Source: an uncultured Saprospiraceae bacterium | GTDB taxonomy: Bacteria; Bacteroidota; Bacteroidia; Chitinophagales; Saprospiraceae | Assembly (NCBI GenBank): GCA_938022935.1 | Contig: CALIHL010000133.1 | Span: 1 to 54,493 of the forward strand | Direction of reading: 5' to 3' | Length of the DNA: 54,493 nt | Part shown: positions 1-54,493 of the stretch, piece by piece | Position numbering within the stretch: position 1 is the first letter of the stretch | Layout: each line of letters begins with the position of its first letter | Notes under the pieces: model-generated | Databases searched by the model: none | What the model saw: only the letters and a program-made list of their open reading frames with translations | What the model was told of the DNA's origin: nothing | Program-made: the position numbers and the translations under genes

Positions 1-1090
1 GATGGAAAAATGCAGACTCTGGTGCACTGGGTAACATCTTTTGATCAGTATTTAGAAACCAATTCATGTAACCGTAAGACGTATTTGCAGTAGTTGGCGT
101 AAGTGCCATGGATACCCATTCGTCAGATAAGATCTGCTTGCCCCTCCACTTACCGCGACACATCGTCAGATAACCAAATCTCGCTTGATCATAAGCATTG
201 ATAAACATACCTCCACCCCAATGGCCACCTCCGCTTGGGATCTCGACCGCTTGACCATCCATGATGATCCAAGAGTTTTCATAACCCATCCACCGCCATG
301 TCGATGTAGCGTTGATTGGATCCATGAGATTTTCTTTTAGCACTTTCTGAAGCGGCTGTCGCCAAATGTTTGTTCCAGCTAAAGCGAGTAAGTTGACTCT
401 GGTATCATTATACTCGTATACAGTACCCGGCTCTACTCTGTCTCTTTTGATTCTCTCTGATTGTTCGCCACTAGGACGATCAGACCAGTCTGGTTTGCCC
501 CATAATGTCCCTTGCCAATCACTGGTCTGTCTAAGTAAGTGATCCCATGTGACCTTACTATTGTGCTCTGACTTAAATGGCTCTATGACCATAGGTTCTC
601 CTAAGTGATCCGCTTTGTTGGTTCCTCTTGCTGACTGAAGTGGCATGATCGGAGCCATATACTTGTCAACGGGATCATGAATATTAGTGATCAACCCTCT
701 GTCATAAGCCATGCCGATCGTAGAGGATAAGAAACTCTTGGTAACACTAAAGGTCATATCGACTCTTTCTGGATCACCCCACTCCGCGATGATAAAACCA
801 TCCTTGAGGATTACTCCTGTCTGTTGACCGCGTGTCTTAAAAGGTCCCACTCCATCACCAAAAGGCTCTCTGCCAAACCCATTGAGATAATGATTGATCT
901 CTAAGTTGCGCTCTCCTGTGCTTTCATTTGCTTGGGCAAAGCTAACGGCACTTCTGATGCTGTCCGAGTTGAGCCCCACTTCTGCCGGTGTCTTATATGT
1001 CCACTCTTCAGTAGGTCCTGGGAAGTACATCTGGCTATAGCCTAATGTGATACAAGTGAGTAGTATAAAGATGCTCGATAAAAGTCTCAT
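1..1090 (-). CDS. Serine hydrolase, beta-lactamase class C / PBP-like family (C-terminus outside window)
   Basis: The minus-strand reading frame from an ATG at 1090 stays open to the left edge (363 codons), so the C-terminus is missing. It begins with a signal peptide (MRLLSSIFILL, cleavage near SQ20). Residues 115-118 read SVTK, the S-x-x-K nucleophile/general-base motif of class C beta-lactamase-like esterases and D,D-peptidases. A YND triad near 227-229 sits where these families have Y-x-N, and a glycine-rich GGGHWGGG stretch follows. Such exported enzymes hydrolyse esters, amides or peptidoglycan peptides; the substrate cannot be read here. It is divergent from the acetyltransferase gene, 49 bp away. 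The family is secure, the function is not. Confidence 0.85.
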   Translation of the reverse strand, partial: MRLLSSIFILLTCITLGYSQMYFPGPTEEWTYKTPAEVGLNSDSIRSAVSFAQANESTGERNLEINHYLNGFGREPFGDGVGPFKTRGQQTGVILKDGFIIAEWGDPERVDMTFSVTKSFLSSTIGMAYDRGLITNIHDPVDKYMAPIMPLQSARGTNKADHLGEPMVIEPFKSEHNSKVTWDHLLRQTSDWQGTLWGKPDWSDRPSGEQSERIKRDRVEPGTVYEYNDTRVNLLALAGTNIWRQPLQKVLKENLMDPINATSTWRWMGYENSWIIMDGQAVEIPSGGGHWGGGMFINAYDQARFGYLTMCRGKWRGKQILSDEWVSMALTPTTANTSYGYMNWFLNTDQKMLPSAPESAFFH

Positions 1091-1139
1091 GATCTCAAAT
1101 TTTCAATCAAGATACTATCTTGGTCTAAAATCAACCTCG

Positions 1140-1559
1140 ATGGATCATCATTCTTTTAAAGCTGTAGCGCTTCTTACATCAAATTATGCAGCTGATGTTT
1201 TGCGTCTGTACAAACAGACTTGGTGGGCAGCAGATAGAGATCTGTCGTCTACGGTTAGCGTAATGGAAGGTAGTGATCTCAATGTTGGAGTCTTTGATCC
1301 AGCAGGTAATCTCATCGGATATGCGAGGGTGATCACCGATGGAGTTGAGAAAGCGATGATTTTTGATGTGATCGTTGATGAAGCCCATCAAGGGAAGAAG
1401 GTGGGTCGACTGATCATGGGCTCTGTTCTAAGTTCTGAAGTATGCGCAGACGTGAACCATATAGAACTATATTGTAAAGAAGAGATGAAGCCATTCTATA
1501 AGAAGATGGGATTTGTGGATATCACCACTGAGGTTCGATTGTTAAGACTGTCAAAGTAG
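1140..1559 (+). CDS. GNAT-family N-acetyltransferase
   Basis: A cytoplasmic protein of 139 aa with a GNAT fold. A central strand (GNLIGYARVITDG) is followed by the acetyl-CoA pyrophosphate-binding signature VDEAHQGKKVGRLIM (the Q-x-x-G-x-G/A type loop), and a C-terminal PFYKKMGF motif is typical of the family's last helix and strand. It would transfer an acetyl group from acetyl-CoA to an amine, but the acceptor is not readable. The frame is open back to 1047, which would overlap the start of the divergent hydrolase gene; I chose the ATG at 1140 because the GNAT domain starts just after it and this leaves a 49-bp promoter gap. The upstream 31 residues look non-coding. Confidence 0.8.
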   Translation: MDHHSFKAVALLTSNYAADVLRLYKQTWWAADRDLSSTVSVMEGSDLNVGVFDPAGNLIGYARVITDGVEKAMIFDVIVDEAHQGKKVGRLIMGSVLSSEVCADVNHIELYCKEEMKPFYKKMGFVDITTEVRLLRLSK

Positions 1560-1571
1560 AATTGTAAAATT

Positions 1572-2168
1572 CTAAAAAGTGACGTGGATAAAGTTAACCT
1601 TGGTGTCGCTGGTTCCTTGTTGGGTCTGTGTAGATATGCTGGATGATGAAACACCAAAAGCATTGAGTAGATCCTTTACGGCATTGCCTCTATTGCGCGC
1701 GAGTGATTTTGATCTATAGTTACCGATGTGATAGCTGGTTACATTGATTGAGCTGATGGCCTTTGCTCTATAACTTTCTGATATTTTTCTAATTTGGTCA
1801 ACACCTGCTTTTTGCAATAGCGCTCTATCAGGACTAAATCCAATGTATTGTTCAGCGCCAGTAAGGATAGCAACTTTGTTCTCTTTTGTATAAGACGGAA
1901 CAGGCTCTTCTTCTTTTTCAAAAAATACAATTTGACTATCAGTAGGTTCTGCTATTTTAGAAAGACGACTGACCATATTGGCGGTACTTTCTGATGAAGC
2001 GAAGTAGCTATTGATGCGTTGGTAGGTGGTTGTTATATTTCCGTCAGGGGTAACATCTGCGAGATAAGGTGTGCCATTGATCAAGACAACAGCTTTTTTA
2101 GATGCTTTTTGAGCACCTGCTGTAAACCCTAGTAATAAGATGCAGATGATCTGCAGGCCAATTCTCAT
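1572..2168 (-). CDS. Secreted protein with OmpA-like C-terminal domain
   Basis: A 198-aa protein. I start it at the ATG at 2168 because this gives a clean signal peptide (MRIGLQIICILLLGFTAGAQ); the frame extends to 2243 but those residues look non-coding. The C-terminal ~90 residues resemble a divergent OmpA/Pal peptidoglycan-binding domain: a strand with INVTSYH, then NYRSKSLARNRGNAVKDLL, equivalent to the LSxxRAxxVxxxL helix, then a glycine and a short strand. In that family the domain grips peptidoglycan in the periplasm. The usual Asp/Arg pair is only partly visible, so binding is uncertain. Its 3' end faces the acetyltransferase gene, 12 bp away. Confidence 0.65.
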   Translation of the reverse strand: MRIGLQIICILLLGFTAGAQKASKKAVVLINGTPYLADVTPDGNITTTYQRINSYFASSESTANMVSRLSKIAEPTDSQIVFFEKEEEPVPSYTKENKVAILTGAEQYIGFSPDRALLQKAGVDQIRKISESYRAKAISSINVTSYHIGNYRSKSLARNRGNAVKDLLNAFGVSSSSISTQTQQGTSDTKVNFIHVTF

Positions 2169-2346
2169 GACATCTGATTGTATGATACAGTTGGTATGTG
2201 TTGTGCAAATATTGAGCCACATCACAGATGTATGATCTATCATTCATATCGCAAAGTGTTGATAATGAATGATTAATACCCTAACGGGCATCCCATGATC
2301 TCGGAGCAATACTTATATTAGCTCGCTAACAAGAAAATAATCGATT

Positions 2347-3285
2347 ATGATAAATAGGCTGTATAGAATGACTCTTTTGCTTAGTTTTCTTTTGCTTATC
2401 TCTTATGTAGATGCTCAAAATACCAAAGAGCTCGAAGGAAGATGGGACTTAACCATAGAAAAAGATGGTAAATCCCTTCCATCTTGGTTAGAAATCAAGC
2501 ACTCGGGTATAAATACACTGGTAGGCAGATTTGTCTACACCATGGGCAGTGCAAGACCAATCAGTGTCGTTAAGGTAGATGATCAGGGTAACTTTAGATT
2601 TGCGATACCACCGCAGTGGGAAGGAGGAGCAGAGGATATGATATTTACAGGTAAGTTAGATGATGCTCAGCTCTCTGGGTCGATGATTTATACAGATGGC
2701 TCAGTCAGTTCTTGGACTGGCAAGCGAGCGCCTGTGCTTCCGCATAATGATAGTCCAAAGTGGGGCAAGCCGATTGAAGTATTTAACGGTAAAGACCTAA
2801 CGGGCTGGCATGTCACAGGAGAGAACCAATGGATAGTAAAAGATGGTATCCTAACCAGCCCAAAATCAGGTTCTAATCTTTTAACCAATCAAAAGTTCTT
2901 TGACTTCAAACTGGTAGCAGAGTTCCGATATCCAGAAAATGGAAATAGCGGTATCTACCTCAGAGGTCGATATGAAGTACAGATCGAAGATGGTAAAGGC
3001 AAGGAACCTTCTGATATATATTTTGGTGGGATCTACGGCTTCTTAACACCCAATGAGATGGCAGCAGGAGATCCTGGTACTTGGCAACGATATGAGATTA
3101 CCTTGATCGGAAGTCGTGTCACCATCGTAGCGAATGGAAAAGCGATCATCACAGATCAATCGATACCTGGTATAACAGGCGGAGCTTTAGATAGTGATGA
3201 AGGTGCACCGGGCTCAATGTTTATCCAAGGCGATCATGGTCCTGTAGAGTTTAGGAAGTTTGTGGTTACGCCTGTTGTGGAGTAG
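2347..3285 (+). CDS. Exported DUF1080 (3-keto-disaccharide hydrolase-like) protein
   Basis: A 312-aa exported protein with a signal peptide to about residue 23 (LLISYVDAQ). Residues ~25-130 form a beta-rich module seen before DUF1080 domains in Bacteroidota. The DUF1080 domain follows from ~140: the FNGKDLTGWHV opening motif, a WIVKDGIL strand, a FDFKLVAEFRYPENGNSGIYLR core and the VQIEDGKG segment. This concanavalin-like fold includes 3-keto-glycoside hydrolases and is abundant in Planctomycetes and Bacteroidota that degrade glycans. The next genes, a PSD1/DUF1501 pair and a GntP permease, suggest a sugar-use neighbourhood. Specific substrate unknown. Confidence 0.85.
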   Translation: MINRLYRMTLLLSFLLLISYVDAQNTKELEGRWDLTIEKDGKSLPSWLEIKHSGINTLVGRFVYTMGSARPISVVKVDDQGNFRFAIPPQWEGGAEDMIFTGKLDDAQLSGSMIYTDGSVSSWTGKRAPVLPHNDSPKWGKPIEVFNGKDLTGWHVTGENQWIVKDGILTSPKSGSNLLTNQKFFDFKLVAEFRYPENGNSGIYLRGRYEVQIEDGKGKEPSDIYFGGIYGFLTPNEMAAGDPGTWQRYEITLIGSRVTIVANGKAIITDQSIPGITGGALDSDEGAPGSMFIQGDHGPVEFRKFVVTPVVE

Positions 3286-3373
3286 GACTTTTATAACTTT
3301 CTAATTAATACGTTGTAAGAGGTTTCTAATCTCGCACAGTTATTTTAATTATTGATGTCTTGATAACTGGGCG

Positions 3374-3490
3374 ATGTCGGAGATATCTTGCGCCGATGGA
3401 TTTTATCTTACAAAATGGGAGCTCAACGATTATAGAATAGGTCCCTACACTGATCTACTCAATAACTTCACTTATCAAAGAGTATCATAA
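3374..3490 (+). other. Small 38-codon ORF, probably gene debris
   Basis: ATG at 3374 to TAA at 3488 encodes a 38-residue aromatic-rich peptide ending in FTYQRVS. It has no signal peptide and no family I recognise. It lies in the 586-bp stretch between the DUF1080 gene and the DUF1501 gene, just upstream of a clear gene remnant. It may be the tail of a lost gene or chance. Confidence 0.2.
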
Positions 3491-3535
3491 TTAGATGATG
3501 ATTGTTGGATCATTGATGTTCACAAAACTCATCTA

Positions 3536-3790
3536 ATGAAAAGATTATTACTGATCATCATAGCAATGGCTGCGCTCATCACATAAACTATAGCACAAGG
3601 AGATACCGGCTTTTTAAGAGAAGGCAAGTGGTTAATTGAAATAGGGACGGGTACATTTGGGTTACAAGGTAATCCCACTGGTTCTTCATTTCTTTTCCCA
3701 GAAGATGGTAGTAGTCTTGGTGTAATCTCGCAGGAAGGAGGGAAGTTTATCTCAGAAAACTTTGCATGGACTGGTAAGCTGATTCTATAA
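3536..3790 (+). pseudogene. Remnant of an exported protein gene (signal peptide plus short N-terminus)
   Basis: An ATG at 3536 opens a textbook signal peptide (MKRLLLIIIAMAALIT), but an in-frame TAA at 3584 cuts it. The same frame then continues as IAQGDTGFLREGKWLIEIGTG... to a TAA at 3788. That stretch looks like the first ~65 mature residues of a Bacteroidota outer-membrane beta-barrel protein (the AQGDTGFLREGKWLIE start is typical). With its stop codon and missing barrel it is best read as a truncated pseudogene. A terminator follows directly. Confidence 0.6.
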
Positions 3791-3804
3791 TTGAAGATAA
3801 TTAA

Positions 3805-3850
3805 CCAGGTGCCTTGGTAATGTGAAATTGGCAAGGCACTTGGGTTTTTT
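3805..3850 (+). terminator. Rho-independent terminator, possibly shared by converging transcripts
   Basis: CCAGGTGCCTTG and CAAGGCACTTGG form a GC-rich stem around a ~14-nt loop, followed by six T on the plus strand. It lies just past the pseudogene and 22 bp from the stop of the converging DUF1501 gene. Confidence 0.7.
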
Positions 3851-3871
3851 ATAAAGTGAATAATTAATAGT

Positions 3872-5365
3872 CTATGCCACAATCTCCTCAATCACCCGAC
3901 CCTCAACATCCGTCAACCGAAAAGGCCTTCCCTGATATTGATAAGTAAATCGCTCATGATCAAAACCAAGCTGATTGAGGATAGTAGCCTGTAAATCATA
4001 AGGTGTCACTTTCCCACTGATAGTGGAATATCCGATCTCATCAGTCTCACCATGTGTATATCCTTTTTTGATACCTCCGCCAGCCATCCACATCGTAAAT
4101 GCTTCTACGTGATGGTCACGCCCTTTGTAGGCATTATCAGTACCTTCTCTATTTTCTGCCATGGGTGTTCGGCCAAACTCTCCTCCCCAAACTACTAAGG
4201 TTTCGTCAAGGAGCCCTCTTTGCTTTAAGTCTTTGATGAGCGCAGTTACGGGTTGATCAATCTCTTTACACTTGTTTTTGAAACCGATGTCCAGTGCAGT
4301 TTCTGCTTCAGTACCATGCGAGTCCCATCCCCAATCATAAAGCTGAACAAAGCGAACACCGTTCTCCACTAACTTGCGAGCGAGTAGGGCGTTGTTTGCA
4401 AATGACTCTTTACCGGGTTCGGTGCCATATAGTTGGTGGATGTATGCTGGTTCTTTACTGATGTCCATTACTTCAGGGACAGATATTTGCATTTTGTAGG
4501 CCAGTTCATATTGAGCGATACGGCTTAGTGTTTCTGGATCACCGTATTCTTGATATTCTTGCTCATTGATTTTATTGATGGCATCGATACTCAGTTTTTT
4601 AATGTCACGACTGACGCCTTTTGGATCTTGCAAGTAGAGGATGGGATCACCTTTTGAGCGGCATTGTACTCCTTGATAGACTGAAGGTAAAAACCCACTG
4701 CCCCATATGCTTTTACCTGCGCTTGGATTATTTCCACCAGATACTAAGACGACAAAAGATGGTAAATTGTCATTCATAGATCCCAATCCGTATGTCACCC
4801 ACGAACCCATGCTCGGTCGTCCGAGCCTTGCGCCTCCAGTTTGCATCAGTAGTTGAGCAGGTGCATGATTGAACTGATCTGTGGTGACACCTTTGAGTAG
4901 GGTGATGTCATCAATAATTTCTCTATGATGAGGGATGAAGTCGCTGAGCCAAGTTTGACTTGCACCATGCTTTGCAAACTTTGCTTGTGGTCCAAGCATC
5001 TTAGGTACGCCTCTGATGAAGGCAAACTTTTTGCCTTCTAATAACGATGGAGGACAGTCTTGTCCATCTAGTTTTGCGAGCTCTGGCTTATAATCAAACA
5101 ATTCTAATTGCGAAGGTGCCCCTGCCATGTGTAGATAGATGACGGACTTGGCTTTTGGAGCAAAGTGACTGACGTTTTGCAGTACGCGATTGGCTATTTC
5201 TTTTTGAGAAACGGATGGTTGTGAAGGACCGCATCCACTTAACAGCGAGTTTATGGCAAATCCTCCTAGACCGAGTGTGCAATTTTTAAGAAACTGACGT
5301 CGGGTGTCTCTTCCAAGTTTTGCTTGGATAGCTTCAAGTTTCAGACGATCAGTGTTCTTGGACAT
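3872..5365 (-). CDS. DUF1501 family protein (Tat-exported, sulfatase-like fold)
   Basis: A 497-aa protein. Its N-terminus carries a twin-arginine signal (RRQFLKN, residues ~22-28) followed by a hydrophobic stretch ending in a lipobox-like LLSGCG, so export by Tat as a lipoprotein is likely. The body matches DUF1501: YLHMAGAPSQLELFDYKP, a VVWGGEFGRTP motif late in the protein, and GRDHHVEAFTMWMAGGGIKKGY near the C-terminus, all hallmarks of this alkaline-phosphatase/sulfatase-like superfamily. Its reaction is not established. It follows the DUF1549/DUF1553 gene by 12 bp in the same direction. This pairing is very common in Planctomycetes and is thought to serve surface polysaccharide metabolism. 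Confidence 0.9.
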   Translation of the reverse strand: MSKNTDRLKLEAIQAKLGRDTRRQFLKNCTLGLGGFAINSLLSGCGPSQPSVSQKEIANRVLQNVSHFAPKAKSVIYLHMAGAPSQLELFDYKPELAKLDGQDCPPSLLEGKKFAFIRGVPKMLGPQAKFAKHGASQTWLSDFIPHHREIIDDITLLKGVTTDQFNHAPAQLLMQTGGARLGRPSMGSWVTYGLGSMNDNLPSFVVLVSGGNNPSAGKSIWGSGFLPSVYQGVQCRSKGDPILYLQDPKGVSRDIKKLSIDAINKINEQEYQEYGDPETLSRIAQYELAYKMQISVPEVMDISKEPAYIHQLYGTEPGKESFANNALLARKLVENGVRFVQLYDWGWDSHGTEAETALDIGFKNKCKEIDQPVTALIKDLKQRGLLDETLVVWGGEFGRTPMAENREGTDNAYKGRDHHVEAFTMWMAGGGIKKGYTHGETDEIGYSTISGKVTPYDLQATILNQLGFDHERFTYQYQGRPFRLTDVEGRVIEEIVA

Positions 5366-5377
5366 CGTTTTTAGCAG

Positions 5378-8095
5378 TTATGTTTTGGTGATTACTTCAT
5401 CTAAGTTAAAGATTGCATTGGAGACAATAACCATTGCAGCAAAAGCTTCTGGCTTTTCTGTTTTGACTCCATTTGTTATTTCCTTTGCTAATGTATAATC
5501 TTGCTTATAAGATTGAACGGATTGATCATATAGATCACTTAGTATGTCCAGTTTATTTTCTGATATCGTGTTATATGTTGCTAACTGATATGCGTCTGTT
5601 ATCATTTTCTTTGGATCATTATCCCAGACCCGCTGGGTTAGTTTTTTAGAAAGCTCCATATATACAGGATCATTCATCGCATTAAGCGCTTGAAGTGGTG
5701 TATTGGTTCGGATCCTGCGAGAACTGCAAGACTCTCTCCCGACGCCATCAAAGGTCATGAATGCAGGGTAGGGGCTCGTTCTTTTCCAAAACGTGTAGAC
5801 GGCTCGACGATATTGATCGTCTCCTTCACTTTGTTTCCACTTGTTACCATCATAAGGAGCTGACCAGATACCTTCAGGTTGAAAGGGCATCACAGGTTTG
5901 CCATACATCTGTGGATTCATGGCTCCGCTGATAGCTAATGCTTGATCTCTGATTTGTTCTCCGCTCAAGCGTACTCTGCTCATGCGCGCGAGATAGATGT
6001 TGTTGGGATCTTGAGAGAGATGTTCTTGTGTAGTGTTAGAAGACTGTCTATAAGTATCACTCATTAAGATCTCCTTGATTAAAGCTTTTAGACTCCAATC
6101 ATAATGATGGATCAGTTGCCACGATAGATAGTCGAGTAGCTCTTGATTGCTGGGGTTACTTCCTTGGCTGCCCATATCTTCTAAAGTTTCGACCAGGCCT
6201 ACGCCAAATATTTGTTCCCATACTCGATTGACAATAGTACGACTGGTTAAAGGATGATTGGGATCGGTCATCCATTGTGCGAATCCCAACCTGTCTTGTT
6301 GAGTGTCTTCAGAGAATGCGTTAAGAATGACTGGAGTAGCGGGTCTTACTTCCTGCCCTGGGGCAGTCCAGCTTCCTTTTTCAAATAAGTGCGTTGTTCT
6401 TTTTAAGCGATCAGGGTTTTCAACCATGATCGGTGTGCCAGGCACATCTACTTGGAGCAGCTCCCAGAATTTCTTTTTGTACTCTACTGATTCTATGTTG
6501 TCATTTGGAAACGATTGCGTGAAGTAGAACCAATCAAACGTGATTCCATTTTTATCTGGATCTTCTATTTCATCATTCTCATAAGTGAAGTAGACGTCAT
6601 GGACGCCATTAACAGATGCTATATCAATCATCGTCTCTGTCCAGCCATTCTCTTTAGGCTTTCTAATATCAAGACTGCCGATCACCTTGCCTTGGATGTC
6701 ATCAATGTGTAATTGTAAGCCCCCTTTGTCAACTCGGACGACATATCTTAGAATCAATTGATCTCTATCGGTTAAGTCCACACTTTTTAATCGAGCGGAA
6801 CTGTTGTTGCGCATCGAGAGCCACTTTGTATCACTCAATTCTGCGTTGACAAATTGATCAGTCGTTAAAGAGTTTTGTGCAGGAGCGACTGTCTTTAAGA
6901 AAGTTGCAATCTCATCTGCGTGTTCTTGTGACGTAGTTGTAGATAGCCAAGATCGGAGACTGCTTACTGTTTCTAATTGTGTAGAGTCCAGATGCCTCAA
7001 TACGGGATAGTCTGCAAAAGAATCTTCATCTCTAGTATTGTTGAAGATGGCGAAGCTCTTATAATACTCCTCATGTGTAAAGGGATCATAAGGATGACTA
7101 TGACATTGTACACAGGCAAAGGTCGTTCCCATTAAAGCTTCCCAAGTCGTGTTGACTCTATCCAACACTGCAGCGTTTCTAAATTCTTCATTGTCAGTTC
7201 CACCTTCATCATTGGTCATAGAGTTGCGATGAAATGCGGTAGCGAGATATTGGTCATCAGTTGGGTTCTCTAAAAGGTCACCAGCCAACTGTTCTGTGAT
7301 GAACTGATCATAACCCTCATCTTTATTAAAGGCTTTGATTACCCAATCCCGATATCTCCAGATATTTCGATTGTCATCTCGTTCGTATCCTTTTGTGTCA
7401 GCATATCGAGCTAGGTCCAGCCACATTGAGGTCCACTTTTCTCCATAGTGTGGAGAAGAAAGTAAGTTGTCAACTAAGCGTTCGTATTGCTGATCAGAGG
7501 GATCGCTTAAGAAAGTATTTACGTCAGTATAATCTAGTGGATAGCCTATAACATCCATGCTCAGTCTTCTTGCAAGAGTTGCGGCATCTGCCATCGGAGA
7601 AGGACTCAAGCCATTAGCTTCTAAACTTGAATAGATATAAGCATCGATATTCCCACTTTCCCAATTAGAATCTTCTATCTGAGGAATGACCGGTTCTGTT
7701 AATGATTGATATGCCCAGTGCTCGCCCCACTCAGCACCTTGGTTCACCCACTTCGTCAATATGTCAATCTCTTCATCTGAGAGCTTGTGCTCTTTGTAAG
7801 GCATCCTCTCTTCTTCATCCTCTAAGGTGAGTCGACGGATCATCTCACTTCTTTTAGCACTATGTGGTACGATACCTGTATTTCCAGAAGGGAGAGTCGC
7901 CAACGCTTCATCTTCAAAGAGCAAGGAAAATCCACCTTGCTTTCTAACACCGCCATGACATGCTAAGCAATTAGCATTTAGAATGGGTTTGACTTGGCTA
8001 CTATAATCTATCCTATCCTCCTTGTTGCAGGATATGATAGCGCTGATCATTATGAATGATAGTAAAGTATAGAAGAAGATAGATCTTAAGGCCAT
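5378..8095 (-). CDS. PSD1-type protein: cytochrome c-like domain + DUF1549 + CBM6-like module + DUF1553
   Basis: A 905-aa lipoprotein (signal ending ISAIISC, Cys23). Domains in order: planctomycete cytochrome C with haem motif CLACH at 43-47; DUF1549 from ~125 (IDAYIYSSLEANGL, DLARYADTKGYERD) including a second CVQCH motif in its conserved CxQCHxHxxDPF context; a ~110-residue insert around 425-540 that reads like a CBM6 sugar-binding module (WTETMIDI, GVHDVYFTYE, FDWFYF); then DUF1553 (PLTSRTIVNRVWEQIFG, SRRIRTNTPLQALNAMNDP). It is probably a surface redox protein acting on glycans; the reaction is unknown. It is the first gene of an operon with the DUF1501 gene. Confidence 0.9.
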   Translation of the reverse strand: MALRSIFFYTLLSFIMISAIISCNKEDRIDYSSQVKPILNANCLACHGGVRKQGGFSLLFEDEALATLPSGNTGIVPHSAKRSEMIRRLTLEDEEERMPYKEHKLSDEEIDILTKWVNQGAEWGEHWAYQSLTEPVIPQIEDSNWESGNIDAYIYSSLEANGLSPSPMADAATLARRLSMDVIGYPLDYTDVNTFLSDPSDQQYERLVDNLLSSPHYGEKWTSMWLDLARYADTKGYERDDNRNIWRYRDWVIKAFNKDEGYDQFITEQLAGDLLENPTDDQYLATAFHRNSMTNDEGGTDNEEFRNAAVLDRVNTTWEALMGTTFACVQCHSHPYDPFTHEEYYKSFAIFNNTRDEDSFADYPVLRHLDSTQLETVSSLRSWLSTTTSQEHADEIATFLKTVAPAQNSLTTDQFVNAELSDTKWLSMRNNSSARLKSVDLTDRDQLILRYVVRVDKGGLQLHIDDIQGKVIGSLDIRKPKENGWTETMIDIASVNGVHDVYFTYENDEIEDPDKNGITFDWFYFTQSFPNDNIESVEYKKKFWELLQVDVPGTPIMVENPDRLKRTTHLFEKGSWTAPGQEVRPATPVILNAFSEDTQQDRLGFAQWMTDPNHPLTSRTIVNRVWEQIFGVGLVETLEDMGSQGSNPSNQELLDYLSWQLIHHYDWSLKALIKEILMSDTYRQSSNTTQEHLSQDPNNIYLARMSRVRLSGEQIRDQALAISGAMNPQMYGKPVMPFQPEGIWSAPYDGNKWKQSEGDDQYRRAVYTFWKRTSPYPAFMTFDGVGRESCSSRRIRTNTPLQALNAMNDPVYMELSKKLTQRVWDNDPKKMITDAYQLATYNTISENKLDILSDLYDQSVQSYKQDYTLAKEITNGVKTEKPEAFAAMVIVSNAIFNLDEVITKT

Positions 8096-8230
8096 GATCA
8101 GTATTCAGTCATAGCCAAGATATCATATAATGGTTGAATAATGAAACTGAGTAATAGTCTATCATCTAAACTAAAACATTGAGTTGTTAAGAATCTATTT
8201 CTGTACATTACAACGAGCTACACATAGATT

Positions 8231-9577
8231 ATGCTTTTTTTCGCACTCATATTGGCCTTGTTGTTCATTATCCTGTCAGCAGTACTTTATAAGCTTCATC
8301 CGTTTCTAAGTCTTTTGGGAGGTGCGATCATATTCGCTTTGAGTTCTGGGATGGAGTTGAAGTTATTGGTAGAGAGTATCAATCAAGGATTTGGCAGTCT
8401 GATGGGTAACATTGGTTTGATCATTCTCTTTGGTGTCATGATCGGTACTTTTTTAGAGCGATCAGGTGGAGCGCTCATCTTGGCCAATAAAATCCTTAAT
8501 TGGATTGGAGAACGCTTTGTGACTTTGGCGATGATGATAACGGGCTACATTATATCTATTCCAGTATTTGCGGATAGCGGGTTTGTTATCATGAGTCCAC
8601 TCAACAAAGCTTTATCAAAGAAAGCAAGCGTCCCTATTGCTGGCACAACGGCTGCATTAGCGATTGGTTTGTTGGCATCACATGTGATGGTTCCACCAAC
8701 ACCAGGCCCTGTTGCGGCCGCTGCTTTTTTAGATGCTTCTATTGGCCAAGTCATGATATGGGGTTTAGTGGTCAGTAGTGTCACATGTTTGTTTTGCTAT
8801 TTGATAATTATAAATTTTGTTTCGAAGATCTCTATTGCTTCCGCAAATGATGTTGCAGAAGTAAATGTCAAAAATGAAAAGTCTCATCAATATTATAATG
8901 AGTTGCTCCATCCGGGTAAAGCATTTCTGCCTATTCTTTTGCCTATTCTTCTAATCGTCTTGGGTACATTAGGAGATATGGATGCTAAGTACTTTGGAGA
9001 AGGCACTTTTTACAATTGGATTAGCTTTTTTGGCCAGCCAGTGATAGCCTTGTTGATTGGTCTACTTGTGTCATTTACATTGCCAAAGAATATAGACCGA
9101 GACCTCCTTTCTGGTATTGGTTGGATTGGTGACGCATTTAAAGCAGCGGCACCGATCTTACTCATCACAGGTGCAGGTGGGATCTTCGGACAAGTCTTAA
9201 AGAACTCCGAATTAGGCGATTTGATCAGTGGGTTATTTGATGGTAGCTCACTTGGTTTATTGATTCCTTTTTTATTGGCTGCAGCATTAAAGACATGTCA
9301 AGGATCGTCTACCGTTGCATTGTTAACTACTGCATCGATTATGTCTTCTTTGATGGGAGATCTTGGTTTGGACTCAGAATGGATGACAACACTTACAGTA
9401 TTATCTATAGCTGCCGGCTCAGCTGTTGTTTCACATGTCAACGATAGTTTTTTCTGGGTCCTAACTCAGATGACCGGATTTAGTGTAACAGAAGGCTATA
9501 AGGTCCAAACTGTTATGACCGGAGTATTTGGTTTGATTGCGATGACGCTGATCTTGATTTTGTCTGTTTTGGGGTAG
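8231..9577 (+). CDS. GntP-family gluconate/organic-acid permease
   Basis: A 448-aa membrane protein with about 12 hydrophobic segments, the usual GntP length. Family marks include an N-terminal helix pair (LHPFLSLLGGAIIFAL), the IPVFADSGFVIMSPL motif, the conserved HVMVPPTPGPVAAA loop, and a late HVNDSFFWVLTQMTGFSV segment. GntP proteins are proton symporters for gluconate, glycerate and similar sugar acids. It is divergent from the PSD1/DUF1501 operon with a 135-bp shared control region, which suggests that it takes up an oxidised sugar product. The substrate itself cannot be read. Confidence 0.92.
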   Translation: MLFFALILALLFIILSAVLYKLHPFLSLLGGAIIFALSSGMELKLLVESINQGFGSLMGNIGLIILFGVMIGTFLERSGGALILANKILNWIGERFVTLAMMITGYIISIPVFADSGFVIMSPLNKALSKKASVPIAGTTAALAIGLLASHVMVPPTPGPVAAAAFLDASIGQVMIWGLVVSSVTCLFCYLIIINFVSKISIASANDVAEVNVKNEKSHQYYNELLHPGKAFLPILLPILLIVLGTLGDMDAKYFGEGTFYNWISFFGQPVIALLIGLLVSFTLPKNIDRDLLSGIGWIGDAFKAAAPILLITGAGGIFGQVLKNSELGDLISGLFDGSSLGLLIPFLLAAALKTCQGSSTVALLTTASIMSSLMGDLGLDSEWMTTLTVLSIAAGSAVVSHVNDSFFWVLTQMTGFSVTEGYKVQTVMTGVFGLIAMTLILILSVLG

Positions 9578-9610
9578 GTGTTATGGTTATTATACCCGGA
9601 ACCATCCTCG

Positions 9611-9635
9611 ATCCTTCCCTTATGAATGGAAGGAT
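9611..9635. repeat. Hairpin downstream of gntP
   Basis: ATCCTTCC (9611-9618) and GGAAGGAT (9628-9635) are perfect inverted repeats around a 9-nt loop, 34 bp past the gntP stop. There is no T-run, so it may be an mRNA 3'-end stabiliser or another member of the nearby palindromic repeat family rather than a classical terminator. Confidence 0.5.
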
Positions 9636-9723
9636 GAATGTAGTGCTGAATCAAGAAAACTAAGCCGTTTACCAAAGAGCTCCTTTTTAAAAAAGAAAGC
9701 AATCTTATCTGAGCATAATTGTT

Positions 9724-9865
9724 ATCCTTCTTTTGTAAGAGAAAGCCTACCTGCCTTTGGTTAGAGAAAAGAGGATGAGTATGTTTTATCCCGAATTAGC
9801 TTCAAAAAGTAGAGTTAGATTAGAACGACGCAAAGAAGGATCAACGCTTGATTGGTCCAGGTTTT
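9724..9865. repeat. REP-like intergenic repeat, copy A
   Basis: This shares ctgcctttggt...gaggatgag with copy D (around 10394-10441) and the tail tcccgaattagctt.aaaaag...agattag with copy C. The family core is a CCTTCTCTT/AAGAGAAGG stem followed by gaagaggatgag; here the stem is decayed. Confidence 0.5.
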
Positions 9866-9917
9866 TTTTAGAGTCTTGAGACTTATACTAGCCAGACTAG
9901 TAGCGCTTGCCTGACAT

Positions 9918-9960
9918 TTCCGTCCTTCTCTTAGCAAGAGAAGGAGAAGAGGATGAGTTG
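9918..9960. repeat. REP-like intergenic repeat, copy B
   Basis: CCTTCTCTT (9924-9932), loop agc and AAGAGAAGG (9936-9944) form a perfect 9-bp hairpin followed by agaagaggatgag. This is the cleanest copy and resembles the widespread bacterial pattern of a CT-rich palindrome followed by a G-rich ggatgag tail. Confidence 0.6.
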
Positions 9961-10004
9961 AAATCAAAATAGGAGAAACTTATTATCAACGTTCACCATA
10001 ACAC

Positions 10005-10145
10005 AAAAAAAGGCCTCCCGAAGGAAGACCTGCATAAAACCCCAAAAAACCAATTGAAAACAATCACTACTAAGACGCCAGCAAAAAGGCAACCCACATT
10101 TTTGTGCAGAAAAAATCACGGCTTTTTGATATAATTATAATCGTA
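10005..10145 (-). repeat. ~140-bp repeat element, copy 1 (candidate small RNA with terminator)
   Basis: This is nearly identical to 10485-10626 over about 100 bp, then similar up to an ataattataa box. Read on the minus strand the element ends in AGGTCTTCC-TTCG-GGAGGCCT followed by seven T: a UUCG-capped terminator. The upstream part is U-rich with no open frame. This fits a small non-coding RNA or attenuator duplicated as a unit. Identity as an RNA is inference. Confidence 0.5.
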
Positions 10146-10215
10146 AAGTATAAAGGTTTGATTGTGTGCGAAATGAGTGAATTCGAAAATTGTAAATTAA
10201 GTAATGCTCACTTCA

Positions 10216-10300
10216 CATTTCCGTCCTTCTCTTAGCACGAGAAGGAATGAGGATGAGTTTGACTTGTCCCGAATTAGCTTTAAAAAGATAGATTAGGACG
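10216..10300. repeat. REP-like intergenic repeat, copy C
   Basis: CCTTCTC (10225-10231) pairs with GAGAAGG (10239-10245); then aatgaggatgagttt, followed by the tcccgaattagctttaaaaag tail shared with copy A. Confidence 0.55.
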
Positions 10301-10388
10301 GCAGACAAATGGCGATGCTCGGTTGACCCAAAGGTTTTTAATCTATAGGCGATCTGAAGAAGTTAATCTTGGCCAAACGGTAATTATT

Positions 10389-10455
10389 ATTCCCTTCTTG
10401 AAAATAAAGCTGCCTGCCTTTGGTAGGGAGAAGAGGATGAGTTTTCTTGTTCTAG
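10389..10455. repeat. REP-like intergenic repeat, copy D
   Basis: This contains cccttctt, then ctgcctgcctttggt and agaagaggatgagttt as in copy A. The stem is degenerate. Confidence 0.45.
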
Positions 10456-10484
10456 AGTAGATTGATACTATTTCAGCAGCTCGC

Positions 10485-10626
10485 AAAAAAAAGGCCTCCC
10501 GAAGGAAGACCTGCATAAAACCCAAAAAAACCAATTGAAAACAATCACTACTAAGACGCCAGCAAAAAGGCAACCCACATTTTTGCACAGATAAAACTCA
10601 CTTCTTTTTGACATAATTATAATTGT
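10485..10626 (-). repeat. ~140-bp repeat element, copy 2 (candidate small RNA with terminator)
   Basis: Second copy of the element at 10005-10145, offset 480 bp, same orientation. On the minus strand it ends with the same UUCG-loop terminator and eight T. The segments cactactaagacgccagc and aaaaaggcaacccacattttt are unchanged between copies, while the outer flank varies (tgcac vs gtgca). Conservation inside and drift outside suggests either selection on the unit or a recent duplication. Confidence 0.5.
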
Positions 10627-10702
10627 AATATCTAAGTTGTTGAAAGTGTGACTTGTAAGAGATGATCTTATTGAAACAATTATTTATCGTTGAAATCTAA
10701 AT

Positions 10703-10745
10703 TTTCGTCCTTCTTTTATAAAGAGAAGGAGAAGAGGGTGAGTTT
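10703..10745. repeat. REP-like intergenic repeat, copy E
   Basis: CCTTCTTTT (10709-10717) pairs with AAGAGAAGG (10721-10729) allowing one G-T pair, followed by agaagagggtgagttt. Confidence 0.5.
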
Positions 10746-10776
10746 AGAATTAATTATGTAATCATGGACCACCAAC

Positions 10777-10832
10777 AAAAAGCGCCCCTCCATATCAGAA
10801 GCGATAGCTTCTGATATGGAGGGGCGCTTTTT
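10777..10832 (-). terminator. Very strong tkt terminator: perfect 26-bp inverted repeat
   Basis: Left arm 10777-10802 and right arm 10807-10832 are exact reverse complements with a 4-nt loop (gata). The arms start and end with A/T runs, so the hairpin ends in a T-run on both strands. It lies 53 bp downstream of the tkt stop and probably ends tkt transcription on the minus strand. A perfect 26-bp stem is unusually long for a terminator. Confidence 0.85.
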
Positions 10833-10884
10833 TCACTTCCGGGAAACAGACTAACATCAAGTCTCCGTCAAGTAGAGATACTCT

Positions 10885-12921
10885 CTACTTTCCTCTAAAC
10901 AACTTCTCTACCTGCTTCACCACTGACTCTGCAGTATAGCCAAATTTTTTATCCAGTACTGTATAAGGAGCACTATAACCGAAGTGCGTCATACCTTGCA
11001 CAGTACCATTGCCTTTCACCAATCCTTCCAGTGTTACTGGTAGTCCTGCCGTAAGCCCAAAAGTTGGTATACCGTTAGGTAGTAGATTGGCTTGATATGC
11101 TCTTCGTTGTGATCTGAACAATCCTTCGGATGGTGCAGATACGATTCTTACTTTAAGACCTTTTGCTTCAAGGAGAACAGCAGCATCAACAAGAGTTGAA
11201 ACTTCTGATCCATTGGCTACAAGTACTACATCTGGAGTCTTCGTCCCTTCTTGTATCAAGTAAGCTCCACGCTCTGCAAACATCGCCTGTGAGATACGTG
11301 ACTTCTTGCCAGCAGGAACATCTTTGATATTCTGACGTGATAAGATGAGACCTGTTGGTCGATCATTCATCTCAAGAGCTATCTTCCATGCTGCAACGGT
11401 CTCCGCACTATCCGCTGGGCGTAAAGCAATTAGAGATGCTTTACCTGAGTGATTGTTAAGTTTTTCTAACAATCGCAATTGGGCTTCTTGTTCTATCGGC
11501 TGGTGGGTAGGTCCATCTTCGCCCACTCTAAATGCATCGTGTGTCCATAAAAACTTCACTGGAGTCTCCATCAATGCTGCTACTCTCAACACGGGCTTCA
11601 TGTAATCAGAGAATGCAAAGAAGGTCGCACATACTGAGATGACGCCACCATGAAGTGCCATGCCTGTTGACAATGCCGCCATCGTAAGTTCTGAAACGCC
11701 TGCTTGTAAAAACGCTCCAGAGAAATCTCCTTTTGTAAATGCTGTTGTCTTCTTCAAGAAGCCATCAGTCTTATCACTATTAGAAAGATCCGCAGAAGCA
11801 ACGATCATGTTTTCTACTTTGTCAGCAAAGTGAGCCAACACTTTTGAAGAAGCATTTCTGGTAGCTTCATTGGAGCCCAACTTGATCTTGTCCCATTTGA
11901 TAGCGGGTAGCTTTCCTGATAAGAATCTGTTTAGCTTTCTATTGAGGGCAGGATTCTTCTTCTTCCAAGTTTGATATTTCGCCTTTTGTTTTTTAGCAGC
12001 TTTACGTTTACGGTCAAGTGCCTTAGCATAGTGTTTTTCAACTCTTGGGAATATCTCAAATGGCTTAGCAGCATTCCCGCCTAAAGCTTCGATTGTTTTT
12101 TCAAAAGACGCATTGGATTTACCGAGCGGCTTACCGTGTGTTTCTACTTGACCTTCATGCATAGAGCCATCGCTTTTGACAGCACCTTTGCCCATGATCG
12201 TTTGACCGATGATGAGTGATGGCTTATCTGTTACTGACTTTGCTTCGTCTATTGCTCTTCTGATCTCTTTTGGATCGTTACCATCTATTGTGATCACATG
12301 CCAGTGCCAAGCTTCGTATTTCTTAGCTGTGTTTTCTGACATAACGTCGCTTACTCTTGTTGAGAGCTGGACATCATTGGCATCATAAAACATGATCATC
12401 TTACCAAGCCCTAAGAACCCTGCTATACGACCGACACCTTGAGAGATCTCTTCTTGGATACCTCCATCTGAGATATACAAGTAAGTATAGTGACTCATCC
12501 AGTCACCAAATCTTTCTACCAGAAAGCGCTCAGCGATTGCTGCTCCAGCACCAAAGGCATGACCCAGACCAAGTGGTCCAGAAGTATTCTCTATACCTCG
12601 TTTAACATCTATCTCTGGGTGACCAGGTGTTGGACTCTTCCACTGTCTAAAGTTCTTTAGATCATTTAACGAAAGTGCTCCACACAAAGTCAACTGGCTA
12701 TAAAGCATAGCTGACATGTGTCCTGGATCAAGAAAAAATCTATCTCGGAATGGCCAAGCCATATCATCTGGATCAAAATTGAGATATTCAGAATATAGAA
12801 TATTGATAAAGTCCGCTCCACCCATCGGACCTCCAGGGTGACCTGAAGAGGCTTTCTCAACCATAGCGGCAGAAAGGATACGGATATTGTCGGCACATAT
12901 TGTAGCAATAGGTTTAGCCAT
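10885..12921 (-). CDS. tkt: Transketolase
   Basis: A 678-aa protein, the normal transketolase length. It moves two-carbon ketol units between sugar phosphates in the pentose phosphate and Calvin-type carbon rearrangements, using thiamine diphosphate. Visible marks: SGHPGGPMGGADF with the N-terminal catalytic His (residues ~27-39), GHMSAMLYS, GPLGLGHAFGAGAA, the thiamine-diphosphate/Mg loop SDGGIQEEISQG...YDAND (~152-182), the pyrimidine-domain WTHDAFRVGEDGPTHQPIEQ segment, and a C-terminal regulatory domain. The loop has SDG rather than the commonest GDG. A TAnnTTTG box lies 30 bp upstream and a long terminator follows, so it is probably its own transcript. Confidence 0.96.
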   Translation of the reverse strand: MAKPIATICADNIRILSAAMVEKASSGHPGGPMGGADFINILYSEYLNFDPDDMAWPFRDRFFLDPGHMSAMLYSQLTLCGALSLNDLKNFRQWKSPTPGHPEIDVKRGIENTSGPLGLGHAFGAGAAIAERFLVERFGDWMSHYTYLYISDGGIQEEISQGVGRIAGFLGLGKMIMFYDANDVQLSTRVSDVMSENTAKKYEAWHWHVITIDGNDPKEIRRAIDEAKSVTDKPSLIIGQTIMGKGAVKSDGSMHEGQVETHGKPLGKSNASFEKTIEALGGNAAKPFEIFPRVEKHYAKALDRKRKAAKKQKAKYQTWKKKNPALNRKLNRFLSGKLPAIKWDKIKLGSNEATRNASSKVLAHFADKVENMIVASADLSNSDKTDGFLKKTTAFTKGDFSGAFLQAGVSELTMAALSTGMALHGGVISVCATFFAFSDYMKPVLRVAALMETPVKFLWTHDAFRVGEDGPTHQPIEQEAQLRLLEKLNNHSGKASLIALRPADSAETVAAWKIALEMNDRPTGLILSRQNIKDVPAGKKSRISQAMFAERGAYLIQEGTKTPDVVLVANGSEVSTLVDAAVLLEAKGLKVRIVSAPSEGLFRSQRRAYQANLLPNGIPTFGLTAGLPVTLEGLVKGNGTVQGMTHFGYSAPYTVLDKKFGYTAESVVKQVEKLFRGK

Positions 12922-12950
12922 AGTAACTGTGGTGTTTGTTAATTTGGGTG

Positions 12951-12958
12951 CAAATGTA
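12951..12958 (-). promoter_or_regulatory. Predicted -7 box for tkt
   Basis: On the minus strand this reads TACATTTG, a perfect match to the Bacteroidota -7 consensus TAnnTTTG, 30 bp before the tkt ATG. I see no clear TTG at the -33 position. Confidence 0.5.
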
Positions 12959-13014
12959 GGTAAATGGATAGATAAGAAGCGACCGCGACTGAAAGAGATC
13001 CTATGATAGAATCA

Positions 13015-13869
13015 TTACAGTTTACCGGCCCATGATATAGCTTCTGTGAGTAGCCCGATCATGTTCTTGTTTTCAAACGTCGCGCCCGTGTGTCCCATCG
13101 AAGTATAGAAGGATCGTCCTTGCCCAACTGACTTCGTCCAAGCGATAGGATGTTGATCGCCCATGCCGAAGTCCTTGTCCGTGATCCACAGCATGTTGCC
13201 ACTTGGATCTATCTTTGATCCATCTATAAAGTATAAGATATCTGCTCCTTTTTGAGTTGGACTTTCGTCAAATATATACCATTCGTCTTCGTGTGTCCAC
13301 ACAGGTGGTGTCCTCCATGAGCTGTCGACTGTTGAGGACAGATAGACGTCTGCTTTTTGAATCTGATTCTTGATTGGATGATGGGAGAACTGAGCGGATA
13401 TGAGTTCGTCCTTATACCAATCCCAATGGTGAGAAAAGTCACCGGCACCATGGATGCCCAGATAGCCTCCGCCTTTTTTTACATACCCTTCAAATATCGC
13501 ACGTTGTTCATCTGTTAGAACACGACCAGTAGAATTATTCCAGATGACAACATCAAATTTTTCTAATTGTGCTTCATTGAATATGCCAGCATCCTCGGTG
13601 TTATAAACAAACCAGTTGTGTTCTTTACATATGTTCTCTATAGCGGATACAGCAGCATCAATTGCTTCACTATGTCTCCATCCTGTAGTCTTGGAAAAAA
13701 TCAGAACCGTAGGTCGATCGGTATCAATGGATATCTCGTGTGCATCTTTCTCATAGGCCGCAAAACCATATTTGGCTTTACGCATGAGGATACCCATGCC
13801 AATGGCTGCTAAGATGATTATAATTATAAGCGCTATACCGATTCTTTTGACCCACTTCATATTATTCAT
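13015..13869 (-). CDS. ThuA-domain (trehalose-utilisation-like) protein, membrane-anchored
   Basis: About 284 aa. An N-terminal hydrophobic helix (IGIALIIIIILAAIGMGIL) anchors or exports it. The rest is a ThuA-like class I glutamine-amidotransferase fold: TVLIFSKTTGWRHSEAI, a FDVVIWNNSTGRVLT strand-turn, YVKKGGGYLGIHGAGD, and GQGRSFYTSMGHT near the end. ThuA-like proteins accompany sugar-degradation genes and DUF1080 proteins in Bacteroidota and Planctomycetes; the reaction is poorly defined. The frame opens with a TTG at 13872; the ATG at 13869 or 13860 is likelier. It is 93 bp upstream of tkt in the same direction. Confidence 0.85.
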   Translation of the reverse strand: MNNMKWVKRIGIALIIIIILAAIGMGILMRKAKYGFAAYEKDAHEISIDTDRPTVLIFSKTTGWRHSEAIDAAVSAIENICKEHNWFVYNTEDAGIFNEAQLEKFDVVIWNNSTGRVLTDEQRAIFEGYVKKGGGYLGIHGAGDFSHHWDWYKDELISAQFSHHPIKNQIQKADVYLSSTVDSSWRTPPVWTHEDEWYIFDESPTQKGADILYFIDGSKIDPSGNMLWITDKDFGMGDQHPIAWTKSVGQGRSFYTSMGHTGATFENKNMIGLLTEAISWAGKL

Positions 13870-13936
13870 CAAGCTGAATGTGTCGACAAAATAGACAAAA
13901 GAATGAAGTTAGAGGCTGTCGGTCTCGATAGCTGAT

Positions 13937-14305
13937 TTACTCTGTGATCAAGATTTCTATCTTGGCGATATCTGGATCACACGACTCTGTGGTTATAACT
14001 GATGATATCCTTGCAAAAGGAGGGTTAGCATCCGTCATCTCTTCGTGAAGTTCAAAAGGTTCGACGAGGTCTTTGTCATATATCCGTTCACCTGTTATTA
14101 CAGCCTCACCTTGCCAGATACAATCAGCATCACAAGGGCAATAACTATCCATGATAGAAGTGATAACCAATTCAGAGTCATCGGGCAAACAATATGTACG
14201 CCCAGTCTTCACCTCAAAAGCCTCGCCAAATGAGTTGTTGCAGTTACTGTCATTGCTACAAGAGATAGTAACAAGGGTGATCGATATGCATATGATAAAT
14301 CTCAT
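13937..14305 (-). CDS. Small cysteine-rich lipoprotein, unknown function
   Basis: A 122-aa protein with a lipoprotein signal (ISITLVTISC, Cys16) followed by an N/S-rich linker. The mature part has paired cysteines, including a YCPCDADCIWQGEA stretch that resembles a motif found in many small secreted Bacteroidota proteins (C-x-W-x-GEA). I do not know a function. It lies 68 bp upstream of the thuA-like gene in the same direction and could be co-transcribed with it. Confidence 0.65.
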   Translation of the reverse strand: MRFIICISITLVTISCSNDSNCNNSFGEAFEVKTGRTYCLPDDSELVITSIMDSYCPCDADCIWQGEAVITGERIYDKDLVEPFELHEEMTDANPPFARISSVITTESCDPDIAKIEILITE

Positions 14306-14434
14306 TTATGAACTTTCCATACTATACGAAGAAGTGACACGTCAAGTTGGGTAGGAGGTTGATTAATTCACTATTTCTATGGGAAACCCTTTGTTTTGGA
14401 TGAACTATCTTCACCGATTGATATTTAAAGTATC

Positions 14435-15004
14435 GTGAAGCACCAGACTGCACAGATTGTACAAGAGCTTACTGATCTAATACATGATCAACTAAACTAC
14501 CTCAAAGAACATGTGATTCCTCTGGAAGAAGAGGACCTCCAGTGGAGACCATCTAAGTACAAATGGAACATCTTAGAAGTATTAGAGCATTTGATAAGAT
14601 TTGGAGAATTCTACATTCCTAAGTTCAGGCATATAATCGCTTACCCTAAAGCGCTGAAAAATTCAGAAACTTATAGAAGTGGAGCTATCGGTAGATGGGC
14701 CATAAAGCAAGCCAGACCTATTGATGGAGTTGTGGTTAATAAGGCTAAGTCCCCATCTAAGGCCAATCCCTTCTTACGTAAGTTGACAAGATCCGTAATC
14801 CATGAGTATATCGAACAACAGAAGGTCATATTAGAATTGCTTAATAATCTAGACGGAGTAGACCTAAGCAAAAACCATGTACCAATAATAGTGACTAACT
14901 GGCTGAAGCTTAATTTAGGTGATTCACTAAGATTAGTGGTTCATCATGAAGAAAGGCACTTTATTCAAATCAATGATCTCGTCAACAAAAAATTAGATGC
15001 CTAA
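14435..15004 (+). CDS. DinB-like four-helix protein
   Basis: A 189-aa soluble protein with a GTG start at 14435. It has the DinB/YfiT layout: helix 1 (QIVQELTDLIHDQL), a WRPSKYKWNILEVLEHLIRFGEFY segment holding the first conserved His, and a C-terminal VVHHEERHFIQINDL with the second and third metal-binding His positions. Family members bind divalent metals and include bacillithiol- or mycothiol-dependent transferases and hydrolases; the substrate here is unknown. It converges on the sulfur operon with a 16-bp gap. Confidence 0.75.
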   Translation: MKHQTAQIVQELTDLIHDQLNYLKEHVIPLEEEDLQWRPSKYKWNILEVLEHLIRFGEFYIPKFRHIIAYPKALKNSETYRSGAIGRWAIKQARPIDGVVVNKAKSPSKANPFLRKLTRSVIHEYIEQQKVILELLNNLDGVDLSKNHVPIIVTNWLKLNLGDSLRLVVHHEERHFIQINDLVNKKLDA

Positions 15005-15020
15005 CATCTGATCACTGTAA

Positions 15021-15437
15021 TTAATGTGGCAGTTTGCTTCGAAGCATGCCATATACGAACGTTCCAAATGTTGCACTGGCTATAACTATCGCAATACTCC
15101 ATATCCCATGCCCCAGAAGTGTAAATAAAGGCCCTGGGCAAGCACCTGTCATCGCCCAGCCTAGGCCAAAGATCGTACCTCCTACAAGATAGCGTGTAAC
15201 AGACATGGCCTTAGGTGTAAGATTCAGTTCTGTGCCATACATTGTCTTTGCATCGACCTTCTTCAATATGAAAGTCAGTAAAGCTCCCAAGCCAACAGCT
15301 ACTCCGATGATGCCGTACATGTGAAAGCTTTCAAATCTGAACATCTCTTGGATACGAAACCATGAGATAGCTTCTGACTTCGTCATGATGATCCCAAAGA
15401 CAACACCTGCAATTAGAAATTTTATAAACTTTATCAT
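15021..15437 (-). CDS. YeeE/YedE-type half-transporter, second subunit (sulfur-compound transport)
   Basis: A 138-aa integral membrane protein with four to five hydrophobic helices. It carries the conserved cysteine motif GWAMTGACPGPLFTLLGHG of the YeeE/YedE family, whose members carry thiosulfate or related sulfur species. I start it at the ATG at 15437 (MIKFIKFLIAG); the frame runs 132 bp further upstream but would overlap the first subunit. It lies 2 bp after that gene and is the last gene of the Crp-SulP-persulfide dioxygenase operon. Such split pairs are often called PmpA/PmpB-like. Confidence 0.85.
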   Translation of the reverse strand: MIKFIKFLIAGVVFGIIMTKSEAISWFRIQEMFRFESFHMYGIIGVAVGLGALLTFILKKVDAKTMYGTELNLTPKAMSVTRYLVGGTIFGLGWAMTGACPGPLFTLLGHGIWSIAIVIASATFGTFVYGMLRSKLPH

Positions 15438-15439
15438 CA

Positions 15440-16015
15440 CTATAATTTTAAGATGGAAGGAAGAATTAACCAAGTCATAGCCAGGCCACCTATGAAGAAT
15501 CCTACAACTGCAATCAGCGATGGTAGTTGCAGATTGCTCAAGCCACTGATGGCATGACCAGATGTACATCCGCCCGCATATCGTGTTCCAAATCCAATGA
15601 AAAAACCACCTATAATAAGAATGATGAGCCCTTTTAATGAGAATGGATCAGAGAAAATCTCTGCAGGGACAAATCCGCCGCCATTAGAAAAATCTTGTGG
15701 CGTGGTGATGCCCACTGAGCTTAGATAGCTAACCGTAGACTCTGATATGTTAAGTGGTTCGGAGCTTACCAAATAATGAGAAGCTATAAAACCTCCGATC
15801 ACAGCACCTGTGATAAAGACCAAGTTCCATATTTGTGCTTTCCAATCCCATTTAAAAAAGTCACTTACTTTTCCTGCTCCGGCTAAAGTGCAAAAGGTTC
15901 TTAGGTTAGATGATACGCCAAACTTGCCTCCAAACCAAAGAAGCAAAACCATAAGTAAGGCAATAGCAGCTCCTGCGATAGACCAATGCCAGGGCTGTGA
16001 AAGAAACTCTATCAT
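15440..16015 (-). CDS. YeeE/YedE-type half-transporter, first subunit (sulfur-compound transport)
   Basis: A 191-aa membrane protein with about five hydrophobic helices. The family's cysteine motif is clear in TRYAGGCTSGHAISGL (about residues 143-158), followed by a GGLAMTW helix. Together with the second subunit it reconstitutes the full YeeE-like channel that passes thiosulfate or other reduced sulfur anions. It follows the persulfide dioxygenase-rhodanese gene by 54 bp; that gap contains a perfect palindrome (16049-16065). Confidence 0.85.
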   Translation of the reverse strand: MIEFLSQPWHWSIAGAAIALLMVLLLWFGGKFGVSSNLRTFCTLAGAGKVSDFFKWDWKAQIWNLVFITGAVIGGFIASHYLVSSEPLNISESTVSYLSSVGITTPQDFSNGGGFVPAEIFSDPFSLKGLIILIIGGFFIGFGTRYAGGCTSGHAISGLSNLQLPSLIAVVGFFIGGLAMTWLILPSILKL

Positions 16016-16048
16016 TGAGTATATTAATTTTCTAATTATGGAAAAGTA

Positions 16049-16065
16049 AAACTGAAGTTCAGTTT
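16049..16065. promoter_or_regulatory. 17-bp perfect palindrome inside the sulfur operon
   Basis: AAACTGAA-G-TTCAGTTT, between the persulfide dioxygenase stop and the first YeeE start. It could be an operator or a small intercistronic hairpin; there is no T-run on the minus strand. Confidence 0.4.
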
Positions 16066-16069
16066 CTAA

Positions 16070-17473
16070 TTATAAAGTTGTCGGACATACAAATTCAGAT
16101 GATTGCAGTGCTGTTTTTTGTAATGCTCCGTAACCACCTGCGATCTCTATAAGATTGTGATATCCTCTTGACTTTAAGATAGAGGAAGCAATCATAGATC
16201 GATATCCCCCAGCACAATGCACATAAAATGTTTCTTCCTTAGGAAAGGTCGATAGATGATCATTTAGATTATCTAAAGGTGTATTGTCAGCTGTTAAAAG
16301 ATGTTGAGATTGATACTCTGGTTCTTTTCTAACATCAAACAACGGTAATTCTTCATTATATCTACTTTCGAACTCCACAGCTGATATGCTCTCTATGCGA
16401 TCCGTCTCTCGACCAGCTTGAATCCATGCATTAATGCCTCCTTCGAGATATCCTAAAGTATTGTCAAAGCCGACTCTTGACAGTCTTGTAACAACCTCCT
16501 CTTCTTTCCCTTCAGGAGTTATGAGTAGGATCGGTGTAGTTATATCTTGGATCAAAGCACCCACCCAAGGAGCAAAAGAGCCCTTGATCCCTATGTTTAT
16601 TGATCTTGGGATGAACGCCTTCGCAAATTCTTGAGGGTTTCGGACATCCAAGATTAAGGCGTCATGAGCCTCTGCCTCTAATTCGAATGCAGTGGCATCT
16701 AATGGCTTCGTTCCCTGATTGATGATCTTGCCAACATCTTCATAGCCTTCTTTATTCAACTTAACATTGAGCGGGAAGTAGGCTGGCGGAGGCAATAAAC
16801 CGTCTGTAACCTCTTTGATAAACTCTTCTTTGGTCATATCTGCACGCAAGGCATAATTCATCTTCTTTTGATTGCCGAGCGTATCCACTGTCTCTTTCAT
16901 CATATTCTTGCCACAGGCTGATCCTGCTCCATGAGCCGGATAGACGATCACTTCATCTGCTAATGGCATAATCTTAGTTCTTAGGCTATCGTAAAGCATG
17001 CCAGCCAGGTCTTCTTGGGTTATATCGGCTGCTTTCTGCGCTAGATCTGGCCTGCCCACATCTCCCAAGAACAAGGTGTCTCCAGAGAAAATCGCATGAT
17101 TCCTTCCTTGATGGATCAGTAGATAAGTTGTAGACTCCATCGTATGCCCAGGCGTATGCAAAGCTTTTATAGTGATATCTCCTATCACAAACTCTTGCTC
17201 ATCCTCCGCTATGATCGCTTCAAATGAAGGATTAGCCAAAGGACCATAAATGATTGGTGTCCCTGTCTTCTCCGCAAGCGTCACGTGACCACTAACAAAG
17301 TCAGCATGAAAGTGTGTCTCAAATATATATTTGAGCTTGACGCCATCTCTTTCTAATCTATCCAGATAAGGTTGAACCTCTCTTAGTGGATCTATGATAG
17401 CCGCTTCACCATTAGAGACGATATAGTATGCTCCTTGGGCAAGGCAGCCTGTATATATTTGTTCGATATGCAT
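16070..17473 (-). CDS. Persulfide dioxygenase-like MBL protein fused to two rhodanese domains
   Basis: A 467-aa cytoplasmic protein. Residues 1-~240 are a metallo-beta-lactamase fold of the ETHE1/persulfide dioxygenase type: metal motif THFHADFVSGH (His54, His56, Asp58), LHTPGHTMEST and a SGDTLFLGDVGRPDL segment. Two rhodanese domains follow. The first (ILDVRNPQEF, ~275-355) shows no catalytic Cys and is probably structural; the second has the active Cys420 in HCAGGYRS. This family oxidises glutathione or protein persulfides to sulfite, and the rhodanese part shuttles sulfane sulfur. A perfect TGTGA-N6-TCACA site and a TATCTTTG -7 box lie upstream. Confidence 0.9.
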   Translation of the reverse strand: MHIEQIYTGCLAQGAYYIVSNGEAAIIDPLREVQPYLDRLERDGVKLKYIFETHFHADFVSGHVTLAEKTGTPIIYGPLANPSFEAIIAEDEQEFVIGDITIKALHTPGHTMESTTYLLIHQGRNHAIFSGDTLFLGDVGRPDLAQKAADITQEDLAGMLYDSLRTKIMPLADEVIVYPAHGAGSACGKNMMKETVDTLGNQKKMNYALRADMTKEEFIKEVTDGLLPPPAYFPLNVKLNKEGYEDVGKIINQGTKPLDATAFELEAEAHDALILDVRNPQEFAKAFIPRSINIGIKGSFAPWVGALIQDITTPILLITPEGKEEEVVTRLSRVGFDNTLGYLEGGINAWIQAGRETDRIESISAVEFESRYNEELPLFDVRKEPEYQSQHLLTADNTPLDNLNDHLSTFPKEETFYVHCAGGYRSMIASSILKSRGYHNLIEIAGGYGALQKTALQSSEFVCPTTL

Positions 17474-17490
17474 AATAACTGTTTCTTATT

Positions 17491-17498
17491 CAAAGATA
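17491..17498 (-). promoter_or_regulatory. Predicted -7 box for the persulfide dioxygenase gene
   Basis: The minus strand reads TATCTTTG, a perfect TAnnTTTG match. No TTG lies 17-23 bp upstream; instead a Crp-type site is centred about 41 bp from the expected start point, as in class II activated promoters. Confidence 0.55.
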
Positions 17499-17519
17499 TG
17501 AGAATTGGCATCATGGGTT

Positions 17520-17535
17520 TGTGATCAAGGTCACA
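17520..17535. promoter_or_regulatory. Crp/Fnr-type operator upstream of the persulfide dioxygenase gene
   Basis: TGTGA-TCAAGG-TCACA, a perfect match to the E. coli CRP half-site consensus, 47 bp before the ATG. The regulator encoded upstream has the matching recognition helix. Confidence 0.75.
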
Positions 17536-17569
17536 GAATGAATAACAATTTATAAGATTTTGTTTGATC

Positions 17570-19300
17570 CTAAGGAGCAGACTTTATATTCGTTTGTAGT
17601 ACATACTCCATGTTTTGACGCTCTTGTTCTTCAGGATGATCATGGTGTAAAACTGCGTTGTTTACACTCAAAAAAAAGTTTGATTTACCTATCTTTTTTG
17701 TCAAAGCACCTTTGACCATAAGATCTCTTACGGGTCCTCTGACACCAGCTAAATAGAGTTTTAGTCCACTCTCGTAAATATCATCTACGAAGTCCTCAAT
17801 AGCATGAAGACCACTACTGTCGATATCTGTTATGCTCTCCATATCTAAGACCAGAGCTTGGAGATTTGGCCCCTTTTGTTCGATCCTTTTAGCCATTTCA
17901 TCTTTAAAGGAAGATACGTTAGCAAAGTACAATTGTGCATCCCATCTCAATATCAGCAAGTCAGCCCTTTGCTCTAATGCTGCGAATCTGTTGACATTTC
18001 TATACGCCTCTGACCCTGGTATTTTTGCGAGCTCTGCGATATGTGGCCTTGTGGTTTTATAGATCATCATACCGAGAGATAAGATCACTCCAGTGAAGAT
18101 GCCTTTTTCTATACCAAAAGCTAAGGTTGCCCCAAATGTTATTGCCATCATCCAGAAGTCTGATTTGTGCGTTTGCCACAAGTATTTTGCCTCATTATAA
18201 TTGAAGAGGCTGTAGACGGCAACTGCTATGATTGCAGCTAAAACAGCATTGGGTAGATTAGAAAATAAAGGTGTAAGGAAAAGCAAAGTCAATATAACGA
18301 GCCCAGCTGTGATCAACGAAGCAAAGACTGATTTTGCTCCAGCTTGATCATTGACCGCTGTTCTTGCCAGTCCTCCAGTTATTGGAAAAGACTGAAAAAA
18401 TGATCCAACTATATTAGCTGCTCCAAGTGCAATTAGCTCTTGGTTAGGGATGATCTTATAATCTTTATGACTGAGTTGTATGGCTTTTGCAACTGCGATG
18501 CTTTGCATGAAGATGATCAGTGCAATGATCAACGCTAGTGGACTGAGTCTTGTTATGATATCCAAATTAATTTCGGGTACAATGAAAGCAGGTAGACCTT
18601 CAGGTACTGATCCAACTATACTAACGCCATAATCTTGGAGTCCAAAGATGATGACACAGAGTACACCTAGGACTACGATGACAATTGGACCTGGTATAAC
18701 AGACTTCATTTGCTTTAGCGCTTTAAGAATTACAATTGCTATAATGCCAATGAACAAGGTGAATAAATTAGTCTCTGAGATGTGCTTGACTGCATATGTC
18801 AAAGTGTCAAAAGTATGGGCTCCTCGTGGGATATGAAAACCCAAGAGATTCTTTAATTGGCTTAGAAAGATAATGATGGCAGCCGCGGAGGTAAAACCAC
18901 AGATGACTGGACGGGATATAAAATTGACTAAAAAGCCCATCTTTAAAAATCCCAAGAGGATATGTATGACACCGACGATGAGCGCAAGTGCGATGACCAG
19001 AGCGATATACTCTTCTGATCCAGTTTTTGCGATAGATCCAATACCAGAGGCTGTTAGCAAGGCTATCATGGCTGCGGGCCCTACAGCAAGTTGTTGTGAA
19101 GTACCAAGTAGCGCATATATGATTATCGGTATTGTAGATGCATATAAGCCATATATCGGAGGCAGTCCCGCGATCATAGCATAGGCCATTCCTTGCGGGA
19201 TAAGCATAACGCCTACCGTCAATCCTGCAGAAAGATCACCTCGGAGATGATCTTTATTGTAGTTGCTTATAGTCTTTAATAGAGGAAGCCGCTCCAGCAT
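17570..19300 (-). CDS. SulP (SLC26) family sulfate-type anion transporter with STAS domain
   Basis: A 576-aa protein: about 12 membrane segments beginning with the family signature GLTVGVMLIPQGMAYAMIAGLPPIYGLYAS (~28-57), then a C-terminal STAS domain (~440-560) containing LVLDMESITDIDSSGLHAI. SulP proteins carry sulfate, sulfite, bicarbonate or other anions. In an operon with persulfide oxidation and YeeE subunits, it may export sulfite/sulfate or import sulfate. A perfect TGTGA-N6-TCACA site lies 48 bp before its ATG, overlapping the end of the regulator gene. Confidence 0.92.
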   Translation of the reverse strand: MLERLPLLKTISNYNKDHLRGDLSAGLTVGVMLIPQGMAYAMIAGLPPIYGLYASTIPIIIYALLGTSQQLAVGPAAMIALLTASGIGSIAKTGSEEYIALVIALALIVGVIHILLGFLKMGFLVNFISRPVICGFTSAAAIIIFLSQLKNLLGFHIPRGAHTFDTLTYAVKHISETNLFTLFIGIIAIVILKALKQMKSVIPGPIVIVVLGVLCVIIFGLQDYGVSIVGSVPEGLPAFIVPEINLDIITRLSPLALIIALIIFMQSIAVAKAIQLSHKDYKIIPNQELIALGAANIVGSFFQSFPITGGLARTAVNDQAGAKSVFASLITAGLVILTLLFLTPLFSNLPNAVLAAIIAVAVYSLFNYNEAKYLWQTHKSDFWMMAITFGATLAFGIEKGIFTGVILSLGMMIYKTTRPHIAELAKIPGSEAYRNVNRFAALEQRADLLILRWDAQLYFANVSSFKDEMAKRIEQKGPNLQALVLDMESITDIDSSGLHAIEDFVDDIYESGLKLYLAGVRGPVRDLMVKGALTKKIGKSNFFLSVNNAVLHHDHPEEQERQNMEYVLQTNIKSAP

Positions 19301-19347
19301 TAATCGTGGTTTCTATGATAAAGTTCTAAAAGCTTTCATGGATGACT

Positions 19348-19363
19348 TGTGATATACATCACA
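19348..19363. promoter_or_regulatory. Crp/Fnr-type operator upstream of the SulP gene
   Basis: TGTGA-TATACA-TCACA, perfect half-sites, at almost the same distance from the start codon as the site at 17520. It overlaps the last codons of the regulator gene itself (stop at 19359-19361). No convincing TAnnTTTG box follows. Confidence 0.75.
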
Positions 19364-19994
19364 CAGACAAGATAGTAATCTCGTTGCGATTAAGTGAAAC
19401 CACCTTTTTTGTCTCAAGCTTTTTAAGAAGTCGAGATATACTTTCTCTTGATGCATTAAGATCTGCAGCTATTTGCTGATGAGAGATAGTCAGTTTAGTG
19501 GATGACTTGAGTAGTGACATTTCTTGTAAGTATTGTAGGAGTTTCTCATCTAACTGAGCAAAAGCCAATTTGTCTATCGTATCTATCAACGCAAATAGTC
19601 GGCTGTCGTACATACTGATCACAAAGTCCCTCCAGGAAGCGTATGTCTTCATCCATTGATTCGCTTTTTCAATCGGCACCATCAATAAAGTAGAGTGCTC
19701 TTCGCAAATTGCTTTTATCTCACTCCTCTTTTTTGTCATGCAACAACTGAACGATGCTGCACAAGAAGAACCCGCTCTCAAAAAATACAACAGTAACTCT
19801 TGACCTTGATCCCCTTCTCGGATGATTTTTAGAAAGCCAGATAAGACCAACGGTACAAACTCTATATAGTCACCGTAATCGATGATCACTTCACCACTTT
19901 TAAAACTCTGGATAGAGCCATGCTCGATTAGCTCATCGATCAGCCTGTTATCAGCTAATTCGGGAAAAAGATCTTTTAATACTGCTGGTTTCAT
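19359..19994 (-). CDS. Crp/Fnr-family regulator with cysteine-rich sensor segment
   Basis: A 211-aa protein with an N-terminal cyclic-nucleotide-binding-like domain (residues ~15-110) and a C-terminal winged helix (~150-211). The recognition helix reads ASRESISRLL (181-190): Arg183, Glu184 and Arg188 align with CRP Arg180, Glu181 and Arg185, which read GTGA, so it should bind the two TGTGA-N6-TCACA sites in this operon. The effector region has no cAMP-pocket motif but carries SSCAASFSCCM with Cys78, Cys84 and Cys85, plus Cys97. These suggest sensing of sulfane sulfur or redox state (inference). It is the first gene of the sulfur operon. Confidence 0.88.
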   Translation of the reverse strand: MKPAVLKDLFPELADNRLIDELIEHGSIQSFKSGEVIIDYGDYIEFVPLVLSGFLKIIREGDQGQELLLYFLRAGSSCAASFSCCMTKKRSEIKAICEEHSTLLMVPIEKANQWMKTYASWRDFVISMYDSRLFALIDTIDKLAFAQLDEKLLQYLQEMSLLKSSTKLTISHQQIAADLNASRESISRLLKKLETKKVVSLNRNEITILSV

Positions 19995-20127
19995 TATTAA
20001 TCGAAGATGAACAAATTTCTTAGGTATCAGTCTATTAGGCCGATCAAATAGAGTTGTGTTATTGCGGCTGGTTGATACTTCACAATGAATGATTTAAACC
20101 AATAAGAGATATCCATGTTGCGTCAAG

Positions 20128-21588
20128 GTGCGAGAGAAGGTTAACATAGTTTGGCTGAAAAGGGATCTTAGACTCAAAGATCACCTTCCTTTAAAGACAG
20201 CAATTGAACAAGGTGCTCAAACCTTGCTTGTGTATATCTTCGAACCTTCAGTTATTGCTGATCCTCACTATGATATCCGTCATTGGAGATTTGTCTATCA
20301 GTCTTTAATGGATATCAATATGCAATTAGAAAAGTATAAAGCCAAGGTATATTGCTTTTATAATGAAGTGTCAGAGGTATTTGATCATCTTACTGAACTC
20401 TTTGATGTTAGTACAGTGTACTCCTATATGGAGACTGGATTAAGAGTTACCTATAACCGAGATAAAGTTTTCAGCTCTTACTGCCAGAAGCATAACATAC
20501 AATGGTCAGAATATCAGCAGAATGGGGTAGAGCGACGGCGTCGTAATAGGAAGGATTGGTCAAAGGCTTGGCATCGATTTATGGAATTGCCGCTTGATGA
20601 TCCTGATTGGAGTTTATTCAGGCCTCCGACTGATGGATTGGAAAGATTGAAAGAAAGAATTCCTGATGAGATTACAATAAACGATGATAGCTTTCAGATT
20701 GGAGGAGAAACTAAGGCATGGTCATATTTATTTTCATTTTTTAATGGTCGAGCCAAATCCTACTCATTTGATATTTCCAAACCATTAAAAAGTAGAAAGT
20801 CTTGTAGTCGACTTTCTCCTTACATAGCTTGGGGTAATCTATCTATCCGACAGGTCTATCAGGAGTACTGTAAGGCTGTTCAAGTTAGACCTTATAATAA
20901 AGCACTACATAATTTTGCATCTCGTCTTAGATGGCATTGTCATTTCATACAGAAGTTTGAAATGGAAGATGCGATGGAGTTTAGAAATATCAATCGCGGA
21001 TTTAATGCCATAAAGAGAAATATAAACGAAGCTTACTTTCATGCGTGGCAATATGGGAAAACTGGGTATCCGCTCGTGGACGCATGCATGCGCTGCTTGA
21101 TCCAGACAGGGTATATAAACTTTAGGATGCGTGCTATGACGCTTTCTTTTTTGACTCAGCACTTGTGGCAAGATTGGAAAGAAGGAGCGGTTTGGTTAGC
21201 AAAACAGTTTTTGGATTTTGAACCAGGTATTCATTACCCACAAGTCCAGATGCAAGCGGGCGTTACTGGTATCAATACAGTCCGGATCTACAATCCAGTT
21301 AAGCAATCTAAAGAAAATGATGCAGATGGGTCCTTTATAAAGACTTACGTTCCGGAGTTAGAAAGTCTTCCGATTGAGTGTATACATGAACCTTGGTTGA
21401 TGACTCCTATGGAGCAAGGGTTCTATGGTGTAAATATAGGGAAAGACTATCCGCTACCGATCATAGATCTTAAAGAAGCGGGTAGAGAAGCTCGAGACAA
21501 GATCTGGAGTATGCAAAAAGACCCAGCTGTTAGAATCGAAGCCCAGAGAATATTGAAAAGGCATACAACTCATAATCGGAAAGTATGA
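20128..21588 (+). CDS. Deoxyribodipyrimidine photolyase / cryptochrome family protein
   Basis: A 486-aa FAD-binding flavoprotein with a GTG start at 20128 (no in-frame ATG upstream). It has an N-terminal antenna-binding Rossmann domain (VNIVWLKRDLRLKDHLPL) and a C-terminal FAD domain (LSPYIAWGNLSIRQVY, GKTGYPLVDACMRCL, FLDFEPGIHYPQVQMQAG, RIYNPVKQS). The segment that is usually GxMHNRxRM is GYINFRMRAM (328-337), so the Asn near FAD N5 is replaced by Phe332; this appears to be a distinct subgroup rather than classic CPD photolyase. Its stop overlaps the next photolyase-type gene by 4 bp (ATGA), so the two are translated together. It is divergent from the Crp-family gene. Confidence 0.9.
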   Translation: MREKVNIVWLKRDLRLKDHLPLKTAIEQGAQTLLVYIFEPSVIADPHYDIRHWRFVYQSLMDINMQLEKYKAKVYCFYNEVSEVFDHLTELFDVSTVYSYMETGLRVTYNRDKVFSSYCQKHNIQWSEYQQNGVERRRRNRKDWSKAWHRFMELPLDDPDWSLFRPPTDGLERLKERIPDEITINDDSFQIGGETKAWSYLFSFFNGRAKSYSFDISKPLKSRKSCSRLSPYIAWGNLSIRQVYQEYCKAVQVRPYNKALHNFASRLRWHCHFIQKFEMEDAMEFRNINRGFNAIKRNINEAYFHAWQYGKTGYPLVDACMRCLIQTGYINFRMRAMTLSFLTQHLWQDWKEGAVWLAKQFLDFEPGIHYPQVQMQAGVTGINTVRIYNPVKQSKENDADGSFIKTYVPELESLPIECIHEPWLMTPMEQGFYGVNIGKDYPLPIIDLKEAGREARDKIWSMQKDPAVRIEAQRILKRHTTHNRKV

Positions 21589-23120
21589 AGACATTAAGAC
21601 TAATAATTGGTGATCAGCTTAATCTGCAACATTCTTGGTTTGACAAGGTGGATGAAGATGTGACCTACTGCATGTTTGAGATGAGACAGGAGACAGATTA
21701 CGTAACACATCACATCCAGAAGATTGTGGCCTTTTTTCTTGCGATGAGATCATTTGCAGATGAGCTTAGTCTAGCTGGACATAAGATTGTTTATTATAAT
21801 CTTGATGCTCCTCAAAATAAGCAGGAACTTATAGAAAACCTTTCAGCCCTCATAGAAAGAGGCGGGATCGAAAATTTTGAATATCAAGAACCTGACGAAT
21901 ACAGATTAGACAAACAACTTAAGACTTTTTGTGCAACACATAAGAAGCTCTCCACTCGGGTGTTTAGTACTGAACACTTCTTGAGCGAAAGGATGGAGTT
22001 GGAAAAGTTCTTTGAAGGAAAGAAAACCTACCTCATGGAGTCATTTTACAGAAGTATGAGGAAGAGGTATGATATCCTAATGGAAGGAGGAAAGCCGCTG
22101 ACTGGCAAGTGGAACTATGATCATGATAATCGCAAAAAGCTGCCGAAAGATCATGTACCACCGACTCCTTTTGTTTTTAAAAAGGATGTGACTAAGATAT
22201 ATGAGTTGATCAAAGGGAAAGGTGTTGAGTTTATAGGTGTGCTTCAAAAAGAAGATTTTTTGTGGCCTACCACAAGACAAGAGTCTTTGGCTCTACTTGA
22301 CTTCTTCTGTGAGCATTGTTTGATTAGGTTTGGCACCTTTCAAGATGCTATGACGCCGGGGTATTGGTCTCTTTATCATTCTCGGATCTCGTTTGCACTC
22401 AATGTCAAGTTGATCTCACCACTTGAAGTCATCAACAAAGTTGTCGACTACTGGGAGCAGCATGAAGACGAAGTTTCTATTGCTCAGACAGAAGGGTTCA
22501 TAAGACAGATATTAGGATGGAGGGAGTATATGCGAGGTGTATACTGGGCGAAGATGCCTGAGTTCGCTGAGATGAACTTTCTCAATCATCAACGTAACTT
22601 GCCCGGATACTTTTGGACCGGAGATACCAAGATGGCGTGTATGAAGCATGCGATCCAGCAGTCTCTTCATTATGCATATGCTCATCATATCCAGAGGTTG
22701 ATGATCACAGGCAACTTTGCTTTGCTTGCTGGTATCTCACCTGATCAGGTAGATGAGTGGTATCTCGGCATATATATCGATGCCATCCAATGGGTTGAGA
22801 TCACCAATACGCGAGGCATGAGCCAGTTTGCGGATGGTGGTATAGTTGGAACTAAACCATATGTATCAACTGCTAACTATATCGATAAGATGAGTCACTA
22901 TTGTAAAGGATGCTATTATAACAAGAAGGAGAAGGTAGGGGAGCGGTCATGCCCATTCAATAGCCTTTACTGGCACTTTTATGATCGACATAAAGATAAA
23001 CTCCAGAACAACCCTCGCATAGGTATGGCTTACAGATTATGGAACAAAATGGACCCAATTACGAAAGAGGATATTTTAGCGCAAGCGGAGATACATCTTA
23101 AGAACATAGAGCAGCTATAA
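21585..23120 (+). CDS. Iron-sulfur bacterial cryptochrome / (6-4) photolyase (PhrB/CryB type)
   Basis: A 511-aa protein of the FeS-BCP class. The start LRLIIGDQLNLQHSW is the family hallmark. Four cysteines for a [4Fe-4S] cluster are at 352, 440, 443 and 456 (MACMK; CKGC; RSCPF), with the same spacing as in Agrobacterium PhrB. The FAD domain includes GFIRQILGWREYMRGVYW, HHIQRLMITGNFALLAG and WVEITNTRGMSQFADGG. These enzymes repair (6-4) photoproducts with light; some may signal. It is co-transcribed with the preceding photolyase-family gene, giving a two-lesion repair pair. Confidence 0.93.
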   Translation: MKTLRLIIGDQLNLQHSWFDKVDEDVTYCMFEMRQETDYVTHHIQKIVAFFLAMRSFADELSLAGHKIVYYNLDAPQNKQELIENLSALIERGGIENFEYQEPDEYRLDKQLKTFCATHKKLSTRVFSTEHFLSERMELEKFFEGKKTYLMESFYRSMRKRYDILMEGGKPLTGKWNYDHDNRKKLPKDHVPPTPFVFKKDVTKIYELIKGKGVEFIGVLQKEDFLWPTTRQESLALLDFFCEHCLIRFGTFQDAMTPGYWSLYHSRISFALNVKLISPLEVINKVVDYWEQHEDEVSIAQTEGFIRQILGWREYMRGVYWAKMPEFAEMNFLNHQRNLPGYFWTGDTKMACMKHAIQQSLHYAYAHHIQRLMITGNFALLAGISPDQVDEWYLGIYIDAIQWVEITNTRGMSQFADGGIVGTKPYVSTANYIDKMSHYCKGCYYNKKEKVGERSCPFNSLYWHFYDRHKDKLQNNPRIGMAYRLWNKMDPITKEDILAQAEIHLKNIEQL

Positions 23121-23253
23121 CAAGCTCCAGAGGTTTTGACATGTAAGCTACTTGATACTTCAACATCTAAAGTGTAAGCTAATTTGCGGATGCTTAGGTA
23201 TTTGGTGACAACCCTGTTTTTTATGGTCTAAAGGATGAATAACCACCAATAAA

Positions 23254-24096
23254 TTGAAAACTCTACTCACAATCACCTCTACTCTTAAGCATGCGCTTTT
23301 AGTGCTACTTATGACAATGATCGCAGTTGGTACCAATGCGCAGAGAGCAAATCTTACCATGGAGACTTACTCTTGGCATGCAAACCATGTTGGAGTTAAT
23401 ATTATGATCTCAAGTGAAGATGAAGCGTTCATACTTGGTAATCAGAACTTAAGACTTTTTTACAATGCTGACCACTTAACTTTATCTGAGCATAAGATAG
23501 AGAGTCAGCTTGCTGAGAACAAATACTCAGACATTACGATCTCTGAGCATGAGCATTACGATACTCACTTGACTGTTAACGAAGCAGATTATGAAGCGGT
23601 GGGCTTCTTGAGCTTCAATGTTTCTTTAACGGATGATATAGTTGGAGGAGAGAAAGTGACTACAAAGAGAAAGCATATCTACACGATACACTTCGAGAAG
23701 ACATCAGATTTTGATCCATCAGACATCACTTTAGCACTTCCAGAGCTTACTGGCGAGCTGGCAACGGCATTTGTTGAGGTAGCAGAATGGATAGACCCCA
23801 TAACATCAAAACCAATGACCCTAACACTTACTCAATCATCAGCACAAGCTCCTACTTCAGATGATATCCATCTGTCTGTAGGGCCTAATCCGACATCAGA
23901 TTTCATCTATATCCTCAGCGATGAGATGATCGTCAATGTAAACATGTATAGCACAAACGGACAAAAAGTTCTTTCTAAGATGCTTGATTCTAATGAAGCA
24001 AGAATAGATATCGGAGGATTAACAGAAGGGATGTACGTCGTAGAATTAGAAGACGCTGAAGGACGTTTGTATATCCGTCAGATAGCAAAAGCATAA
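23254..24096 (+). CDS. Secreted protein with type IX secretion C-terminal sorting domain
   Basis: A 280-aa protein read from a TTG at 23254, which is needed to give a full signal peptide (LLVLLMTMIAVGTNAQ). The middle is a beta-sandwich of the cohesin-like kind (NVSLTDDIVGGEKVTTK; FLSFNVSL) with no enzyme motif. The last ~75 residues are a clear T9SS type A sorting domain: SVGPNPTSDFIYI, MYSTNGQKVL, IGGLTEGMYVVEL, ending in IRQIAKA. It is therefore exported through the type IX system and anchored at the surface or released. A terminator follows 41 bp downstream. Confidence 0.8.
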   Translation: MKTLLTITSTLKHALLVLLMTMIAVGTNAQRANLTMETYSWHANHVGVNIMISSEDEAFILGNQNLRLFYNADHLTLSEHKIESQLAENKYSDITISEHEHYDTHLTVNEADYEAVGFLSFNVSLTDDIVGGEKVTTKRKHIYTIHFEKTSDFDPSDITLALPELTGELATAFVEVAEWIDPITSKPMTLTLTQSSAQAPTSDDIHLSVGPNPTSDFIYILSDEMIVNVNMYSTNGQKVLSKMLDSNEARIDIGGLTEGMYVVELEDAEGRLYIRQIAKA

Positions 24097-24398
24097 TCAG
24101 CACATAATATCGCTCGATCTCCGAGCTTTGCATAAGAAAGGGTAGATAAGTCTATCCTTTTTCTTGTTTTATAGGTCGTTCATCTACTCTTTGAGCGATC
24201 TTATCATAAGTCAATAAGATATCAGAATGGTTAGCGTTTATTTGGGGCCGGTATCGATGTAAGTCGATTCAGTTAAGAAGCGTTTTACCCTGTTTCAGTG
24301 CGATCATAGGTGGATTGAACCAATCTTGATCTGAGGCATTACTTATTTCATCGCTTCTTGTGGTCTGGTTAATCGTTCTAAATGCTTTAAGACTAAAT
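24097..24398. other. 302-bp intergenic stretch with one terminator
   Basis: Apart from the hairpin at 24137-24165, I see no gene, repeat or clear promoter box between the sorting-domain protein and the TonB receptor. Confidence 0.6.
24137..24165 (+). terminator. Rho-independent terminator after the sorting-domain protein
   Basis: AAAGGGTAGA (24137-24146), loop taag and TCTATCCTTT (24151-24160) pair fully with one G-T pair, followed by a T-rich tail. Confidence 0.75.
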
Positions 24399-26747
24399 AT
24401 GCGTGATATTTTATTTTCCTTTTTATTAATGGCGTGCTCCACATTGGCTTTTGGGCAAGAAAAATTCACTGTTAATGGTTATCTACGGGATGGCTCTAAC
24501 GGTGAAACGCTCATAGGTGCTAACGTCTTCATCAAGGAGCTCAGCACGGGTGCTAATAGCAATGAGTATGGTTTCTACTCTATCTCTCTCCCTCAAGGGA
24601 AATACACCATAGAGTACTCCTATCTCGGATTTGAGACAGTTACTCAGGTCGTTGAGTTAGACCAAGATCGAAAGATTGATATGGAGTTTGAAGCAGAGGG
24701 GATAGAGATCGAAGAGATCGTTATCACTGGTGAAGCAGAGAACGCCAATGTCTCAGATGTAGAGATGAGTGCGAACAAACTTGATATTGCAACTATCCAA
24801 AAGATGCCAACCCTTCTTGGCGAAGTAGAGGTGTTACGAAGCATACAACTACTTCCGGGTGTAAGTTCAGTAGGAGAAGGAGCGTCAGGCTTTAACGTCA
24901 GAGGAGGAAGTATAGATCAAAACCTTGTGCTTTTGGATGAAGCGCCCGTTTATAACTCGTCACATTTGTTTGGATTTTTCTCAGTATTCAATCCTGATGC
25001 TGTCAAAGATGTCAAACTTCTTAAAGGAGGTGTCCCAGCTCGATATGGCGGAAGACTATCTTCTATCCTTGATGTAAGGATGAAAGAAGGTAATAACAAA
25101 AGATTTGCTTTGAAAGGTGGTGTCGGTGCCATCTTTAGTAGGCTCTCTGTTGAGGCTCCCATTGTAAAAGATAAGTCCTCGTTTATATTAGCAGGGAGAC
25201 GATCTTATATAGATGTTCTTGCAAAACCTTTTCTTCAAGATGGTTTAGAGGATAGTAAGCTCAACTTTTATGATCTGACGTTAAAGACTAATTATAAATT
25301 TGGAGAGAAAGATCGCTTGTTTTTATCAGGTTATTTGGGTCGAGACAATTTTGGGTTTGGAGATCAAGCAGGTTTTAATTGGGGTAACAAGACATTGACT
25401 CTAAGATGGAATCACCTCTTTAGCGAAAAACTGTTTTCTAATCTTACACTCTATGCCAGTGACTATGATTATAAAATTAGTTTTGGGGATGACTCTGCCA
25501 ACCGATTTGATTGGAACGCGAAGATTGTAAACTATAGCGCTAAGCCAGAGTTTTCATTATTCGTTAGTCCTGAGAATATGATTCGCTTCGGTGGTCAAGG
25601 TATTATCTACAGATTTGAACCTGGTAATGCTGTAGGTGTCAGCGAAGGGGAAGTCTTAGATATCAGTGTTGATAATAAGTATGCGATCGAAGGTGCACTT
25701 TTTGTGGAGAACGAGATCGACCTGAGCCCTGCACTTACAATTAACTATGGACTGCGTTGGTCTTACTTTAATTATACTGGGAAGGGTTTGGCATATGACT
25801 TTGGAGAACCTTTAAGTTTAGGCACTCGCAAACCTGTAACGGGTGCTGTTGACTTTGATCAATGGGAGAGCATAAAGACATACAGCAACTTCGAACCAAG
25901 ACTTGCGATAAAATATCAACTCAGTGAGAACAACTCAATCAAAGCGAGCTATAATCGTATGTCACAGTACATACATCTGATATCTAATACTACGGCATCC
26001 ACACCAGTAGATATATGGCAACCTAGTACCAACAACTTGAAGCCACAGCTGGCGGATCAGGTAGCACTTGGGTACTTTCAAAACTTTGAAGACAATACCT
26101 ATGAACTCTCGACTGAGATCTACTATAAGAAGTATTCTAATTTGCTCGACTATATAGATGGAGCAGATATATTGTTGAACGAGTTGTTAGAAGCCGATCT
26201 TTTAGAAGGCGATGGGAGAGCATATGGTCTTGAGTTGATGCTGAAGAAGAACAAAGGGAAGTTCACAGGTTGGGCAAGTTATACTCTGGCAAGAAGCGAA
26301 CGTAGAGTAGAAGGAATCAATAATAGCACTTGGTATCCTTCGAGATTTGATCAGACGCATAATTTAAGTCTTACTGGTTTTTATGAAGCGGGTAAGAGAT
26401 GGACATTTAGTGCCAACTTTGTGATGATCTCGGGTACGCCAACTACTTTTCCGACCAATAGGTTTGTGCAACAAGGGTTCGTGATACCTAACAATTCTCT
26501 GGAGACACGTAACAATGTACGGATACCGCTTTACCATAGATTGGACATATCTGCAACACTGCAGGGCAAGAAGAATCCTGATCGTCGCTATCAAAGCGAA
26601 TGGGTCTTTTCCATTTATAATCTCTACAGTAAGCGTAACCCATTCAGTATATTTTTTAGACAACAGAATGACGCTGTGACTCAAGCAATCAGGCTCAGCG
26701 TTATTGGCAACTTTGTCCCTTCAGTTTCTTACAATTTTAAATTTTAG
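24399..26747 (+). CDS. TonB-dependent outer-membrane receptor with carboxypeptidase-like N-terminal domain
   Basis: About 782 aa from the ATG at 24399, chosen because it gives a normal signal peptide (ILFSFLLMACSTLAFGQ); the frame extends 39 bp upstream. A carboxypeptidase-regulatory-like domain (NGYLRDGSNGETLIGANV, residues ~25-110) precedes the plug (LRSIQLLPGVSSVGEGASGFNVRGG; LLDEAPVYNSSHLFG) and a C-terminal barrel ending in SYNFKF, with the usual terminal Phe. It imports a large ligand with energy from TonB/ExbBD. The following DUF4249 lipoprotein gene starts within about 40 bp, so the two form a receptor-lipoprotein pair. Ligand unknown. Confidence 0.9.
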   Translation: MRDILFSFLLMACSTLAFGQEKFTVNGYLRDGSNGETLIGANVFIKELSTGANSNEYGFYSISLPQGKYTIEYSYLGFETVTQVVELDQDRKIDMEFEAEGIEIEEIVITGEAENANVSDVEMSANKLDIATIQKMPTLLGEVEVLRSIQLLPGVSSVGEGASGFNVRGGSIDQNLVLLDEAPVYNSSHLFGFFSVFNPDAVKDVKLLKGGVPARYGGRLSSILDVRMKEGNNKRFALKGGVGAIFSRLSVEAPIVKDKSSFILAGRRSYIDVLAKPFLQDGLEDSKLNFYDLTLKTNYKFGEKDRLFLSGYLGRDNFGFGDQAGFNWGNKTLTLRWNHLFSEKLFSNLTLYASDYDYKISFGDDSANRFDWNAKIVNYSAKPEFSLFVSPENMIRFGGQGIIYRFEPGNAVGVSEGEVLDISVDNKYAIEGALFVENEIDLSPALTINYGLRWSYFNYTGKGLAYDFGEPLSLGTRKPVTGAVDFDQWESIKTYSNFEPRLAIKYQLSENNSIKASYNRMSQYIHLISNTTASTPVDIWQPSTNNLKPQLADQVALGYFQNFEDNTYELSTEIYYKKYSNLLDYIDGADILLNELLEADLLEGDGRAYGLELMLKKNKGKFTGWASYTLARSERRVEGINNSTWYPSRFDQTHNLSLTGFYEAGKRWTFSANFVMISGTPTTFPTNRFVQQGFVIPNNSLETRNNVRIPLYHRLDISATLQGKKNPDRRYQSEWVFSIYNLYSKRNPFSIFFRQQNDAVTQAIRLSVIGNFVPSVSYNFKF

Positions 26748-26788
26748 TGAAGATGAAAATTGAAAGATCAGAAGTTGAAAAATCAGAT

Positions 26789-27697
26789 ATGAAGAAGCAC
26801 TTAACTATATATAATCCAAAGACAGCTTGCCTTGGGACATGTTTGGCCATTATGATGATCATGATGTCTTGCGAAGATCCTATCGATGTGCCTTTGCAAG
26901 ATGGAGGTGTCCAAGTTGTAGTTGATGCATGGATAGACAACCAGGTGAAAGATCAACAGATCATTCTTTCATTATCGCAACCTTACTTTGATAGCTCTAA
27001 TCCTGAGGTTGTCAAAGATGCTCAAGTAGTGGTAAGTCGTGGCGATGGTGCTTTGTTTGAGTTTGTGCATGTTGCTGATGGAAGATATGTGTGGACATCC
27101 AATGGTGAATCACTGGGCAAAGAAGGTGATGTCTTTACACTCAATATAGATTATGATAACTTAAATTATAAAGCGTCAACTGAGATCCATAGAGTACCTC
27201 CTGTAGATTCTGTTGGTGTAGAGTTTAGAGAAGATGAGATCTTCTTAGATGATGGCTATTATACTCAGTTTTATGCCCGTGATCCTATGGGCAAAGGAGA
27301 TACTTACTGGATAAAGACTTTTCATAATGGTAGGTTCTTAGACAAATCTCAAGAGATGAATATAGCTTACGATGCCGGGTTTGATGCAGGTTCGGGTATT
27401 GATGGATTGATATTTATCCCTCCGCTCAGAGAGTTGACTAATCGCTTAGACGATGACTTGCTTAACATCCCATATGAGATAGGGGATACCGTCGAGGTTG
27501 AGCTGCACTCTATCAATAATCAAGCATTTAATTTTCTCGAAATAGCAAGGGACCAGATTAACAATGGGGACAACGGTATCTTTTCTATACCATTAGCTAA
27601 TACAAGGGGTAACGTCACATCGAGTGATGGATCGCTTGTACTTGGATTCTTCAATGTTGCTGGTGTATCTAAGAATAGTAGAGTGATCGGAGAGTAA
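26789..27697 (+). CDS. DUF4249 lipoprotein, partner of the TonB receptor
   Basis: A 302-aa lipoprotein from the ATG at 26789 (MKKHLTIYN...); GTG 26747 and ATG 26753 in the same frame are alternative starts. The lipobox is IMMSC, followed directly by EDPIDVPL, the typical DUF4249 opening (C-E-D/E-P-I). Later marks are VVVDAWIDNQ, VKDAQVVVSRGDG, IHRVPPVDSV and a C-terminal beta region. DUF4249 proteins sit next to TonB receptors with carboxypeptidase-like domains and are presumed to help capture ligand, by analogy to SusD. Its stop directly abuts the stop of the convergent hypothetical gene. Confidence 0.85.
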   Translation: MKKHLTIYNPKTACLGTCLAIMMIMMSCEDPIDVPLQDGGVQVVVDAWIDNQVKDQQIILSLSQPYFDSSNPEVVKDAQVVVSRGDGALFEFVHVADGRYVWTSNGESLGKEGDVFTLNIDYDNLNYKASTEIHRVPPVDSVGVEFREDEIFLDDGYYTQFYARDPMGKGDTYWIKTFHNGRFLDKSQEMNIAYDAGFDAGSGIDGLIFIPPLRELTNRLDDDLLNIPYEIGDTVEVELHSINNQAFNFLEIARDQINNGDNGIFSIPLANTRGNVTSSDGSLVLGFFNVAGVSKNSRVIGE

Positions 27698-28264
27698 CTA
27701 CTTTCTGACTACTGCGGGCTCTGCTCGCATCTCTTCGTAAGACTTATATAGCTCAAAGACATAATCAAAGGCATCTATGAGTTTGGATCCCAGTCCACAT
27801 AGGTGAAGGGAAGATATCTTGTGATATATAGGGTAGCTATACAACTCATGGATCACTTTAGTATTGGCAACATAGTATCCTTTGGGTCTTTTATTGACGA
27901 CACAAAACTCTGATAGATCTTCAAATAGTTCTATCAATAGCTCAGACCATATCGAACTGAGTTCTTCTTGGTAGAAAGCTTTTATGATGCTTCTTCTTGT
28001 TAAGTATGGGAAGCTTGGGGCCTTTTCTGCGGCCTCTAATTGTGCTTCTCGTGTATCTAGAAACTCTCCGTAAGGATTAAGTATACCTCCCAGAGAGAAG
28101 TCTTCTTGCGTTACCGATATAGTTTTGTCGAGGTCATACACCTTATGATGAAAATGCCGACGATGGGCATTTAAAAACTTCACTTGGTTAGACGTGATGC
28201 ATTCGAATCCTGAAGCTATCAGCACAGCGGGGTGCAGAGCGATCGTCGCTACGTTAGGTTCCAT
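27698..28264 (-). CDS. Conserved-looking hypothetical protein
   Basis: A 188-aa soluble protein that I do not recognise. It has no signal peptide or membrane helix; the C-terminal half is helical (SSIWSELLIELFEDLSEF; LIDAFDYVFELYKSYEEM), and the N-terminal part is His-rich (NAHRRHFHHKV). It lies in the same direction as the VWA-like and WYL genes upstream (28381-30217) and may belong to that block, 116 bp below the VWA gene. Its 3' end touches that of the DUF4249 gene without overlap. No function assigned. Confidence 0.55.
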   Translation of the reverse strand: MEPNVATIALHPAVLIASGFECITSNQVKFLNAHRRHFHHKVYDLDKTISVTQEDFSLGGILNPYGEFLDTREAQLEAAEKAPSFPYLTRRSIIKAFYQEELSSIWSELLIELFEDLSEFCVVNKRPKGYYVANTKVIHELYSYPIYHKISSLHLCGLGSKLIDAFDYVFELYKSYEEMRAEPAVVRK

Positions 28265-28380
28265 TACACATTAAAATTTTATCTAATGTATAACTTATTG
28301 ATTAACAAACAAAAGATCGTCTATTTTAAGTTCAATCCAGCCTTTTCTTTAACATATAAAGATAATTCTCTTTGAGGCCG

Positions 28381-29025
28381 TTAAGCCGCCACGGGAGTCT
28401 CATCATTGAGGTGTTTGCTCACTTGCTGAAGTCTCCACTGGCGTCGCAGTTGTGAGATCAGGAAGTTGCGTTCCTTCGTAGTCCTTGGCGGTCTGCAGAT
28501 GTAATAGTTGTTGATACCAAGGTGCTTAGCGGTCTGAGGAAACAATGAGCCACTGCCTATCATGGTAAACTTCCAGCCTTCTGAAGACAGTGCTGTAACG
28601 ATCGACTTAAGCGAGCAAGCATTGTACTTACTGGATCCTTGGTCTTTACCATTGGAGAAGATAGATACTTGATGACTATCTGCAAGGCTCCTTAGATGGC
28701 TAAGTGCTTTCCATGTAGCTATACTACCTCCGATCGCATCGTATAACCCTTTATTGTTAGGTTGGTGATCTATAGGTTCGTTGAAGTGCTGGACTTCAGT
28801 GATATTGAGATCATGGCATACACACTTGATAAGGCCTTGGGTGATCGTCATCACAGTGATCCTATGTTGTTGGCTTTTGTGTTTGCGCACCGCCTCTCTG
28901 ATCGAGTCAAATGTATCATTGACTCTAGAGATCAGATCTTTCTGAGAAGGTGCGTGCGTGCTGTTCATATCGACGATGAGTAAGTGATGAACAGAGAATG
29001 GAGTTCTACTTGAGAAGGATGTCAT
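28381..29025 (-). CDS. Divergent von Willebrand factor A-like protein
   Basis: A 214-aa soluble protein. The first strand HLLIVDMNSTHA (residues ~13-24) sits where VWA domains carry D-x-S-x-S, here D-x-N-S-T. A KGLYDAIGGSIATW helix matches the T-x-LYDA part of the metal site, though the Thr is not obvious. A third segment, VSIFSNGKDQGSS, resembles the usual T-D-G-x-(D/E) loop. So this is a VWA-like fold with a weakened MIDAS site. The C-terminal tail is basic (NFLISQLRRQWRLQ). The gene lies directly below a WYL-domain regulator gene on the same strand. Function unknown; a protein-protein scaffold or sensor is plausible. Confidence 0.6.
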   Translation of the reverse strand: MTSFSSRTPFSVHHLLIVDMNSTHAPSQKDLISRVNDTFDSIREAVRKHKSQQHRITVMTITQGLIKCVCHDLNITEVQHFNEPIDHQPNNKGLYDAIGGSIATWKALSHLRSLADSHQVSIFSNGKDQGSSKYNACSLKSIVTALSSEGWKFTMIGSGSLFPQTAKHLGINNYYICRPPRTTKERNFLISQLRRQWRLQQVSKHLNDETPVAA

Positions 29026-29206
29026 TGGGTTGAGGTTTGGTATTAGTTAGATAATAAACACTAAGTAAAAAACCATCGTGCAATGCATTTGCATGAAAGT
29101 TTTTAAACATATATAACTGACAGATAATCAGTGGTATATGATCGATAATTTAGATGAATCTTTTGTTTAAACCTTTTGGGTGAAGGCCGTATTTGGCGAA
29201 AGCCAA

Positions 29207-30217
29207 CTACTTGTAATACTTAGACATCGTATGGACAGCTAGTCTCATCTCTGTCTTCAGATCCGTTGGAGAGATAATCTTGAGGTTCTTATGATAAGAC
29301 ATCAACTCAGAGACCAGCTCATAGTTGATGATCACTTTGATCTCAAATATTGCTGCGCCTTCAGATTGAGAAACTAATCGCTGTGTTGGATGTATTGGTT
29401 TACTCTTAAAGTAGTCGATCTGGATGCCATAGACTTCAAAGATCACCTTTTCAATAGTACGATCTTTAAGTACACTGACCCCAACCACTTGGTCAAAGTA
29501 TTGCTTAGAAGTGGCCTTGTCTAACTCCTTGTAGTCTGAAAGACTGGCACTAACACCTTTGATGCGATCCAATGCATAGACGCGATTGTCATCTTGTTGA
29601 TGATCATAACTAAGAAGGTACCAGCGACCTTTGTATTCTTTAAGTAATTGAGGGCTTATGATGCGGTTTTTTTGCCTCTTGCCAAATGCCTGATAAGTGA
29701 TGCTCGTAGTCTCCTTCTGCTTGATCAATTGATAGAGCTTGTATAACCACTTCTGACCTGGAGCATCTACTGCATGATCGAACTGGATGATAGGATCATG
29801 CTTCTCTTTCTGTCGATCTAAACTACTTTCTAACTTGGTCAAGATGTTATGGATACCTGTTGCTTCTTGTACTTCCATGAATTGCTCCAGCATAGAGATC
29901 GCAGTTTGCAGGAGCTGTGAGTCCGACTTGTTGATAGGGCTCTCTGTAAGAGAGTACTTAGGATCACTATAGTAATAAGTCTTCTCCTTTCGGTCATAAT
30001 CGATTGGCGCATGGTATCCTAAGACATCATTGTTACGCATGGCTGAGATGTCGTACTTAATGGTTCTTTCTGATACATTGACATCTCTACCAGTGCTTGA
30101 GGCGATGGCTTCCTTGCAGGCTTCAGCCAACTCTCGCCAAGTCCATAGACGATCAATATCGCGGAGACATCTGTCGATGGTCCGATATCGTATGATCGCA
30201 TGTTTGTTGGTAGCCAA
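29207..30217 (-). CDS. WYL-domain transcriptional regulator
   Basis: A 336-aa protein read from a TTG at 30217 (no ATG fits the N-terminal domain). It has an N-terminal helix-turn-helix region (CLRDIDRLWTWRELAEACKEAI, VSERTIKYDISAMRNND), a helical linker and a WYL domain around 195-225 (LKEYKGRWYLLSYDHQQDDNRVYALDRIKG) with the Trp-Tyr-Leu core. A WCX-like C-terminal extension follows (VSQSEGAAIFEIKVIINYELVSELMS). WYL proteins bind nucleic-acid ligands and often control phage-defence or DNA-damage functions. A 7-bp inverted repeat 64 bp upstream (30281-30299) is a candidate operator. Confidence 0.85.
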   Translation of the reverse strand: MATNKHAIIRYRTIDRCLRDIDRLWTWRELAEACKEAIASSTGRDVNVSERTIKYDISAMRNNDVLGYHAPIDYDRKEKTYYYSDPKYSLTESPINKSDSQLLQTAISMLEQFMEVQEATGIHNILTKLESSLDRQKEKHDPIIQFDHAVDAPGQKWLYKLYQLIKQKETTSITYQAFGKRQKNRIISPQLLKEYKGRWYLLSYDHQQDDNRVYALDRIKGVSASLSDYKELDKATSKQYFDQVVGVSVLKDRTIEKVIFEVYGIQIDYFKSKPIHPTQRLVSQSEGAAIFEIKVIINYELVSELMSYHKNLKIISPTDLKTEMRLAVHTMSKYYK

Positions 30218-30280
30218 GCTATAAAGATAGCTAGGATTGACTTGTGTGAAAGATAAAAAACTTACCTTATGTAAAACGCC

Positions 30281-30299
30281 ATTCGTAGGTTTTACGAAT
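30281..30299. promoter_or_regulatory. Candidate operator upstream of the WYL regulator gene
   Basis: ATTCGTA-GGTTT-TACGAAT, perfect 7-bp arms with 5-bp spacing. It overlaps a second inverted repeat, GTAAAAC-N11-GTTTTAC (30271-30295). It lies 64 bp before the WYL start codon, between that gene and the end of the upstream metalloprotease gene. Confidence 0.45.
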
Positions 30300-30306
30300 C
30301 ACTAAT

Positions 30307-31890
30307 TCAATTACAATCCTCAGCAATCACATTAACCTTCGCACCAGCAGGTATAGTCAATGTGCCGAATACCTCAAACTGATTTTCAGCTTGCCAATTT
30401 ACATTAGCATTGCCCAAGACGGTCACATTGTCTTTTAGCTCTATTCTATCGTTAGCTTTTACTTCAGTAGAAAAAACGAATCCACCATTATAAGTTAAGG
30501 TTTCGTGAGTACAAGGGTCTTGGCCATTGCTACCACCTGATGAAGAAAGACAAGTTGCTGCAGCAACTCTACCGCGCATGAGATTGCCCGGTTCGGTACC
30601 AAAGCCATTAGTAAAGTTTGTTGGTCTACAATAGCTCATGATTGTATTTGACTCTGAGGAAGGAGTTGGTGAGGTTACGAGGCTACAACTTCCTTCGTTA
30701 CCACAGTTATCTATTTTTTGATTATTGTTTGGCCCCCAAGCACAAGCGTGCGTATGTGGAGAGGCGATGTTGTGTCCAAGCTCGTGAGCGACTACTGACA
30801 CCTCTAATGCATCAAATCCTATTTCACTGCAGTAACCTATACCGTGGTTTACACTATATGGCCCAAAAGGTTTGCCAAAAAAGTCTACAGAGTAAGATTG
30901 GCATAAAACATCGACATTGGCAAGACCTCCAACACTGCAGCTATTATTCGTATTGCCTTTTAACAGAGTGGCCAAACGACCATTGTAATTATCTTGAGTA
31001 TTATTTGAAAACTGATTGAGAACAATACCTCGATCTTCATTTCCAGCATAAGGATCTTGAGAAGTCCAAACAAATATATCGGATACTTCTATATTGATAT
31101 TTTCATTTGCGTAAAGCGTGATAATCTCTGCAAATAGCTGCGCCACGAAAGCCTCGGCTCCATTCACTCCACCCTTATTGCTTCTCAACCTATTGTCACA
31201 CTCAACATATACTTGAACCACATCTCCTGTACCTTTCTGATTGTTGTCTTTTGTTGGTGTGATGTTTAGCTCGGGCTTTCTTTCTAATCGATAAGTGTCA
31301 TCAGTCCCGCAAGTAAATTCTCTTTCCTGCAAAGCATTGTCAATCCAGATATAGTAATTGTCACTATTATAATTAGAAGGTGAAATCCTATAGACTCCAT
31401 CTTGATCTGAGATGGACATCTGCAGATCACCATTGATGATAGATGCTGTGACTAAAGAACCATGATCTCCATCGATAACTCCTCTATAAAACTGCATCTT
31501 GTTTTTACTTGCAACTGAACCTTCTGGAGTGAGGAGTTGACCTTCTTCACTTTGAACTTTGAATGGTTTTAAGTCGACCCTGAAGCTATGAGTCTTGCTA
31601 ACAGGGATTTTTATATTCAATGAAGCATTTGAGTCAAGCGCTATTGTGTTGAGCTGCTTACGACTCAGTGTTAAGTTGACCTCATATGATGGATTGGTGC
31701 TCTTTCTATCGTCCCAGGAGAATAACTCTACCGTCCTTGATGACTTGAGCTTTTTTACTTCTTTCGACAGTTGATTAGGCTCAAGTGTACTTTGACTACT
31801 TAGCCCAAGCTTAGTCCTTTCTATAAGATTCTGTCCAACGCACTGTGATCCTACCAATGCTAAAATAAATACAAGTGTAATACTTCTCAA
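30307..31890 (-). CDS. Secreted reprolysin-like (M12B) zinc metalloprotease
   Basis: A 527-aa protein with a TTG start and signal peptide (LVFILALVGSQCVGQ). A propeptide-like region fills ~20-200. The catalytic domain follows, with zinc motif HELGHNIASPHTH (His369, His373, His379; Glu370) and a NTIMSYCRP Met-turn downstream. The C-terminal ~65 residues (NGGFVFSTEVKANDRIELKDN...) are a short beta-helix-like repeat domain often found at the end of secreted Saprospiria proteins in place of a classic sorting domain. It degrades extracellular protein. It is divergent from a secreted M28 peptidase, suggesting coordinated peptide scavenging. Confidence 0.88.
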   Translation of the reverse strand: MRSITLVFILALVGSQCVGQNLIERTKLGLSSQSTLEPNQLSKEVKKLKSSRTVELFSWDDRKSTNPSYEVNLTLSRKQLNTIALDSNASLNIKIPVSKTHSFRVDLKPFKVQSEEGQLLTPEGSVASKNKMQFYRGVIDGDHGSLVTASIINGDLQMSISDQDGVYRISPSNYNSDNYYIWIDNALQEREFTCGTDDTYRLERKPELNITPTKDNNQKGTGDVVQVYVECDNRLRSNKGGVNGAEAFVAQLFAEIITLYANENINIEVSDIFVWTSQDPYAGNEDRGIVLNQFSNNTQDNYNGRLATLLKGNTNNSCSVGGLANVDVLCQSYSVDFFGKPFGPYSVNHGIGYCSEIGFDALEVSVVAHELGHNIASPHTHACAWGPNNNQKIDNCGNEGSCSLVTSPTPSSESNTIMSYCRPTNFTNGFGTEPGNLMRGRVAAATCLSSSGGSNGQDPCTHETLTYNGGFVFSTEVKANDRIELKDNVTVLGNANVNWQAENQFEVFGTLTIPAGAKVNVIAEDCN

Positions 31891-31941
31891 TCCTCTCTTA
31901 TTTAAGCCGTTTTACCTCTTTATGGCATGGGGGCGGGGTGT

Positions 31942-31962
31942 ATAATTGTTATAATCAATTAT
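31942..31962. promoter_or_regulatory. Inverted repeat between divergent peptidase genes
   Basis: ATAATTG-N7-CAATTAT lies midway in the 102-bp gap between the M12B and M28 peptidase genes. AT-rich, so it may be chance, but the position suits an operator for both. Confidence 0.3.
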
Positions 31963-31992
31963 TTTTTTAGTTAATTGCAATACACTTAGGAA

Positions 31993-33414
31993 ATGATTAT
32001 GATGAATAAACTCACCAACTGTAGGTATGACAAAGAAAACAATTCACTTAGGATCTTTACCTATGGTTTACTCCTAGTTTTGATTTCGCAAAGCTCATTG
32101 ATTGCACAGAATGTTCCAGCGGCGACAGATCTTCGGATATATAACATTATTAAAGAAGTTTCTCCGGATCGCCTAAAGTCTGATATCCAGACTTTAGTTG
32201 ACTTTGGTACACGTCATACACTCTCAGATACCGTATCAGGAACACGTGGGATCGGAGCAGCGCGTAGATGGATCAAGTCAGAGTTAGAGAGCGTCTCCAA
32301 TGACTGTGGTGGATGCCTTGAGGTGTCCTACATGAGCGGAATAATAGAAGAAGGAGAAAGCAGACGGATTCCTGTCCTTACTAAAATTGTCAATGTCCTA
32401 GCGATCAAAAGAGGTACGCTATATCCTAACAATTACATCATCATGTCTGGAGATATAGATAGTCGAGTCAGTGATCCAGTTGATGGCACTTCTGATAGTC
32501 CTGGAGCTAATGACAATGCTACGGGTATGGCAGGAGTGATAGAAGCGGCCCGCGTGCTTTCTAAATATGACTTCCCGCACAGCATCATCTTTGTAGGTCT
32601 AAGCGGAGAAGAGCAAGGCCTCTTTGGAGGTAAGATCATGGCCAAGAAGATCAAAGAGATGGGATGGAATGTCATCGGTATCCTCAACAATGATATGATA
32701 GGTAATATCCATGGTATCGATGGAGTGATTGACAATAGATCATTTAGAATATTCAGCGAAGCCACCTCGCCCGGAGAAAACGAGCAAAAAAGAATTTGGA
32801 AAAGGTTCTATGGAGGAGAGGTCGACGGTATATCCAGACAGCTGGCTCGCTATGTGCATCGCATGACTTCGACCTATATGCCAGAGATGAACCCGATGCT
32901 GATCTATCGTTTAGATAGATTTGGTAGAGGAGGCCACCATCGTCCATTCAATGATGAAGGATTCGCCGGCATAAGAATCATGGAGGCCCATGAAAATTAT
33001 GATATGCAGCACCAAGACATAAGGACAGAAGACGGTATCGCTTATGGTGATGTGATTTCAGGTGTAGATTTTAATTACACAGCAAAGCTCACTGCTGTAA
33101 ATGCTATCAACCTCGCAGCTATAGCCTGGTCACCAGAGCCACCAAAAGGATTGATGATTGGAGGAGCCGTACGACCATCAACAAGACTGATGTGGGATGC
33201 CAGCACGGACGACCACATCGTAGGTTATAAAGTATACTGGCGTGAGACGACAGCACCGCAATGGCAACACAGCCGATTTGTTGGCAAAGTCAACGACTTC
33301 ACTTTAGAAGGAATTGTAATTGACAACTTCTTGTTTGGCGTATCAAGTGTTTCTGCAGACGGGCATGAGAGTGTAGTGGCATATCCGACTACTTTGATTC
33401 CTAGGAGAGGGTAG
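31993..33414 (+). CDS. Secreted M28-family metallopeptidase with C-terminal fibronectin-like domain
   Basis: A 473-aa protein with an export signal (residues ~20-39, YGLLLVLISQSSLIAQ). The M28 di-zinc core is visible: DSPGANDNATGMAG, FVGLSGEEQGLFGGK with the catalytic Glu pair, NNDMIGN, and a late His. The first metal segment reads MSGDIDSR (Asp154), where M28 enzymes usually have a His (GHxDS); an Asp ligand or altered metal use is possible. The C-terminal ~90 residues (STRLMWDASTDDHIVGYKVYWRETT) form a fibronectin type III-like domain. It probably trims peptides outside the cell. Confidence 0.87.
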   Translation: MIMMNKLTNCRYDKENNSLRIFTYGLLLVLISQSSLIAQNVPAATDLRIYNIIKEVSPDRLKSDIQTLVDFGTRHTLSDTVSGTRGIGAARRWIKSELESVSNDCGGCLEVSYMSGIIEEGESRRIPVLTKIVNVLAIKRGTLYPNNYIIMSGDIDSRVSDPVDGTSDSPGANDNATGMAGVIEAARVLSKYDFPHSIIFVGLSGEEQGLFGGKIMAKKIKEMGWNVIGILNNDMIGNIHGIDGVIDNRSFRIFSEATSPGENEQKRIWKRFYGGEVDGISRQLARYVHRMTSTYMPEMNPMLIYRLDRFGRGGHHRPFNDEGFAGIRIMEAHENYDMQHQDIRTEDGIAYGDVISGVDFNYTAKLTAVNAINLAAIAWSPEPPKGLMIGGAVRPSTRLMWDASTDDHIVGYKVYWRETTAPQWQHSRFVGKVNDFTLEGIVIDNFLFGVSSVSADGHESVVAYPTTLIPRRG

Positions 33415-33456
33415 GTGTTCAATCAATTTGTCGATGATTTAAATTAGAAAGCCACG

Positions 33457-33556
33457 CTGCGCCCTGGTCCTAAAGGGAAATCCGCCCGTGTTTTTTATGA
33501 TAATGTAATTATTGAGTATGATGGTGCGTGAGCCTCCCTTCAGGGATCAAGGGCGC
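33457..33556. repeat. Imperfect long inverted repeat (REP/BIME-like)
   Basis: 33457-33478 (CTGCGCCCTGGTCC then TAAAGGGA) and 33535-33556 (TCCCTTCAGGGATC then AAGGGCGC) are imperfect reverse complements, 56 bp apart. They fill the 158-bp gap between the convergent M28 peptidase and alanine dehydrogenase genes and are far more GC-rich than their surroundings. Each arm is itself a small palindrome (CCCTNNTCC...AAGGG). Confidence 0.5.
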
Positions 33557-33572
33557 GGGAAGCATTTAATCC

Positions 33573-34799
33573 CTAGTGCGAAGAAGTCAACAACAATTCC
33601 AAGGCCGCAAACTTCAATTGAAATCTCTTAGCCAAGTATTCATTAGTGACATGGCCTTGGTAGGTATACACTCCGTTGCGGATGCCTTCATAGTGATAAA
33701 GGATATCTGATAGCTTTTGACCATTTCCGATTCTAAGGATGAGGGGTGTTAGTATGTTGCTGATCGCCATCGAGCTCGTCCGAGCAACATTAGAAGCTAT
33801 GTTGGGCACACAGTAGTGAGTTACTCCATATTTGACGAAAGTCGGCTTGTCGTGACTGGTGATCTGAGAAGTTTCAAAGCATCCACCTTGATCGATACTT
33901 ACATCCATGATGACAGACCCTTTCTTCATGTTGTTGACCATCTCTTCTGTGACGATTATGGGGCAACGACCTGTTTTAGAGTGGATCGCTCCTACGACCA
34001 CATCTGCGCTTGTAAGCTGATAAGCAACATATTCTGGATTGATGGAAGAAGTATGAAGCTGCCGGCCGATCTTGTTTTGAAGCCTTATGATTTTATAAAT
34101 GTCATTGTCAAATATCCTAACCGATGCGCCCAGTCCAAGTGCTGTTCTTGTAGCATGTTCTCCTACTACACCTGCCCCGAGTATAACCACTTTAGCGGGA
34201 GGCACTCCAGAGACACCGCCTAACATCACACCTCTACCACCGGAAGTATTGGTCAAGAGATTAGAAGCAATCATTATAGCCATCCTACCAGCTATCTCAC
34301 TCATGATTCTGATCACTGGGAAAGATCCATCCTCATATCTCAAATGCTCCATTGCTATGGCCGTGATTCGCTTTTTCTTCAACTTCTCCATATACGGACC
34401 AGAGATCAGAGGCAGTTGCAATGGAGTGATGAGTATTTGTCCTTCAGACATCAAGTCGAGTTCATCGATTGTTGGAGGGGCGCTCTTTATGATGATACCT
34501 GCGCTATAGACACGCTTGACATCACTGCTGATCTCCGCTCCCGCCGATGTAAAGTGATCATCTGTAAACAAGCTGTTGCTTCCTGCCTTACTCTCGACTA
34601 TTACTTTATGACCATAACCAACCAAAGATCTGATAGAGTTAGGGACCAGAGCCACGCGACATTCTCCATAATGATTTTCCTTAGGTACACCAATGGATAG
34701 CCCTTCTCCTTTGGTTCTTACCTCGAGTGTTTCCACTTGAGTTTCGTATTGACCTTTTGCAAAAAAGGATGAAAATTTATACTTGTCGCTTCCTGACAT
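33573..34799 (-). CDS. ald: Alanine dehydrogenase
   Basis: A 408-aa protein of the AlaDH/PNT family. It interconverts alanine and pyruvate with NAD and ammonia. An extra ~35 N-terminal residues precede the usual start LSIGVPKENHYGECRVALVPNSI; then SAGAEISSD, the PLQLP region, the nucleotide fold VVILGAGVVGEHATRTALGLGASVRIFD, and MDVSIDQGGCFETS with the catalytic Asp, plus VPNIASNVARTSS. It is 51 bp downstream of tsaE in the same direction. The tsaE-ald order is common in Bacteroidota, so co-transcription is likely. Confidence 0.9.
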   Translation of the reverse strand: MSGSDKYKFSSFFAKGQYETQVETLEVRTKGEGLSIGVPKENHYGECRVALVPNSIRSLVGYGHKVIVESKAGSNSLFTDDHFTSAGAEISSDVKRVYSAGIIIKSAPPTIDELDLMSEGQILITPLQLPLISGPYMEKLKKKRITAIAMEHLRYEDGSFPVIRIMSEIAGRMAIMIASNLLTNTSGGRGVMLGGVSGVPPAKVVILGAGVVGEHATRTALGLGASVRIFDNDIYKIIRLQNKIGRQLHTSSINPEYVAYQLTSADVVVGAIHSKTGRCPIIVTEEMVNNMKKGSVIMDVSIDQGGCFETSQITSHDKPTFVKYGVTHYCVPNIASNVARTSSMAISNILTPLILRIGNGQKLSDILYHYEGIRNGVYTYQGHVTNEYLAKRFQLKFAALELLLTSSH

Positions 34800-34850
34800 G
34801 ATCCAGATTTCTCTATCGAGTGAAGATATATTAATTATCTCAACTGAAGG

Positions 34851-35285
34851 TTATGCTTCCATAGTGCCTTGGTGAGCAGTAATTGTGAATGTTCTTTGAT
34901 CGTCTTCAACGTTGATATTTATCATAACATATGGATCATCAATCAGATCCATGATGAGTCCCGGCCACTCTATGATGTTGTAGCTCTCACTTCCGTATAT
35001 GTATTCCTCGATTCCGATGTTGAGCGCTTCATCAATCTCCCTTAGCCGATACATGTCCATATGATAGACGGAGTGAGTAGCGTTTCGATATTCATTGATG
35101 ATTGAGAATGTAGGACTGCTGACGTCTTCGTCTACGCCAAGAAGTTTCATCCATTCTTTCACGAGCGTTGTTTTGCCCGCACCCAGATCACCCTTAAGCA
35201 GGAAGATCTTATACTCGTCCATGAGAGATATGAGGTGAGTCGTAACCTTGCTGAGTGATGATATATCTTGTACTGCTATTATCAT
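34851..35285 (-). CDS. tsaE: tRNA t6A biosynthesis ATPase TsaE
   Basis: A 144-aa cytoplasmic ATPase. It has Walker A GDLGAGKTTLVKEW (residues ~33-46), the SPTFSIINEYRN motif and a YHMDMYRL strand, then NIIEWPGL, all typical of TsaE (YjeE). With TsaB and TsaD it makes threonylcarbamoyladenosine at position 37 of ANN-decoding tRNAs. Length is normal. A TATATTTG box lies 13 bp upstream of the ATG. Confidence 0.93.
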   Translation of the reverse strand: MIIAVQDISSLSKVTTHLISLMDEYKIFLLKGDLGAGKTTLVKEWMKLLGVDEDVSSPTFSIINEYRNATHSVYHMDMYRLREIDEALNIGIEEYIYGSESYNIIEWPGLIMDLIDDPYVMININVEDDQRTFTITAHQGTMEA

Positions 35286-35298
35286 GATATCGCTTTCG

Positions 35299-35306
35299 CA
35301 AATATA
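35299..35306 (-). promoter_or_regulatory. Possible -7 box for tsaE
   Basis: TATATTTG on the minus strand fits TAnnTTTG, 13 bp before the tsaE ATG and 11 bp past the stop of the upstream gene. No clear -33 TTG. Confidence 0.35.
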
Positions 35307-35317
35307 GTTTACACAGG

Positions 35318-35905
35318 CTATTCTGCTAGTAGATTGTATTCTAATCGTGGTACTTCTTTTACAATTCCTGCAGCCAAGTTTTCTAGTCGTATATTACCAA
35401 TGCGCACACGCAACAATCTCAGTGTAGGATATCCCACTGCAGCAGTCATTTTTCTAACTTGACGAAACTTACCTTCCGTTAAAGTAATGGATACCCAACA
35501 GGTAGGGCCATGACGATCATCGCGTATCTTCTTGATTCTCGGCGGAAAGTTGGGTTTAGGATCGAGTAGGGAGGCCTTGCACTTTTTAGTTGTATACTTT
35601 ACACCCTCAAACCCTATCTCAACTCCATTTCTAATTTGCTCTAGTGCTTCAGCTGTTATGTTGCCATCGAGTTGAGCATAATATTCTTTTTCGACCTTGC
35701 TACTACAGATGGCATAGCTTACTTTCCCATCTGTAGTTAATAATAGCAAACCTTCAGAGTCCTTATCTAATCGCCCAATAGACATCGTCCCTTCTGGAAA
35801 TTCTCCCAACTCACCCAAGAGCTTCTTCTTTCGATTATCCTCGAGCTTAAACTGACTCAGATAACCAAATGGTTTGTGTATGATAAAGTGACGGTGTTTG
35901 GACAT
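35318..35905 (-). CDS. Ribosomal pseudouridine synthase, RluE/RsuA family
   Basis: A 195-aa protein without an S4 domain, as in RluE. The catalytic motif is GRLDKDSEGLLLLTTDG (Asp at about residue 46), preceded by the HKPFGYLSQF entry and followed by VEKEYYAQLDG and LTEGKFRQVRKMTAAVGYPTLRLLRVRIG. It isomerises uridine in 23S rRNA (position 2457 in E. coli RluE). It is 32 bp upstream of tsaE on the same strand. Subfamily assignment to RluE is likely, but RsuA/RluB relatives are close. Confidence 0.88.
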   Translation of the reverse strand: MSKHRHFIIHKPFGYLSQFKLEDNRKKKLLGELGEFPEGTMSIGRLDKDSEGLLLLTTDGKVSYAICSSKVEKEYYAQLDGNITAEALEQIRNGVEIGFEGVKYTTKKCKASLLDPKPNFPPRIKKIRDDRHGPTCWVSITLTEGKFRQVRKMTAAVGYPTLRLLRVRIGNIRLENLAAGIVKEVPRLEYNLLAE

Positions 35906-35925
35906 GTGATGACTCTACATTTCTA

Positions 35926-36318
35926 CTAGTTGAGTTCCAACTGGCTACTTACTATTCTTTTTAAGAGCATACTTGTGATCCGTTTGTTCATTGGCTTTTC
36001 ATGTTGGAGGTAGAACTGATATTCTTGAGTCGTCATCTGTCCTATGACCATACCTCTGAGCTGATGTGCATTCTTTGTATCGCGAAATAATAGCTGTGAC
36101 AGATATGCCTCCTTTTCTTCTTTCTTGATTTGATGATACTTGTTTTTCTTTGTAACGATCTCTGACTTAGCAAAAGCCATAACCAGTTCGTGTTGCATTT
36201 TCAGAATAGGTCTAAGTGTTACATTTTGAAATCGTTCTTCTGCCGTCATTTCCTTTTCCATATCGATACTAGATAGAATTGGCCGGATATTTAAGCGATC
36301 TTCCATTGATTCAGACAT
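35926..36318 (-). CDS. Conserved Bacteroidota protein of unknown function
   Basis: A 130-aa soluble protein from the ATG at 36318 (the frame opens three codons earlier with TTG). It is largely helical and basic: AEERFQNVTLRPILKMQHELVMAFA, then KNKYHQIKKEEKEAYLSQLL, RGMVIGQMTTQEYQFY and NKRITSMLLKRIV. I recognise this pattern from small Bacteroidota proteins often mislabelled as glyoxalase, although no glyoxalase fold is visible. It lies 20 bp upstream of the pseudouridine synthase gene, so probably the same operon. Confidence 0.7.
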   Translation of the reverse strand: MSESMEDRLNIRPILSSIDMEKEMTAEERFQNVTLRPILKMQHELVMAFAKSEIVTKKNKYHQIKKEEKEAYLSQLLFRDTKNAHQLRGMVIGQMTTQEYQFYLQHEKPMNKRITSMLLKRIVSSQLELN

Positions 36319-36432
36319 AGTCAGCAAAGTAAGCTAAGATTCATCTAAAATTCGCAAGCGGGTGCGAAATCGAAAAGCATATAGCATATATATAAGTGAT
36401 GGGATAACAATTTCTATCATCCGTTTAATACC

Positions 36433-36452
36433 TGACATAATGTCACATGACA
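36433..36452. promoter_or_regulatory. Compound palindrome upstream of miaB
   Basis: TGACA-TAA-TGTCA-CA-TGACA: three alternating 5-bp half-sites forming two overlapping palindromes, 68 bp before the miaB ATG, in the gap shared with the divergent small gene. Confidence 0.4.
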
Positions 36453-36519
36453 ATTCTGATTGTCTTATCTTCGCTGATCCAAGTAATATCAATCGCTAAA
36501 AAGTAGAAGAAGACGGAGT

Positions 36520-37977
36520 ATGTATAATGATAACCCGACGATAAACGATATAAAAGACGAACTTAATACTGGACACAATACACCACTTTCTGAAGAAAGA
36601 CAAGGTGAAGTGCTTGAGATGGACGTCAAAACAGGTGAAGCTTCAAAGCGATTTTATATAGAGAGCTATGGCTGCGCGATGAACTTCAGTGACAGCGAGA
36701 TAGTCGCATCTGTTCTATCCAAGCACGGTTATGCATCGACTCGTGTGATGGAAGAGTCTGATCTGATTTTGATCAACACTTGTTCAATAAGAGAGAAGGC
36801 AGAGCATACAGTAAGGCAACGACTATCAATATTCAACAAACTAAAATCTACTAAGCCAGACCTTGTTGTAGGCGTCTTGGGTTGCATGGCAGAGCGACTG
36901 AAAGCTAAATTTTTAGAAGAAGAGAAGATTGTAGATATAGTTGTTGGCCCAGACGCATATAGAGACCTACCCGGGCTGGTAGCTGGTGCTGAAGCTGGAC
37001 AAAAGGGAGTCAATGTACTCTTGTCAAGAGAAGAGACTTATGCAGATATCTCACCACTTAGGTTAGATAGTAATGGCATCACAGCATTTATATCTATCAT
37101 GAGAGGATGTGATAACATGTGTTCTTTTTGTGTGGTTCCTTTTACAAGAGGAAGAGAGCGCAGTAGATCGGCATTTACGATTGTAGCAGAAGCGCAGGAC
37201 TTATTTGATCGTGGATATCGCGAAGTGACTCTGTTGGGACAAAATGTAGACTCTTACAAATGGAAAAATCCAGAAAGTGAGAATCAAGTCACGTTTGCTG
37301 AACTCTTGATGATGGTAGCTGATGTTCATCCTGATCTAAGAGTGAGATTCTCGACATCACATCCAAAAGATATGACTAATGATGTCTTGCACGCTATGGC
37401 GAAGTATGAAAACATTTGTAATTATATCCACCTACCCGTTCAATCAGGAAGCTCAAGAGTACTTGATCTGATGAACCGTACTTATGACAAAGAGTGGTAT
37501 AAAGAGAGAGTAGAAAGTATATATAAGATCATACCTGATTGTGCTATCTCAAGTGACATTATTTGTGGTTTTTGTACCGAGACTGAAGAGGATCATCAAG
37601 AAACGTTGGATATGATAGACTTCGCTGAGTATAGCATGTCTTATATGTTCTTTTATTCAGAGCGTCCTGGCACATTGGCGGCTCGAAAGTATGAAGACGA
37701 CATCCCACTTGAAGTAAAAAAACGACGACTAACTGAAGTGGTCGATCGTCAGATGAATATGTCCTTCGTTCACAATAAAAAGGACATAGGAAAAACTTTC
37801 AAAGTATTGATTGAAGGAGATTCTAAAAAATCGGATCAGCAATTTAAAGGCAGGAATAGTCAAAACAAAATGATCATATTTACAAAAGTCGGAGATTATA
37901 AACCGGGAGAGTATTGTCACGTAAAAGTAACAGAAGTAACAAGGGCTACTTTGTTAGGTAATATAGTAGAATTATAA
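36520..37977 (+). CDS. miaB: tRNA (N6-isopentenyladenosine-37-C2)-methylthiotransferase
   Basis: A 485-aa radical-SAM enzyme that adds the methylthio group to i6A37 of tRNA. It has an N-terminal UPF0004 domain with three cluster cysteines ([34 protein letters not shown]), the radical-SAM motif [17 protein letters not shown] (C-x3-C-x2-C), [16 protein letters not shown] and a C-terminal TRAM domain ([11 protein letters not shown]...). About 40 residues precede the usual start (RFYIESYGC), as is often seen in Bacteroidota. It heads the conserved order miaB - sigma54-type activator - lptE - secG - groESL. Confidence 0.95.
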
Positions 37978-38008
37978 TAATAGAGATTAAGAAACTACAA
38001 GTTCTAAT

Positions 38009-39292
38009 TTGAAAATACAAAGTGTAAAACAACGATTTGGTATCATCGGGAGATCGGAACAATTGGACCGAGCCCTAAGTAAAGCTATACGAGTAGCCAA
38101 TACCGACCTTACTGTTCTTGTGCAAGGAGAAAGTGGAGTAGGGAAAGAGGTTATATCTAAGATCATTCACCAATTGAGTGCTCGTAAGCACAACACTTTT
38201 ATAGCAATCAACACTGGAGCACTTCCAGAAGGAACCATAAACTCCGAGCTCTTCGGGCATGATAAAGGAGCCTTTACGGGCGCGACAGGAGATAGAAAAG
38301 GATATTTTGAAACGGCTGGAGGAGGTACGATCTTCTTGGATGAGATCGGGGAGATGCCGTTGGATACACAAGCTTACTTGCTTCGTGTATTAGAATCAGG
38401 AGAGTTTATAAGAGTAGGGTCTTCCGTTGTGCAGAAAACAGACGTCAGAGTTATTGCTGCAACCAATGTTGATCTTTTAGAAAAAGTAAGACAAGGTAAG
38501 TTTAGAGAAGACCTTTACTATAGATTAAATACGGTGCCCATCGTTGTTCCTTCGTTGAAAGAAAGAAGGGAAGATATTTATATGCTATTTAGAAAGTTTA
38601 CACTGGACATAGCAGACAAATATCGTAACGATCCTGTGATGTTGGATGCCCAAGCAAAAGAGCTTCTTGTTAATTACGCTTGGCCAGGAAATATCAGAGA
38701 ACTTAGAAATGTCGCTGAGCAGCTTTCTATTCTTTCGGAAGACAGATTGATTACGCCAGAGCGATTAATCGAGGTGCTACCTACAATCACCAGTAGGAAT
38801 CTGCCACAGATAAGAAACGGTAGTGACAACGATTATCACGAGCGTGAGATCTTGTATAAGGTGCTATTTGATATGAAGAATGACCTTAACGATCTTAAGT
38901 CATTGATCTTTGAGTTGATTCGCAATAATGATCTTGAAGTTTCAAATGTGCAAAGCTTAAAACCTCTGACATTAAGTACTGGTGGAAGACCAGCTCCACA
39001 AGAGTTTTTTGATCAACCGCCAACATTAACCAAGATTGCTGAAGAATCAAGAAGAGCGCCTGATTTGAGTTATTACCCAGGTGAAGTAGCTCAAGAGTCT
39101 CCAGTATTGATTAACAAAGGAGCATATGCAGAAAGTGAGATTGTCGAAGACAATCTTTCTTTAGAAAGTATGGAGCGAAGTATGATCTCGAAAGCATTGA
39201 AAAAACATGGAGGCCGAAGAAAAGAAGCGGCATTGGAGTTAGGTATATCTGAAAGAACTCTCTACCGTAAAATCAAGAATTATGGGATGTAG
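38009..39292 (+). CDS. Sigma54-dependent-type AAA+ transcriptional activator
   Basis: A 427-aa protein with a TTG start. It has no receiver or other N-terminal sensor: the AAA+ domain starts at once, with Walker A GESGVGKEVISK, the sigma54 loop GAFTGA within GHDKGAFTGATGDRKGYFE, Walker B GGTIFLDEIGEMP and LYYRLNTVPIVVPSLKERREDI. A long linker follows, then a Fis-type helix-turn-helix (ALKKHGGRRKEAALELGISERTLYRKIKNYGM). It should activate RpoN promoters. Lack of a sensor suggests constitutive activity or control by a partner. It overlaps lptE by 11 bp. Confidence 0.9.
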   Translation: MKIQSVKQRFGIIGRSEQLDRALSKAIRVANTDLTVLVQGESGVGKEVISKIIHQLSARKHNTFIAINTGALPEGTINSELFGHDKGAFTGATGDRKGYFETAGGGTIFLDEIGEMPLDTQAYLLRVLESGEFIRVGSSVVQKTDVRVIAATNVDLLEKVRQGKFREDLYYRLNTVPIVVPSLKERREDIYMLFRKFTLDIADKYRNDPVMLDAQAKELLVNYAWPGNIRELRNVAEQLSILSEDRLITPERLIEVLPTITSRNLPQIRNGSDNDYHEREILYKVLFDMKNDLNDLKSLIFELIRNNDLEVSNVQSLKPLTLSTGGRPAPQEFFDQPPTLTKIAEESRRAPDLSYYPGEVAQESPVLINKGAYAESEIVEDNLSLESMERSMISKALKKHGGRRKEAALELGISERTLYRKIKNYGM

Positions 39293-39806
39293 GATTGCAT
39301 TCGCCATATTGTTGATGTCTGCAGTCTTATCTGGTTGCTCTTTTGGATTTAAAGGTATCTCTATACCACCTACAGTTAATACCTACTTCGTAGATCAGTT
39401 TCAAAATGGTGCGGGTAACGCGCCACCTGACATCGGGCAAAGATTTAGTGATCTACTGAAGGATAGAGTTACCCGTAACTCAAGATTGAATTATAGTGAA
39501 GATGGACCTGATATAGAGTTTTCTGGTACGGTGACCACCTTCTCGGTTACATCGGTTGCACCAGAGAGATTAGATAGCGATTCTGGATTAACAGAATTTG
39601 GTAGTACGCTTAACAGGTTGAACATCTCAGTACAAGTGGACTATATAGATAATCAAGACGATGAAGCTTCTTGGTCCCAGAGTTTTTCATTTTTTGAAGA
39701 CTTCGAAGCGACAACTATATTGAGTGATGTTCAAGATGAGTTAATAGACAATATCTTTGAGCAACTGACCACTGATATCTTCAATAAGTCATTCACTAAC
39801 TGGTAA
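39282..39806 (+). CDS. lptE: LptE-like LPS-assembly lipoprotein
   Basis: A 174-aa lipoprotein with signal ending SAVLSGC (Cys19). The pattern SFGFKGISIPPTVNTYFVDQFQN...LPP-like...IGQRFSDLLKDRVTRNSRL is typical of the Bacteroidota LptE (LPS translocon component at the outer membrane that plugs LptD). The rest is beta-rich. It overlaps the 3' end of the sigma54 activator gene and is 2 bp before the next gene, as in other Bacteroidota genomes. Confidence 0.85.
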   Translation: MGCRIAFAILLMSAVLSGCSFGFKGISIPPTVNTYFVDQFQNGAGNAPPDIGQRFSDLLKDRVTRNSRLNYSEDGPDIEFSGTVTTFSVTSVAPERLDSDSGLTEFGSTLNRLNISVQVDYIDNQDDEASWSQSFSFFEDFEATTILSDVQDELIDNIFEQLTTDIFNKSFTNW

Positions 39807-39808
39807 CA

Positions 39809-40546
39809 ATGGCACGACGTAAGCTTATAGAATATCTCAATGACCCAACGCTACTTCATTCGATTAGCGTGGAGGAGATGCAAGCTTGGGCTGATGAAGT
39901 TCCATATGCAGGTTTAGTGCAGAGATTGCTTGCTCAGAAGTTAGCTTTAGAAGGTACAGAAGGAGTATTTACCGATAAGGCTAATACAATGGCTATCATC
40001 TCTAACGCCAACCCCGAGCATACTATAAGAACTATAGAGGACTTCAAACAGATGTTGCTATCAACAGATGAAAACCAAACTAATCAAAATGTAAGTTTGG
40101 CCCCACCCATCATGACAAGTGCTGAGATCAAGCCCGAGGTTGAAGATGTGATGCCAACTGGACATGGGATCTCCGATCAAGATCAGGAATTGGTGGACAT
40201 GGAGATGAATGATCGTGTCATAGAATCAGAATCTTCAGAAGCCGCGGAGGTAGTTATAAAAAAGCAAAAAGAGGAAGCGACATCGGAAGGACTTGCATTT
40301 GAGGTGCAAGAAGAATCAGACTTTACTCAATGGCTATCTGGTTTAAAATCTATAGATACGGACCGTGATGAAGACACTGATCTCCAGTTAAAAGAGAAGG
40401 CGTTAGCTTCAACGGCATTAGCTGAGCTGCTAGTATCACAGGGGCATTATGCCCGAGCTATAGAGATGTACAAAGTCCTCATGTTGAAAAATCCACAAAA
40501 AAGTTCTTTCTTTGCCGCTCAAATCGAAAAGTTAGAAGTTTTATGA
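39809..40546 (+). CDS. Conserved Bacteroidota protein with C-terminal TPR-like repeat
   Basis: A 245-aa acidic protein, probably cytoplasmic. An N-terminal helical part (RKLIEYLNDPTLLHSISVEEMQAWADEVPYAG) is followed by a long low-complexity acidic stretch (~95-175), and the end has a TPR-like pair: TALAELLVSQGHYARAIEMYKVLMLKNPQKSSFFAAQIEKL. Function unknown. Its fixed place between lptE and secG suggests a role in envelope biogenesis. It overlaps secG by 4 bp. Confidence 0.75.
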   Translation: MARRKLIEYLNDPTLLHSISVEEMQAWADEVPYAGLVQRLLAQKLALEGTEGVFTDKANTMAIISNANPEHTIRTIEDFKQMLLSTDENQTNQNVSLAPPIMTSAEIKPEVEDVMPTGHGISDQDQELVDMEMNDRVIESESSEAAEVVIKKQKEEATSEGLAFEVQEESDFTQWLSGLKSIDTDRDEDTDLQLKEKALASTALAELLVSQGHYARAIEMYKVLMLKNPQKSSFFAAQIEKLEVL

Positions 40547-40809
40547 TCACAATGCTAACTGTTGCTATTGCGCTCGTCTGTGTCCTACTCATAGTCGTTG
40601 TCTTGATACAAAATCCAAAAGGAGGAGGACTCGATTCTACCTTCGGAGGTGGTGGTGCAAGCCAAATGTTTGGTGCTGCGAAATCCACAGACTTAATAGA
40701 GAAGATAACTTGGGGTTTAGCGATTACTCTCTTTGTCCTTTGCATAGTCACTGCGGTGATCGTAAAGAACTCTGCAGGTCTAAGCGGCTCGGTACCTCTT
40801 ACACGATAA
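40543..40809 (+). CDS. secG: Preprotein translocase subunit SecG
   Basis: An 88-aa inner-membrane protein with two hydrophobic helices and the SecG signature between them: VVLIQNPKGGGLDSTFGGGGASQMFGAAKSTDLIEKITW. It assists SecYE during protein export. ATG overlaps the preceding stop (ATGA), indicating translational coupling. Confidence 0.93.
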   Translation: MITMLTVAIALVCVLLIVVVLIQNPKGGGLDSTFGGGGASQMFGAAKSTDLIEKITWGLAITLFVLCIVTAVIVKNSAGLSGSVPLTR

Positions 40810-40901
40810 TATATACAAGCGGTCGCACATTCTTCCGTAACAACCATACTACTGACATACTTGCTGATTAGCAGTAAGGGACTTTAGATATATTCACATA
40901 C

Positions 40902-40918
40902 TTGGCAGATATCCTGCT
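40902..40918 (+). promoter_or_regulatory. Candidate sigma54 promoter upstream of groES
   Basis: TTGGCA-GATATCC-TGCT: GG and GC spaced as in the -24/-12 consensus TTGGCACG-N4-TTGCW, 101 bp before the groES ATG. A second partial match begins at 40940 (TTGGCAT with GA in place of GC at -12). The nearby sigma54-type activator makes this plausible, but short motifs are weak evidence. Confidence 0.35.
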
Positions 40919-41018
40919 AAAATGACAGATGACATACAATTGGCATAAGAACTGATGTAAGTGCTATGTCAAGTAATATTACAATAACTAATAAAGCACA
41001 TTTTACAAATCAATAACT

Positions 41019-41291
41019 ATGAGTTTAAAACCAATCAATGATCGTGTTGTGGTGAAGCCAGCTCCCGCTGATGCTAAAACCAGTGGAGGTATCATTATAC
41101 CGGATACTGCTAAAGAAAAACCACAAAAAGGAAAGATAGTCGCAGTTGGACCAGGAAAAGACGGTAACAAACTAACTGTGAAAAAAGGAGATACAGTCCT
41201 TTACGGGAAATATGCTGGTCAAGAACTAGAATATGAAGGTAAGGAGTATTTAATCATGAGAGAAGATGACATCCTCGTAGTCATCGGCTAA
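41019..41291 (+). CDS. groS: Co-chaperonin GroES
   Basis: A 90-aa protein, normal length. It has the GroES fold and the family's opening [36 protein letters not shown] (mobile loop at ~17-32), a [15 protein letters not shown] roof segment and [13 protein letters not shown] at the end. It caps the GroEL ring during protein folding. It is 37 bp upstream of groEL. I see no CIRCE element (TTAGCACTC inverted repeat) upstream, so HrcA control is not supported. Confidence 0.97.
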
Positions 41292-41328
41292 TTGACCTAT
41301 TAACTAAAGATTCAAAATATAGATATAG

Positions 41329-42963
41329 ATGGCAAAGCAAATAATATTTGATACTGAAGCAAGAGCGAAAATGAAGTCTGGCATTGACCAGCTCGCAAAT
41401 GCAGTTAAAGTAACACTCGGACCAAAAGGAAGAAACGTAGTTATCCAGAAGAGCTTTGGAGCTCCTCAAGTAACTAAGGATGGTGTTACAGTTGCTAAGG
41501 AGATAGAGCTTGAAGATCCAGTAGAAAACATGGGAGCTCAGCTTGTAAAAGAAGTTGCCTCAAAGACTGCTGATGCAGCTGGTGATGGAACAACAACTGC
41601 AACTGTCTTAGCTCAAGGTATGGTAAACGCTGGTATGAAATACGTGGCAGCAGGAGCTAACCCAATGGACCTTAAGAGAGGTATCGACAAGGCTAAAGAT
41701 GCAGTAATCGCTAATCTTAAGAAGCAAAGCACGATCATCGGTAACGACTTCAGCAAGATCCAGCAAGTTGGATCTATTTCAGCTAACAATGACGAGGAGA
41801 TTGGCGCATTGATTGCTGACGCTATGAAGCGTGTAAGCAAGGACGGTGTGATCACTGTTGAAGAAGCTAAAGGAACCGAGACTTATGTTGAGGAAGTGAT
41901 GGGTATGCAGTTTGATAGAGGATATCTATCACCATACTTCGTGACTAATGCAGAAGACATGAAGACTGAATATGAGAACCCTCTTGTCTTGATACATGAC
42001 AAGAAGATCTCAAATACAGCTGATATAATCCCTATCTTGGAAAAAGCAGCTGGAGCAGGTCGTCCACTATTGATCATAGCAGAAGATGTAGAAAGCCAAG
42101 CGCTTGGACTTCTTGTAGTGAACAGATTGAGAGGTGGCCTTAAAGTTGTTGCTGTAAAGGCACCAGGATTTGGTGACAGAAGAAAAGCAATGCTTGAGGA
42201 CATCGCTATCCTTACTGGAGGTACTGTAATCTCAGAAGAGAAAGGATATAAGCTTGATGGTGTAGAATTAGAACATCTTGGTACGGCTGAAAAGATCACA
42301 GTAGATAAAGACAATACTACAGTTGTAGATGGTGCTGGTAAGAAGAACGCTATCAAAGCGAGAATCAACCAGATCAAGCAGCAGATCGAGACAACTACTT
42401 CTGACTATGATAGAGAGAAGCTCCAAGAGCGTCTTGCTAAGTTATCAGGTGGTGTAGCAGTACTTTACGTAGGTGCTTCTACAGAAGTTGAGATGAAAGA
42501 GAAGAAAGATAGAGTTGATGATGCACTTCACGCTACACGAGCAGCGGTTGAAGAAGGTATCGTAACTGGTGGAGGTGTTGCACTTGTAAGAGCTATGGGT
42601 GCCTTAGCAAAGCTTCAAGGAGATAACGAAGATGAGAACATGGGGATCCAGATCGTGAAGAAAGCTTTAGAAGCGCCACTTCGTACGATCGCTGATAATG
42701 CTGGTGTTGACGGATCAGTTGTCCTTCAAGCTGTTATGACAAGCAAAGGATCTAACGGATACAATGCTAAGACAGACAAATATCAGGATCTTAAGAAAGC
42801 TGGTGTTATCGATCCAACAAAAGTGACTCGTATCGCTATGGAAAACGCAGCTTCAATCGCTGGTATGGTATTAACGACAGAAGCAGTTATAAACGATAAA
42901 AAAGAGGCTGCTCCTGCTATGCCTCCTATGCCTCCAGGTGGTGGTATGGGTGGTATGATGTAA
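41329..42963 (+). CDS. groL: Chaperonin GroEL
   Basis: A 544-aa protein, normal length. It has the equatorial-domain nucleotide motif [13 protein letters not shown] with Asp87-type catalytic residue, apical-domain substrate-binding segments, [34 protein letters not shown] and the usual Gly-Met-rich tail ending GGGMGGMM. It folds cytoplasmic proteins in an ATP-driven double ring with GroES. A strong terminator follows 26 bp after the stop. Confidence 0.98.
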
Positions 42964-42989
42964 TCAGAGACATCATCTTTTTGACATAC

Positions 42990-43024
42990 AAGGATCCTTG
43001 GTTTCGCCAAGGATCCTTTTTTTA
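42990..43024 (+). terminator. groESL terminator
   Basis: AAGGATCCTTGG (42990-43001) and CCAAGGATCCTT (43007-43018) are perfect inverted repeats around a 5-nt loop followed by a T-run. Confidence 0.9.
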
Positions 43025-43057
43025 TACCATCAGATCTATTAAACTTAGATATACACT

Positions 43058-43065
43058 TACATTTG
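43058..43065 (+). promoter_or_regulatory. Predicted -7 box for the MscS-type channel gene
   Basis: TACATTTG, a perfect TAnnTTTG match ending 4 bp before the ATG; transcription would start at or within a few bases of the start codon. No clear -33 TTG. Confidence 0.45.
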
Positions 43066-43069
43066 ATTC

Positions 43070-43909
43070 ATGGGCTCATTTGGAGATAACTTAATCGAAT
43101 CCTTTAAAGGGATGTATGAAGACTTAGCAGTTGTAGGTCCAAAGGTGATCATAGGCCTGATGGTTCTTCTATTGACTTGGTTTATATCCAAGTATGTTGT
43201 TAATCTACTTCAGAGAGCATTAGAGCCCAGGTTAGATGATAAGTTGGTCCTCAGGTTCATCTTGAAGTTGATGAGGATTGTGATTCTCGGATTTGCCATT
43301 TTGGCTTTTCTCAACATTGTAGGCCTCGGTAAGATCGCTGCAGGACTTTGGGGTACTGCTGGCATTGGAGCGTTTATCATTGGATTTGCATTCAAAGATA
43401 TTGGAGAGCACTTTCTTGCTGGGTTTATACTCGCGTTCAATCGTCCATTTGGCGTTGGAGATACCGTAGAGATGTCTGGATATATGGGAACAGTGGAAGG
43501 GCTGAACTTGCGTAACACACACATCAAGACCTTCGATGGTAAGGATGTCTATATCCCTAATGGAAATGTAATAAAGAATCCACTGGTGAATTACACCATC
43601 GATGGCTTCATAAGAAAGGACTTCCCAGTAAGTATCAAGTTTGATGCGGATCAAGATCATGCTATATCGGAGATCAAGAAGATACTGAGTGATCAGAAAG
43701 GTGTCCTACAAGGCAGAAAGTCTCCAAATGTTGTGATCGGAGGTATAGATAAAGGGCGTATAGACTTGAAGATCCTGTATTGGCTTGACACTGAAGACAA
43801 TTCTATCGGTAGCTCTGAAGTAGAGAGATCATTAGTAAAAAACGTGATTGCTAAACTTAGAGATATGGATATCCACGACCCTTATACAGTGCCTTTAATC
43901 AAGTCATAG
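43070..43909 (+). CDS. MscS-type small-conductance mechanosensitive channel
   Basis: A 279-aa membrane protein with three N-terminal helices. The pore helix and hinge are clear: AAGLWGTAGIGAFIIGFAFKDIGEHFLAGFILAFNRPFGVGD (~95-136), followed by the beta domain VEMSGYMGTVEGLNLRNTHIKTFDGKDVYIPNG, which is the canonical MscS signature. It releases solutes on sudden drops in osmolarity. It stands alone between the groEL terminator and bamD. Confidence 0.93.
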   Translation: MGSFGDNLIESFKGMYEDLAVVGPKVIIGLMVLLLTWFISKYVVNLLQRALEPRLDDKLVLRFILKLMRIVILGFAILAFLNIVGLGKIAAGLWGTAGIGAFIIGFAFKDIGEHFLAGFILAFNRPFGVGDTVEMSGYMGTVEGLNLRNTHIKTFDGKDVYIPNGNVIKNPLVNYTIDGFIRKDFPVSIKFDADQDHAISEIKKILSDQKGVLQGRKSPNVVIGGIDKGRIDLKILYWLDTEDNSIGSSEVERSLVKNVIAKLRDMDIHDPYTVPLIKS

Positions 43910-44009
43910 TTTTGCTTCTCTCATATTACGACCTTTGGAGTGTTAAAAACCTCCTAAAAGCTTAAGATTCATCAGGTTTTGGCCCATAATATCCGTTCAT
44001 TAAAAATAA

Positions 44010-44040
44010 TTGTATCCTCAGTTGAAATAACCTAATTTTG
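44010..44040 (+). promoter_or_regulatory. Predicted Bacteroidota promoter for bamD
   Basis: TTG (44010-44012), 20-bp spacer, TAATTTTG (44033-44040): both boxes fit the Bacteroidota consensus (TTG - N17-23 - TAnnTTTG). The bamD ATG is only 7 bp past the -7 box, so the mRNA leader would be nearly absent. Confidence 0.65.
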
Positions 44041-44047
44041 CGCGCCT

Positions 44048-44857
44048 ATGCGAACAACTCTTGCTCAAGTCATTTTATTTGCAGCCATCTTGCTGTTGAC
44101 TAATTGTAGGTCTGAGTTTGAGAAGATCAGAATCTCAGGTGATTCCGCCCTTATGTACGAGAAGGCCAATGGGTTTTTTGATATAGAAGAATATACAAAG
44201 GCCAACACTTTGTATGAGATGATCATCCCAGCTTATAGAGGAAAAGCAGAAGCAGAAGAGATAGCATATAAGTTTGCACAAGGACACTACTTCAATGGTA
44301 GCCATATCCTAAGCTCACACTACTTTAAAAACTTTGCGGATACATATAGTGCAAGCCCGAGAAAAGAAGAAGCGCTGTACCTCAGTGCTCTTTCATACTA
44401 TAAGTTGAGCCCTCGCTATAAGTTAGATCAATCTGATAGCCAGAAAGCTATTGATGCATTTCAGAGATTTGTCAATTCTTATCCTGAAAGTGACAAAGTT
44501 GAGGAGTGCAACAAGTTGATAGATAACCTGCGGTTAAAGATGGAGCTTAAAGCTTTTGACTCAGGTAAGATGTACTATAACACAAGAAGTTATAGCTCAG
44601 CGATAACGAGCTTAGAGAACATGCTTAAGGACTTTCCTGATACCCAACATTCTGAAGAGGCGCGATACATTATAGTGCAAGCAAGTATGGATTGGGCGGA
44701 TAACAGTATATTTACAAGAAAAGAAGAACGATATAAGAAGACTGTCGAGAGATGTGAGTCATATCTCAAAAGACATAGTGAGACGGAGCGAGCGGACAAG
44801 ATTATATCTTTAAAAACAAAGTGCGAACAAGAACTTAAATCAATACAAAATGGCTGA
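44048..44857 (+). CDS. bamD: Outer-membrane assembly lipoprotein BamD
   Basis: A 269-aa lipoprotein (signal ending LLLTNC, Cys20). TPR repeats follow: MYEKANGFFDIEEYTKANTLYEMIIPAYRG, YKFAQGHYFNGSHILSSHYFKNFADTYS, EEALYLSALSYYKLSP and KAIDAFQRFVNSYPES, which match the YfiO/BamD arrangement. It helps BamA insert beta-barrel proteins. It overlaps the next gene by 8 bp. The order bamD - omega - coaBC - DUF4835 is widely conserved in Bacteroidota. Confidence 0.92.
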   Translation: MRTTLAQVILFAAILLLTNCRSEFEKIRISGDSALMYEKANGFFDIEEYTKANTLYEMIIPAYRGKAEAEEIAYKFAQGHYFNGSHILSSHYFKNFADTYSASPRKEEALYLSALSYYKLSPRYKLDQSDSQKAIDAFQRFVNSYPESDKVEECNKLIDNLRLKMELKAFDSGKMYYNTRSYSSAITSLENMLKDFPDTQHSEEARYIIVQASMDWADNSIFTRKEERYKKTVERCESYLKRHSETERADKIISLKTKCEQELKSIQNG

Positions 44858-45194
44858 TATTAAAACACGTGTACAAGGTTTGGATCCTAATGTTAAAGCA
44901 AGAGATCTTGTGGCATTAGCTGCGACCACTGGCAATATCTATGAAGCTATCTCTATCATTGAGAATAGGGCAAGTAAGCTTAACGTAGATATCAAGCACG
45001 AGCTACACGGTAAGTTAGAAGAGTTTGCCATCGTAACTGATCGTATCGAAGAGATACAAGAAAACAAAGAACAGATCGAGATATCTAAGTTTTACGAAAG
45101 ATTACCTAATCCCACTTTGATCGCGACGGAAGAGTATATCGGAGGTAGACTTGATATAGAGTATACAGGTAAAGCCGAAATAGACGAAGAATAG
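44850..45194 (+). CDS. rpoZ: RNA polymerase omega-like (Rpb6-type) subunit
   Basis: A 114-aa soluble protein. Bacteroidota carry a divergent omega homologue here, called the Rpb6-like or RpoZ family: DLVALAATTGNIYEAISIIENRASKLN is the omega core helix region (A-x-x-R-A), with an acidic C-terminus. It should help assemble RNA polymerase. The assignment rests partly on the fixed position between bamD and coaBC. Confidence 0.8.
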   Translation: MADIKTRVQGLDPNVKARDLVALAATTGNIYEAISIIENRASKLNVDIKHELHGKLEEFAIVTDRIEEIQENKEQIEISKFYERLPNPTLIATEEYIGGRLDIEYTGKAEIDEE

Positions 45195-45219
45195 ACTCAT
45201 AAGGAGCATCTAAACAGAG

Positions 45220-46416
45220 ATGGAAAAGATCATCCTTGGCGTATCAGGTAGCATAGCGGCATACAAATCGCTGGCACTTGTCCGTCTACTTATAAAGTCA
45301 GGTAAGGAAGTCAAAGTGATCATGACTCCAGCAGCAACTGCATTCGTCTCTCCACTTAGCTTTTCTACATTATCTAAGCAGCCAGTTTCTGTAGATATCA
45401 TAGATGGAGACAATTGGAATAATCATGTAGATTTGGGCCTATGGGCAGACTCCTTTGTAGTGGCACCAGCAACAGCTACTACTTTATCAAAAATGGCCTC
45501 GGGCCAATCTGACAATATGCTTGTCGCCACTTATCTGAGTGCGAAGTGTCCAATATTTTTTGCGCCAGCGATGGATCTTGATATGTGGAAACATCCGGCT
45601 ACCAAAGCAAACATCGCCAAGCTAATATCTTATGGCAATCACATGATCCCAGTTGGTCATGGCGAACTTGCCAGTGGCCTCGTTGGAGCAGGTAGAATGG
45701 CCGAGCCAGAAGACATCGTTAGTTTCTTAGAGGAGCATTCAAAAAAAAAAGTTGATTTAAAAGGCGCCACAGTCCTAATCACAGCAGGGCCTACTAGAGA
45801 ATCACTCGACCCAGTAAGATTTATCAGTAACCGCAGCACAGGACGCATGGGTATAGCTCTTGCCGAAGAATGTGCAGATCGTGGTGCTAAGGTCCATCTT
45901 GTATTGGGCCCAACGACCTTGAGACCTAACCATGAGCATATTAAAGTAGCTGATGTACAGAGCGCAGCGGACATGTATGAGGCTTGTAACGCTGTATTTA
46001 ATAACTGTGCGATTACCATATTTGCGGCAGCGGTAGCAGACTACACTCCAGAACAAACCAGTAGTAAGAAAATAAAGAAGAAGGATAGTGATATGAGTGT
46101 GCCGCTCAAAAGGACGGTCGACATCGCTGCTACACTGGGGAATATAAAGCGCAAAGATCAGATCACTTGCGGGTTTGCACTTGAGACAGATAATGAAGCT
46201 GCTAATGCTCAGCGTAAACTGGACAAGAAAAACTTCGATTTGATCGTTCTTAACTCATTGAAAGAAAAGGGGGCAGGCTTTATGCACGATACTAACAAGG
46301 TTACTATCTATCAGCACACTGCAGAACCAAAGTCCTATCCTCTCAAAAGTAAGCGCGCTGTAGCAGGAGATATAATTGATACTATCGTCCCGCTACTAGC
46401 AGAAAAAAGAAGATAA
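45220..46416 (+). CDS. coaBC: Bifunctional phosphopantothenoylcysteine decarboxylase/synthetase
   Basis: A 398-aa protein of normal length. The CoaC half (~1-180) has ILGVSGSIAAYKSLALVRLLIKSG, the active His in NNHVDLGLWADSFVVAPATA and the PAMDLDMWKHPAT substrate loop. The CoaB half starts at ~187 with VLITAGPTRESLDPVRFISNRSTGRMGIALAEE, followed by AAVADYTPE. It carries out two steps of coenzyme A synthesis from 4'-phosphopantothenate. It overlaps the next gene by one base (TAATG). Confidence 0.96.
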   Translation: MEKIILGVSGSIAAYKSLALVRLLIKSGKEVKVIMTPAATAFVSPLSFSTLSKQPVSVDIIDGDNWNNHVDLGLWADSFVVAPATATTLSKMASGQSDNMLVATYLSAKCPIFFAPAMDLDMWKHPATKANIAKLISYGNHMIPVGHGELASGLVGAGRMAEPEDIVSFLEEHSKKKVDLKGATVLITAGPTRESLDPVRFISNRSTGRMGIALAEECADRGAKVHLVLGPTTLRPNHEHIKVADVQSAADMYEACNAVFNNCAITIFAAAVADYTPEQTSSKKIKKKDSDMSVPLKRTVDIAATLGNIKRKDQITCGFALETDNEAANAQRKLDKKNFDLIVLNSLKEKGAGFMHDTNKVTIYQHTAEPKSYPLKSKRAVAGDIIDTIVPLLAEKRR

Positions 46417-47312
46417 TGAAGAGAGTACTCTTAGTTTTAATCTTGATCTCATGTTTAGCCTCATTTGCTCAAAGCCAAGAATTGGCTATGGAAGTGCAGG
46501 TGAAGTATCCTGCCTTAGCGACCGCTTCAGAAAGTACACTCCAGAAGTTAGAAAATGAAATAAGAGACTTTTATAATAACACACCTTGGACGGAGGATCA
46601 GTTAACCAACGATGAGCGCATAGAGTGCTCGATGCAGATCAACATAAAGAAAGATCCAAGTGCTAACACTTTTGTTGCTGACATATATATCAGCTCAGGT
46701 AGACCAGTCTTCCAGAGCAACTATACGAGTCCGCTGCTCAACCATGTAGATAAGGATGTCTCTTTTGCTTATGAAGAACTTCGACCGATCCTTAACAATG
46801 CGGCTAACTTCACAGATAATCTTTCTTCTATTCTAACATTCTATGCTTACGTTATCTTAGGATACGACTACGATACATTCAGTCCTATGGGCGGTGACAA
46901 GTACTATAAGATAGCTGAGAATATCATCAACAATGTCCCAGCAAGTGCAGGCGATAGAAGCTGGACGGCTAATGGAAGTGATCGCAACAGATACTGGATG
47001 ATTGAAAATCTTCTCGATCCAAGAGTGAGGAGATTTCGACGGTCTGCATATGATTATCATCGCAATGGACTGGACAAGATGCACAAGGATATCAATGTTA
47101 GCAAAGCGGTGATGCTCTCTGCTTTAAAGGACGTAGGACAAGTCAGTGACCAATACCGTAATGCTATGGTAGTTCAGATGTTTAGCAATGCCAAGAGGCA
47201 AGAGATTCTTGAAGTGTTTAAGAATAGCATCAAATCAGAACAGCGCCAAGTCTATAATGTAATGGCGTCGATCGATCCTTCTCAAGTGGATCAGTTGAAG
47301 ACGCTTAGGTGA
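46416..47312 (+). CDS. DUF4835 family exported protein
   Basis: A 298-aa protein with a signal peptide (VLILISCLASFAQSQ). DUF4835 features are clear: LENEIRDFYNNTPWTEDQLTNDERIECSMQINI, RPVFQSNYTSPLLNHVDKDVSFAYEE, LTFYAYVILGYDYDTFSPMGGDKYYKIAENI and RRSAYDYHRNGLDKMHKD. Function is unknown; the family lies next to coaBC throughout Bacteroidota. In many relatives recN comes next, but here the convergent rbfA gene follows. Confidence 0.92.
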   Translation: MKRVLLVLILISCLASFAQSQELAMEVQVKYPALATASESTLQKLENEIRDFYNNTPWTEDQLTNDERIECSMQINIKKDPSANTFVADIYISSGRPVFQSNYTSPLLNHVDKDVSFAYEELRPILNNAANFTDNLSSILTFYAYVILGYDYDTFSPMGGDKYYKIAENIINNVPASAGDRSWTANGSDRNRYWMIENLLDPRVRRFRRSAYDYHRNGLDKMHKDINVSKAVMLSALKDVGQVSDQYRNAMVVQMFSNAKRQEILEVFKNSIKSEQRQVYNVMASIDPSQVDQLKTLR

Positions 47313-47319
47313 TATTAGT

Positions 47320-47688
47320 TTAGTTTTTTGGGTCTTTCTCTTCTTTGATACGGTCAAAGAGACTTTCCACCTTTTCAATTTCATCCAAAGTCTCATCGAG
47401 ATAAAAGTCGATGTAAGGTATGCGTCTCACATGCTTTCTGATGCGTTCTGATAGTAACTTCTTTAGGCGAGGTTTCCCTTGTTCCATCTGTAGGACGACT
47501 GCTTGCTTGTTTTCAGTATTCCATACACTTACGTAAATCTTTGCAAGACCAAGATCTGGAGACATGAGCACATGGGTGATGGACACAAGGGCTTCAGTAC
47601 CATATAGGTATGATCCTTCTTGTTGAAGGACAACACTAAAATTCCGCTGTATCAATGACCCTACTTGTTTTTGTCTTTTAGTCTCCAT
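47320..47688 (-). CDS. rbfA: Ribosome-binding factor A
   Basis: A 122-aa cytoplasmic protein with the RbfA KH-like fold: RQKQVGSLIQRNFSVVLQQEG, ITHVLMSPDLGLAKIYVSVW and RIRKHVRRIPYIDFYLDETLDEIEKVESLFDRI. It helps mature the 5' end of 16S rRNA in the 30S subunit. It converges on the DUF4835 gene with a 7-bp gap and is divergent from recG, 126 bp away. Confidence 0.93.
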   Translation of the reverse strand: METKRQKQVGSLIQRNFSVVLQQEGSYLYGTEALVSITHVLMSPDLGLAKIYVSVWNTENKQAVVLQMEQGKPRLKKLLSERIRKHVRRIPYIDFYLDETLDEIEKVESLFDRIKEEKDPKN

Positions 47689-47776
47689 GCTTCAAAGTTA
47701 ACCATTAGATGATAGTAACCCAGATTGGCTATTATTAGTTCTTAGATGCTAATAAAACAATAATAGTGAGTCTGTC

Positions 47777-47810
47777 TTGGCACTTGATATCCTCTCATCA
47801 TTTACATTTG
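47777..47810 (+). promoter_or_regulatory. Predicted Bacteroidota promoter for recG
   Basis: TTG (47777-47779), 23-bp spacer, TACATTTG (47803-47810); the latter is a perfect -7 box. A second TTG at 47784 gives a 16-bp spacer. The GTG start of recG lies 5 bp after the -7 box. Confidence 0.5.
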
Positions 47811-47814
47811 AGGT

Positions 47815-49926
47815 GTGCCAGTATCACATAATCCACTGAAGCAAAAGATAGAGTTCGTCAAAGGAGTTGGCGAGGCGAGAGCGCTGTTGCTTAAGAAGGA
47901 ACTAGGTGTTGGCTCGATAGAAGACCTAATCAACATATTTCCTTTTAGATATGATGATCGATCAGTCTTCGTACTGCTCAAGGATGTGAGAGGTGGAGAT
48001 AGTGTTCAGATCAAAGGCACGCTGATCTCGCTCAACAAGGTGAAAGGAAGAGGACGAACCAGACTCACTGGTATGTTCAAGGACCCTTCGGGATTGATCG
48101 AGTTGACTTGGTTTCAAGGAGCCAAGTGGATCGCTGATACCTTAAAGCTGAATCATGAGTACATACTCTTTGGCAAAGTCAATGTGTATAGAGGAAAACG
48201 AACGATCCCTCATCCAGAAATGGAGCTCGCTTCCAAGGCAGAAAAACAAAGTGCGTTCTTACCTGTCTATGCTTCTACAGAAGCACTCACTAAGAAGAAT
48301 GTTGGGATGCGGACAAGGCGTAACATCGTGCAGAATATCTTCAATATCCTGAGACCCGAGCACTTTCCAGAAGTGCTTCCTGCTAAGGTGATGGATAAAC
48401 TTAAACTTTGTACTCCTTATCAAGCTTATCGATGGATACACTTCCCACAAAATGAAACAGAAAGATCTCACGCTGCTAATAGATTGAAATTTGAAGAACT
48501 TTTCTTTTTACAATTACGGATACTTCAAGTAAAGAAGCAGCGAGAGCAAAAACTAAAAGGTATCGTTTTCTCTCAAGTTGGAAACTACTTTAATCGCTTT
48601 TATAAAGAGAAGCTTCCTTTTGAATTGACAGGTGCTCAGAAAAGAGTGGTTAAAGAGATTAGAGCTGACATGGGTAGCAATATCCAGATGAATAGATTGT
48701 TACAAGGAGACGTGGGTAGCGGTAAGACAATAGTGGCGTTGATGTCTATGTTGATCGCTTTAGACAATGGCTATCAAGCTTGCTTGCTGGCACCTACAGA
48801 GATATTGGCTCAACAACACTTTCAGTCTATAACTGAGAGCTTGAAGGGACTGGGTTTGCATATTGCATTTTTATCAGGATCGGTAAAAGGCAAAACTCGA
48901 AAAGAACTCTTTCGGTTTTTAAAAGATGGTCATATCCATATTCTAATTGGTACGCATGCTATCTTGGAAGACCCTGTACAGTTCAAAAAGCTGGGCTTAG
49001 CGGTTACTGATGAGCAACATAGATTTGGTGTGGCACAAAGAGCCAAGTTGTGGCTAAAGAACAAAGATGTTCCTCCACACATATTAGTGATGACAGCCAC
49101 TCCGATACCAAGAACATTAGCCATGACAACTTATGGCGACCTTGATGTCTCGGTGATTGATGAGTTACCACCTGGACGTAAGCCGGTTAAGACACTTCAT
49201 AAGACAGAGGCAGATAGGATGAGGATCATCAAGTTTATGAAGGAAGAGATAGCTGCAGGACATCAGATCTATATTGTCTATCCTCTCATCGAAGAGTCCG
49301 CTACGCTTGATTTGGAAAACCTACAGCAGGGATATGAAGAGTTGCTTAATTATTTCCCGTTAGAGGACTATAAGATAGCTGTGGTTCATGGACGTATGAA
49401 AGCTGCTGATAAAGATATGGAGATGCAACGCTTTGCTGCTGGTCGAGCTCAGATAATGGTAGCCACTACCGTTATCGAAGTAGGTGTCAATGTACCCAAT
49501 GCGTCCATCATGATCATCGAGAATGCAGCTCGTTTTGGCCTATCTCAGTTGCACCAGCTAAGGGGTAGAGTAGGGCGTGGCGCTGAGCAATCATATTGCA
49601 TCCTGATGACGAAGAGTACTGGACTGACTCATTACGCCAGAGAGCGTATCAAGACGATGTGTAGGACGAATAATGGCTTTGAGATAGCAGAGGTTGACAT
49701 GAAGTTAAGGGGGCCTGGGGATCTGGAAGGAACCCAGCAAAGTGGTGTGCTAGAGCTGAAGATTGCTAATATCGCCAGCGATGCCAAGATCATGCAAACA
49801 GCTCGACATTTCGCCCTAGAGATCTTGTCTGAAGATGCAGATCTTGATTCGCCAGAATATATTAAAACAAAGGCCCACTTAGATAAGATTAAGCATCGAA
49901 GTCAGAGCTGGGGTAGGATCTCTTAG
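47815..49926 (+). CDS. recG: ATP-dependent DNA helicase RecG
   Basis: A 703-aa protein with a GTG start at 47815. It has an N-terminal wedge/OB domain (KGRGRTRLTGMFKDPSGLIELTWFQG), then helicase motifs: Walker A LLQGDVGSGKTIVALM, APTEILAQQH, IGTHAILED, Walker B VTDEQHRFGVAQR, VMTATPIPRTLAMTTYGDLDVSVIDELPPGRK, VATTVIEVGVNVPNAS and QLHQLRGRVGRG. It rescues stalled replication forks and processes branched DNA. Length is normal. Confidence 0.97.
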   Translation: MPVSHNPLKQKIEFVKGVGEARALLLKKELGVGSIEDLINIFPFRYDDRSVFVLLKDVRGGDSVQIKGTLISLNKVKGRGRTRLTGMFKDPSGLIELTWFQGAKWIADTLKLNHEYILFGKVNVYRGKRTIPHPEMELASKAEKQSAFLPVYASTEALTKKNVGMRTRRNIVQNIFNILRPEHFPEVLPAKVMDKLKLCTPYQAYRWIHFPQNETERSHAANRLKFEELFFLQLRILQVKKQREQKLKGIVFSQVGNYFNRFYKEKLPFELTGAQKRVVKEIRADMGSNIQMNRLLQGDVGSGKTIVALMSMLIALDNGYQACLLAPTEILAQQHFQSITESLKGLGLHIAFLSGSVKGKTRKELFRFLKDGHIHILIGTHAILEDPVQFKKLGLAVTDEQHRFGVAQRAKLWLKNKDVPPHILVMTATPIPRTLAMTTYGDLDVSVIDELPPGRKPVKTLHKTEADRMRIIKFMKEEIAAGHQIYIVYPLIEESATLDLENLQQGYEELLNYFPLEDYKIAVVHGRMKAADKDMEMQRFAAGRAQIMVATTVIEVGVNVPNASIMIIENAARFGLSQLHQLRGRVGRGAEQSYCILMTKSTGLTHYARERIKTMCRTNNGFEIAEVDMKLRGPGDLEGTQQSGVLELKIANIASDAKIMQTARHFALEILSEDADLDSPEYIKTKAHLDKIKHRSQSWGRIS

Positions 49927-49997
49927 TGGATCTTGTCGATATGATATTGGCTCTCTTTTATGATCTTTTTGCCATAATTTTATACCTATCCAGAGTT

Positions 49998-50047
49998 TTA
50001 TTACTCGCTTTAAGTGGTGTTGTGTATATAGATAAAGCGAGTAATAG
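49998..50047. repeat. Left flanking ~50-bp repeat with 13-bp inverted arms (cassette end)
   Basis: ATTACTCGCTTTA (50000-50012) and TAAAGCGAGTAAT (50033-50045) are exact reverse complements. The same sequence recurs 900 bp downstream in the same orientation. The right arm ends 4 bp before the ATG of the ATPase remnant. Confidence 0.8.
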
Positions 50048-50049
50048 AC

Positions 50050-50891
50050 ATGGTCGGTCGTATTGATGAAGTAGCAAAGTTGCGCTCTATAGTAGCAGAA
50101 GAGGCTTCTTCTATGGTAGCTGTCATAGGTCGAAGGAGAGTAGGGAAGACCTATTTGATTGAGACTGTATATCGAGACAACATGGCCTTCAACCTGATAG
50201 GACAGCAGCATGCGGATCGTGATCTACAGCTTCAGAACTTTGCAGATTAGTTAGGGCAGTATACCAAGTCTAATCAATCATTAAAGGCACCGGCTAATTG
50301 GAAAGAAGCTTTTGACTTACTGAGATCATACTTAAAAAGAAAAAGGACCAAGAAGCGCAAGGTGATATTCTTTGACGAGCTACCTTGGTTGGATACTCAT
50401 AGATCAGGCTTGCTATCACACTTGGCTTACTTCTGGAATGACTGGGCTATAAAGAACAACATAGTTGTAGTGATCTGTGGATCTGCGGCTTCATGGATGA
50501 TAGATAAAGTCATCAACAATACGGCGGCTTGCACAATCGACTCAATCACTTGATTCAACTATAGCCCTTTACCCTAACTGTGGTCTTGTATACTGAAGAA
50601 AGTGGATACCGGCACCAAGGAGATAGTACCTATGATGGTATGCAAGTAGATTTAGTTATAGATAGGCCAGATAGCGCCATACATCTCTGTGAGATGAAGT
50701 ACTATGCAGACGAGGTAGTCATCAATAAGAAGTATGCACAACATTTGCGACAGCGGCAGGCCTCCTTTAAGTACTTTACTAATACGCGTAAGTATCTATT
50801 TACAACGTTGGTGACAACCTTTGGACTTAAGTCAGGTAAGAGTACTATCGGCTTGATAGACCATGTGATTACTATGGATCAGCTATTCTAG
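50050..50891 (+). pseudogene. Decayed AAA+ ATPase with C-terminal PD-(D/E)xK-like nuclease domain
   Basis: The remnant starts MVGRIDEVAKLRSIV with Walker A GRRRVGKTYL, as in the Arch_ATPase/DUF234-type ATPases common in Bacteroidota. A stop at 50248 breaks it; the same frame resumes with the Walker B region RKVIFFDELPWLDTHRSG and VVVICGSAASWMIDKVINN. A frameshift near 50521 moves the expected GGLHNRLNHLIQL to another frame, a stop follows at 50562, and the whole middle section (after PFTL) is deleted. The end is intact: GMQVDLVIDRPDSAIHLCEMKYY (D...E-x-K, nuclease-like) to VITMDQLF and a TAG at 50889. Confidence 0.85.
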
Positions 50892-50897
50892 ACGAGC

Positions 50898-50947
50898 ATA
50901 TTACTCGCTTTAAGTGGTATACAGCATATAAATAAAGCGACTATTAG
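50898..50947. repeat. Right flanking ~50-bp repeat (cassette end)
   Basis: ATTACTCGCTTTAAGTGGT (50900-50918) repeats the left flank exactly; the distal arm TAAAGCGACTATTAG (50933-50947) has drifted by three bases from the left copy's TAAAGCGAGTAATAG. It begins about 8 bp after the remnant's stop codon. Confidence 0.8.
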
Positions 50948-51026
50948 CACACATTACACAAGTAGGTTGTCTTATTTTGGCAGCACAATGACTATGAACA
51001 CGTTATATAAGATATACTAATTTTCT

Positions 51027-52496
51027 ATGAAGCTTCACTACGTAAGGAATGCTCTGTTCCTCATTATTTACTTGTTTTTATATAGTTGCGAAGAGCCTAT
51101 ATCCGACGATGTGGTCGTCATACAAGAAGATGTCGTATATCTATCATCAGAGCAACTTGTCTTAACTGGCCGCATAGTCAGCCAGACTCAGATCGATGCT
51201 TCAGATCATGGGTTCTTGGTGGCTGACAATGAAGCGTTAAGCAACCCAATTACTATTAGCCTAGGAGAACAAGGTGTGCCTGGAAGATTTGTTGGATCCT
51301 ATGATCAGCTCACTCCCGATACTAGATATTGGGCTGTAGCCTATGCCCTTACCGGAAATGGTGAGATTCGATCTGAGCCAAAACTCTTTACTTCATTAAA
51401 GCCGGCAATAACAGACTTCTCTCCAGCTGTAGCAGCTATCGGAGAAGAGTTAAAAATAATCGGGGCTAACTTTACGAACGACACTAAGGTATTCTTTGAA
51501 GATAAAGAAGCCGAAATAGTTAAGATCGTTGCAGAGTCGATCATAACAGTCTTGATCCCATCTAATAGTGGCAACGCTTTCAAAAACATCTCAGTGACTT
51601 CTCAGGGCGTTTCAAACACCTTTGATCGTCCATTTGAATATGTCGCAGGTAAATGGGAATCCTTAGGAGCTTTTCCTTTAACGGATGGTGTGATAGCCAC
51701 TTCGATTATGATGGAGAGTGAAAATTTTGCATTCTTTGGATTAGGTGATCGCTTGTTTGATATGAACCTTAATTCTGATGTGTTCTTATTGGATAAATCA
51801 TCAGAACAATGGAGTCAAGTGCCCTTTGAAGGAAGAAGCTTGGTAGGCGGTTTTGCTGCTTGGCCCTTCTTTGGTTCTGGGGCTGTTGATAGAGAAGGAA
51901 GAAACGTATCAGCAACAGAATTTTATAAATTGGAAAATGGCGTAATTGAAAAAGAAGGCGATTTGCCATTTGCTCTTTATAAGAGTTTTGCATTCGTTTT
52001 TGGAGAGTCATTGTTCGTGTTCGGAGGAAGGGTGCAAAGTGGTGCAACCAACTCTAAAGTTTTAGAGTATAACCAAAGGACAAAAACTTGGTCTATTATA
52101 GAAGATCAGCTTCTTATAGGTTCCTCAGACAATATCTCTTTTGTTTATAATGAAAAAGGATACTACGTAGGAGATGATAATGTCATCTTGCAGTTTGATC
52201 CTGTCACTAAGTCATGGTCACAAGCCTCAGATTATCCTGGTGGTGTAGGAAAAGAAGGATTTGCACAGGTGATTGGAGATGTAGCGTATATAGGTTTGTT
52301 CAAGTCAAGAAAATCTACAGTAGAATTAGATCTGCAAAATTTCACGAGTAAAAGAAAGAGTATTTTCAGGGGAGACTTTAAAGCATCTAACATACTTTCA
52401 TGGACAGATGGTGGAAATGTATATGTGCTTCGATCCAATGCCTTTAATGGCAACGACCCTATGAAAATTTGGAAACTAACACCTGATCAATTTTAA
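51027..52496 (+). CDS. Surface lipoprotein with IPT/TIG domain and Kelch-like propeller
   Basis: A 489-aa lipoprotein (signal ending LFLYSC, Cys21; then EEPISDD). After a fibronectin-like module (~30-125) there is an IPT/TIG domain (SPAVAAIGEELKIIGANFTNDTKVFFEDKEAEIVK, ~133-205). The remainder has Kelch-like beta-propeller repeats (SFAFVFGESLFVFGGRVQSGATNSKVLEYNQRTKTWSII; VILQFDPVTKSWSQASDYPGG). It lies 2 bp before a TonB receptor gene, so it is probably that receptor's surface partner for capturing a glycan or protein ligand. Confidence 0.8.
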   Translation: MKLHYVRNALFLIIYLFLYSCEEPISDDVVVIQEDVVYLSSEQLVLTGRIVSQTQIDASDHGFLVADNEALSNPITISLGEQGVPGRFVGSYDQLTPDTRYWAVAYALTGNGEIRSEPKLFTSLKPAITDFSPAVAAIGEELKIIGANFTNDTKVFFEDKEAEIVKIVAESIITVLIPSNSGNAFKNISVTSQGVSNTFDRPFEYVAGKWESLGAFPLTDGVIATSIMMESENFAFFGLGDRLFDMNLNSDVFLLDKSSEQWSQVPFEGRSLVGGFAAWPFFGSGAVDREGRNVSATEFYKLENGVIEKEGDLPFALYKSFAFVFGESLFVFGGRVQSGATNSKVLEYNQRTKTWSIIEDQLLIGSSDNISFVYNEKGYYVGDDNVILQFDPVTKSWSQASDYPGGVGKEGFAQVIGDVAYIGLFKSRKSTVELDLQNFTSKRKSIFRGDFKASNILSWTDGGNVYVLRSNAFNGNDPMKIWKLTPDQF

Positions 52497-52498
52497 AG

Positions 52499-54493
52499 AT
52501 GAGCTGCATGAGAAGAGTTACAGAAAGGTGCTTTTTATTGATGTTTTTTATAATTGTGAGTACATATAGTACCTTGCTATTATCTCAAGATACACTGCGT
52601 GTAGCAGATGGACCGAGAAATGATAGCGTTTGCGAATTAACTGGATCAATAAAAGATGGGATTTCAGGATTAGAATTAATTGGCGCTAACATATTTGTTA
52701 CTAAGGTGAATGTTGGAGGCTCCACAGATGAGAACGGTGATTACACTTTGCAAATACCTGTAGGTATTTATAAGATCAGAGTTTCTTACATAGGATATAA
52801 TACACAGGAGTATATTCTTGAGATCAGTGGTGGTGGAAGTTTAGACTTTGAGTTAGAGTTATCATCAGATAGATTAGAAGAAGTAGTGATCACTGCTTCG
52901 GACCCAAAGCAAAACCTCGAATCTGTGAGGATGGGCGTGTCAAGACTGTCTGTTGCGGCTATTGAGGCGTTGCCTCCGTTTATCGGAGAGACGGATATCT
53001 TAAAGTCCCTTGTTTTGCTTCCGGGTGTAATCTCAGTGGGAGAAGCTTCAGCAGGTGTTAACGTTCGTGGTGGAGGTGCTGATGAAAACCTTATACTTCT
53101 TGGAGGCGCTCCGATATATAATCCGTCTCACTTGTTTGGTTTCTTTTCTGCTTTTAATTCTGACCTTATAAATAATGTAACGATCTACAAAGGTGGTATC
53201 CCTTCCAAATACGGAGGAAGAGCATCATCGATCATTAGTATGGATTATAAAGCAGGAAACTTTAACAAGTGGTCAGGAAGTGCTGCGTTGGGTACGATTG
53301 CATCTAAGTTCACTGCCAGCGGACCAATTATTAAGGAGAAACTATCAGTTGTAGTAGGAGGAAGAATATCCTATGCTAACTGGTTGTTGGGGACTATTAA
53401 TTCTGCAGACCTCAATAACAGTGCTACTGATTTTTATGACCTTAATCTTTTGACAACCTATAGAGTTTCTGATAATAGTAAGGTTGAGATTGGGATCTAC
53501 AATAGTAAAGATAACTTTAATCTTCTTGGAGAAAATGAGTTTGGTTGGGAGAATAGATTAGGAACGTTCAATTGGAATTATTCGCCAAGTCCAAAGCTGT
53601 TCATCAAAGCTGGACTTGCTGCAAGTTTGTATGACTTTTCTGTTAAGGACCTGTCTTTCGGAGGTAATTTCAACTATGCTTCTGGCATCAATGACAAAAG
53701 CGCTAATCTACAAGTTGATTACTACATCAGTCCAGAGAACAGTATAACTGTTGGGGCTTTTGCTAAGTCGATTACGATAGCTCCAGGAGAGATAGCGCCT
53801 TTAGATGATAACTCTGATGTCAATGTTGAAACTATCGCATCTGAGAAGGGGCAAAACATTGACTTCTTCTTGCAACATGATATAACCCTTGGTAAATTGG
53901 CACTTTCATATGGTGCGCGATATTCTACTTTTAAGAATATAGGCCCAGGAAGTTATAATACCTACGACCCGTTTTTAATCAGGGACTTGGTTAATGTAGA
54001 ATCAACTATCGATGCTTCCGATGGAGAGACAATCGCTTCTTACAGTAACATCGAGCCAAGAGTTTCTATGAGGTATTTAGTAGGGGAGCGCAACTCATTG
54101 AAATTTGGATACAACCGCATGGCGCAATACCTCGGATTGATCTCTAATACTACTTCTATAGCACCAACAGACATTTGGAAGCTTTCAGATTTTCATATTG
54201 AGCCATTGAAAGCTGACCAATTTTCTTTAGGATACTTTTTAAACTTTGGTAATGAGAGATTTGAGGGATCTCAGTATGAAGCAAGCTTGGAACTTTATTA
54301 TAAGTCATTTGATAATGTAATAGAGTATAAAGACGGCGCTGACCTCATACTCAACGAAAATATCGAAACTGAATTATTAACAGGCATAGGTAGAGCATAT
54401 GGAGCAGAAGTGCTAATTAAAAAAACAGATGGAGCATTAACAGGTTGGTTGAGTTATACGTTTAGCAGGAGTCTTAGACGCGTAGTTGGCTTT
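52499..54493 (+). CDS. TonB-dependent receptor with carboxypeptidase-like N-terminal domain (C-terminus outside window)
   Basis: The frame from ATG 52499 (or ATG 52508) is open to the right edge, 665 codons. It has a signal peptide (CFLLMFFIIVSTYSTLLLSQ), a carboxypeptidase-like domain (GLELIGANIFV...ENGDYTLQIPVGIYKIRVSYIGY), and a plug with LVLLPGVISVGEASAGVNVRGGG and LLGGAPIYNPSHLFGFFSAFNS. It is a paralogue of the receptor at 24399 (same plug motif, FGFFSxFN and NRMAQYLGLISNTTS in the barrel). Here the lipoprotein partner is upstream (Kelch/IPT) rather than DUF4249. Ligand unknown. Confidence 0.9.
   Translation, partial: MSCMRRVTERCFLLMFFIIVSTYSTLLLSQDTLRVADGPRNDSVCELTGSIKDGISGLELIGANIFVTKVNVGGSTDENGDYTLQIPVGIYKIRVSYIGYNTQEYILEISGGGSLDFELELSSDRLEEVVITASDPKQNLESVRMGVSRLSVAAIEALPPFIGETDILKSLVLLPGVISVGEASAGVNVRGGGADENLILLGGAPIYNPSHLFGFFSAFNSDLINNVTIYKGGIPSKYGGRASSIISMDYKAGNFNKWSGSAALGTIASKFTASGPIIKEKLSVVVGGRISYANWLLGTINSADLNNSATDFYDLNLLTTYRVSDNSKVEIGIYNSKDNFNLLGENEFGWENRLGTFNWNYSPSPKLFIKAGLAASLYDFSVKDLSFGGNFNYASGINDKSANLQVDYYISPENSITVGAFAKSITIAPGEIAPLDDNSDVNVETIASEKGQNIDFFLQHDITLGKLALSYGARYSTFKNIGPGSYNTYDPFLIRDLVNVESTIDASDGETIASYSNIEPRVSMRYLVGERNSLKFGYNRMAQYLGLISNTTSIAPTDIWKLSDFHIEPLKADQFSLGYFLNFGNERFEGSQYEASLELYYKSFDNVIEYKDGADLILNENIETELLTGIGRAYGAEVLIKKTDGALTGWLSYTFSRSLRRVVGF

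Follow-up and report, generated by a model that had tools for sequence, protein, structure and literature searches.

Palindromic repeats beside a decayed ATPase-nuclease gene are probably units of an array that the gene's own product is predicted to bind

Several described systems resemble in part the one considered here. PDC-S27 is a single-gene phage-defence candidate of PADLOC, and an intact homologue of the gene under study, encoded in the same genome (the C197 protein, the numbering of which is used for residues throughout), matches the PADLOC PDC-S27 model PDLC04984 over nearly the whole profile (residues 2-475 against profile positions 3-473 of 474, E 1e-196); PADLOC, however, defines the protein only. 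The PADLOC listing makes an anti-phage role a candidate function. Neither an array nor a repeat is mentioned in the part of PMC12988326 on PDC-S27 that is covered here, and the titles and abstract openings listed for the family or its repeats give no description of the arrays. The archaeal ATPases PABY2304 (2qen) and SSO1545 (2fna), of Pfam ATPase_2, differ from the family in that their matched ranges stop near residue 326, short of its C-terminal domain. To our knowledge, neither archaeal ATPase has a private array. Orc1/Cdc6 initiators, which act on origin recognition boxes, recognize inverted repeats that are commonly adjacent to the gene encoding them, and share the ATPase and winged helix with the family (structural matches 2qby and 2v1u), whereas the family described here has a fused nuclease-like domain and repeats that are largely gene-specific, and none of the features considered suggests a link to replication. 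In Tn7-like elements the ATPase TnsC and the PD-(D/E)xK nuclease TnsA act together, and TnsC has weak profile and fold similarity to the ATPase of the family; here, in contrast, there is one fused gene, no common terminal sequence and no apparent target duplication of constant length. Finally, the controller proteins of restriction-modification systems read a palindromic operator at their own promoter; the present protein differs in being an ATPase-nuclease, its array has several phased units, and copies of the array persist behind or without the gene.

The window is the whole stretch of DNA that was analyzed, 54,493 nucleotides of a contig from an uncultured Saprospiraceae bacterium. The features that concern us all lie on its forward strand.

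47815..49926, + strand: upstream neighbor, 703 amino acids, the product of which we take by eye to be RecG-like; left flank of the orthologous site, homologous in genomes G001-G005.
49999..50047, + strand: repeat copy 1, immediately 5' of the start codon and probably a single palindromic unit of an array belonging to the gene; its reverse half-site is 50000-50013 and its forward half-site 50032-50045, 32 bp start to start; registered in the family geometry rm32 with a score of 24.4 and 13 of 14 letters agreeing.
50050..50526, + strand: decayed 5' remnant of the ATPase_2 gene, covering profile residues 2-161 and interrupted by an in-frame TAG (50248-50250).
50580..50891, + strand: 3' part of the gene, an open frame of 103 amino acids with the C-terminal PD-(D/E)xK-like piece, profile residues 374-475.
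50899..50947, + strand: repeat copy 2, behind the stop, in the same orientation as copy 1, its right arm decayed; half-sites 50900-50913 and 50932-50945; geometry rm32, score 17.1, 11 of 14 letters agreeing.
51027..52496, + strand: downstream neighbor, 489 amino acids; right flank of the orthologous site, homologous in G001 and G005.

A preliminary description of this DNA had reported a repeat of about 50 bp with inverted arms, present twice in the same orientation 900 bp apart, 4 bp before the start codon and about 8 bp after the stop of an ATPase remnant. This agrees with what we find: the two copies are 49 bp long, 900 bp apart and 84% identical, the arms of copy 1 are 14 bp long, perfect and separated by 20 nt, its second arm ends at 50045 with the ATG at 50050, and the stop codon ends at 50891 with the arm of copy 2 beginning at 50900. 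The frameshift and internal deletion were also correctly seen, the ATPase and C-terminal pieces lying in different frames with profile residues ~162-373 absent between them; of the two stops that had been claimed, one is confirmed, the in-frame TAG, and the ATPase frame also meets a stop past the deletion point. The remnant matches PF01637 (ATPase_2) at 48.3 bits (cut-off 33.2). In 59 intact relatives the Walker ATPase residues G29, R30, R31, R32, G34, K35, T36, D111 and E112 and the nuclease residues D396, E410 and K412 are invariant, and the last three bear out the D...ExK nuclease-like end that had been proposed. Judged from its sequence, the window gene is a dead copy of a single-gene ATPase/winged-helix/PD-(D/E)xK family. 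In a check for a ToxN-like toxin the protein was ATPase_2/PDC-S27 over its length, the C-terminal domain having been considered as part of the whole. The AlphaFold model (mean pLDDT 93.4) places residue 281 directly before helix 283-294 of the winged helix, and the closest solved folds include the archaeal ATPases 2qen and 2fna and the DNA-binding Orc1/Cdc6, in matches that reach residue ~350 and leave the C-terminal domain outside. The family is patchily distributed, with members in 21 of 395 genomes of the phylum, the window's own genome included, and in one of 79 genomes of another family, namely the centre genome itself.

The assembly (4.06 Mb, 83.9% complete) contains the 12-mer TTACTCGCTTTA of the arm four times, and all four occurrences are inside the window, three of them within the two repeats and the fourth at the left end of the window; with up to two mismatches the window holds seven matches where 1.56 are expected, and none of 100 shuffles reaches seven. 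A genome-wide MITE or REP was dropped as a candidate because the arm is not dispersed in the assembly.

Repeats of the same kind are found beside relatives of the gene. Each of four intact homologues has a palindromic repeat 5' of its start codon, the sequence being different in each. A palindromic array of one geometry lies within 170 bp 5' of the start in 167 of 206 full-length genes, compared with none of 320 control windows, when registered with a matrix that was trained on 138 of the 206 genes, with a score threshold of 9 and at least 11 of 14 letters agreeing between the half-sites of a pair; the other 39 genes have no array in the register used. Among genes outside the training set an array was present in 33 of 43 (first held-out genes) and 20 of 25 (fresh set). 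Inverted repeats scoring at least 10 within 120 bp upstream were counted for 138 full-length genes from many genomes, of which 136 had enough upstream sequence, and occur at 105 of these 136 as against 11 of 236 other open reading frames of the same loci. The arms upstream of the genes recur nearby as further units. According to their sequences, then, the repeats belong to the gene family and not to the window locus. The preliminary description had named intact ATPase genes with such repeats as a sign in its favor, and these are seen; its expectation that the very same repeats would stand at other genes fails, since they differ from gene to gene. Eight plasmid or phage copies were examined and five of them are without an array (L353, L356, L357, L358 and L360). 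A copy from Butyrivibrio has an array and a residue 281 that falls in none of the classes described below.

The repeats could instead be ordinary terminators, or a dispersed REP- or MITE-like repeat that came to lie on both sides of the gene by chance, and they are indeed palindromic, short, intergenic and present in two copies. This explanation is scarcely credible, however, given the contrast between the relatives and the control windows and the covariation of the repeat sequence with the protein.

Behind the gene the repeat is much rarer. Of 81 genes, 16 have the arm again downstream of the stop (0.8 expected with the arms of other loci), and a matching half-site lies within 300 bp behind the stop in 20 of 165 (2.2 expected). 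The preliminary description had the gene exactly bounded by its repeats, which is true of the window gene but, with a downstream half-site in only those 20 genes, of a minority in the family.

The half-site has a consensus of about WTTYNGCNRNNWAT, in which a common backbone carries a largely gene-specific barcode; positions 4, 5 and 8-11 vary between genes. Of 114 pairs of same-orientation half-sites no more than 70 bp apart, 92 have a distance of 52-54 bp, which is the step from unit to unit. When no geometry was imposed, 124 of 181 genes were registered, with spacings of 31-32 bp in 63, 20-22 bp in 27 and 27-28 bp in 19; the 31-32 bp spacing is that of the half-sites inside a palindrome, 20-22 bp is the step between palindromes, and the 27-28 bp group is reasoned to be the 31-32 bp group read in the wrong orientation. 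With the spacing limited to 30-33 and 20-22 bp and the barcode positions masked, 93 of 114 genes have the 31-32 bp spacing, a proportion that is partly built in by the limit. Spacings of 31-32, 20-22 and 52-54 bp amount to roughly three, two and five helical turns, which would put the half-sites on one side of the DNA. The barcodes appear to be largely, not strictly, private to each gene: identity at the six variable positions is found in 2 of 350 pairs from the same genome and in 74 of 10,381 pairs from different genomes. Orthogonality of barcodes inside a genome is weakly supported by the within-genome pairs below 0.6 identity, of which 37 of 342 have two or fewer barcode differences where 54.6 are expected. 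Whole-arm similarity follows whole-protein identity only weakly, with a Spearman coefficient of 0.106, which none of 200 permutations reaches.

One protein column stands out from all others tested in its relation to the barcode. Residue 281 covaries with base 5 of the half-site with a z of 30.4 (null maximum 7.0) when the barcode-masked matrix is used; at its first detection the z was 15.9 (null maximum 7.4). Ser, Thr or Ala goes with G in 73 of 74 genes, Asn with A in 34 of 38, and Asp or Glu, the weakest class, with C in 33 of 44, making 140 of 156 genes with the training genes included. These counts come from 163 genes in which both half-sites agree at base 5, four of 167 having been dropped for disagreement; seven of the 163 carry other residues at position 281 and are outside the 156. 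Among the first held-out genes the code was correct in 18 of 19 after repair of the registration, a count that omits the orthologues of one genus, the 12 registered members of which all have Thr with G. Two earlier registrations, one by the matrix only (correct for 18 of 26 first held-out genes, a set in which ten were orthologues in a single genus) and one with two geometries (12 of 17 held-out genes), are superseded. Because the registration was repaired after the held-out genes were known, a fresh set of genes was scored with rule and matrix frozen, and the code was correct in 19 of 20, a result that none of 20,000 shuffles reaches and for which a guess of G throughout would score 13. Five of the 25 fresh genes had no array, one of them having almost no upstream sequence. 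The Emticicia copy (Asp with C) and the Wolbachia phage copy (Glu with C) also fit the code. The window copy lacks residues ~162-373 and with them position 281.

Shared ancestry does not explain the code, since the changes in protein and DNA coincide on the tree. When residues 258-320 are left out of the tree, 23 of 34 changes of residue class share a branch with a change of base, and 20 of these go the way that the code predicts. Under a single grouping of residues for all columns, the value is 0.58 for column 281 and at most 0.32 for the 223 other columns that have at least 25 changes. Because base 5 tracks a residue that the structural model puts beside the recognition helix, it is very probable that the intact protein reads, and binds, its own array. 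The repeat and the gene would in that case form a unit, the repeat serving as an address for the protein that the gene encodes. For a large family of candidate phage-defence proteins this supplies a partner open to testing, the predicted target DNA, together with the residue that tracks one of its bases; what is annotated as an ATP-binding protein becomes a family with a concrete assay, and the residue 281 rule could predict part of the site in further members.

The position of the arrays suggests what such binding may be for. The motif TAnnTTTG, presumably a -7 box of the Bacteroidota type, is present in 101 of 147 upstream regions, compared with 17.1 in mononucleotide shuffles, an excess to which half-sites that themselves include TTTG contribute; its commonest start is 3 bp before the forward half-site. 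The arrays often overlap predicted promoters, which makes control of the gene's own promoter the simplest function. In our best reading, the covariation at residue 281 and the overlap with promoters point first to an operator-like binding array. Each of the two repeats is likely, in our view, to be a unit of a palindromic array that belongs to the gene; the intact protein is predicted to bind this array and would use it to control its own gene.

It is very improbable that the repeats act instead as RNA hairpins, either as an attenuator or, on the pattern of type III toxin-antitoxin loci, as an RNA antitoxin 5' of a gene that is toxic. Tandem palindromic units with complementary arms directly 5' of a nuclease gene are what such a locus would have. 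However, the residue that base 5 follows lies next to a DNA-recognition helix, the spacing of the units fits five helical turns of DNA, and units are also found behind the stop; moreover, promoter-like boxes often overlap or follow the half-sites, which would leave many units outside the gene's transcript.

In the operator-like reading the winged helix would read the half-site, and dimers or longer assemblies would cover the promoter from one side of the double helix. The bound protein would limit its own synthesis until a signal arrives, perhaps phage infection, as is supposed for such candidate defence proteins, and the signal would release or activate the nuclease. Array and gene might spread between genomes as one unit, downstream copies of the array might arise through duplication, and recombination between array copies could remove the gene, with a single repeat staying behind. 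A role as operator alone accounts neither for the copies behind the stop nor for the fact that solo arrays survive.

Among the 17 closest protein pairs (at least 70% identity), three share full flanks and are positional orthologues. In six the array region upstream is the only common flank (L037/L038 and L020/L027, both 86%; L022/L146, 82%; L096/L145, 77%; L021/L102, 72%; L101/L111, 71%), and in the remaining eight no common flank is detectable by blastn; L020 entered this comparison without a downstream flank and L054 almost without an upstream one. The site orthologous to that of the window holds one decayed repeat and no gene in the congener G001 and neither in the congener G005. The solo repeat of G001 is recognizable letter by letter and registers at 7.3, the threshold being 9. 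At the site of another homologue G001 has kept the array, the gene being absent and other genes adjoining, and G002 has, by eye, a related repeat with a gene remnant elsewhere. In the Wolbachia phage WO record MN180249, the gene and a two-unit array are flanked by a head-tail preconnector (minor capsid) gene and the structural gene that comes next. The region is matched by 16 WO records; among six gene-free ones that were compared, a palindrome of this type is retained at the corresponding position in five and is absent from the sixth. In the two longer records in which it was counted, the WO palindrome is confined to this site, occurring once in KX522565 (first 50,000 bases) and twice in MN180249. 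Empty sites with a single repeat, which the preliminary description had named as a sign of a mobile cassette, are thus present at two sites in G001 and in five WO records. The sequences indicate that filled and empty orthologous sites exist, and these would fit an element that comes and goes, and equally the loss of a gene between direct repeats. Solo arrays may be fossils that trace the former places of the gene, including one in a phage. No clean empty sites were found for the genes of G023, where synteny is broken, and none was found at the L002 locus.

Solo arrays were also sought by a palindrome pattern search of 60 genomes, the matches of which include chance ones. Of ten palindrome places inspected, three are apparently true solo arrays without an adjacent gene remnant (L331-L333), L338 has a gene remnant, L337 is cut by the end of the contig, and five are weak or probably due to chance. 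The matches listed for these genomes include eight tandem pairs 51-54 bp apart, six of which adjoin a family gene or remnant and two of which do not.

It is conceivable, though unlikely, that the gene is a self-moving element, in which the ATPase-nuclease binds the arrays as ends or integration sites and moves the repeat and gene, with or without the second repeat, so that solo repeats are empty or vacated sites. The pairs in which the array region is the sole common flank would suit such an element, as would the solo repeats in G001 and the WO records, the absence of both repeat and gene from G005, and the weak similarity of the ATPase to the transposon ATPase TnsC. Direct repeats flank 22 of 123 genes and 5 of 127 control intervals; they are partly the arrays and partly longer outer duplications, the latter being present in a minority of loci and 73 to 300 bp in length (73 bp in L080, 300 bp in L010). 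In G817 a two-gene unit is present twice (98.5% identity over 3,297 bp), and the homology begins ~85 bp before the array on one side. On the other side, however, it runs on as a mosaic, the copies being inside a larger mosaic duplication. They consequently do not define the ends of an element, and since the homology does not end at the arrays on both sides they leave the odds of self-driven mobility unchanged. Several further features speak against such movement. In the other multi-copy genomes compared, no copies are near-identical, the highest within-genome identity being 0.66 among 350 pairs. The arms differ between copies, even inside one genome, and no constant terminal sequence was found; barcodes that differ provide no common end sequence. 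No target duplication of constant length is apparent, 145 of 165 genes have no downstream copy, and solo repeats are equally expected from deletion between direct repeats or from decay of the gene. The mobile cassette of the preliminary description thus stands in part: repeat and gene belong together and relatives recur without common flanks, but a downstream copy is the exception and near-identical copies were seen once.

A tentative combination of the two functions would be a hitherto undescribed class of one-gene mobile element, whose fused ATPase/winged-helix/nuclease reads a private, barcode-like array by means of a simple residue-to-base code; the array would double as operator and as the element's site of recombination or landing, and solo arrays would be left on departure. 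We regard it as doubtful. If it were true, genomes would accumulate many copies of such an element, most with different addresses.

The operator-like array remains the reading that we prefer, and a number of individual loci have features of their own. At L010:2595-4890 a sequence of ~300 bp is directly repeated (91% identity) outside both arrays, giving the order flank, array, gene, array, flank. At L070, ~150-1150 bp before the gene, the order is array, second ATPase remnant, a toxin-antitoxin pair that looks by eye to be of RelE/YoeB type, array, intact gene and array. At L001 the end of the minus-strand ATPase gene 2192-3631 and the repeat downstream of it have a duplicate at ~10-190, ~2.1 kb downstream of the gene, on the far side of a gene resembling, by eye, a metalloprotease. 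In G023, repeats of ~300 and ~220 bp (L131:2342-2655 and 10704-10999) adjoin the family gene and have many dispersed copies among the matches listed; in its congener G641, the matches listed include short inverted pairs of the stretch neighboring the L131 repeats. Genus g110 is represented by 14 genomes with one family match each (L188-L190, L192-L201 and L204), in which all 13 full-length members have Thr281 and all 12 registered arrays have G at base 5, as if the gene had been vertically kept and perhaps domesticated.

A different ATPase family, DUF4143 (PF13635), represented by genes of relatives (L245-L274), also has a strong palindrome near the start in 10 of 28 cases (score at least 12, spacers of 1-20 nt) in an uncontrolled scan that allowed wider spacers than that of the main family. 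Eight of the ten palindromes are within 16 nt of the start, examples being found at L251, L255, L268 and L272, and these genes may represent a second system of the same logic.
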